From the NCBI GenBank assembly GCA_028692655.1, contig JAQUWY010000018.1, positions 1-34,339 on the forward strand: 34,339 nt of DNA, given 5' to 3'. Positions 1 through 34,339 of this stretch are shown in pieces. The stretch comes from Candidatus Omnitrophota bacterium. GTDB lineage: Bacteria; Omnitrophota; Gorgyraeia; Duberdicusellales; 4484-171. The position numbers and the translations under genes are program-made. The notes under the pieces are model-generated. The model did not search any database. It was given only the letters and a program-made list of their open reading frames with translations, and was not told the origin of the DNA. Each line of letters begins with the position of its first letter. Position 1 is the first letter of the stretch.

Positions 1-470
1 AGTCTATCAGGATCACTGCTCCGCATAAGCTTTCGGAAGATGAAATAAATAAGATGGTAAAGGAAGCTGAGAAGTATGCCGGCGAGGATACCAAAAGAAA
101 AGAAACCGCTGAGCTTAAGAACCAGGCAGACACTTTGGTTTATAGCACGGAAAAAGCCCTGAAAGAACATGGTGACAAAATCCCGGAAGAAGATAAGAAA
201 ACCATAGAAACAAAACTGGCCGCTTTAAGAGATTTGCTCAAAGCGGCTTCAGCGGATAATGAAGCCATAAAAAAGGCTACGGAAGAATTGACCAACGCTT
301 CACATAAGCTGGCGGAACAGATTTATAAAGCAAGCAATCAACAGCAACAACAAGGCCAGCAGGCTTCTGGGCCAGAAGGCCCTGCCGGAAGCCAGGAAGC
401 AGCTTCAGAGGAGAAACCTAAGGATCCGGAAGTGGTAGACGCTGAGTATAAGGAAGAAGACAATAAATAG
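1..470 (+). CDS. dnaK: Chaperone DnaK (Hsp70), C-terminal fragment
   Basis: The frame is already open at base 3, so the true start lies before the window; the track's ATG at 54 is internal. The peptide begins in the end of the substrate-binding beta domain (ITAPHKLSEDEINKMVKEAE), followed by the alpha-helical lid with the family-typical NQADTLVYSTEKAL. It ends in a Gln/Gly/Pro-rich linker and the acidic tail DPEVVDAEYKEEDNK, a conserved DnaK terminus. DnaK is the ATP-driven cytosolic Hsp70 that refolds proteins with DnaJ and GrpE. dnaJ follows 87 bp downstream on the same strand, the classical order. Only about the last 156 residues are visible, so the ATPase domain cannot be judged. Confidence 0.96.
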   Translation, partial: SIRITAPHKLSEDEINKMVKEAEKYAGEDTKRKETAELKNQADTLVYSTEKALKEHGDKIPEEDKKTIETKLAALRDLLKAASADNEAIKKATEELTNASHKLAEQIYKASNQQQQQGQQASGPEGPAGSQEAASEEKPKDPEVVDAEYKEEDNK

Positions 471-555
471 AGCACCTGAACGTTAGAGCACCAGTCACCA
501 GTAGAGAATTTCTGCTCTGGTGTTCTGGCGTGCCGGTGCACTGGTGCACAATAAG
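471..555. repeat. Period-8 inverted word array between dnaK and dnaJ
   Basis: The whole dnaK-dnaJ spacer consists of 8-nt words. The first half has words like gagcacca and gtcaccag. The second half has complementary words like tggtgttc, cggtgcac and tggtgcac, in phase with each other. The two halves can pair around position 515, so a transcript could fold into an imperfect hairpin. There is no T tract, so it is not an obvious terminator. It resembles in style, but not in sequence, the other word arrays in this window. Confidence 0.6.
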
Positions 556-557
556 AT

Positions 558-1658
558 ATGATGAGCACAACAAGAGATTATTACGAAGTTTTAGGCGTAA
601 ACAAGGGTGCCGGGGTTGATGAGATTAAAAAAGCTTATCGGCAGCTGGTTATGAAATTCCATCCTGACAGGGTTGAATCCGCCCAAAAAAAAGAAGCCGA
701 AGAGAAGTTCAAGGAGATTTCAGAAGCATACGCTGTCTTAAGTGATCCCAAGAAAAAACAGCTTTATGACCAGTATGGCCATGCGGGCATAGATTCCCGG
801 TATTCTACGGAAGATATCTTTAAAGGAGCTGATTTTTCCAGTATTTTTGGCGGCGGCGGCGGAAGCTTCAGCGATATTTTTGAACATATTTTTGCTGATT
901 CAGGTTTTGACATTTTTGGTTCCGGTTCTCGGGGCCAAAGGCGGCAGAAAGCCGGAAGTGACTTACAGCTCAGAATTGCCATAACGCTGGAAGAAGTAAG
1001 CACCGGAGTTGAAAAAGACATTTCCTATAATCGTTACGACGCTTGTCCGTCCTGTAAAGGCACTGGAGCTGAATCAGGATCAGGGAAAACTACTTGCTCT
1101 ACCTGCCGAGGTTCGGGTGCAGTTCGCAGCGGGATGGGTTTTATAAGTTTTACTCAAGAATGCCCATCTTGTCATGGAGCAGGCCAGATTATCAAGAATC
1201 GGTGCAAAAACTGTTCCGGCCAGGGTGTGGTTAGGGCAAAGAAAAACCTGAAAGTTAATATCCCCAAAGGTGTAAGTACGGGGTCGGTTTTACGCTTAAA
1301 AAGCGAAGGAAATTACGGCTCAGGCGGCCGGGGTGACCTTTATTTACATATTGAAGTTTTGATCCATTCCCTATTTAGCCGGGAAGGAGACAATATAAGA
1401 TATAGAGTTTCTGTGGGGGTGCTTAAAGCTATATTAGGTTCGGAAATAGAAGTGCCGACTCTTTACGGAAAGGTGAAGATGAAAATTCCCGCCGGAACTC
1501 AACCGAACACAGTCTTTAGGCTAAAGAATAAAGGAATAGCTAACCTGCATAGCCGAAGAATGGGGGATGAGCTGGTAGAAGTTGAAATAGAGATCCCTAA
1601 ACGGCTTTCTTCTCAGGAGAGAAAGATTCTTCAGGAGTGGGAGAGAATTAAAAGTTAA
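558..1658 (+). CDS. dnaJ: Chaperone protein DnaJ
   Basis: DnaJ (Hsp40) delivers unfolded clients to DnaK and stimulates its ATPase. All type I domains are present in order: a J domain (about residues 6-70) with the HPD motif at 35-37; a Gly/Phe linker (about 75-125, with FGGGGG); a cysteine-rich zinc domain with four CxxCxGxG repeats (CPSCKGTG, CSTCRGSG, CPSCHGAG, CKNCSGQG); and two C-terminal client-binding beta domains. At 366 aa it is normal length. ATGs at 558 and 561 are both possible starts, and the Shine-Dalgarno sequence is poor. It is probably co-transcribed with dnaK. Downstream is repeat copy 1. Confidence 0.97.
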   Translation: MMSTTRDYYEVLGVNKGAGVDEIKKAYRQLVMKFHPDRVESAQKKEAEEKFKEISEAYAVLSDPKKKQLYDQYGHAGIDSRYSTEDIFKGADFSSIFGGGGGSFSDIFEHIFADSGFDIFGSGSRGQRRQKAGSDLQLRIAITLEEVSTGVEKDISYNRYDACPSCKGTGAESGSGKTTCSTCRGSGAVRSGMGFISFTQECPSCHGAGQIIKNRCKNCSGQGVVRAKKNLKVNIPKGVSTGSVLRLKSEGNYGSGGRGDLYLHIEVLIHSLFSREGDNIRYRVSVGVLKAILGSEIEVPTLYGKVKMKIPAGTQPNTVFRLKNKGIANLHSRRMGDELVEVEIEIPKRLSSQERKILQEWERIKS

Positions 1659-1678
1659 TAGTCCACATTCTATAGAAT

Positions 1679-2045
1679 ATACAGGTTGAGGCTTAAAAAA
1701 AGTCCACGGTCCACGGTCGATAGTCCATAGACGACAGGCTATATAGGTTGAGGTTGAGGTTGAGGTTAAGGTTAAGGTTGAACCATTGTTGCAAACCCGC
1801 ATTGCAACGAGGTTGAGAAAAACTAAAAAACCAAAAGACCAAAAAACAGAAAACTAAAGAACTAAAAATAAAAAGACTGAAAAACTGAAAGACCAAAAAA
1901 CCAAAAAACACAAAAGCTAAAGAAATTAAAACCTTGCCTACCGGCAGGCAGGCGCTAACCAAAAACCGAACACCGCAAACCGATAATTTGATTCAAAACT
2001 TGAGACTTGCAACCTGAGACCTGAAACTTGTAACCTGCGACTCGA
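1679..2045 (+). repeat. Composite word repeat, copy 1 (subfamily I)
   Basis: This fills the 415-bp gap between dnaJ and the zinc-ribbon gene. The modules are, in order: (A) a lead acaggttgaggcttaaaaaa and period-7 words gtccacg/gtcgata/gtccata; (B) six hexamers ggttga/ggttaa; an extra insert with two ttgcaa palindromes (about 1780-1811); (C) about 100 bp of period-8 words of type RAAARACY (aaaaaacc, aaaagacc, gaaaaact); (D) the GC-rich near-palindrome cttgcctaccggcaggcagg; (E) accgaacaccgcaaaccgat; (F) period-7 words gagactt/gcaacct/gagacct/gaaactt. Modules C-F match copy 3 almost base for base. ORFs called across it are artefacts of the low-complexity sequence. Confidence 0.9.
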
Positions 2046-2073
2046 ATTAAAGCTGTTTTTAGGAGAGAGAAAA

Positions 2074-2373
2074 ATGCCGACATACGATTACAAATGCTTA
2101 AAATGCGGAGATAAATTCGAAGTTTTCCAAAAAATGAGCGATAAGCCGCTTACCACCTGCCCTAAATGCAAGGGCCAGGTTCGCCGCCTGATCGGTTCAG
2201 GCTGTGGATTGATTTTTAAAGGTAAAGGTTTCTATGCTACCGACTATAAGAAAAGTACCTGTTCTACTAAAGCTAAGGACGAGCCCAAAGCGAAATGCAA
2301 CGGCTGCGATAAGCCGAAAGCTGACTGCAGCCAAACGTCAAACAAAAAAGATTCCGGAAATAATTCTAAGTAA
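2074..2373 (+). CDS. FmdB-family zinc ribbon protein
   Basis: This is a small protein of the FmdB / CxxC_CxxC_SSSS family, a putative regulatory zinc ribbon of unknown precise role. The N-terminus MPTYDYKCLKCGDKFEVFQ and a second pair CPKC form one zinc site (Cys at about residues 8, 11, 29 and 32). It is followed by the family-typical GLIFKGKGFYATDYK segment. The C-terminal 40 residues are Lys- and Cys-rich and low in complexity, as is common in this family. The start is supported by AGGAG about 9 nt upstream. It stands alone between repeat copy 1 and the DUF1015 gene. Family assignment is firm; function is not known. Confidence 0.88.
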   Translation: MPTYDYKCLKCGDKFEVFQKMSDKPLTTCPKCKGQVRRLIGSGCGLIFKGKGFYATDYKKSTCSTKAKDEPKAKCNGCDKPKADCSQTSNKKDSGNNSK

Positions 2374-2377
2374 AATT

Positions 2378-2400
2378 AAAACGACAGCCCGTTTTTGTTT
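2378..2400 (+). terminator. Possible weak intrinsic terminator after the zinc-ribbon gene
   Basis: A 6-bp stem AAAACG / CGTTTT (2378-2383 and 2390-2395) with a 6-nt loop is followed by a T-rich run. The stem is A/T-dominated and therefore weak. It lies just downstream of the stop codon. Confidence 0.25.
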
Positions 2401-2455
2401 TCTAACAACTTAGCTGTAAATATTGACCGTGAATGGTCAGGTGAGGAGATTAAAT

Positions 2456-3673
2456 ATGGTTTCTAAGGCCAGAAAGCCTTCAATAAAGCCCTTTAAAGCT
2501 ACGCATTTTAACCCTTCAAAAGTAAAATCTTATTCAAAAGTTGTATGCCCCCCTTATGATGTTATAAGCAAAGCTCATTTAGCCTGCCTGCGCGAAAGGT
2601 CTCAGTTTAATTTTTCTCATTTGTTGATTACCGACAAGGGCGGTTACGCCGCGGTAGGGAGAAAGCTGAATGAATGGCTCAAAAGCAAGGTATTAATCGA
2701 TGATGACAAGGATTGTTTTTACTTATATGAGCAGGCATTTAAGGTGGGAAAGAAAACTTTTAAACGTTATGGGGTGTTGTCGCTTCTTAGAATGGAAAAG
2801 AAAGATATTTTCCCGCATGAATACACTTTATCTGCCCCTAAGGTTGACAGGAAGAAAATGATACGGGCAGTAAAGGCCAATTTAAGCCCTATATTCTGTA
2901 TTGCCGTAAAGCCCGTAAGAACACTTAAAAATATTTACTTGTCATTTAGCGCAAAAAAACCTTTTGCGTCTTTTAAGGATGAGGAGGGAATTCATAATCG
3001 CGTATGGAAGATTTTTGATAAGCGGGATATAGAAAAAATAAGCCAAGCTTTCAATAAGGCAAAACTTGTTATAGCTGATGGGCACCACCGTTTTGAGATA
3101 TCTTACGATTATTTCCTGAAAAACAAAGACAAATTCCAAGACCTCGATTATGTTCTTGCGTTTGTAACGGATGTACAAGAAGGGCTCTTGATATTGCCTA
3201 CACACAGAGTCATTTCTTTAGACGAGAGTAAAGATAGTTTTATACGGAAAGCCGGAAAATACTTTAAATTAAAAAAAGTTACCAAAGGCGGACTGGAAAA
3301 TAAGTTAAGCAAGGCAAAGCGGTTTGCTTTTGGGCTTTGCTGGGGTAAAGAATTCTTTCTTTTAGAGTTGAAAGATGCGGCGATTTTAGGTAAGATAAAA
3401 GACAAGAGTTATCGTAACTTAGATACCTACGTTTTTCATCAATTGGTTTTGCCGTTGTTTAAAACAAGCGGCGGCATCAAGTATACACACAGCCTAAACG
3501 AAGCAGCCAGCATGGTCAAGGGCACTGCGGCGGCATTCATTTTGCGGCCGGCAACACTTAAGGCTGTTTTTTCCATTTCAAGCAAGGGGTGCCGGCTTCC
3601 TCAAAAGTCGACTTATTTTTATCCGAAGTTGACCTCGGGGATTGTTGTTAGGCGATTTCTAAAACACGGATAA
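2456..3673 (+). CDS. DUF1015 family protein
   Basis: This is a conserved bacterial and archaeal protein of unknown biochemical function (DUF1015). Family marks seen are an early PFKATHFNPSKV segment, VVCPPYDVIS near residue 30, and the highly conserved ADGHHRFEISYDY around residue 205. The length (405 aa) is typical. The track starts at 2423, but the in-frame ATG at 2456 has a clear GAGGAG 8 nt upstream and gives the normal N-terminus, so I prefer it. The gene ends inside the beginning of another word array (acacggat...). DUF1015 genes often sit near serine and central metabolism genes in other genomes, but the neighbours here do not reveal a role. Confidence 0.87.
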   Translation: MVSKARKPSIKPFKATHFNPSKVKSYSKVVCPPYDVISKAHLACLRERSQFNFSHLLITDKGGYAAVGRKLNEWLKSKVLIDDDKDCFYLYEQAFKVGKKTFKRYGVLSLLRMEKKDIFPHEYTLSAPKVDRKKMIRAVKANLSPIFCIAVKPVRTLKNIYLSFSAKKPFASFKDEEGIHNRVWKIFDKRDIEKISQAFNKAKLVIADGHHRFEISYDYFLKNKDKFQDLDYVLAFVTDVQEGLLILPTHRVISLDESKDSFIRKAGKYFKLKKVTKGGLENKLSKAKRFAFGLCWGKEFFLLELKDAAILGKIKDKSYRNLDTYVFHQLVLPLFKTSGGIKYTHSLNEAASMVKGTAAAFILRPATLKAVFSISSKGCRLPQKSTYFYPKLTSGIVVRRFLKHG

Positions 3674-3784
3674 ACACAGATTTCAGGAGATACAGATACT
3701 CACGGATATAGAGAAAAGCGGATAGGCGCGGAAAAAATCCGCTTAAATTAGCGTAGGTATCCGCGTGAATTTGCGCGTAAGCGG
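3663..3784. repeat. Period-8 word array with inverted halves (acacggat type)
   Basis: The DUF1015-accD gap is built from words such as acacggat, aaacacag, agatacag and ggatatag, followed by roughly complementary words (atccgctt, atccgcgt). A perfect 8-bp stem aagcggat / atccgctt (3716-3723 and 3737-3744) lies at its centre. The last codons of the DUF1015 gene and its stop lie within the array. No T tract follows the hairpin. Confidence 0.6.
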
Positions 3785-3792
3785 GGCGAACA

Positions 3793-4632
3793 ATGAGGAT
3801 ATTTAAAAAACCTTTTGGTTATAAGCTAAACAATAAGAAAAAAAAGATACCGGACGGCTTATGGCAGAAATGTTCGCAATGCTCTAATCTTATTTTCAGT
3901 AAGTTATTAGATGAGAATTTGAAAATATGCCCAAAATGCGGGTATCATTTTTCACTTACTTGCTGGGAACGGATAGGATTTATCACTGACCCGGGGACTT
4001 TTAAGGAGGAATTTAAAGACCTTGAGTCTCTGGATCCCATTAGTTTTTCCGGCCCTAAAACATATCGAGAGAAATTAGAAGAGGCTAAAAGTTCAACCGG
4101 CTTAAAAGAAGCTGCAGTTATCGGTGTGGCGAAGATCGAAAACTATGACGCTGCTTTAGGAGTAACTGATTCACGTTTTATAATGGGCTCTATGGGTTCG
4201 GTAGTTGGGGAAAAAATTACCAAAATAAGCGAGGTGGCGCTTGAGAAGAAAATTCCGCTTATAATTATTTCGGGTTCCGGCGGCGGGGCCAGGATGTACG
4301 AAGGTATGTTCAGCCTTATGCAAATGGCAAAAACCAGCGCGGCTCTGGCTCGCCTCAAGAAGGCAAATCTTCCTTTTATTTCGATATTAACAAATCCTAC
4401 CATGGCGGGGGTTATGGCTTCTTTCGCCGGGTTGGGAGATGTTACTATTGCCGAACCCGGAGCTTTAATAGGTTTTACCGGCCCCAGAGTTATAAAACAG
4501 ACTATAAAACAGGACCTGCCTAAAGGGTTTCAAACCTCGGAATTTAACCTTGAACACGGATTGATTGACTTGGTTGTCAGCCGTAAAGAGCTAAAAACAA
4601 CTTTGGGTAAATTATTATATTATTTAACTTGA
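3793..4632 (+). CDS. accD: Acetyl-CoA carboxylase carboxyltransferase subunit beta
   Basis: AccD is the beta half of the carboxyltransferase that moves CO2 from carboxybiotin to acetyl-CoA, giving malonyl-CoA for fatty acid synthesis. The N-terminal zinc finger is visible (WQKCSQCSNLIF...KICPKCGYHF, about residues 24-53). It is followed by the crotonase-like fold with SGSGGGARMYEG and NPTMAGVMASF around residues 155-215, then GFTGPRVIKQT near the end. At 279 aa it has normal length. The Shine-Dalgarno is weak (ggggcg about 6 nt upstream). The partner accA is not in the window. A TTGACA promoter for the next gene overlaps its stop codon. Confidence 0.95.
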   Translation: MRIFKKPFGYKLNNKKKKIPDGLWQKCSQCSNLIFSKLLDENLKICPKCGYHFSLTCWERIGFITDPGTFKEEFKDLESLDPISFSGPKTYREKLEEAKSSTGLKEAAVIGVAKIENYDAALGVTDSRFIMGSMGSVVGEKITKISEVALEKKIPLIIISGSGGGARMYEGMFSLMQMAKTSAALARLKKANLPFISILTNPTMAGVMASFAGLGDVTIAEPGALIGFTGPRVIKQTIKQDLPKGFQTSEFNLEHGLIDLVVSRKELKTTLGKLLYYLT

Positions 4633-4657
4633 CATATAAAGGTTTAAAATTTAAAAT
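4629..4657 (+). promoter_or_regulatory. Sigma70-type promoter for the ABC ATPase gene
   Basis: TTGACA (4629-4634), a 17-nt spacer and TAAAAT (4652-4657). The predicted transcription start is about 4664, two bases before the ATG at 4666. There is no Shine-Dalgarno sequence, so the mRNA would be essentially leaderless. The -35 box overlaps the accD stop codon. Confidence 0.65.
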
Positions 4658-4665
4658 TTTAGCTT

Positions 4666-5769
4666 ATGGCACAAGTAGCTTTAAAGAATATTAATAAACT
4701 TTACAACGGCAATATATCCGCGGTTAAGGATGTTAACCTTAACATTGAGGACAAAGAGTTTGTTGTTTTGGTAGGCCCCTCGGGCTGTGGAAAATCAACT
4801 ACTTTAAGAATGGTAGCCGGTTTGGAAGATCCTACAAGCGGCGGCATCTATATAGGTGATAAAAAAGTCAATAATGTTCCGGCTAAAGATAGAAATATTG
4901 CTATGGTGTTCCAGAATTACGCTCTTTATCCGCATATGAATGCTTACAGCAATATGGCCTTTGCTTTAAAACTGCGTAATTACTCAAAAGCTGATATTGA
5001 TTCCAGAGTAAAAGAAGCCGCACAAATTTTAGGAATAGGCCATCTTATGGACAGGAGGCCTAAGGAGATTTCCGGAGGTGAACGCCAGAGAGTGGCTGTG
5101 GGTAGGGCGATTGTGCGAAAGCCGGAGGTATTTCTTTTTGATGAACCACTAAGCAATCTTGACGCTAAGATGCGCGTGCAGATGCGCACGGAAATCCATA
5201 AGCTTCATTTAAAAATACAAACAACCATGATTTATGTTACGCATGACCAGACTGAAGCTATGACGCTTGGAAACCGTATAGCGGTCATGAAAGGCGGCGA
5301 AGTCCTGCAATTTGACACACCTCTAAATGTTTATGACAATCCGGTGAATAGGTTTGTGGCCGGGTTTATCGGTTCCCCTCCCATGAATCTTATAAAAGGG
5401 AAAATAATAAAAGACGATGGCAGCTTGCATTTCGATGAAGGTAATTTTAAAGTCAGAATACTTAAACAAATGAATGACAAACTCAGTAAGTATATAGACA
5501 AAGAAGTAATTTTCGGCGTAAGGCCGGAAAACATATATGATAAGTTATTTGCTTCCAATGCTACTCCGGATAACACTTTAACGGTTCTATGCGAAGTAAT
5601 CGAAACGATGGGTTCTGAAAACTACCTTTACTTTTCTACAGGAAGTAACACCATGATAGCGGTTGTTGAAGCCGCGAATAAGCCCGCTGTGGGTGGCATG
5701 GTTGAGGTTGTTTTTGACATGAAGAAGGTTCATTTTTTTGATCCTTCAGAAGAATTTACCATTGTGTAA
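4666..5769 (+). CDS. ABC transporter ATPase, MalK/UgpC/MsmX type
   Basis: This is the cytoplasmic ATPase of a carbohydrate-type (CUT1) ABC importer. Seen in order are Walker A GPSGCGKST (about residue 38), the Q-loop (FQNYALYPHM), signature SGGERQRVA (Glu in place of the more usual Gln), Walker B VFLFDEPLSNLDA, and the H-loop THDQTEAM. A C-terminal OB/TOBE regulatory domain (about 235-367) with VRPENI is present. Length (367 aa) fits the family. No permease or binding-protein gene lies nearby, so it may be a shared ATPase serving several distant transporters, as MsmX does in Bacillus (inference). It has its own strong promoter. The last 32 bp overlap the next gene. Confidence 0.92.
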   Translation: MAQVALKNINKLYNGNISAVKDVNLNIEDKEFVVLVGPSGCGKSTTLRMVAGLEDPTSGGIYIGDKKVNNVPAKDRNIAMVFQNYALYPHMNAYSNMAFALKLRNYSKADIDSRVKEAAQILGIGHLMDRRPKEISGGERQRVAVGRAIVRKPEVFLFDEPLSNLDAKMRVQMRTEIHKLHLKIQTTMIYVTHDQTEAMTLGNRIAVMKGGEVLQFDTPLNVYDNPVNRFVAGFIGSPPMNLIKGKIIKDDGSLHFDEGNFKVRILKQMNDKLSKYIDKEVIFGVRPENIYDKLFASNATPDNTLTVLCEVIETMGSENYLYFSTGSNTMIAVVEAANKPAVGGMVEVVFDMKKVHFFDPSEEFTIV

Positions 5770-7009
5770 TTTTCTTGCCTGCATAATTTTAGCGTTACTT
5801 TTTATCGACTCTCTTGTTCTGGCTTTTTCCAAAATGCCCGCGGTTGGTTTATTCTTCCTAACCGCATCTGCAACGGCCTTTCTGATTTTTCGTAAACTTA
5901 AAAAACATATTTTCTCGGGATATCACGGAGATATCGATTCAATAGAAGGAAAAATCAACCTTGCAGCGGAGAATATAACCGAGAAAGAAAAAATCCTCCA
6001 GAGCCTTTCGCCCAAACATGAGAAAATCTCTTTTTTATTTGAAGTTTCCAAGAAATTTATTGAGTTATCTGAACCGGAAGAAATCTATGATTTTCTTTTG
6101 TCTACCTTAGACAAGCTATTTCCCCAGGCAGACAATATCCTTGTTTTTGATTTTGAAAAAGGCCAGGATAACCTAAGCTTAGTTCGTTCGCTGAAAAGAA
6201 AATTTGCGGTTATAAAAGAAAAAAAAGGCGGAATAATAGACAGCTGGATTTTACGGCACAACAGTTCATTGTTGATAGATGATTTAATAAAAGATTTCAG
6301 GTTTGATTCTTACAGGGTGGAGGCTTATACGCAAAGAGGATGCCAGTCTTTCGTAGGCAGTCCATTTTCGATTGCCGAAAAACCTTTAGGCATCGTAAGA
6401 ATGGAATCGGTTAATCCCGGAGTATTCAGCTTTGATGATTCACGCCTCTTGCGCAATATCTGTGAACTGGCGGCTGTTGTGCTTGAAAGGGGAAGGCTTT
6501 TTGAAAAAGCCAGGGAATTGGCAATCAGGGATTCTTTGACTGGCCTTTATTTGAAAGACTATTTTTTTGACCGCCTCAACCATGAGTTTAAGCGTATGAA
6601 TGAAGGCACTTCCTGTGGAGTAATAATGGCTGATATTGACGATTTTAAAAAAATCAACGATACTTACGGGCATGTTGTCGGCGATAAAGTTATTATTGCT
6701 ATTTCTAAGATACTGGCCGCATTAACTAAGATTCCGGGTATGATTTGCGGCCGTTTTGGAGGAGAAGAATTTGTAGTTTTGTATCCTGGCTGCGGCTTAC
6801 AATCTCTCGTTGGTCTTGCTGAACGAATTCGCCAGGAAGTAAATAAAACAGATTTAAGTTTCCGTAGGAATACTGTTCATTTTACGGTATCGCTGGGGCT
6901 GGCTCTATACCCTGATACCGGCAAAGACGCCTTGAGCTTGGTTAAGGCGGCAGATGAGAGGCTTTACAAAGCAAAAAAAGAAGGCAAAGATAGAATATGT
7001 TTTTCTTAA
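5738..7009 (+). CDS. Membrane-bound GAF-GGDEF diguanylate cyclase
   Basis: It is predicted to make cyclic di-GMP from two GTP. The N-terminus has two hydrophobic segments (about residues 10-30 and 34-50). A short coiled linker and a GAF-like sensor domain (about 90-245) follow, then a GGDEF domain (about 260-423). The metal and substrate motif is MADIDDFKKINDTYGH, and the active-site loop is GRFGGEEF, a functional variant. The inhibitory RxxD site five residues before GGEEF is absent (KIPG in its place), so product inhibition is probably lost. The start is uncertain: TTG at 5738 follows AGAAGG by 9 nt and overlaps the ABC gene; TTG 5762 is an alternative. It overlaps the next GGDEF gene by 13 bp, so the two are probably co-translated. 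Confidence 0.88.
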   Translation: MILQKNLPLCNFLACIILALLFIDSLVLAFSKMPAVGLFFLTASATAFLIFRKLKKHIFSGYHGDIDSIEGKINLAAENITEKEKILQSLSPKHEKISFLFEVSKKFIELSEPEEIYDFLLSTLDKLFPQADNILVFDFEKGQDNLSLVRSLKRKFAVIKEKKGGIIDSWILRHNSSLLIDDLIKDFRFDSYRVEAYTQRGCQSFVGSPFSIAEKPLGIVRMESVNPGVFSFDDSRLLRNICELAAVVLERGRLFEKARELAIRDSLTGLYLKDYFFDRLNHEFKRMNEGTSCGVIMADIDDFKKINDTYGHVVGDKVIIAISKILAALTKIPGMICGRFGGEEFVVLYPGCGLQSLVGLAERIRQEVNKTDLSFRRNTVHFTVSLGLALYPDTGKDALSLVKAADERLYKAKKEGKDRICFS

Positions 7010-7965
7010 TAGCTGGATTTATATTGTTTGCCGGGTTTCTGTTCAACGAGTTTTTTCTCCTTAAAAGATTCCGCCGGAAAGAAGCAAACAGGGAACACTC
7101 GTTAGCGGAGGATGTCCGGATTTTAGAGAAAAGAGGCGAGGATATAAACAACGAAGTTAAGAAGTGGGAAAATATCTTGTCAGAACGCTTTTCGTTTTAC
7201 GATATCACAAGAAAGATAACACCATATCTTGATAAAGAAGAGCTGGCCCGGGCGTTTATAGGGGAGATGAAATATCTAAACGGGGTTGAAAGCGTGGAGT
7301 TTTACGGCTCTTCCCGAAGAAAGGGCTGGCTTACTTTTAAACTCAAATCCTTTGAGCAAGATTATATATGTATTAAAACCACTTCCCATGAGGTCATAGA
7401 ATGCCTGCCTTATTTTATAAAGTTATTTATTCTCTGCCTTGAAAGAATAGACCTGTACCGAAAGCTTCAGGAGCTATCCATACATGATTCATTAACGGGG
7501 ATTTACAACCGTAGGTATTTTATGCAGCGGTTTGCCGAAGAGTTCCAACGGGCAAAACAATTTAATCTTAATCTGGCTTTTCTTATGATTGATATAGATA
7601 ACTTTAAAAAAATCAACGATACTTATGGGCATTTAGTGGGGGATGTTGTTTTAAGAGAAGTAGCAGTTGTTATAAAAGAAAGTACCCGCGAAATAGATTT
7701 TCTTGCCAGGTTTGGCGGAGAAGAATTCTCGGCAGTTTTGTTAGAAACAGGTAAGGATGAAGCGGTTGGGGCGGGTAAGCGTATAAATGAGAGGGTGATT
7801 CAGAAAAAGATTCACGCTTTTGATGAAATTTTAAGTGTGAGTGTAAGCATAGGCGTAGCATGCTTTCCTCAAAATGCTTTATACCCCGATGTTCTTCTGG
7901 AAGTAGCTGATAAAGCGATGTATCAGGCTAAACTTTCCGGCCGTAACCGCGTTTGTTTCTTCTAA
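6997..7965 (+). CDS. Membrane-anchored GGDEF diguanylate cyclase
   Basis: A second probable c-di-GMP synthase. It has one N-terminal membrane helix (about residues 2-22), a charged coiled segment, a degenerate sensor region (about 60-150), and a GGDEF domain (about 160-322). The domain carries MIDIDNFKKINDTYGH and ARFGGEEF. Unlike the upstream paralogue it keeps an RxxD inhibitory site (REID) at the right distance. The start ATG overlaps the end of the upstream gene by 13 bp. The two GGDEF domains are clearly related (same FKKINDTYGH and GGEEF loops), which suggests tandem duplication followed by divergence of the sensor parts. The gene ends just before repeat copy 2. Confidence 0.9.
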   Translation: MFFLIAGFILFAGFLFNEFFLLKRFRRKEANREHSLAEDVRILEKRGEDINNEVKKWENILSERFSFYDITRKITPYLDKEELARAFIGEMKYLNGVESVEFYGSSRRKGWLTFKLKSFEQDYICIKTTSHEVIECLPYFIKLFILCLERIDLYRKLQELSIHDSLTGIYNRRYFMQRFAEEFQRAKQFNLNLAFLMIDIDNFKKINDTYGHLVGDVVLREVAVVIKESTREIDFLARFGGEEFSAVLLETGKDEAVGAGKRINERVIQKKIHAFDEILSVSVSIGVACFPQNALYPDVLLEVADKAMYQAKLSGRNRVCFF

Positions 7966-7976
7966 ATCCAATTCAT

Positions 7977-8278
7977 CAACCATTGTTGCAAACCCGCATT
8001 GCAACGAGGTTTTGCAACGAGGTTATAGGCTGTACAGGTTGAGGCTTAAAAAAAGTCCACGGTCCACGGTCGATAGTCTATAGACCATAGACGATGCAGA
8101 TTGAGGCAAAGGCAAAGGCTAAGGTTGAGGTTAAGGTTAAGGTTGAGGTTGAGGTTGAGGAAAACCGAAGAACCAAAGAACTGAAATACTGAAAGACTAA
8201 AAAACGAAAAGACTTTAAAGCCTTGCCTACCGGCATGCAGGTGCTAAGCGAAAACCGAACACCGCAAACCGAACTGTA
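7977..8278 (+). repeat. Composite word repeat, copy 2 (subfamily II)
   Basis: This fills the gap between the GGDEF pair and pgi. It begins with the ttgcaa-palindrome insert (ccattgttgcaaacccgc), which in copy 1 sits after the hexamers, so this module has moved. Then come acaggttgaggcttaaaaaaa, the gtccacg words, gatgcagattgaggcaaagg, six ggttga/ggttaa hexamers, period-8 A-rich words, the palindrome cttgcctaccggcatgcagg, and accgaacaccgcaaaccga. The A-rich module is a different sequence from copies 1, 3 and 5 but almost identical to inverted copy 4, defining a second subfamily. Confidence 0.9.
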
Positions 8279-8302
8279 GTTTTACGATATTTAATTTTTA
8301 GG

Positions 8303-8330
8303 TTGTAAAAAACTCTGTTTTGTAGATAAT
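8303..8330 (+). promoter_or_regulatory. Possible promoter for pgi
   Basis: TTGTAA (8303-8308), a 16-nt spacer and GATAAT (8325-8330) lie just after repeat copy 2. A Shine-Dalgarno GAAAGGA sits 8 nt before the pgi ATG, so this transcript would have a short normal leader. Confidence 0.35.
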
Positions 8331-8355
8331 AGCCTTTAGTGAAAGGAAACATAAT

Positions 8356-9792
8356 ATGGACAAGAACTTAGAAAAATATTTTTTAGAAGTTTGTGGAGTC
8401 GGCAAAGATGAATTGCCTCAGGACAATCCTTACCGGCAGATAGGCTTTGACGGTGAAAAGAACCGTTTGGGCTGGGTTAAGACGGCGGCTTTTGCCCAGA
8501 TAAAGAAAGCCCTGGAAGAAGTTCTGCCATCGCTTGAAGGTAAAGATAAATTTATTTTTATAGGCATGGGCGGCTCTATTAATGGAATAAAGCCGCTGCT
8601 ATTTCTTTCCGATAAGAAATTCTGTTATACTTTGGATAATCTTGATCCTGAGGCGATAAAGGATTTATTGTCGTCTTTGGGGGGTTTGGACAGGACGTTA
8701 GTGGTTGCGATTTCGAAGTCCGGAACAACAAAGGAAACTCAACTGCTTGCTTCGGCCATGAGGGAGGTATTTCTTAAGCTGCCGGGAGGAGAGGATTGGA
8801 AAAAAAACTTCATATGGCTGAGTGACCCCGAAGCTTTCGGCAAATTAGATGAGCTCGGCTGGCAGGGAGTAAAAAAAGTAGCTATACAGTTTAACGAAAA
8901 GAGCGATATCGGAGGCAGATTTTCTAGCCCCAATACGCTTATCTTTTTCTTGCCATTATTTCTGATATTGCAAAAAAGTTTCCGTGAACTTGAGGGTATA
9001 TATAATTCTTTTTTATCTTCACAAGAGGCCATACGTTCTAAAGCTTTTCGTTTGGCCGAGGAATATAAAGATAAAGCCCGGGCATATTTTTCACCTATGA
9101 CCGGGGAAAAGATGGGAGCTTCGTTTTCTTCCTGGATAGTCCAGCTTTTTCAGGAGTCGCTGGGGTCAAAGCTTGAAGGCCTGGAAGTTAAAACTCTTCC
9201 CAATACGAAAGATAAAGATTGTTTCTTCCCGGTGGAATTGGGGATGGATTTCGATTGTCCCATAGTCGAGATTATGAGCCAGATGTATTTTTTTCAGGTT
9301 TTTGTAGCTTATTATTCTGCCTTCAAAAAAATAAATTTTGTTAATCAGGAATTTGTTGAAAAATATAAGTTTCAAATGAGGAAGCTTCAAGAACAGGAAC
9401 AACATACCAATTTAGAAGTTTTAAAGCTTGAAGATATAGTAAAATCAATCCGCGAAAAGATTAAGCCCAGCCAGAAATTTATAGAAGTGGTCCTTTATTT
9501 CTACCCTGAGGCCGGAGTGATAGAGGATATACGTAAAAGAATAGAAAATGTTTTTAAGGATAAAAAAATTCTTGTTTTTATCGGCAGTGATTGGAATCAT
9601 CAGTCTTATCAGGCGGCTTTTGGGAGCAAAGACACTTTCTATCTTTTACTTCTACTCCCGGAATATAAGCTGGATTTTTCTTTTTTACCGCCGGAAATTC
9701 TCAAGCATAATGTTGAAACTCTTAAAGTCATAGGCGAGGCAACATATCTTACCCTCAGAGATAAGTCCCTTCTTCTGGGATATTCTAATTAG
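8356..9792 (+). CDS. pgi: Glucose-6-phosphate isomerase (divergent, SIS domains)
   Basis: It interconverts glucose-6-phosphate and fructose-6-phosphate in glycolysis. Two SIS sugar-isomerase domains are visible. The first has FIFIGMGGSINGIKPLL (about residue 70) and the phosphate-binding loop SKSGTTKET (about 120). The conserved KSDIGGRFSS follows near 185. The second half (about 290-478) contains FPVELGMDFDCPIVEIM and FVNQEFVEKYK, similar to the isomerase part of transaldolase/Pgi fusions. Length (478 aa) is within the family range. RBS and start are clear. Divergence from the E. coli type means the second catalytic half is assigned with less certainty. It is followed by pta and ackA, consistent with a sugar-to-acetate route. 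Confidence 0.85.
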   Translation: MDKNLEKYFLEVCGVGKDELPQDNPYRQIGFDGEKNRLGWVKTAAFAQIKKALEEVLPSLEGKDKFIFIGMGGSINGIKPLLFLSDKKFCYTLDNLDPEAIKDLLSSLGGLDRTLVVAISKSGTTKETQLLASAMREVFLKLPGGEDWKKNFIWLSDPEAFGKLDELGWQGVKKVAIQFNEKSDIGGRFSSPNTLIFFLPLFLILQKSFRELEGIYNSFLSSQEAIRSKAFRLAEEYKDKARAYFSPMTGEKMGASFSSWIVQLFQESLGSKLEGLEVKTLPNTKDKDCFFPVELGMDFDCPIVEIMSQMYFFQVFVAYYSAFKKINFVNQEFVEKYKFQMRKLQEQEQHTNLEVLKLEDIVKSIREKIKPSQKFIEVVLYFYPEAGVIEDIRKRIENVFKDKKILVFIGSDWNHQSYQAAFGSKDTFYLLLLLPEYKLDFSFLPPEILKHNVETLKVIGEATYLTLRDKSLLLGYSN

Positions 9793-9894
9793 CAGGTAAA
9801 CTCAACGGGGTTATATTTAGCGGCTTACAGGGATTGTCATTGCTGCCAAAGGGCTCAGGGCTTCTCTGGTTGAGACGGCCGGCTCTGTAACTGC

Positions 9895-9923
9895 TTGAAA
9901 AAACAAGAGTTTTGTGGTAATAT
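9895..9923 (+). promoter_or_regulatory. Sigma70-type promoter for pta-ackA
   Basis: TTGAAA (9895-9900), a 17-nt spacer and TAATAT (9918-9923). The predicted start is about 9930, giving a 40-nt leader that contains the pta Shine-Dalgarno. The spacing is optimal and the hexamers are close to consensus. The 100 bp before it show nothing recognisable. Confidence 0.6.
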
Positions 9924-9970
9924 TCAACTTGTTTTAAATCCGGAAATAATTAAACGAAAGGAGTTTGGCT

Positions 9971-10936
9971 ATGGAAAAAGTTATTCAGGATTTACGCGAT
10001 AAAGCCAGAAAGGATCCCAAAGTAATAGTCTTCCCTGAAGCCAATGACGATAGGGTATTTGAGGCAGTAAAAAGGATTAAAGACGAAGGGATTGCTAAGC
10101 CCTTATTGCTTACTCAGGACAATCTTGAGCCGGAACGCCAGGAAGAGTTTGCCAATCTTTTCTTTGAGCGCAAACAGGCTAAGGGCGTGACTTTTGAAGA
10201 AGCGCGGGAATTAATGGAAAATCCTTTATATTATGGCGCAATGCTTACTAGATATGGTTATGCTGACGGGTTTGTGGCCGGCGCTAAATTTACCACCTCT
10301 TCAGTTATCAGGACAGCCCTGAGCTGCCTTGAGGTAGATAAAAAAGCGGGAATCGTATCGAGTTGTTTTATTATGGCTATTCCTAACTGCTCCTATGGTG
10401 AAAGAGGGGTATTCATATATGCTGATTGCGGTGTGATACCTTATCCTACAAGTGATCAGCTTGCTAATATTGCGGTTTCCAGCGCTTATTTTGCAAAAAC
10501 AGTTCTGGATATTGTTCCCAGGGTTGCACTTTTGAGCTTTTCAACTAAAGGGAGTGCCGCAGGAAGGTGGGTTGATAAGATAAAAGAAGCGGTAGAAATT
10601 GCTAACGGCAAAAACAGCGGATTTATGATTGACGGAGAGCTTCAAGGCGACAGTGCGCTTGACCCGGAAGTGGCAAGCCGAAAACTTGACCAGAGTGATG
10701 TCGCCGGCAAAGCCAATGTATTGATTTTCCCTAACCTTGATGCCGGAAATATCTGTTATAAATTGACCCAACGTCTGGCTAAGGGCAGGGCTGTCGGGCC
10801 TATAGTTTTAGGAACGATTCAGCCGTGCAGTGATCTGTCCAGAGGTTGCGAGGTAGAGGATATAGTTGATTGTGCCGCGGTTACTGTAATCAGGGCTCAG
10901 AACAGAGAGCTTCTCAGGCAGAAGGAACAGGATTAG
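9971..10936 (+). CDS. pta: Phosphate acetyltransferase
   Basis: It converts acetyl-CoA and phosphate to acetyl phosphate and CoA. The sequence shows the Pta/PTB fold: VIVFPEANDDRVFEA at the start, a mid segment ADGFVAGAKFTTSSVIRTAL, SGFMIDGELQGDSALD near residue 215, ANVLIFPNLDAGNICYK, and the closing GPIVLGTIQPCSDLSRGC. Its 321 aa match the short, single-domain Pta type without the N-terminal regulatory DRTGG part. The track start (TTG 9965) is too close to the AAAGGAG ribosome site. ATG 9971 has 7-nt spacing and is preferred. ackA follows 63 bp later, and the pair yields acetate and ATP. Confidence 0.93.
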   Translation: MEKVIQDLRDKARKDPKVIVFPEANDDRVFEAVKRIKDEGIAKPLLLTQDNLEPERQEEFANLFFERKQAKGVTFEEARELMENPLYYGAMLTRYGYADGFVAGAKFTTSSVIRTALSCLEVDKKAGIVSSCFIMAIPNCSYGERGVFIYADCGVIPYPTSDQLANIAVSSAYFAKTVLDIVPRVALLSFSTKGSAAGRWVDKIKEAVEIANGKNSGFMIDGELQGDSALDPEVASRKLDQSDVAGKANVLIFPNLDAGNICYKLTQRLAKGRAVGPIVLGTIQPCSDLSRGCEVEDIVDCAAVTVIRAQNRELLRQKEQD

Positions 10937-10999
10937 CCCGACGCAAAAAAATCAGTTACAAACAAAATTTATCAGCTATTAGCAAAAGGTTTAAAGCCA

Positions 11000-12097
11000 G
11001 TGAAAATATTAGTTATTAATTGCGGCAGTTCGTCAATAAAGTATAAACTCTATGATACCAAGATCAGTTCTTTATTGGCCAAGGGCCTTATCGAGAGGAT
11101 AGGAGAGAAAAACTCTAAGGCGAAAAATCATACAGAGGGGATAAAACTTCTTATATCCAGGATTATAGAAGAAGGTGCTGTTGATAAATTGGAAGAGATA
11201 TCAGCTATAGGCCATAGGGTTGTTCACGGAGGGGAAGTATTCACTCAACCGCACATAATCGACGATGCTGTTATAGGCAAGATAAAGGAATGCGTGCCTT
11301 TAGCGCCTTTGCATAATCCGGCCAACCTGGCAGGTATTTTAAGCTGCGCTAAGGTGCTTCCCGATACGCCTCAGGTTGCTGTATTTGATACTGCTTTTCA
11401 TCAGACCATGCCCGAGGCAGCTTATCTATATGCTATACCCGGGTATTTTTATAAAAAATATAAAATACGTAAATACGGCTTTCATGGTACATCACACCAA
11501 TTTGTGGCTTGCCAGGCTGCTGATATTTTAGGGAAACCTCTGGAAAAAATTAAATTAATCACATGCCATCTAGGTAATGGCTGCAGCATTACCGCTATAG
11601 ATAAAGGAAAATCTATAGATACATCCATGGGTTTTACGCCTCTGGAGGGGTTAATTATGGGCACTCGCTCCGGGGACATCGATGTGGCTGCTGTTTTTCA
11701 TATAATGAAAAAAGAAAAAAAGCATATAGCTGATATGGATGAAATTTTAAATAAGAAAAGCGGCCTCTTGGGGATATCAGGTTTAAGCAATGATTTTAGG
11801 TCTATTGTCGAGGCTGCTAAGCGCGGTAATCGTTTTGCAAAATTAGCTTATGATATGTTTTCTTACCGCATTGAAAAATATATAGGTGCCTATTATTTTG
11901 CTTTAGGCGGGGCAGATGCGATATGCTTTACCGGCGGGATAGGGGAAAATTCCAAAAAGTTTATTTCAGATATCAAAAAAAAGCTTAAGAGAATCATAGA
12001 CAGTAAAACGAAAATCATGGTTGTGCCTACTGACGAAGAACTGATGATTGCCCGTTTGACTTATAAAATGGTTAAGGGAAAACAAAAATGCCATTGA
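11000..12097 (+). CDS. ackA: Acetate kinase
   Basis: It transfers phosphate between acetyl phosphate and ADP, making ATP and acetate. Family marks are MKILVINCGSSSIKYKLYD at the N-terminus (phosphate loop), GHRVVHGGE around residue 75, FDTAFHQTMP, YGFHGTSHQFV, the nucleotide motif HLGNGCSI, GFTPLEGLIMGTRSGDID, and FTGGIGENS near the end. At 365 aa it is somewhat shorter than the usual about 400; the early segment between residues 20 and 60 is compact. The start is GTG with AAAGGT upstream. It forms an operon with pta, and its stop codon lies in the Shine-Dalgarno of panD (TGAGGAGG). Confidence 0.96.
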   Translation: MKILVINCGSSSIKYKLYDTKISSLLAKGLIERIGEKNSKAKNHTEGIKLLISRIIEEGAVDKLEEISAIGHRVVHGGEVFTQPHIIDDAVIGKIKECVPLAPLHNPANLAGILSCAKVLPDTPQVAVFDTAFHQTMPEAAYLYAIPGYFYKKYKIRKYGFHGTSHQFVACQAADILGKPLEKIKLITCHLGNGCSITAIDKGKSIDTSMGFTPLEGLIMGTRSGDIDVAAVFHIMKKEKKHIADMDEILNKKSGLLGISGLSNDFRSIVEAAKRGNRFAKLAYDMFSYRIEKYIGAYYFALGGADAICFTGGIGENSKKFISDIKKKLKRIIDSKTKIMVVPTDEELMIARLTYKMVKGKQKCH

Positions 12098-12107
12098 GGA
12101 GGCAAAG

Positions 12108-12470
12108 ATGATGAGAATGATGCTAAAGTCAAAAATAAGTTACGCCAGTGTTACTGATGCTCAGCTTTATTATAAAGGGAGTATAGCTATTGATGAGGCC
12201 ATAATGAAAGAGGCTGATTTGCTTGAGGGTGAGAGGGTCGATGTTCTAAATTTGCATAATGGAGCCCGCTTGCAGACTTATGTCATAAAAGGAGAAAAGG
12301 AGAGTGGAGTTATCTGCTTAAACGGCCCGGCTGCCCGCTTGGGGTTTAAAGGGGACAAAATCGTTATTATATCTTACGGAATGCTTTCCGACGATGAAAC
12401 AAAAGCCTTTAAGGCTCGTTATGTGGAGTTAGATGAAAACAACAAAATTAAGGATACATACTTGGCCTGA
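12108..12470 (+). CDS. panD: Aspartate 1-decarboxylase (pyruvoyl enzyme)
   Basis: It decarboxylates aspartate to beta-alanine for pantothenate and CoA. The proenzyme cleaves itself between Gly24 and Ser25 to form the pyruvoyl cofactor. Here YKGS places Gly24-Ser25 at exactly those numbers when counted from the ATG at 12108, which supports that start. NGPAAR and KIVIISYG also fit the family. GAGGAGG lies 5 nt upstream. The 120-aa length is normal. It lies between ackA and def and overlaps def by 38 bp. Other pantothenate genes (panB, panC) are not in the window. Confidence 0.95.
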   Translation: MMRMMLKSKISYASVTDAQLYYKGSIAIDEAIMKEADLLEGERVDVLNLHNGARLQTYVIKGEKESGVICLNGPAARLGFKGDKIVIISYGMLSDDETKAFKARYVELDENNKIKDTYLA

Positions 12471-12960
12471 GAGGATTTTAAGAAAAAAACTTCGGCAAGT
12501 AAGAGCCGTTGACTCGCGTGTGCGAAATCTCTTGGAAGAGATGAGTTCTTTTATGCACATAAATGACGGCGTTGGCCTTGCTGCGAATCAAGTTGGTTTG
12601 GATGCGAAGTTGATTGTGGTGCAATGGCAGGATAAATTATTTAAATTAGCCAACCCGAAAATAATAAAACGCCAGGGTATAACTAAATTTTGTGAAGGGT
12701 GCCTGAGTTTTCCCGGGCTGGAATTAGAAGTTAAACGAGCCGAGAAAGTCTGGGTTTCGGGGCTTGATGAAAATAATCAAGATGTTGATTTAGAGCTGGA
12801 AGGAGTGCTGGCGATTATTTTTCAACATGAAATAGACCACGTCAACGGCATTGTTTTTATCGACCGTATATCTTTGCTTGAGAGATTAAAAGCGGCTTTT
12901 AAGCTTAAGGAAATATCAAGGAGAACCAGAAATGCATTGCGTAAACAAGGAAACAAATAG
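12433..12960 (+). CDS. def: Peptide deformylase
   Basis: A metalloenzyme that removes the formyl group from the N-terminal Met of new proteins. All three motifs are intact: GVGLAANQVG (about residue 47), EGCLSFPG with the metal-binding Cys (about 90), and QHEIDHVNG with both metal-binding His (about 132). Length (175 aa) is normal, with a Lys/Arg-rich C-terminal helix. The start overlaps panD by 38 bp and has TGGAG 4 nt upstream. The following Cys-rich gene overlaps its end by 29 bp, suggesting translational coupling through the chain ackA-panD-def-Cys protein. Confidence 0.96.
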   Translation: MKTTKLRIHTWPERILRKKLRQVRAVDSRVRNLLEEMSSFMHINDGVGLAANQVGLDAKLIVVQWQDKLFKLANPKIIKRQGITKFCEGCLSFPGLELEVKRAEKVWVSGLDENNQDVDLELEGVLAIIFQHEIDHVNGIVFIDRISLLERLKAAFKLKEISRRTRNALRKQGNK

Positions 12961-13129
12961 CAGGGATTGCCCTTGCACGTATTCTTCCTGTTCACGGAAG
13001 GGGGTGTGCTGTGAATGTGTAAAATATCACTTATCTAATGATGAGCTTCCAGGTTGTTTCTTCCCGCCTGAAGCTGAGAAAACTTATAACCGTTCACGGG
13101 AATATTACATCTCTTTATTTAAAAAATAA
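12932..13129 (+). CDS. Small cysteine-rich protein (DUF6485-like)
   Basis: A 65-residue protein with eight cysteines (residues 3, 13, 15, 20, 26, 27, 29, 42) in the pattern CPC...C...CCEC...C, followed by a Tyr-rich tail. I recognise it as resembling the small DUF6485 proteins, whose function is unknown. Spacing and number of Cys suggest binding of zinc or an iron-sulfur cluster. The start is well supported: AAGGAGA 7 nt upstream, within the end of def. The gene overlaps def by 29 bp and ends 4 bp before the trxB start, so it may be expressed with a thiol reductase. No signal peptide is present. Confidence 0.75.
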   Translation: MHCVNKETNSRDCPCTYSSCSRKGVCCECVKYHLSNDELPGCFFPPEAEKTYNRSREYYISLFKK

Positions 13130-13133
13130 ATAT

Positions 13134-14075
13134 ATGGAAGTTAAGAACACTGAAATTATTATAATCGGGGCTGGAATTGCCGGTGTGAGCGCTGCGGTTT
13201 ATGCTAAACGTTCAGGCCTTGATTTTGTTCTATGCGAAGAAAAAGCTGTCGGCGGCCAGCTCTTGTTGATGGAAAAGATAGATAATTACATAGGGTTGGG
13301 GCTGGGATTAAAAGGCTGGGATTTAGCCAATAATCTTGATAAAACTTTGTCTGAGCTGGGCATACCTGTTGTTTCGGGTAAAATAACCGATAGCGTGATT
13401 AATGAATCTGCGTCCAAGGTTGATGTGATGATTGAAGGGGTAACTTATGAAGCGAAAGGGTGTATTGTAGCTACAGGGGCGGCTTTTGAAAAACTGGGCG
13501 TTAAGGGTGAAGCTGAATTTTCCGGTAAAGGGGTGTCCTATTGTGCGGTATGTGATGGTTTTTTCTTTCGTGATAAAAACGTGGCGGTTGTAGGAGGAGG
13601 AAATACTGCGGTTGAAGAAGCTATGTATCTGTCAGGCATAGCAAAGAAGGTTACGCTTATACATCGCCGGGATAAACTGCGAGCCCTTGATTATCTACAA
13701 AAAGAAATGGCTCAGAAAGATAACATTGAAGTTGTATATAATAGTGTGGTTGAAGAAATCAACGGCAGTAGAATTTTAGAAAAGATATCTCTTAAGAATG
13801 TTGCCGATAATCAACGGCAGGAATTAATAATTGACGGCTTATTTGTTGCAGTGGGGGTTAAACCTAATACAGAGCAGTTCAAGGGCAAGCTTTCGATGGA
13901 TGAGAAGGGGTTTATTATTACGAATGAAGAGATGCAGGCTTCTTCTAAGTTGATTTGGGCCGCCGGTGATTGTCGTAGGCGGCCTTTACGGCAATTGATA
14001 ACCGCAGCTTCCGAAGGGGCTATAGCCTCTATGGGCGCATATAAGTATCTTAAGGGCCGATATGTAAGTGTTTAG
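13134..14075 (+). CDS. trxB: Thioredoxin reductase (FAD/NADPH)
   Basis: A flavoprotein that uses NADPH to reduce thioredoxin or a similar redox partner. Seen are the FAD-binding IIIGAGIAGVSAA (about residues 9-21), the redox-active CAVC (137-140; CATC is more usual) in SYCAVCDGFFF, the NADPH site GGGNTAVEEA with HRRD following, and the terminal FAD motif WAAGDCR. The track's start at 13038 would run through the preceding Cys-rich gene. ATG 13134 gives the standard N-terminus and 313 aa, normal for the family. No Shine-Dalgarno is seen, only A/T-rich sequence. No thioredoxin gene is in the window. Confidence 0.93.
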   Translation: MEVKNTEIIIIGAGIAGVSAAVYAKRSGLDFVLCEEKAVGGQLLLMEKIDNYIGLGLGLKGWDLANNLDKTLSELGIPVVSGKITDSVINESASKVDVMIEGVTYEAKGCIVATGAAFEKLGVKGEAEFSGKGVSYCAVCDGFFFRDKNVAVVGGGNTAVEEAMYLSGIAKKVTLIHRRDKLRALDYLQKEMAQKDNIEVVYNSVVEEINGSRILEKISLKNVADNQRQELIIDGLFVAVGVKPNTEQFKGKLSMDEKGFIITNEEMQASSKLIWAAGDCRRRPLRQLITAASEGAIASMGAYKYLKGRYVSV

Positions 14076-14081
14076 ATAAAA

Positions 14082-15059
14082 GTGAAAAAGAAATTCTTTT
14101 TTATTTTTCGTCTTATTATAACTGCTTCAATCCTCATAGCTCTTTTTAAATTTGTACCCTACAAAAAAATAGTTGAGGTATACAAGAACTCTTCAAAGTT
14201 GTATCTTGTCTTAGGGGGTGTCTTGTTTTTTCTCAGTTACCTGGTGGCTTTATTCAGGTGGAGATTCTTGCTTGTTTCTTTGAAAATAAAAGCTTCCCTG
14301 AGGGAAGTGTGTTACTCTTTTTTTTGCGGGCTTTTTTTTAATTTATTTTTTCCTTCCTTTGTAGCCGGAGATGTTTTCAGGGCTTTTAGTATTTCTTATC
14401 GGCACGGCCATCCGGGTAAAATTGCTTCCTCGATCTTAATGGACAGATTTAGCGGTTCTACAGCTCTCATGCTTGTGGCTGTTTTTTCCTTTTTCGCGGG
14501 AAGAAACCTGTTTCAAGACAAAACCGTCGTGTTTTCTCTAGTGGTTCTTTTTAGCGCTATTACTTTTATTTCTCTGATAATATTCAGCAAGACGTTTTTT
14601 CTGTTTCTAATGAAGATTTTCAAGAAGCAGTCGGGTTTGAGAAAGAAAATACTTTCTTTTCATGACCATCTTTATTTTTTTAAAAAAAACCCGGCAATTT
14701 TTTTTAAAAGCCTGCTTTTTTCTTTCCCGATTCAAGTTCTTACTCCCTTAGGATTTTTTGTCGCCTCGAAAGGATTTCATCTAGATATAGGGGTCTTGTA
14801 TTTTTTGACTTTGGTGCCTATAGTGGGGGCAATCGCGCTTATCCCGATAACTATTGCCGGGGCAGGTACCCGGGAAGCCTCAGCGGTTTATTTCTTTTCT
14901 CTTGTAGGTATCGACAAAAGTATCGGACTGGGTATTTCGTTGCTTAACCTGATCTTTATGATAATCATGGGTATTTTAGGAGGAATCCTTTATGTTAGTG
15001 TATATCATAGATGGTTTCAATCTCGTCCATCGGGTAAAAAACCTGAAAAATTCAGTTGA
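14082..15059 (+). CDS. YbhN/AglD-type membrane protein (UPF0104)
   Basis: An integral membrane protein of the lysylphosphatidylglycerol synthase transmembrane-domain superfamily (UPF0104). It has about eight hydrophobic segments across 325 residues. The family marks are the segment RWRFLLVSL in the second helix, FFNLFFPSFVAGDVFRAF (about residue 85) and DRFSG shortly after. Only the membrane domain is present; there is no soluble aminoacyl-transferase domain, so it is not a complete MprF. Such proteins are thought to act on lipid or glycan transfer at the membrane. The start is GTG 6 bp after trxB with a weak ribosome site. Its end overlaps the next gene by 68 bp. Confidence 0.82.
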   Translation: MKKKFFFIFRLIITASILIALFKFVPYKKIVEVYKNSSKLYLVLGGVLFFLSYLVALFRWRFLLVSLKIKASLREVCYSFFCGLFFNLFFPSFVAGDVFRAFSISYRHGHPGKIASSILMDRFSGSTALMLVAVFSFFAGRNLFQDKTVVFSLVVLFSAITFISLIIFSKTFFLFLMKIFKKQSGLRKKILSFHDHLYFFKKNPAIFFKSLLFSFPIQVLTPLGFFVASKGFHLDIGVLYFLTLVPIVGAIALIPITIAGAGTREASAVYFFSLVGIDKSIGLGISLLNLIFMIIMGILGGILYVSVYHRWFQSRPSGKKPEKFS

Positions 15060-15447
15060 GCCCCACTGCAGTTTAATCCGATATATAAGAATGAATAAAC
15101 TTACCGGCAGCCGCAATAATAAAGTCATTATTGTTTTTGACGGTTCATATAATCTTGCGGCTTTCCAGGAGAGAGGGGATTATGAATTATTTTTTAGCCA
15201 GAACTTAAGTGCTGATGAGCTTATTCACAAGAAGCTGAAATCTTTATTAAATAAGAGCCAAGTCGTTGTGGTGAGCGACGATAGAGAGATAAGGGACTTT
15301 ACTAAGCGTGAAGGAGCCAGGAGTCTAAGAATTAATGAGTTTATAAAAATAAAACAGCCGGATGTATCAGAGGCAAAAGATATTGACTATTCTCTCCAGA
15401 GAGAAATTACCGAAGAAATGAGAAAGATATGGTTGAAGGATAAGTAG
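14992..15447 (+). CDS. YacP-like NYN-domain nuclease
   Basis: A PIN-like NYN-domain protein (YacP/DUF901 group), probably an RNase. The N-terminus MLVYIIDGFNLVHRV carries the first catalytic Asp and the conserved Asn of the domain. IIVFDGSYN and VVVSDDREIRDF supply the other acidic residues (about residues 45 and 100). At 151 aa it is near the family length of about 170. The start is fixed by a perfect AGGAGG 8 nt upstream, inside the 3' part of the preceding gene. In Bacillus, YacP (Rae1) cuts mRNA on ribosomes; whether this protein does so is unknown. Repeat copy 3 starts right after the stop codon. Confidence 0.82.
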   Translation: MLVYIIDGFNLVHRVKNLKNSVEPHCSLIRYIRMNKLTGSRNNKVIIVFDGSYNLAAFQERGDYELFFSQNLSADELIHKKLKSLLNKSQVVVVSDDREIRDFTKREGARSLRINEFIKIKQPDVSEAKDIDYSLQREITEEMRKIWLKDK

Positions 15448-15752
15448 TCGATAGTCTACAGTCCATAGGCTATACAGGCTGAGGCTCGAGAAAGTCCATA
15501 GACGACAGGCTATATAGGTTGAGGTTAAGGTTGAGGTTGAGGTTAAGAAAAACTAAAAAACCAAAAGACAAAAAAACAGAAAACTAAAGAACTAAAAACA
15601 GAAAGACTGAAAAACTGAAAAACCAAAAAACACAAAAGCTAAAGAAGTTAAAACCTTGCCTACCGGCAGGCAGGCGCTAACCAAAAACCGAACACCGCAA
15701 ACCGATAATTTGATTCAAAACTTGAGACTTGAGACCTGAAACTTGGAGCTTA
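15448..15752 (+). repeat. Composite word repeat, copy 3 (subfamily I)
   Basis: It begins at the stop codon of the NYN gene. It has a duplicated lead of gtcgata/gtctaca/gtccata words, five ggttga/ggttaa hexamers, the period-8 A-rich module, the palindrome cttgcctaccggcaggcagg, accgaacaccgcaaaccgat and the gagactt/gagacct words. From the A-rich module to aacttgagact it is almost the same sequence as copy 1 but lacks the ttgcaa insert. The end is followed within 31 bp by the promoter of the TPR gene. Confidence 0.9.
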
Positions 15753-15782
15753 CGGCTTATTCTAAGAGGTTCGCAACTGAGT

Positions 15783-15811
15783 TTGACTCCACAAGGCATT
15801 TCGGATATAAT
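15783..15811 (+). promoter_or_regulatory. Near-consensus promoter giving a leaderless TPR mRNA
   Basis: TTGACT (15783-15788), a 17-nt spacer and perfect TATAAT (15806-15811). The ATG of the TPR gene is at 15818, which is where transcription should begin. No Shine-Dalgarno exists. This is the clearest leaderless candidate in the window. Confidence 0.7.
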
Positions 15812-15817
15812 TTAAAC

Positions 15818-17080
15818 ATGATAAAATTCGTAAAATGTCTTTTATTTCTACCGGCAGTGCTAACGTTCACCAGTCTTTTGTTTCTTCCGGCAAAGGGGCA
15901 GGATTTTTATTCCGAGGTTAGTTCACAAGAAACCCTTGGTTCCCAAATTCTTTATAAACAATACATCGATAACGGCACCTACTATTTCCATGAGAGCCTG
16001 TATAAGGAAGCAAAAGAACTGTTCTGGAAAGCTATAAATCTATCTCCCGAAAATCCTGATGCCTATATTAATTTAGCTATTGTCCACATCAAGGAAGGCA
16101 ATATTGAAACCGCTCAACGGTTACTGCAGAAAGCTAAAACGCTTCATCTCGACGGTTATTATCAAGAGGAGATTCTTTTATATAATCTAGGCGTATGTTT
16201 TTTTGAAAAAAAGGATTACGCTGAGGCAGAAAAGTATTTCTCACAATCCCTGGCTTTGCATCAAGATTTCGGCGAAGCCAAATATTATTTGGCATTGTGT
16301 TTAGAGAAACGGGGAGATCATCAAAAAGCTTTTGTTTATATGTTTTCGGCCCGGAATTCTTTCAGGAGCCAAGAGAACGTTAGCTACCGGAAAATGGCTG
16401 AGGATGCTTTAGAAAGATTAAAAGAAATATATAAGGTTAATAACATTTCATTAGCCAGGTCTTTTTTAAGAAAAGGCAAAAAAGCTGCCCGCCAAGGTGA
16501 TTGGGATCAGGCCTTTATTCTTTTGAAGGAAAGCGAGATGCTTAACCCCAAAGATTCCAGAGTTTATTATGAGATAGCCCTGCTGTATATACAGAAACAG
16601 TCTTATCATAACGCTGTAGAGTACTTTAATAAAGTTATAGAGGCTAATCCTTCGTCGTCGCAGGCTTATCAGCAGATAGGCCGTGCCTATCGGGAAATAA
16701 AGTATTATCCTCAGGCTCAGGAAGCTTTTTCTAAGGCTTGTGAGTTTTCTCCGGATGATGCGAGTATATGTTATGAACAAGGTGTGACTTATCTGGAAGA
16801 AGGCAAAGTTAATTCTGCCAGGAAATATCTCAATAAAGCTAAGAGGATGGCTTTAAAAGAAAAAGATTTTAGTTTGGTTAAAAAAATAGATTTTGCTCTC
16901 AAAAGAGGTTCCAAAATTAAATATAAAAAGCCTAAACCGCCTTATATGCCTAAAAGAGATGAAGCAGTCAGGCCAATACGAAAATTTTATCCCCGGCAAT
17001 CTTCATTGAATAACCGAGGCTCCTTGAGCCAAGGGTATTACATCACTGATGTAGATTTGGAAACTCAGCCGTCTAAATAG
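15818..17080 (+). CDS. Secreted TPR-repeat protein
   Basis: An exported protein with a signal peptide (MIKFVKCLLFLPAVLTFTSL, cleavage near residue 26) and two blocks of tetratricopeptide repeats. One block covers about residues 45-180 (FWKAINLSPENPDAYINLAI) and another about 215-350 (YFNKVIEANPSSSQAYQQIG). A basic, Pro-rich tail forms the last 60 residues. TPR arrays bind other proteins, so it is probably a periplasmic or envelope scaffold; the partner is unknown. The track start at 15743 lies inside repeat copy 3. ATG 15818 is chosen because it begins the signal peptide and sits at the predicted transcription start. Confidence 0.8.
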   Translation: MIKFVKCLLFLPAVLTFTSLLFLPAKGQDFYSEVSSQETLGSQILYKQYIDNGTYYFHESLYKEAKELFWKAINLSPENPDAYINLAIVHIKEGNIETAQRLLQKAKTLHLDGYYQEEILLYNLGVCFFEKKDYAEAEKYFSQSLALHQDFGEAKYYLALCLEKRGDHQKAFVYMFSARNSFRSQENVSYRKMAEDALERLKEIYKVNNISLARSFLRKGKKAARQGDWDQAFILLKESEMLNPKDSRVYYEIALLYIQKQSYHNAVEYFNKVIEANPSSSQAYQQIGRAYREIKYYPQAQEAFSKACEFSPDDASICYEQGVTYLEEGKVNSARKYLNKAKRMALKEKDFSLVKKIDFALKRGSKIKYKKPKPPYMPKRDEAVRPIRKFYPRQSSLNNRGSLSQGYYITDVDLETQPSK

Positions 17081-17105
17081 CCCGCCTTCTCTTATCAACA
17101 TTAAG

Positions 17106-17133
17106 TTGACAGATTTAAGTTTATGTATACAAT
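17106..17133 (+). promoter_or_regulatory. Promoter upstream of tRNA-Glu, with overlapping palindrome
   Basis: TTGACA (17106-17111), a 16-nt spacer and TACAAT (17128-17133). A perfect 12-bp palindrome ATACAATTGTAT (17127-17138) covers the -10 box and the predicted start region, and could be an operator. The tRNA begins about 155 nt after the predicted start, so the precursor would have a long, hairpin-rich leader. Confidence 0.5.
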
Positions 17134-17160
17134 TGTATATTATTCGCGGCAGAAATTTAC

Positions 17161-17173
17161 GGCCCCATCGTCT
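17161..17173 (+). repeat. Copy of the first 13 bases of tRNA-Glu
   Basis: GGCCCCATCGTCT is identical to the 5' end of the tRNA-Glu at 17296, 135 bp upstream of it. It is directly followed by a hairpin rather than the rest of a tRNA. Confidence 0.65.
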
Positions 17174-17199
17174 TTCCGTTTGAGCTTTGCTCAACGGAA
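17174..17199. repeat. Near-perfect hairpin after the tRNA 5' copy
   Basis: TTCCGTTTGAGC and GCTCAACGGAA can pair over 11 bp with one bulged T and a TTT loop. No T tract follows, so it is not a classic terminator. Confidence 0.6.
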
Positions 17200-17295
17200 C
17201 CCCGCCGAATTGTATTTATAGAGGAGCGGGGAGCACGGCCAGTTTTGTTAGTTTGATATGTTTTAAGGACAAGTATTCGCCATTGATTATATAAT

Positions 17296-17370
17296 GGCCC
17301 CATCGTCTAGCACGGTCTAGGACATATGGTTCTCAGCCATAAGACACCGGTTCAAATCCGGTTGGGGCTA
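17296..17370 (+). tRNA. tRNA-Glu (anticodon CTC)
   Basis: A complete cloverleaf of 75 nt can be folded by eye. The acceptor stem is GGCCCCA/TGGGGCT (one G-U), and the D arm is GTCT...AGGAC. The anticodon stem TATGG/CCATA has loop TTCTCAG, giving CTC, which reads GAG (Glu). The T arm is ACCGG/CCGGT with loop TTCAAAT, and A is the discriminator base. CCA is not encoded. The D arm and T loop match the bacterial tRNA-Glu pattern. It stands alone, not in a tRNA cluster. Confidence 0.95.
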
Positions 17371-17498
17371 CTTATTTTCATAAACTTTAACAAGCCAATA
17401 ATAGTTCCCGGTTCATCCTTCGTCATTTTATTCCTCAGGACTAATTCGACTAAACATTTTTCTTCGCTTTTGGCTTGAAAAATGCAAGTCTCATTGAG

Positions 17499-17514
17499 AA
17501 TCCGGTTGGTGCTA
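17499..17514 (+). repeat. Copy of the last 16 bases of tRNA-Glu
   Basis: AATCCGGTTGGTGCTA matches the tRNA 3' end (17355-17370) with one mismatch, 144 bp downstream. The stretch between (17371-17498) has no convincing gene; a 66-aa ORF on the other strand there covers the tRNA end and looks accidental. Confidence 0.6.
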
Positions 17515-17537
17515 GTATTTTTGCTTTGCAAAAATAC
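17515..17537. repeat. Perfect inverted repeat
   Basis: GTATTTTTGC and GCAAAAATAC form a perfect 10-bp stem with a TTT loop, starting at the base after the tRNA 3' copy. Confidence 0.7.
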
Positions 17538-17552
17538 AGAGCAATCGACCAA

Positions 17553-17590
17553 TTCGACTTTGCTCAGGGTCGATACTGAGCCATGTCGAA
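17553..17590. repeat. Inverted repeat TTCGAC..GCTCAG / CTGAGC..GTCGAA
   Basis: The arms TTCGACtttGCTCAG and CTGAGCcatGTCGAA pair with a 3-nt internal mismatch around an 8-nt loop. This kind of GCTCAG/GTCGA palindrome looks like a dispersed element, but this window shows only one full copy. Confidence 0.65.
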
Positions 17591-17679
17591 GTATCGAGAA
17601 TCGAAATTTGAGATTTGATTAATGAAGATTATCGATTGCGGTCTAATCTCGATTTTCTATTTTCGAAATACTTTATTAT

Positions 17680-17710
17680 AAAAAAATCCGCCCAAAAGGG
17701 CGGTTTTTTT
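17680..17710. terminator. Strong bidirectional intrinsic terminator
   Basis: CCGCCC-AAAA-GGGCGG (17688-17703) is flanked by an A tract on the left and TTTTTTT on the right. It can end the tRNA transcript on the + strand and the PilZ transcript on the - strand. Confidence 0.9.
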
Positions 17711-17736
17711 ATTTGATGGCTTACTTCGGAAAAAGA

Positions 17737-18078
17737 TTATTTCTGCAGAAGGTAAAACCTAATATGATTAAAAATCTGATTTTTTGATTTAGGGCTAATT
17801 TTTGTAAACTTTATGCCCATAATAAAAGGAAATTCAGGGTTGTTAGTTTCATTACGGCGAACCACTTCACCTGTCGCCAGAATTGGTGTTTTTGATTCCG
17901 GAACGTATATTCCCAGTTCGATTGTCTCTCCTATATCCATCTTGTAAGGAGCTAGTATACAAATTCCATTTTCTGAAATATCCTGGCTAAGGGCATTACG
18001 TTCTACGAGATATTTCACCGAACAGCGTATGACAGATAAGGGTTCCTTTAATCTAAATGACTTTCTTTGGTTTATCAT
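17737..18078 (-). CDS. PilZ-domain c-di-GMP receptor
   Basis: A 113-residue single-domain PilZ protein, which senses cyclic di-GMP and changes the activity of a partner. Both ligand motifs are visible: RKSFR near the N-terminus (RxxxR) and DISENGI around residue 33 (D/NxSxxG). The beta-barrel follows with ATGEVVRR and FPFIMGIKFTKIS. The start is backed by GAGGTGA on the minus strand about 6 nt upstream. It is one of only two minus-strand genes and has its own terminator. The two GGDEF proteins of this window are plausible sources of its ligand; its target (motility, secretion or polysaccharide) is not shown by the neighbours. Confidence 0.88.
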   Translation of the reverse strand: MINQRKSFRLKEPLSVIRCSVKYLVERNALSQDISENGICILAPYKMDIGETIELGIYVPESKTPILATGEVVRRNETNNPEFPFIMGIKFTKISPKSKNQIFNHIRFYLLQK

Positions 18079-18261
18079 AGTTTCACCTCACAATTTTATC
18101 TCCGCTTTCAAGATAACACATAATTCCTGTGGTTTAAAGGGTGGAAGGTGTTACGAAATTAAAACGTTTACAGGTAGCGTTGCTATAAGGATTTAAGCGG
18201 CGCGTTAGGAGTTGGTTGAAAAAAATTAAGCCTGATTTCTTGCAGGTTTTTAACAGGCTGC

Positions 18262-18315
18262 AACAGGAGGCGAATACCGCCAGCCACGGGAGAGGTGATT
18301 CGCCTTGGCCCTGTT
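18262..18315. other. Nested hairpin element, possible structured RNA
   Basis: Outer stem AACAGG/CCTGTT (18262-18267, 18310-18315). Inner stem GGCGAATACC / GGT(G)ATTCGCC (18269-18278, 18294-18304) with a GC-rich 15-nt loop. The stems are nested and leave only short spacers. It lies about 190 bp before the PilZ gene. It does not match a riboswitch class I know. The rest of 18079-18570 shows no gene. Confidence 0.45.
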
Positions 18316-18571
18316 ACAACCGTTGCATTAAACATTATACTCTCAATTTAGAAGTATTAAAAGAAAAGAGTGGATAAAAATATTAAATAGAAACAGTTTT
18401 AAGCCCTAAGCCATAAGCTTTTTAAAGAGTGTAAAATTGTAGAGATGTGTTTACATATTTTGTGTAAAGGCGAACGGTATACGGTTGCGTAACTCGTATC
18501 GTTATTCGTTTGCCGGCTGCGTTAATAAAATCTTATGAATAGAGACGGTTGACGTTTAACGACAGCCGTTT

Positions 18572-18815
18572 CAAGCTACCTGCCGGTAGGCAAGGCTTTA
18601 AAGTCTTTTCGTTTTTTAGTCTTTCAGTATTTCAGTTCTTTGGTTCTTCGGTTTTCCTCAACCTCAACCTTAACCTTAACCTTAACCTTAACCTTAGCCT
18701 CTGCCTTTGCCTCAATCTGCATCGTCTATGGACTATGGACTATCGACCGTGGACCGTGGACTTTTTTTAAGCCTTAACCTGTATAATCTATCGCCTGTGG
18801 ACTGTGGTTTGCGAC
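18572..18815 (-). repeat. Composite word repeat, copy 4 (subfamily II, inverted)
   Basis: Read on the minus strand it has the order of the other copies: the lead aggcttaaaaaaagtccacgg, the gtccacg/gtcgata/gtccata words, gatgcagattgaggcaaagg, six hexamers (four ggttaa, two ggttga), the period-8 A-rich module and the palindrome cttgcctaccggcaggtagc. The A-rich module is nearly identical to copy 2. It lies between two minus-strand genes, so it too follows the direction of local transcription. The plus-strand ORF called here (18549-18770) is an artefact. Confidence 0.9.
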
Positions 18816-18862
18816 CGTAAATTCTTGTAGCTTAACGTACAGCTTGAGATTTTCGGCCAGAA

Positions 18863-19048
18863 TTACCAATGGGGAGAAAGGAGGGAGTCAAAAAATCGTT
18901 TCGCAGTCTTTTTATTCTTGTCATGCTGGATGTTATGTTTTACCTGAGTTTTTTTAAGTAAATTAGTATTATCCCAGTTTTTTCGCATTCTGTTAGCCGG
19001 GCAGCCGGAAAGCATAAGGATGATTACGGGTATTATTAAAAATTTCAT
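18863..19048 (-). CDS. Small putative lipoprotein
   Basis: A 61-residue peptide with a typical lipoprotein signal: MKFLIIPVIILMLSGC (lipobox LSGC, Cys16). A short, basic, hydrophilic remainder follows. On its own the ORF would be doubtful, but a TGTTATAAT extended -10 box lies 7 nt before the ATG on the minus strand, placing the transcript start at the ATG. There is no Shine-Dalgarno. It would be anchored in the envelope after lipid attachment. I recognise no family. Confidence 0.5.
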   Translation of the reverse strand: MKFLIIPVIILMLSGCPANRMRKNWDNTNLLKKTQVKHNIQHDKNKKTAKRFFDSLLSPHW

Positions 19049-19055
19049 AGAAAAT

Positions 19056-19064
19056 ATTATAACA
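19056..19064 (-). promoter_or_regulatory. Extended -10 promoter for the small lipoprotein gene
   Basis: TGTTATAAT on the minus strand ends 7 nt before the ATG. No good -35 is seen, as is common with extended -10 sites. It faces the hisF promoter across about 85 bp. Confidence 0.5.
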
Positions 19065-19127
19065 TAAGAACAAGAAAAATGGTAGTTCTTGAGTTTTTAA
19101 CGGTAAGCAGGGTTTTCTCTAATATAT

Positions 19128-19155
19128 TTGGCTTTTTTTATAGTTATGATATAAT
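19128..19155 (+). promoter_or_regulatory. Promoter for hisF
   Basis: TTGGCT (19128-19133), a 16-nt spacer and TGATATAAT, an extended -10 with perfect TATAAT at 19150-19155. The leader of about 38 nt contains AAGAAGG before the hisF ATG. Confidence 0.6.
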
Positions 19156-19199
19156 TTAGCCTGCATTTTACACAAATACTTTTAAGAAGGAAGCTTCCT

Positions 19200-20102
19200 A
19201 TGCTGGCAAAACGCATAATACCCTGTTTAGATATAAATAACGGCCGGGTGGTAAAAGGGGTTAATTTTATTAACCTTAGAGATGCCGGTGACCCCGTAGA
19301 TAACGCTAAAGTTTACGAACAAGAAGGAGCTGATGAACTTGTTTTTTTGGATATTACCGCCAGCCACGAGAAGCGTTCGACCACGATTGATTTAGTAAAC
19401 AGGGTGGCTGAGGTTGTGTTTATGCCTTTTGCAGTGGGCGGTGGAGTTCGAAATGTTGGCGATATCAAAAGGCTTCTCTTGGGCGGAGCAGAAAAGGTTT
19501 CTTTAAATACCGCGGCAGTCAATAATCCTTGGATAGTAAAGGAAGTATCGAGTATCTTTGGCAGTCAATGTATAGTTGTGGCAATAGACGCAAAATTAAG
19601 ATATAGTCCTGAGCAGAGCCTAAGGGCAATAGACGCAAAGTCAAAATACAAGACGAAAGGCGTAGGACGTAGGACGAAGGACGTAGGACGAAGGACGAGT
19701 GGTGTTGGATGTAGAAAAAACGTCTCGCATCTCACATCTCACGTCTCACGGAACGAGTGGGAGGTCTATATCAATGGCGGAAGAATTCCAACAGGAATGG
19801 ATGTAGTTAAATGGGCCAAGAAAGTGGAAAAGCTGGGTGCAGGAGAAATACTCCTTACCAGCATGGATTATGATGGGACCAAGAAAGGCTTTGATATAGA
19901 ATTGACAAGAATCGTGGCAGATGCCGTTAATATCCCGGTTATAGCTTCCGGAGGAGCCGGTAAGCTGTCTGATTTTTATGAAGTCTTTACTAAGACTAAG
20001 GCTACAGCGGCTCTGGCAGCATCTATATTCCATTACCGGGAAATAGGCATTAAAGAAGTCAAAAAATACCTTAAGAAGAAAGGAGTGGAAGTGCGGATAT
20101 AA
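19200..20102 (+). CDS. hisF: Imidazole glycerol phosphate synthase HisF, with repeat-derived insertion
   Basis: The cyclase subunit of the HisHF complex, which makes imidazole glycerol phosphate and AICAR in histidine synthesis. Conserved parts are intact: [13 protein letters not shown] (catalytic Asp at about 11), GGGVR, the strand ending AIDAK (catalytic Asp at about 130), [18 protein letters not shown] (second catalytic region) and IASGGAG. The protein is 300 aa instead of about 250. The surplus of roughly 45-50 residues lies directly after AIDAK and before [10 protein letters not shown], and is encoded by period-7 word arrays and a 15-bp duplication. The frame is preserved and both flanks are well conserved, so the gene is probably functional with a surface loop. 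hisI follows 60 bp downstream. Confidence 0.93.
19580..19755 (+). repeat. Word-array insertion inside hisF
   Basis: A 15-bp direct repeat ggcaatagacgcaaa (19580-19594 and 19625-19639) is offset by 45 bp, so it repeats the residues AIDAK in frame. It is followed by period-7 words acgtagg/acgaagg (about 19655-19703). Then come period-7 words of another type, gtctcgc/atctcac/atctcac/gtctcac (about 19720-19750). The style is that of the intergenic arrays, here inside a core gene. Confidence 0.85.
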
Positions 20103-20107
20103 TAGGG

Positions 20108-20149
20108 AAATGCGAAATATAAAATTAAAAATGCAAAATTGAAAATAAA
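20108..20149 (+). repeat. Six perfect-phase 7-nt words between hisF and hisI
   Basis: aaatgcg, aaatata, aaattaa, aaatgca, aaattga, aaataaa: six consecutive 7-mers, all beginning with aaat. They fill most of the spacer and end just before the hisI ribosome site. Confidence 0.65.
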
Positions 20150-20162
20150 GAGGGAGATATAC

Positions 20163-20564
20163 ATGAAAACGAAAAAAAAATCAACAACTAAGAAAATAAC
20201 CCCGGGCACAAAAGCAAAAGGTAAAATAAAACTTAATAAAAAAATACCCAGAATTCCAGAGTTAAAACTGGATGCAAGCGGGCTTATTCCGGCCATCGTG
20301 CAGGATAGAAAAACAAAAAAAGTCTTGATGCTTGCCTATATGAATAAAGCTTCCTTAAGAATTACTTTAAGCGAGGGGCGTACTTGTTTTTATTCGCGGT
20401 CAAGGAAGTGCTTCTGGCGCAAGGGAGAAACAAGCGGCCATATCCAGAAAGTCAGCCAAATATATTATGATTGCGATAAAGATACCTTGTTGATATTGGT
20501 TGAGCAAACAGGAGCTGCTTGCCATACAGGGAAAAAAAGCTGTTTTTATAGAAAAATAATATAG
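20163..20564 (+). CDS. hisI: Phosphoribosyl-AMP cyclohydrolase
   Basis: It opens the adenine ring of phosphoribosyl-AMP, the third step of histidine synthesis. Family motifs present are [40 protein letters not shown], the metal-binding DCDKDTLL, and [13 protein letters not shown]. It is a stand-alone HisI without a fused HisE. The 133 aa include an unusual N-terminal extension of about 45 residues rich in Lys ([10 protein letters not shown]). The track's ATG at 20139 lies inside the 7-mer array; ATG 20163 follows AGGGAG by 6 nt and is preferred. It shares the hisF promoter region. Confidence 0.92.
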
Positions 20565-20589
20565 CATTTAAAGCAGTTATTATAATGTA

Positions 20590-22131
20590 ATGAGAATGAA
20601 GAATATTTCTATGGATATGAACCCATCATTGGAACAATTCAAAAAATTAGCCAAAAATAATAATCTTATTGTCTTTTCGCATAAGTTCTACTCGGATTGG
20701 CTGGCTCCTGCTGCGGTTTATTGTAACTTGAGAAGAAAAATCAAAGGTGAAAGTTTTCTCCTCGAATCATTGGAGGGCCAGGAGAAAATTTGCCGTTTTT
20801 CTTTTTTAGGATTTATGCCGATTTGCACCTTCAAAACTAAAGGAAACAAAGCCTATATTAAATATTCCGGCCGTAACCAAGTAATAACTTCCAAAGTTTC
20901 CCGGCCTTTGGCAGAACTTAGGAAAGTTATGAAAAACTTCAAAGTAGCCCCGAAAGAGAATTTACGTTTTTTTGGAGGTTTTCTTGGGTATGTTGGCTAT
21001 GATACAGTAAGGTTTTATGAGCCTATAGGCAAAGAATTACCCGACCCCCTGGGTACTTATGATACCTATTTTATCCTGCCTAAATTTTTGATAATTTTTG
21101 ACCATGTGAAAAAACAAATAGAAATACTTTCTTTTGTCCGGATCGAGAACTCTAAGTTAAAAAAGCCCTGTTCTATAGCTGATTTATATAAAGCGGAAGA
21201 AAATGAACTGAAGAGCTTGTATAGAAAAATATCTAGCCCCTGCAAATTGCCTGAATTACCATTTTCTTCTTCGCGTTCCAGAAAAATATTAAGTTCAAAC
21301 TTTAAGAAAAAAGATTTTATTGCTGCCGTAAAAAAGGCTAAACAGCATATATACAAGGGAGATATTATACAGGCAGTTATTTCTCAAAGGTTCAGCACCA
21401 AGTTTAAGTCAGATCCTTTCTCTGCTTATCGTTACCTTAGGATACTCAATCCTTCTCCTTACATGTTTTATCTTGATTTTAAGGAGCTTCAGGTTACCGG
21501 GTCTTCTCCTGAAATGCTCCTGCGTTGCGAAGGCGGAGAGTTAATAACGCATCCTATAGCCGGAACAAGGCCCCGGGGAAAGAATGAACAGGAGGATTCG
21601 AAACTTAAGGAATCTTTACTCGCAGATATCAAGGAAAAGGCTGAACATATAATGTTAGTTGATTTGGCCCGTAATGACTTGGGAAAAGTCGCCAGTAAGG
21701 GTACGGTGGGTATAAAATCTTTCATGGAGGTTGAAAGGTTTTCTCATGTAATGCATATTGTCAGCGAAGTAAGGGCGAAATTATCTGCTACAGAGGATAT
21801 TTTCTCAGCTTTGACAAGCTGTTTTCCTGCCGGAACCGTGAGCGGGGCTCCAAAAGTCAGGGCTATGCAGATCATAAATGAGCTTGAACCGGAAAAAAGA
21901 GGTATATATGCCGGTTCTGTAGGATATTTTTCCTTCACAAAGAGCCTTGACACCTGTATAATAATCAGAACTATTGTCTTTAAGGGTGGTAAAGCTTATG
22001 TTCAAGCCGGGGCTGGTATTGTAGCCGACTCTCGGCCTGAAAACGAATATAAAGAAACGATTAATAAGGCAAAAGCTCAATTCTTAGCGCTTGAGCTTGC
22101 TGCCGGAGCCGAGGAGCTAACCAATAGTTGA
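20590..22131 (+). CDS. trpE: Anthranilate synthase component I
   Basis: It makes anthranilate from chorismate with ammonia from TrpG, the first committed step of tryptophan synthesis. The N-terminal part contains SFLLESLEG, the LLES motif of the tryptophan feedback site, which favours TrpE over PabB. The catalytic half shows KAKQHIYKGDIIQAVISQRF, SPEMLLR, HPIAGTRPRG, MLVDLARNDLG, FPAGTVSGAPKVRAM, GIYAGSVGYF and VQAGAGIVADS. 513 aa is normal. Starts at 20590 or 20596 are both possible. There is no Shine-Dalgarno, but TATAAT at 20581-20586 lies right upstream, so this may be another leaderless gene. trpG is not in the window. Confidence 0.93.
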   Translation: MRMKNISMDMNPSLEQFKKLAKNNNLIVFSHKFYSDWLAPAAVYCNLRRKIKGESFLLESLEGQEKICRFSFLGFMPICTFKTKGNKAYIKYSGRNQVITSKVSRPLAELRKVMKNFKVAPKENLRFFGGFLGYVGYDTVRFYEPIGKELPDPLGTYDTYFILPKFLIIFDHVKKQIEILSFVRIENSKLKKPCSIADLYKAEENELKSLYRKISSPCKLPELPFSSSRSRKILSSNFKKKDFIAAVKKAKQHIYKGDIIQAVISQRFSTKFKSDPFSAYRYLRILNPSPYMFYLDFKELQVTGSSPEMLLRCEGGELITHPIAGTRPRGKNEQEDSKLKESLLADIKEKAEHIMLVDLARNDLGKVASKGTVGIKSFMEVERFSHVMHIVSEVRAKLSATEDIFSALTSCFPAGTVSGAPKVRAMQIINELEPEKRGIYAGSVGYFSFTKSLDTCIIIRTIVFKGGKAYVQAGAGIVADSRPENEYKETINKAKAQFLALELAAGAEELTNS

Positions 22132-22171
22132 ACTGATAGTTTAAGAAAGCGGCAAAGAGGAGGAAGATAAT

Positions 22172-22426
22172 ATGTTAAGAATACGATTAAGAAGGCCGGG
22201 TAAATCTGTTAAAGGGAGGTATCACTATAAAATTGTGGTAATTGAAGGTAAATTTGCCCGGGAATCAAAATTTCTGGTTCAAATCGGCCATTATGACCCT
22301 TCAAGGCAGTTGCTGAAGTTTGATATTGAAAAGTATCAGGCTTGGCTGGCTAAAGGGGCGACTCCTACCGAAACTGTAGCGACTTTATTTAAACGTTACA
22401 AAAAACAAACGGCAAAAGCGGCCTGA
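22172..22426 (+). CDS. rpsP: 30S ribosomal protein S16
   Basis: A component of the small ribosomal subunit. MLRIRLRRPGKSVKGRYHYKIVV and the following ESKFLVQIGHYDP and KYQAWLAKGATPTETV are characteristic. At 84 aa it has normal length. A strong AGAGGAGGAAG lies upstream. The usual partners rimM, trmD and rplS do not follow; yajC and secDF come instead, so the common rpsP operon is broken here. Confidence 0.97.
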   Translation: MLRIRLRRPGKSVKGRYHYKIVVIEGKFARESKFLVQIGHYDPSRQLLKFDIEKYQAWLAKGATPTETVATLFKRYKKQTAKAA

Positions 22427-22493
22427 GCCAATAAAGCAATATATGGTCTGGTTTTGAAAAATTAACAATGAGAAATAATACAAGGAGGGCGTA

Positions 22494-22772
22494 ATGCAGG
22501 GACCTAACAGTGGAATGCTTCAGATAGTTCCTTTAATTTTTATTTTTGGAATCTTTTATTTTCTCATAATACGCCCCCAGCAGAAAAAACAGAAAGATCA
22601 TCTTGCGATGATACAGAATATAAAGAAGAATGACGAGGTTGTTACTGTGGGCGGAGTTCACGGAACTGTTATTAATGTTAAAGAAAAGACTTTTATTGTG
22701 CGAATAGACGAAAACGTGAAAGTTGAAATCGATAAAAGTTCAGTAGCTTATATTAAGAAGGTAAGGCAATGA
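22494..22772 (+). CDS. yajC: Preprotein translocase accessory protein YajC
   Basis: A single-span membrane protein that joins SecDF in the holo-translocon. It shows the typical hydrophobic helix (about residues 8-25) ending in IIRPQQKKQKDH, followed by MIQNIKKNDEVVTVGGVHGTV in the cytoplasmic domain. AAGGAGGGCG precedes the ATG. Its stop overlaps the secDF start (ATGA), indicating coupled translation. 92 aa is usual. Confidence 0.95.
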   Translation: MQGPNSGMLQIVPLIFIFGIFYFLIIRPQQKKQKDHLAMIQNIKKNDEVVTVGGVHGTVINVKEKTFIVRIDENVKVEIDKSSVAYIKKVRQ

Positions 22773-24928
22773 TCAAAAATACAGATTTGAAGCTCAGGGT
22801 TGGAGTAATCCTCACACTGGTGGTTCTAAGTATTTTGTACGTGTTCCCTTTGAAAAAAAACGTAAATCTTGGCTTAGATTTAAAAGGCGGAATGTATGTC
22901 CTGCTTAGAGCCGATACGTCTTCGGTGCCTGCTAAAAGAAAGTCAGATGCTATAAGTGCTGCGGTTGAAAAAATACGCAGCCGTATAGATGCCTACGGGG
23001 TCAAGGAAACGTCAATCCAGGTTCAGGGAGAAAATTCCATTCTTGTCCAGGTGCCGGGCCTTGTGGATAGAGAAATAATAGACCGCTTGAAAGAAGTGGG
23101 AAAACTTGAGTTTCAGCTGGTAGAAGAAGACAAAGAAAAAATTTCCTTGGCTTTGAAGGGAGAAGTGCCCGAAGGCTGTGAGTTAAAGGAATATGAAAAC
23201 TCTCAATTGCTTATACGAAAGAGCCCTTCTCTTGTTGGAAGTGACCTGGCTGATAGTTTTGTAGGCTTTGATTCTTATGGTATTGCCGAAGTCCGCCTGA
23301 AATTTACTTCTGCCGGGGCAAGAAAATTCGCTAAGGTAACTGAAGATAACGTAGGTAAGCGACTGGCAATTGTTTTAGACGGCAGTGTCAAGAGCGCTCC
23401 TCAGATAAGAGAGCCTATAGCAAGCGGAGAAGCCCAGATTACCGGAGATTTTTCTCTGGATGAAGCAAGGCTTATAAGCTCGGTATTAAATTCAGGAGCT
23501 CTTCCCATACCTTTAGTGGTGGAAGAAGAACGGAGTGTCGGCCCGCTCTTGGGCTCAGACTCGATTCAGAGAGGAATACGTTCTATATTTTTGGGAGCCG
23601 TCCTTGTCATTATTTTTGTACTTATCTATTATCTTTTAGGCGGTGTGATTACTGTCATCTGTCTTTTTCTCGATCTTTTGTTTATCCTTGCCGGCTTGCA
23701 TCTTTTTAAAGGTACGCTGACGCTTCCCGGCATCGCCGGTATGATTTTGACTTTGGGCATGGCGGTAGATGCCAATATTTTGATATTCGAAAGAATAAGG
23801 GAAGAGCTTAAGGAAAATAAACCTTTCAGCATCGCCGTAAAGAATGGTTTTAACCGGGCTAAAAGAACAATATTTGATGCAAATGTTACAACCCTGATAG
23901 CCGCTTTCTTTCTTTTTTATTATGGCACGGGGCCCATAAAAGGATTCGCTGCTACTTTATCTTTGGGTATCATAGCCAGTATTTTTACTGCTGTATTTGT
24001 AGGCAGGACAATTTTTTCTTTTTTAATAAATTTAAAACTGAAAAAATTTACAATGCTTTCTGTTATATCGTCTTCCAAGATAAACTTTGTTAAGGCCAGA
24101 TGGTTTTGCATTGTTGCTTCTTTAATCATAATCGGCGTGGGAATGTTTAGCTTTTACTCTAAAAGGGATGATATCTACGGAATAGATTTTAAGGGGGGGC
24201 AAATCCTTGAATATAAGATTACTCCCGCGGTTAACATTGAAGAAGTAAGGGCAACTCTTAAGGCGAAGGGCTTTGATAGCCTCATCATCCAGGAGTTTAA
24301 GGATATTACCGGAGGCATAATCATAAAAAGTAAAGATGACATTTCATCAGAGCTCCAGAAAACTTTAGAAGAGAGTTTCCAAAATGTAGAGGAGCTTAAA
24401 ATCACTACGGTAGGCCCGGCTGTAGGCAAAGTCTTGAGGAGTAAGGCTTATATGGCCATAGCACTTTCCCTTTTAGGTATACTTCTATATGTTGCTGTGA
24501 GATTTAAGCATTTTGACTTTGCCTTTGCGGCTGTGATAGCGCTTTTCCACGATGTTTTTATCTGTCTTGGGTTTGTGGCCTTGGCCGGGTTTGAGGTGAA
24601 TCTTTTGACTGTAACGGCGTTGTTGACGATAGCCGGATACTCCATAAATGATACTATCGTTATCTACGACCGGATTAGAGAGATATCTCCGCATATGCGC
24701 AAGGCACCATTAAAAGACATAGTTAATAAAGCCATTAACAGCACGCTTTCCCGGACGATTATTACTTCTTTTACCACAATTCTTGTAATAGCTTCTATTT
24801 TTATTCTAGGAGGCGAAACTCTTAGAGGATTTTCTTTCACTTTGCTGGTAGGGGTAATTTTTGGCACCTATTCTTCGATATATATCGCTTCTCCTTTGGT
24901 TCTTTTGTTTAGAAAGACCCGTGTTTAA
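22769..24928 (+). CDS. secDF: Protein export membrane protein SecDF (fused)
   Basis: SecD and SecF use the proton gradient to pull exported proteins across the membrane after SecA. Both are here in one 719-aa chain. The SecD part (about residues 1-420) has an N-terminal helix, NLGLDLKGGMYVLL, a reduced periplasmic domain, and five further helices with GMAVDANILIFERIREE. The SecF part (about 430-719) begins with a helix, GIDFKGGQILEY, and later TIAGYSINDTIVIYDRIRE. Both halves carry the conserved Asp-containing helix-4 motif. The fusion is seen in several phyla. It overlaps yajC by 4 bp and the mfd gene by 8 bp. Confidence 0.96.
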   Translation: MIKNTDLKLRVGVILTLVVLSILYVFPLKKNVNLGLDLKGGMYVLLRADTSSVPAKRKSDAISAAVEKIRSRIDAYGVKETSIQVQGENSILVQVPGLVDREIIDRLKEVGKLEFQLVEEDKEKISLALKGEVPEGCELKEYENSQLLIRKSPSLVGSDLADSFVGFDSYGIAEVRLKFTSAGARKFAKVTEDNVGKRLAIVLDGSVKSAPQIREPIASGEAQITGDFSLDEARLISSVLNSGALPIPLVVEEERSVGPLLGSDSIQRGIRSIFLGAVLVIIFVLIYYLLGGVITVICLFLDLLFILAGLHLFKGTLTLPGIAGMILTLGMAVDANILIFERIREELKENKPFSIAVKNGFNRAKRTIFDANVTTLIAAFFLFYYGTGPIKGFAATLSLGIIASIFTAVFVGRTIFSFLINLKLKKFTMLSVISSSKINFVKARWFCIVASLIIIGVGMFSFYSKRDDIYGIDFKGGQILEYKITPAVNIEEVRATLKAKGFDSLIIQEFKDITGGIIIKSKDDISSELQKTLEESFQNVEELKITTVGPAVGKVLRSKAYMAIALSLLGILLYVAVRFKHFDFAFAAVIALFHDVFICLGFVALAGFEVNLLTVTALLTIAGYSINDTIVIYDRIREISPHMRKAPLKDIVNKAINSTLSRTIITSFTTILVIASIFILGGETLRGFSFTLLVGVIFGTYSSIYIASPLVLLFRKTRV

Positions 24929-26813
24929 TGTATTTAAAATTTATGTGAATAAAGATATACCGCAAGAGACGGCAGCTCAAAATCTGCTGTCTCTTGGGTA
25001 TCAACGGGTTGACGAAACCCTCGAAGAAGGTGACTTTTCTTTTCGCGGAGATACGCTTGAAGTATTTCCGGTTAATTTTAATTTTCCCGTCAGAATAGAA
25101 TGGGAATTTGAAAGCATAAGGAATATTTACAGTTTTGATAAAATCCTCGGGAAAAAGATCATTGATTATGATCTTCTCATCATAATACCTCATCTTAAAA
25201 AAACGAAACGATACTTAGACGAAAATTTTCCTTTAGACGCTGTGCTGAGGATAGAGAAAGGCGACTATGTGGTTCACACCCGTTATGGTATAGGAAAATT
25301 TCTAGGCACGCGTAAGCTCAAAGTACGGGAAAAAGAGGATTATTATTTTGAGATAGAGTATTACAAGGGAGACAAGTTGTATGTTTCTAAAGAGGAAGCA
25401 CATTTAATCCAGAAGTATTCTAATTTTAATTTAAGGAGGCCCCGGCTTTCGCGTTTAGGTTCCAAAGAATGGACGAAAACAAAAGAAAAGGTACAGAAAG
25501 GTATAAAGGCTTTTGCGCTTGAAATATTGCGTATGGAAGCGCAGAGAAAGGTTATAGGCGGCTTTAGGTATGTAAAAGATGACCAATGGCAAAAAAAGTT
25601 TGAGGATGCCTTTCCTTATGAGGAAACAAAGGACCAGATTGAAGCAACCCGCCAAGTAAAAGCTGACATGGAAGGCCCCAACTGTATGGATAGGATGATT
25701 TGCGGAGATGTAGGCTACGGCAAAACAGAGGTTGCCATGAGGGCAGCTTTTAAGGCAGTAGTCAGCCAAAAACAAGTTGCTTTTTTGGTTCCTACTACAA
25801 TTCTTGCTTACCAGCATTATAATAACCTGGTAAAGCGCTTGGCAGATTTCCCTTTTTGCGTGGAAATGCTTTCAAGATTTCGTTCGCAGTCTGAGCAGAG
25901 AGAGATTGTAAAAAGGCTTAAAGAAGGTAAAGTTGACATTATTGTAGGGACCCACCGCCTTATATCTGAAGATGTGGTTTTTAAGGATTTGGGCCTTTTG
26001 ATTATCGACGAGGAGCATAAATTTGGTGTGGAACACAAAGAAAAAATTAAAAAAATCAAAGTAGGAATTGATGTCTTAATTTTGACTGCAACTCCTATTC
26101 CCAGGACACTTTATATGAGCTTGATTGGCATCAAAGGTATTTCTTTAATTAAAACACCTCCTCGGCAGAGATTAGCAATAAAGACTAAGTTGATTGAATT
26201 TGAGCCTGGAAAAATAAAAGAATCGATTGTGAAAGAATTTAGAAGAGGCGGCCAGGTTTTCTTTATTCACAACCGCATACAAAGTATATATAAACTGCAT
26301 GATTTATTACGTAGGCTTCTTCCGGCGGGAATACGTATAGGAGTGGTGCACGGAAGAATGCCGCCTCATTCCATGGAGAAGATAATGCTCGATTTTATTA
26401 ACAAAAAAATTGATTGTTTGCTTTCGACAGCAATCGTTGAATCCGGCATTGACATTCCCGCGGCAAATACTATTATTATAGATAACGCCCATAGGTTTGG
26501 ATTGGCTGATTTACATCAATTGCGCGGCAGGGTAGGAAGATTTAATGTTCAGGCTTACGCGAATTTAGTAATTCCTTCTCAAAGAGTTGTTTCTGCCGAA
26601 GCCAGGAAAAGGCTTGAGATGGTGGAGGAGTTTTCTCATTTAGGTGCGGGGTTCGAGGTGGCCATGAACGATCTGGAATTAAGAGGAGCCGGTAATATCC
26701 TTGGCAAAGAACAGCATGGTTTTATATGGATGGTGGGTTTTGACCTGTATTGCCGCTTGCTTAGAAAAGAGATAGAATACCTAAAGCAGGCTTTTAGAAT
26801 CGGGTTAAATTGA
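24921..26813 (+). CDS. mfd: Short transcription-repair coupling factor (mini-Mfd)
   Basis: Mfd pushes stalled RNA polymerase off DNA. This version is about 630 aa instead of about 1100. Residues 1-90 match only the last piece of the UvrB-like module (GYQRVDETLEEGDFSFRGDTL). The CarD-like polymerase-binding domain (KGDYVVHTRYGIGKFLG, about 112-128) follows. Then comes the RecG-type translocase with Walker A GDVGYGKTEVA (about 262), DEEH (about 363), ATPIPRTLYMSL and QLRGRVGR. It stops shortly after GNILGKEQHG and lacks the C-terminal D7 domain. The start is probably GTG 24921, because the track start lies deep inside secDF. No frameshift is apparent: the next gene begins at once in another frame. 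Confidence 0.87.
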   Translation: MFNVFKIYVNKDIPQETAAQNLLSLGYQRVDETLEEGDFSFRGDTLEVFPVNFNFPVRIEWEFESIRNIYSFDKILGKKIIDYDLLIIIPHLKKTKRYLDENFPLDAVLRIEKGDYVVHTRYGIGKFLGTRKLKVREKEDYYFEIEYYKGDKLYVSKEEAHLIQKYSNFNLRRPRLSRLGSKEWTKTKEKVQKGIKAFALEILRMEAQRKVIGGFRYVKDDQWQKKFEDAFPYEETKDQIEATRQVKADMEGPNCMDRMICGDVGYGKTEVAMRAAFKAVVSQKQVAFLVPTTILAYQHYNNLVKRLADFPFCVEMLSRFRSQSEQREIVKRLKEGKVDIIVGTHRLISEDVVFKDLGLLIIDEEHKFGVEHKEKIKKIKVGIDVLILTATPIPRTLYMSLIGIKGISLIKTPPRQRLAIKTKLIEFEPGKIKESIVKEFRRGGQVFFIHNRIQSIYKLHDLLRRLLPAGIRIGVVHGRMPPHSMEKIMLDFINKKIDCLLSTAIVESGIDIPAANTIIIDNAHRFGLADLHQLRGRVGRFNVQAYANLVIPSQRVVSAEARKRLEMVEEFSHLGAGFEVAMNDLELRGAGNILGKEQHGFIWMVGFDLYCRLLRKEIEYLKQAFRIGLN

Positions 26814-26860
26814 AATTAAAATTTAAGTTCCGAAAGAGAAAAATAAAAAAGGCAGGTGTG

Positions 26861-27751
26861 ATGAAAACGAAGATTTTTCTTATTTTGTTTATCGCTTTAC
26901 AATTAGGGGCCAGCGCTGAGGAGATAACCCGTATAGTTGCCAAAGTAAATAATCAGGTAATAACTTCTAGGGACCTGGATGACTATTGTAAGGCTTTAAA
27001 TTATGATATTTCCGACAGCCGCCAAAAGATTTCCTTGCAGGGCCAGGAATTTAATAAAGAAGCGCTGAAACGTTTAATTGAAGATAAGTTGGTTCTTGGT
27101 GAGGCTATCAGAGAAAAAATACAGATTCCGCAGCCAATGATTGACAATAGGCTTGATCAGATAATATCTTCTTATCCTTCACGCCAGGATTTTGAGGCTT
27201 CACTCTTAGAAAAAGGGTTTACTGTTACTTCCTTAAAGAAAAAAATCGAGAGCCAATATATGATGCGGGAAGTTATCGATAAATATGTCAAATCAATGGT
27301 TAGCGTTTCTCCTCAGGAAATATTTTCTTATTATTCTCAGAATAAAGATTCATTTCAGTCTCCTGAGATTTACATTTTTTATATAGCTAAATCTCAGGAG
27401 AAAAGTATTCTGGAAGATATTTCTAAGCTGATCGAGGCGGAAGGTATTATCGGAGCCCAAAACGCTTACTGGGGCCTGCTTATGAAAATGGAATCTACAA
27501 AAGAAGAGCTAAAGGCTGATATAGCCGAGGTACTGGAAAAATTAAAGAGCGGTTCTTGGAGTATAAAGCAAGGGGAAGACCTGTATTACTTGATATACCT
27601 CGATAAGATAATGCCAAGCCGCCTTTTATCTTTCGAGGAAGTGCAAAGGCAGGTCTATTCTTATTTATGGGAAGAAAATTTCCAGAAAAGGTTTAAACAG
27701 TGGATAGGCGAACTAAAAGATAAAGCTGTAATCGAAAACTACTATGAGTAG
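26861..27751 (+). CDS. SurA-like periplasmic chaperone
   Basis: A probable periplasmic folding factor for outer membrane proteins. It has a signal peptide (MKTKIFLILFIALQLGASA, cleavage near residue 19). The SurA N-terminal domain follows (RIVAKVNNQVITSRDLDDY, then KEALKRLIEDKLVLGEA), with a helical MREVIDKYVKSMVSVSPQEI linker. The parvulin isomerase domain expected at about residues 165-260 is poorly recognisable, so enzyme activity is doubtful. The track start (26810) overlaps mfd; ATG 26861 directly opens the signal peptide and has AGGTG upstream. It overlaps pdxA by 8 bp. The surA-pdxA-rsmA order is the same as in Proteobacteria, supporting the call. Confidence 0.8.
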   Translation: MKTKIFLILFIALQLGASAEEITRIVAKVNNQVITSRDLDDYCKALNYDISDSRQKISLQGQEFNKEALKRLIEDKLVLGEAIREKIQIPQPMIDNRLDQIISSYPSRQDFEASLLEKGFTVTSLKKKIESQYMMREVIDKYVKSMVSVSPQEIFSYYSQNKDSFQSPEIYIFYIAKSQEKSILEDISKLIEAEGIIGAQNAYWGLLMKMESTKEELKADIAEVLEKLKSGSWSIKQGEDLYYLIYLDKIMPSRLLSFEEVQRQVYSYLWEENFQKRFKQWIGELKDKAVIENYYE

Positions 27752-28667
27752 AAAGCGCCTGGTAATTTCTTCCGGAGACCCTGCAGGCTGCGGCCCAGTT
27801 ATTACTGCTGGGGCTATACAGGATTTAAGGGTGCCGGGAGTAGATTTAATTGTTGTCGGAGATAAAAAAGTTTTTTTATCCTTGCCTTCTTGTAAGAAAT
27901 TTTTCAAAAAAGTTACCTTTGTAGATGTGGGGACCGCACAGATAGGTGTGCTCAAAAAAGGCGAAGCTTCCAGGCTTTCCGGCCAAGCCGCATTGAACTA
28001 TATAAATAGGTCCCTGGATATTATCTCAGGTAAAAGGGCTGCCTTGGTAACTGCACCGGTTTCTAAAGAAGCCATCTGCCTTGTCCATAAAGATTTTAGC
28101 GGCCACACTGAATATTTAAGCAATTTTTTCAAATCTAAGAATGTGGCGATGATGATGGTTTCCCCTTCTTTTAAAACAGTCCTTTTTAGCCGACACATAC
28201 CTTTATCTAAAGTTTCCGGGCAGATAAAGGAAGAAGCTTTGTTAAGGGCTTTTAAACTCATTTATCAGGAGTTAAAAAATAAATTCAATCTGCCTAATCC
28301 GTGTGTTGCTTGTGCTTCTTTAAACCCTCATGCTGGTATGAATACCTTTCTGGGAAGAGAGGAAAAAATAATTTTAGAAGCAATAAAGAAATGTCCATAC
28401 CCTATGCAGGGCCCGCTTTCTGCCGATACCATTTTCGTTAAGGAAAGTCTTAAAAAATATGATTGCGTTATTAGCCTTTACCACGATCAGGGAATGATAC
28501 CGTTTAAATTGCTGGCTATGAAAAAAGGGGTTAACTTAACATTGGGTTTGCCAATAATAAGGACTTCACCGGCGCATGGTGTTGCTTATGACGTTATCCG
28601 TCAGGGTAAGGCTCCTTTTTACTCTTCGATGCTTGAGGCAATGAAATTAGCCATCAGGCTGCTGTAA
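27744..28667 (+). CDS. pdxA: 4-hydroxythreonine-4-phosphate dehydrogenase
   Basis: It oxidises 4-phosphohydroxy-threonine in the DXP-dependent pathway to pyridoxal phosphate. Typical motifs are SSGDPAGCGPVI at the N-terminus, APVSKEAI, the metal-binding His in FSGHTEYLSNFF (about residue 120), SLNPHAGMNTFLGREE, GPLSADTIF, LYHDQGMIPFKLL with the second metal His, and TSPAHGVAYDV with the third. The third motif reads AHG where AHD or DHG is often seen. 307 aa is a little shorter than the E. coli enzyme. The ATG lies 8 bp inside the SurA-like gene. Repeat copy 5 starts within 10 bp of its stop. Confidence 0.95.
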   Translation: MSRKRLVISSGDPAGCGPVITAGAIQDLRVPGVDLIVVGDKKVFLSLPSCKKFFKKVTFVDVGTAQIGVLKKGEASRLSGQAALNYINRSLDIISGKRAALVTAPVSKEAICLVHKDFSGHTEYLSNFFKSKNVAMMMVSPSFKTVLFSRHIPLSKVSGQIKEEALLRAFKLIYQELKNKFNLPNPCVACASLNPHAGMNTFLGREEKIILEAIKKCPYPMQGPLSADTIFVKESLKKYDCVISLYHDQGMIPFKLLAMKKGVNLTLGLPIIRTSPAHGVAYDVIRQGKAPFYSSMLEAMKLAIRLL

Positions 28668-28672
28668 TTAAT

Positions 28673-28930
28673 AATACAGGTAGAGGCTTAATAAAGTCCA
28701 CAGTCCATAGTCCATAGACGATAGACTATATAGGTTGAGGTTGAGGTTAAGGTTAAGGTTGAGGTTAAGAAAAACTAAAAAACCAAAAGACAAAAAACAG
28801 AAAACTAAAGAACTAAAAACAGAAAGACTGAAAAACTGAAAGACCAAAAGACCGAAGAACATAAAAACTAAAGAAGTAAAAACGCTAACTGAGAACCGAA
28901 TATCGCAAGCCGATAGCTTGGCCTGTGACA
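28673..28930 (+). repeat. Composite word repeat, copy 5 (subfamily I, shortened)
   Basis: It lies exactly between pdxA and rsmA. Modules: acaggtagaggcttaataaa, period-7 words gtccaca/gtccata/gtccata/gacgata, six ggttga/ggttaa hexamers, and a period-8 A-rich block close to copies 1 and 3. It continues with cgctaactgagaaccgaatatcgcaagccgata. The GC-rich palindrome cttgcctaccggcagg is missing, as if deleted together with neighbouring bases. The last bases run into the start region of rsmA. Confidence 0.9.
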
Positions 28931-28949
28931 TGATACTCAATGCAATAGT

Positions 28950-29732
28950 ATGATTAAACAGAAGCATTCCCTGGGCCAGGTATTCTTAAAAGACAAAAAG
29001 TATATAGAAAGAATAGTTTCGGCTTTAGACGTTAAAGGCAAAAACGTTCTCGAGATAGGCCCGGGAGAAGGCGTTTTAAGTTCCCGTATCGTTTCTAAGG
29101 CGAATAAACTTTACTGTGTAGAAATTGACCCGGATTTATGCCGCTTATTAAGGGATAAATTTAAAGTTATACAATCGGTAAAGATTATCTGTTCAGATAT
29201 ATTAAATTTTCCGATACAGAAGTTAAACAAAAAAGTAGTAGTCTTGGGTAATGTGCCATATTATATAAGCAGCAGCCTAATTGATTATTTAATTTGCAAC
29301 CGGCGTTATATTTATTCGGCACATCTTACTCTGCAGAAAGAATTTGCCCGTAAATTAACCGCTGTTCCCGCGACAAAACCGTATTGTGCTTTAAGCTGCT
29401 ATGCCCAGTATTACTCGGACATTAATAGGTACTTTGATATTCCGGCAGGGGCATTTAAGCCCACGCCTAAGGTGGATTCTACTTTTATTTCTTTGGAATT
29501 TTACCGGAAGCCTCGCTATGGCTGTAAAAATGAAGTTTTTCTTTTTAAAGTTATTGATTCAGCTTTTTCCCAACCAAGAAAAAAAATAGTGAATCTAATG
29601 CCGGGAGTAAAAAATAAATGCGATTTCTTTTCTCGCCTCAACGTTGATCCTAATGCCAGGCCGCAGGAATTGTCTCTTGTTGACTATATTAAAATAACTC
29701 AAAAATTAAGTGCGAATAAATATTTTTTATAA
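28950..29732 (+). CDS. rsmA: 16S rRNA dimethyladenosine transferase RsmA (KsgA)
   Basis: It dimethylates two adjacent adenines near the 3' end of 16S rRNA during small-subunit assembly, using S-adenosylmethionine. Motifs: HSLGQVFLKDKKYIERIV at the N-terminus, the SAM site VLEIGPGEGVLS (about residue 33), VEIDPDL, and the catalytic GNVPYYISS (about 100; NIPYYIS in E. coli). A C-terminal helical domain with SQPRKKIVNLM follows. 260 aa is normal. No Shine-Dalgarno sequence is visible before the ATG. Position after surA-pdxA is conserved with Proteobacteria, though the composite repeat separates it from pdxA. Confidence 0.95.
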   Translation: MIKQKHSLGQVFLKDKKYIERIVSALDVKGKNVLEIGPGEGVLSSRIVSKANKLYCVEIDPDLCRLLRDKFKVIQSVKIICSDILNFPIQKLNKKVVVLGNVPYYISSSLIDYLICNRRYIYSAHLTLQKEFARKLTAVPATKPYCALSCYAQYYSDINRYFDIPAGAFKPTPKVDSTFISLEFYRKPRYGCKNEVFLFKVIDSAFSQPRKKIVNLMPGVKNKCDFFSRLNVDPNARPQELSLVDYIKITQKLSANKYFL

Positions 29733-29741
29733 GTAAATATA

Positions 29742-29750
29742 TGATAAAAT
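29742..29750 (+). promoter_or_regulatory. Extended -10 box before the pseudopilin gene
   Basis: TGATAAAAT (29742-29750) lies 8 nt before the ATG at 29759, so the message would start at about the ATG. No clear -35 is present, only a T-rich run. This is weaker than the cases at 4629 and 15783. Confidence 0.4.
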
Positions 29751-29758
29751 ATTCATTT

Positions 29759-30397
29759 ATGGGAAATGCTTCTACAAAACAAAAGAGCTTCACATTAATA
29801 GAGTTAATAGTTGTGATTGCCATTATTGCTGTATTAGCGGCGATAGTGGCACCTAATGCATTTAGGGCTATTGAAAAAGCAAAAGTCGCCAAGGCCAGAG
29901 CTGATTTAAGTGCCATAAAAGCTGCTATAAGTATGCTGTATTCTGATACCGGAAAATTTCCCCGCGGCTGCCCTGCGCTTACCTTTGCTAATACTGTTTC
30001 GCGGATTGACTCTAATAACGGAGGCTTGACTACTAAACCCAATGCTGATGAACCTTCATCGAGCGATCCAAGCTGTGTGTGGTCTCAAAACGAAGTTGTT
30101 TATTGGGATGGGCCTTATGTTGATGCGGTTAAGGTGTATGACCCATGGGGCACGCCTTATTCTTTTGACGGCAGCTATTGCGTCTGCGCAAATAAAGTTT
30201 GCCCTCCAAGTAGTATCCAGGTATCCAGTTGTGTAAGCAGCCGTTACACAAGCAGTAATTTTATTTACGCTGAATGTATGAATATCTGCGGAGAATCCTG
30301 GTGCGATACTGCCCCGCCGGTAATAAGGTCGCTGGGCTCGGATAAATCATACGGTACCTGTGATGATATGATAGAAGGTTTTATTCCTGTTAGATGA
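29759..30397 (+). CDS. Type II secretion/type IV pilin-like pseudopilin (GspG type)
   Basis: A pseudopilin with a short leader and the class III signal KSFTLIELIVVIAIIAVLAAI, cut before Phe by a prepilin peptidase. Position -1 is Ser, whereas Gly is the rule. The helix is followed by a GspG-like core: KARADLSAIKAAISMLYSDTGKFP, the DPWGTPYSF motif, and a C-terminal calcium-loop-like SLGSDKSYGTCDD. The C-terminal half has at least nine Cys, unusual for GspG, and suggests disulfides. The track start (29741) adds six residues; ATG 29759 gives a more usual leader and fits the upstream -10 box. No other secretion genes are in the window. Confidence 0.85.
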   Translation: MGNASTKQKSFTLIELIVVIAIIAVLAAIVAPNAFRAIEKAKVAKARADLSAIKAAISMLYSDTGKFPRGCPALTFANTVSRIDSNNGGLTTKPNADEPSSSDPSCVWSQNEVVYWDGPYVDAVKVYDPWGTPYSFDGSYCVCANKVCPPSSIQVSSCVSSRYTSSNFIYAECMNICGESWCDTAPPVIRSLGSDKSYGTCDDMIEGFIPVR

Positions 30398-30414
30398 TAA
30401 AGCGTTATATCTAG

Positions 30415-31929
30415 ATGAAAAATTCTGCCTTAGCACATCATCGTCCTCAGTGGAAAACTCATATTGGGTTTCTTCTTGCCGCGGTAGGCTCAGCTATCGG
30501 CCTGGGCAATATTTGGAGATTTTCTTATTTATGCTATAAAAATGGCGGAGGAGCTTTTCTTGTACCTTACATTACCGCTCTTTTTATCGTGGGAATACCT
30601 TTGATGATTTTGGAAATCGGCTTGGGCCATAAAATGAGAGGCTCGGCTCCGGCGAGTTTTGCCAGTGTTTCCAGAAAATGGGAGTGGCTGGGGTGGTGGC
30701 AGGTGATTTTTGTGATGTTTGGAATTGTATTGTATTATTCGGTAGTTATATCCTGGTGTTTGAGTTTTTTGTTTTTTTCTTTTAATCTTAGTTGGGGCCA
30801 GGATCCTAACGCTTTCTTTTTTAAGAAATTTCTTATGGTAAGTAAAGGCCCTTTTAATATCGGGGATGTAAGGACAGGCATAATCTTTTCGTTGCTTTTA
30901 GTGTGGTTTTTAAATTGGTTGATTGTTTTTAAAGGGGTGCAAAAGGGGCTTGAGAGAGCGAACAAGATCTTTATGCCGCTGCTTTTTATCTTAATCGCGA
31001 TTATCGTATTTTGGGGATTCAAGCTTCCTGGAGCGAGAGAAGGCATACTTGTTTACTTAAGGCCTGACTTTACCCGCCTTATGGATGTAAGAGTTTGGAT
31101 GGATGCCTTCAGCCAGATATTTTTTACTTTAAGTTTAGGATTCGGTATTATGATTGCTTACGCTTCTTATCTTCCGGTTAAAAGCGAAATAGTGAGAGAT
31201 TCGTTAATTATAAGCGGAGTGAATTGCCTGTTTTCGTTATTCGTCGGTTTGGGTGTTTTTGCGGTATTGGGCTATATGGCTCATACGACTTCTGTGCCCA
31301 TTAGCAGTGTTGTATCTGAGTCGATAGGCCTTGCTTTTATAGCTTTCCCAAAAGCTATAAGTTTACTGCCGGCGTTTTCAAGAATATTCGGAGTTTTATT
31401 TTTTGGCAGTTTAGTTATTGCCGGGCTGTCTTCTTCCGTATCTATCATTGAAGCCTTTACTTCAGGTATAGTCGATAAATTTCATTATTCGAGAAAGGCT
31501 GTTGTTTCAAGTTTAGTGGTATGCGGTTTTTTAGGGAGTGTCATCTTTGTTACGCAGGCCGGATTATATTGGCTTGATATAGTTGACCACTTTTTAACTC
31601 AATACGGCCTGGTTATCGCAGCGATTTTTGAGTCCATTATACTTGGCTGGATATATAAATCTAACCGCTTGCGACAGCATATAAATCATTATAGCAGCTG
31701 GCGTTTGCGTGGATGGTGGGATATTTGTATCAAGGTTGCTGCTCCCTTGGCCCTTACGGTAATTTTGGTTTCATCATTGGTCGAAGAACTCAGTTGTGCA
31801 TACGGGGGGTATTCCCGGTTGGCTTTAGTCTTGATAGGCAGAGATTGGCTTATCTACACGCTGTTTTTTGCGATTTTAGTAGCTTCTCACCATTGGAAGA
31901 TAGATCCAAGAGAAAGAATGCTCTCGTAA
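30415..31929 (+). CDS. Sodium-dependent (NSS/SNF) amino acid-type symporter
   Basis: A LeuT-fold transporter that couples Na+ entry to uptake of an amino acid or related amine. The first helix carries the signature LAAVGSAIGLGNIWRFSYL with the Na+ and substrate backbone sites. The GGGAFLVPY loop follows and continues into helix 2 (GIPLMILEIGLG). Helix 8 contains GLSSSVSIIEAF, part of the Na2 site. The 504 aa with about 12 hydrophobic segments fit bacterial members. The substrate cannot be read from the sequence. It starts 17 bp after the pseudopilin gene with no obvious Shine-Dalgarno. Confidence 0.93.
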   Translation: MKNSALAHHRPQWKTHIGFLLAAVGSAIGLGNIWRFSYLCYKNGGGAFLVPYITALFIVGIPLMILEIGLGHKMRGSAPASFASVSRKWEWLGWWQVIFVMFGIVLYYSVVISWCLSFLFFSFNLSWGQDPNAFFFKKFLMVSKGPFNIGDVRTGIIFSLLLVWFLNWLIVFKGVQKGLERANKIFMPLLFILIAIIVFWGFKLPGAREGILVYLRPDFTRLMDVRVWMDAFSQIFFTLSLGFGIMIAYASYLPVKSEIVRDSLIISGVNCLFSLFVGLGVFAVLGYMAHTTSVPISSVVSESIGLAFIAFPKAISLLPAFSRIFGVLFFGSLVIAGLSSSVSIIEAFTSGIVDKFHYSRKAVVSSLVVCGFLGSVIFVTQAGLYWLDIVDHFLTQYGLVIAAIFESIILGWIYKSNRLRQHINHYSSWRLRGWWDICIKVAAPLALTVILVSSLVEELSCAYGGYSRLALVLIGRDWLIYTLFFAILVASHHWKIDPRERMLS

Positions 31930-31958
31930 AGCTACACGTAAAAATAAATACTGCGAAT

Positions 31959-32846
31959 ATGAAAAAAAAGAATCTATTTATATCGGTTGTTTTATTTGTT
32001 TTGGTATCTGTATTTATTTTCTTTCTGATTTCCGGCATAAAAAAGTTTAATTCGAAAGTTTGTTTATTAAAAAAAATATGTTTTGATATTGAGCTAAACG
32101 CTAAACATTCAGGTTTGGATTATTCTCTGTATATTGAAGAATTAAAAATCCCCAGCCTAAGAGCTTTCAAAAACGATGATGAAAAGTTTCCTGCCGCAAG
32201 CCTGATAAAAATTCCTATTCTGGCGGCCTCCTTGGAAGCAGTTAAGGAAGGAAAAATTTCTTTGAGTGATGAGGTCATAATCAACAAAAAGGACATTACC
32301 GGCGGCTCAGGAGAACTGAAGAAAAAAAAGCTTCCTTTAAAACTTACGTTTAACGAGTTATTAGAATATATGATATCGGTAAGTGATAACACAGCAACCA
32401 ATAAAGTGATAAGTTTGCTGGGTGATGATTACCTTAACCTTAAATTTAAAAATATGGGATTAACCAAAACTTGCCTTTCCCGGAGGATGATGGACTTTCG
32501 CAGCCGGCGTAAGGGGCGCGAGAATTATACCGCGGCCAAAGATATCGCGCTTATCCTCGAAAGAATTTATTATGGAAAGCTCATAGATTCAAAGTCGTCT
32601 TTGCTGGCTTTGGATATGCTTAAAAAACAGAAAGTTAATGACCGGCTTCCAAAATATTTGCCCAAAGGTGTTGTCGTGGCACATAAAACAGGCCTTGAGA
32701 AAGGGGTAGTCCATGATGCCGGTATTGTTTTTGGGGCAGAGAGTGATTATATCATTTGCGTTTTGGTCAAGAATACCCCAAATTATTCCAGGGCAAAAAA
32801 GTTTATTGCCCAAACGTCTTTATTGGCTTATAATTTATTGCAGTGA
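31959..32846 (+). CDS. Class A beta-lactamase-fold serine hydrolase
   Basis: A 295-aa protein with an N-terminal membrane anchor or signal (about residues 5-26). Its domain keeps the three penicillin-recognising motifs in class A spacing: SLIK (nucleophile Ser81, Lys84), SDN (142-144) and KTG (243-245). The class A general base ExxLN is not visible; the region reads RRMMDFRSRRKGRENY. It could be a true but divergent beta-lactamase, or a DD-peptidase-like enzyme of cell wall turnover. The track start at 31713 overlaps the symporter gene; ATG 31959 gives the membrane segment at the N-terminus. Downstream yggT follows within 30 bp. Confidence 0.82.
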   Translation: MKKKNLFISVVLFVLVSVFIFFLISGIKKFNSKVCLLKKICFDIELNAKHSGLDYSLYIEELKIPSLRAFKNDDEKFPAASLIKIPILAASLEAVKEGKISLSDEVIINKKDITGGSGELKKKKLPLKLTFNELLEYMISVSDNTATNKVISLLGDDYLNLKFKNMGLTKTCLSRRMMDFRSRRKGRENYTAAKDIALILERIYYGKLIDSKSSLLALDMLKKQKVNDRLPKYLPKGVVVAHKTGLEKGVVHDAGIVFGAESDYIICVLVKNTPNYSRAKKFIAQTSLLAYNLLQ

Positions 32847-32874
32847 ATATATAATCTTTAGCCGGGAGGATTGA

Positions 32875-33174
32875 TTGAGAATTTCTGGTTTTTTGCTGGG
32901 TTTGGCATATTTGCTTAATTTTGGCTTTACGGTTCTTTACTGGCTTATCTTAGTTAGAGCGATAACAAGCTGGGTGAGCCCGGATCCCCGTAATCCTATA
33001 GTGCAATTTCTTTATAGAGTTACTGAGCCTATCCTGGCTCCCGTAAGGATGATACTGCCTTTGGGGAATAGGCGGGGAATTGACCTTTCTCCCTTGGTGG
33101 CTTTTTTGGGGATTATCATTTTAAGGAAAGTTATAATTTCTCTATTGATAAACTTGGCTAATAAATATAGTTAA
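32875..33174 (+). CDS. YggT family membrane protein
   Basis: A 99-aa integral membrane protein with two hydrophobic helical regions (about residues 5-30 and 70-92) separated by the family motif SWVSPDPRNPIVQFLYRVTEPILAP. YggT proteins are linked to cell division, osmotic shock tolerance and chloroplast complex assembly in other organisms; the molecular role is unclear. The start is TTG at 32875, 5 nt after GGGAGG. The next gene starts 4 bp after its stop. Confidence 0.88.
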   Translation: MRISGFLLGLAYLLNFGFTVLYWLILVRAITSWVSPDPRNPIVQFLYRVTEPILAPVRMILPLGNRRGIDLSPLVAFLGIIILRKVIISLLINLANKYS

Positions 33175-33178
33175 TATC

Positions 33179-33850
33179 ATGGAAGGCATTTCTACAGTTA
33201 TACCGATGACCATAATTGTCCTGATATTCTTCTTTGTTGTCAGGGTGGCAACGATAGTCCTTAAGCTTACAGGGATGGATGAACGCACTGCTTGGTTTCA
33301 ATCGATCTCGGCTTTTACCGGAACCGGTTTTACTACTAAAGAAGCGGAAACTATACTTGAAGATAGAATCAGAAGGAAGACCATAGTCATTCTTATGGTC
33401 CTTGGCAAGGTGGGAGTAGTTTCGGTTATTGGAGGTTTGTTTGTTTCTTTCGGCAAGGGACATGTTTATAACGATTTAGTAAAAACAGCCGTAATCCTTA
33501 TTTTTATTTTTATTTTATATAGAGCGGTAGCTTTTAGAAAATTTTCCCGGGCTCTTAACAGGTTTATTGAAAAAAAAGTTGTTTCAGAAAGGCTGGTAGG
33601 CCAAAAAACTTTAGAAGAGTTATTTCATCTGCCTAAAGGTTACGGTTTAGCCCAATTAACCATAACCGCCGAAAGTAAAGAGCAGGAGTTGACTTTGGCT
33701 CAGGCCGGATTCATACAAAAAGATATTTTGGTTCTTTCTGTAGAACGTAAGCATAAATTAATCTCGTTTCCTCACGCCAGTGATGTTATAAAGCAGGGTG
33801 ATAAGCTTCTCTGTTACGGTTTAATAAAAAACATAAGGTCTTATGCATAG
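33179..33850 (+). CDS. Membrane protein with TrkA C-terminal (RCK_C) domain
   Basis: A 223-aa protein. The N-terminal half has three membrane helices (about residues 5-25, 67-88, 100-120). Between the first two lies RTAWFQSISAFTGTGFTTKEAE, which is typical of a family of TrkA-C membrane proteins. The C-terminal half (about 145-223) is a TrkA-C domain with LTLAQAGFIQKDILVLSVER and KQGDKLLCYG. TrkA-C domains bind small ligands, often nucleotides such as c-di-AMP, and regulate K+ or other ion transport. No Trk channel subunit is adjacent. The start follows yggT by 4 bp. Confidence 0.83.
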   Translation: MEGISTVIPMTIIVLIFFFVVRVATIVLKLTGMDERTAWFQSISAFTGTGFTTKEAETILEDRIRRKTIVILMVLGKVGVVSVIGGLFVSFGKGHVYNDLVKTAVILIFIFILYRAVAFRKFSRALNRFIEKKVVSERLVGQKTLEELFHLPKGYGLAQLTITAESKEQELTLAQAGFIQKDILVLSVERKHKLISFPHASDVIKQGDKLLCYGLIKNIRSYA

Positions 33851-33924
33851 GCGCGCTGGTTTTGAGCTTATTTTATAAAAAAGGGTCAAAGTCTTAGTTA
33901 TTGCATCAAAACAAGGAGGCTGCA

Positions 33925-34339
33925 ATGATGGTTTCGGATTATCTGAGTGAGAAATTTTGCATTATGGATTTAAAGGCAAAAGACAAAAAGGAGGCTGTCG
34001 AGGAGATAGCCGAAAAGCTGTCACGAGAGTCTAAGCTTGCCGATAAAAAGAGATTTATCAAGGACGTTCTGGAAAGAGAAGAATTAGGCTCTACTGGTAT
34101 AGGCAACAATGTCGGCATACCCCATGCTCGTACGGATGCGGTTAAGGGGTTCGTTATAGGTTTCGGGAAGTCTAATTCGGGAATAGAATTTCAGGCTTTA
34201 GACGGTGAAAAGTTTAATCTGGTATTTCTTATGGGAGCCGATCCGGAGGAGCTAAATCTTTATTTAAGAATTTTAGCCGAACTTTCAAAATTATTGATGA
34301 ATAAGTCTTTCCGGGAAGCCCTAACCGCGGCCGGCAGTG
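33925..34339 (+). CDS. PTS EIIA domain protein (PtsN/fructose type), cut by window end
   Basis: This is not in the ORF track because it runs off the window. Translation from ATG 33925 (or 33928) begins MMVSDYLSEKFCIMDLKAKD and continues for 138 codons. VLEREELGSTGIGNNVGIPHARTDAV carries the phosphorylated His (residue 67) in the motif IPHAR typical of the fructose/mannitol EIIA and PtsN family. AAGGAGG lies 5 nt before the first ATG. PtsN-type proteins regulate K+ transport and metabolism, so a place after a TrkA-C protein is suggestive. Only the first part is present; whether more domains follow is unknown. Confidence 0.9.
   Translation, partial: MMVSDYLSEKFCIMDLKAKDKKEAVEEIAEKLSRESKLADKKRFIKDVLEREELGSTGIGNNVGIPHARTDAVKGFVIGFGKSNSGIEFQALDGEKFNLVFLMGADPEELNLYLRILAELSKLLMNKSFREALTAAGS

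Follow-up and report, generated by a model that had tools for sequence, protein, structure and literature searches.

The small dispersed repeats (SDRs) of cyanobacteria are attributed to Elhai et al. (2008). Very small mobile repeats of cyanobacteria are cited in PMC4390886, and PMC2884548 is a further source on SDRs. Like the palindrome that we call D, the cyanobacterial SDRs are dispersed, mobile-looking units of ~20 bp with precise entry, and they are accompanied by tandem heptamers. They differ from it in phylum and in sequence, D being a perfect palindrome with a phylum-wide distribution, and D is in addition the joint where larger mosaics are exchanged. Tandem repeats of heptamers are known as the STRRs of cyanobacteria, as GGGAATC in Xanthomonas (PMC4692102) and as TAACTGA in Beggiatoaceae (PMC4679880). 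These are, as in the composites considered here, intergenic arrays of degenerate 7-mers, those of Xanthomonas lying close behind the upstream gene. In the present case, however, an array similar to that of Beggiatoaceae is one block among others, and several heptamer words are strung together with 6- and 8-mers and with palindromes into copied composites.

The other pieces have counterparts as well. Bacterial MITEs (reviewed in PMC10969869) resemble the repeat that we call K, which has a length of ~240 bp, terminal inverted repeats, target duplications and many copies, but K is distinguished by recombinant halves fused to an unrelated repeat. REP/REPIN palindromes (PMC3733652, PMC3116915) are, like D and the hairpin J, intergenic palindromes of 20-40 bp in many copies; D and J differ from them in having no GTAG/CGTC tag and no cognate transposase among the three Y1 genes examined. 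The mobile hairpins of mitochondria, such as the GC clusters of yeast (PMC4478555) and the RHEs of sponges (PMC2800124), are also very short, mobile-looking and drive rearrangement, but they belong to organelle genomes and have no sequence in common with the present pieces, so that the likeness is an analogy only. Judged against the open literature searched, in which no description of the D sequence was found, two things are new: such parts are combined into composites that undergo exchange, and the joint between them is a 20-bp palindrome found across the phylum.

The window, by which we mean the whole stretch of 34,339 nucleotides analysed, is the entire contig C45 of a 1.65-Mb metagenome-assembled genome (MAG) of 62 contigs. 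Its phosphotransacetylase is 86% identical to that of an Omnitrophota MAG and 79% to that of Candidatus Susulua stagnicola, and an Rfam scan of the window gave a tRNA as the sole match. The window contains five copies that are members of a genome-wide mosaic family in this uncultured Omnitrophota bacterium. A 279-nt piece of copy 2 used as query found 66 matching stretches in the own genome, and in 58 relatives there were no more than short fragments. The lag-7 autocorrelation has z = 5.2-7.8 in all five copies, compared with about -1 in coding DNA, and D has 36+35 matches, compared with 0 for its reversed control. Together with the 66 stretches, these values show that the family is not due to chance.

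We propose that the copies are patchworks between genes, composed of small selfish or passive pieces of DNA and of slippage arrays, which are copied and recombined at D, with no single ancestral unit and no host function needed; we put the probability of this reading at roughly 0.78. The degenerate 7-, 6- and 8-mer arrays would probably grow by replication slippage. Tiny palindromic inserts (D of 20-21 bp, J of 34 bp, and H, a TTCGA...TCGAA piece of ~50 bp) would enter with sharp edges, J and D presumably moving as micro-insertions, and the ~240-bp MITE K, with its terminal inverted repeats and 7-8-bp target duplications, is a third kind of piece. Ectopic recombination or gene conversion would then copy the mosaic blocks among dozens of loci. 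D would be the preferred joint, offering either shared homology or a hairpin or cruciform at which the DNA breaks.

Anatomy of the five copies

The modules usually follow in the order heptamers (AGTCCAT/AGACGAT), hexamers (AGGTTR), A-rich block, palindrome D, CGCTAACCRAAAACCGAA and right-hand block. The A-rich block has an octamer rhythm, and the right-hand block is of one of two types, E1 (CACCGCAAACCGATAA, followed by heptamers of the GAGACTT type) or E2 (AGAACATTTCTTTAGTAGAAATACGG). D is a perfect palindrome of 20 bp, CCTGCCTRCCGGYAGGCAGG. This mosaic anatomy is seen directly in the following features of the window.

1659..2045, plus strand: copy 1, between dnaJ (558-1658) and an fmdB-like gene (2074-2376); modules are heptamers, hexamers, hairpin J, A-rich type a, GC palindrome, E1 and GAGACTT heptamers
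1781..1814, plus strand: hairpin J (AACCATTGTTGCAAACCCGCATTGCAACGAGGTT) in copy 1, after the hexamers
1932..1952, plus strand: GC palindrome D of copy 1, 21 bp
7977..8278, plus strand: copy 2, between a GGDEF gene (6997-7965) and a PGI-like gene (8356-9792)
7978..8011, plus strand: hairpin J at the front of copy 2, same letters as the hairpin of copy 1
7999-8024: 13-bp tandem duplication of TTGCAACGAGGTT after J in copy 2
8049..8099, plus strand: heptamer block of copy 2, GTCCACG/GTCGATA/GTCTATA/GACCATA/GACGATG, best lag 7, z = 7.3
8104..8160, plus strand: hexamer array of copy 2, AGGTTR/AGGCAA
8161..8220, plus strand: A-rich block type b (octamer-like) with tail t3, common to copies 2 and 4
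8221..8241, plus strand: GC palindrome D of copy 2, with a mutation in one arm
15447..15757, plus strand: copy 3, from the stop codon of an NYN/YacP gene to a TPR gene
15654..15674, plus strand: GC palindrome D of copy 3
18596..18803, minus strand: composite left part of copy 4, 95.7% identical to copy 2 up to the palindrome
18575..18595, no strand: GC palindrome D linking copy 4 with repeat K
18430..18575, plus strand: left half of the MITE-like K, fused to copy 4 at the palindrome
28668..28915, plus strand: copy 5, between pdxA (27744-28667) and ksgA (28950-29732)
28882..28883, no strand: junction of copy 5 without the palindrome (empty site), an exact 21-bp difference from copy 3

The initial annotation had divided the copies into two subfamilies, and within the window the A-rich block bears this out. 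Copies 2 and 4 have one A-rich module and a further block in common (95.7% over 211 bp, including gatgcagattgaggcaaagg and the A-rich AAAACCGAAGAACCAAAGAACTGAAATACTGAAAGAC), and copies 1, 3 and 5 have another, with left-block identities of 81-90%. Genome-wide the division does not hold, at least four types of A-rich block and two right-hand types being present in ~240 kb of own-genome sequence, which consists of targeted stretches around family matches and related matches and was annotated module by module. Copy 4 (18576-18803, minus strand) is no plain copy, since past the palindrome it runs into the different repeat K.

The ttgcaa segment was described at the outset as sitting after the hexamers in copy 1, at the front in copy 2 and in none of the other three copies of the window, as is indeed the case. 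Copy 5 was said to have lost the GC palindrome by deletion. The absence is exact, copy 3 reading AAGTTAAAA[CCTTGCCTACCGGCAGGCAGG]CGCTAAC and copy 5 reading AAGTAAAAA-CGCTAAC with precisely 21 bp less, but the site may equally well never have been filled.

Exchange of blocks between loci

The block to the left of the palindrome was compared with the block to its right, locus by locus. Between C55:9110 and C6:66253, identity is 98% for the left block and 11% for the right block, which is unrelated; between C13:1792 and C55:19840, the values are 94% and 11%, respectively. Conversely, C6:66253, C46:32472 and C55:19840 have right blocks that are 100% identical and left blocks that are only 62-87% identical. 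Two loci with identical left blocks (100 nt, trimmed to the A-rich part) carry different, unrelated right blocks, and the left tails t2 and t4 occur with the right blocks E1 and E2 in all four combinations. These comparisons show directly that blocks of the mosaics have been swapped between loci, usually at palindrome D.

One could also imagine that a single ancestral composite was copied, and that point mutations and independent losses of parts account for every difference between the copies, without exchange. The largely constant order of the modules (heptamers, hexamers, A-rich block, palindrome, E) is in line with such a history. Identical left blocks with unrelated right blocks are at odds with it, as are chimeras with repeat K at the palindrome, and the presence of all four left/right combinations refutes it unless the loci are misassembled. 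In the maximum-likelihood tree of the left block, the type of the right block requires three changes, at least two of which are forced by well-supported branches, and 0% of the bootstrap trees need only one change. An AU test, in which E1 was held to one clade of the left-block tree, gave no significant result (p = 0.19), since it leaves free the identical rows on which the question turns. It is therefore the pair with identical left blocks and the branch-supported changes, and not the AU test, that lead us to reject the single tree, and we regard such an origin as scarcely credible. The left-block tree took in C38_5900, which is probably no real copy; the conclusion is unaffected. The module shuffling proposed in the initial annotation, which was to be abandoned if all copies fell on one simple tree, is thus supported by the block comparisons.

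Chimeras whose halves meet at D also speak for exchange by recombination there, the reading we prefer. In the chimera of copy 4 with the left half of K, the K part is 89% identical to the K copy of contig C37 over 211 columns. At C15:49960 the left half of K is joined at D to a composite other than that of copy 4, and at C46:7922 the left side is composite (90.6%) and the right side is K (96.6%). Since D is palindromic, joints in either orientation are possible, and both are observed. The location of the breakpoints at D could in part reflect that D with CGCTAACC is the best conserved stretch, and any single chimera could be an assembly error in the MAG, but D, with its 20 bp, is shorter than the usual assembly k-mers and three copies of the window lie in syntenic gene pairs. 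By its empty sites and chimeric junctions, the family illustrates clearly how bacterial intergenic DNA can be built from very small parts and re-sorted between loci.

Palindrome D, hairpin J and repeat K

An exact match to D is present in 106 of 285 Omnitrophota genomes, with up to 58 copies, and the reversed control has 0 in all of them. Its presence and absence can be compared directly at matching sites: exactly 20 bp separate K copies that have D from those that lack it (48 vs 28 nt), and for composites the difference is 21 bp (49-50 vs 28-29 nt). In the relative G024, two 5' tRNA gene halves, one of tRNA-Asn and one of tRNA-His, contain D; after removal of exactly 20 bp they match the adjacent intact tRNA (TCCCCGGTAGCTCAATTGGTA|GAGCG and GTGGATGTAGCTCAGTTGGCA|GAGCA). 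The flanks of 30 sampled D copies are unrelated except for a T two bases out on each side (35 of 60, p = 1e-9), so that D favours TN^NA sites. Four of these 30 copies lie inside an open frame that reaches at least 30 codons on both sides. D thus has the properties of an SDR, namely a length of ~20-27 bp, dispersal, and precise presence or absence at matching sites.

D is found without a target duplication, and insertion and precise excision therefore look alike; we infer that the differences reflect movement rather than loss. Tentatively, and with somewhat less than even confidence, we suggest that D is a mobile element of Omnitrophota, exactly 20 bp long and a perfect palindrome, which would insert at TN^NA without target duplication into MITEs, composites and tRNA halves by an undescribed mechanism and would then serve as an exchange point for intergenic blocks. 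With the phylum-wide D exposed, its length, target preference and role as a joint are explicit predictions that make its movement testable.

In G024, on C47 (L177) and C95 (L178), a 5' tRNA half with D in its D-loop is followed by a small GIY-YIG nuclease ORF and the intact tRNA (Asn and His, respectively). The arrangement looks like a nuclease cassette that would have inserted into, and restored, a tRNA gene. Small GIY-YIG genes (85-105 aa) are also found near tRNA genes at G000 C10, G018 C11, G028 C135, G015 C19 and G051 C53. GIY-YIG nucleases were considered as movers of D and rejected, as the palindrome is near just 2-3 of the 20 small GIY-YIG genes checked.

The ttgcaa hairpin J (AACCATTGTTGCAAACCCGCATTGCAACGAGGTT, 34 bp) occurs at three further places in the sampled own-genome sequence. 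This gives five sites in all, on both strands and in different contexts, which agrees with its original description as a mobile module. An exact scan of GTDB r220 genome contigs and IMG/VR found J in none outside the own genome. In copy 1, J folds with z = -3.3 and is bracketed by two AGGTTGA words. These could be a target duplication, but the array and J itself also contain AGGTT.

K is multicopy, with 14 matches to a K query in the own genome. Its terminal inverted repeats, TGTATAATTC...TGTTTACA vs the complement of TGTAAACATAACTTTCGAATAATACA, pair at ~19 of 25 positions by eye; the ends are also given as TGTATAATTC/TGTATTATTC. Target duplications of 7-8 bp flank 7 of 13 K copies, compared with 1 of 156 mispaired flank pairs that reaches 7 bp. 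Because terminal inverted repeats and target duplications are both observed, K appears to be a MITE.

Short intergenic palindromes and four Y1_Tnp genes in the own genome would be expected if the pieces were elements of the REP/REPIN type, mobilised by the genome's own Y1 (RAYT-like) transposases. D and J, however, have no GTAG/CGTC tag of the kind that defines the REP superfamilies (PMC3733652), and the three Y1 genes examined bear different inverted repeats, with D, J and K not adjacent, which makes mobilisation of this type very unlikely. Y1 transposases were rejected as movers on these grounds, and no mover of D, J or K was identified among the Y1 transposase and GIY-YIG genes checked. The Y1 gene L145 (G000 C54, about 22890-24330) has ACCTTACAAAACAGTTTGAAACTGTTTTGTAAGGTTAGGGG palindromes on both sides, and the Y1 genes L144 and L146 (C34) have the flanking inverted repeats GGGGTCAGACCTTGAGATG and GGGACGGAGTTAACTTAATAACTTA.

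Insertion, position and tandem arrays

The intergenic distances at three of the copies were compared with those of relatives. The gap between the GGDEF and PGI genes is 390 bp here vs about 16-143 bp in four relatives of the same gene order. Between the DnaJ and FmdB genes it is 418 bp vs mostly 9-90 bp, and between the PdxA and KsgA genes it is 282 bp, whereas in most relatives these two overlap or stand a few tens of bases apart; at the latter two junctions a few relatives have longer gaps. Since the flanking gene pairs nearly abut in most relatives examined, copies 1, 2 and 5 are insertions, and the comparison shows that composites were added in this lineage and that these three copies are not misjoined contigs. 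At copy 2, the window carries two adjacent genes for GGDEF diguanylate cyclases (5738-7965), the first with a GAF domain, and the order of this pair with the PGI-like and PTA genes is kept in several Omnitrophota.

That the mosaics are mainly artefacts of metagenome assembly or binning, with repeats collapsed and misjoined, is a suspicion raised by the 62 contigs of the MAG and by some repeats near contig ends (C46, C56). We consider it extremely unlikely: the mosaics occur on many contigs with distinct flanks, the gene pairs around copies 1, 2 and 5 keep their synteny in relatives, K copies are bounded on either side by target duplications that match, and D is shared by 106 Omnitrophota genomes.

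The composites lie at a median of 51 nt behind the upstream gene vs 122 nt before the next gene, and the upstream gene is co-directional in 25 of 36 cases. This position, which is similar to that of the heptamer repeats of Xanthomonas (PMC4692102), is what one would expect of a functional 3'-UTR or terminator-like element kept beside stop codons, but the bias may reflect merely the space tolerated in intergenic DNA. The block content, moreover, varies freely between copies, the palindrome has no T-run after it, the element is absent at the same gene pairs in most relatives, and a heptamer array is also found within the coding DNA of hisF. We therefore regard such a function as unlikely and favour mosaics that need no host function.

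The composites contain, as do the heptanucleotide repeats of other bacteria, tandem arrays with a unit of 7 that are mostly intergenic; the element as a whole is not a heptamer array, as palindromes, hexamers, octamers and unique blocks also lie inside the composites. Significantly 7-periodic 42-nt windows make up 4.1% of the noncoding vs 0.18% of the coding DNA in sampled stretches of the own genome. In one set of relatives the lag-7 signal is found in 6.0% of noncoding windows, compared with <=0.3% at other lags and 0.08% in coding DNA. The heptamer words of relatives at the corresponding gene junctions differ, e.g., GAAGATG, GATGCTC and AGTCAAT. The idea that K-like elements left the heptamers behind, as scars of their 7-bp target duplications, is appealing because K makes duplications of 7-8 bp, but it is speculative, is weakened by the 6- and 8-mer blocks, and was not retained.

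The hisF gene (ORF 19200-20102) has an in-frame insertion of ~50 residues (133-185; window positions 19596-19754), and HisF structures are without it. The insertion is made up of the heptamer arrays GACGTAG/GACGAAG and CATCTCA/CGTCTCA and of a piece bounded by the 15-bp direct repeat GGCAATAGACGCAAA, and such arrays are thus able to enter the coding sequence of a metabolic enzyme. A further dispersed short element, CCCTTCGACTACGTTTATCCTGAGTGAAATCGAAGGGCTCAGGGCAAGC, is found at C46:32260, C9:20126, C6:54787, C57:14929 and C15:53642, and four of these five copies break AGTCCA heptamers in register.
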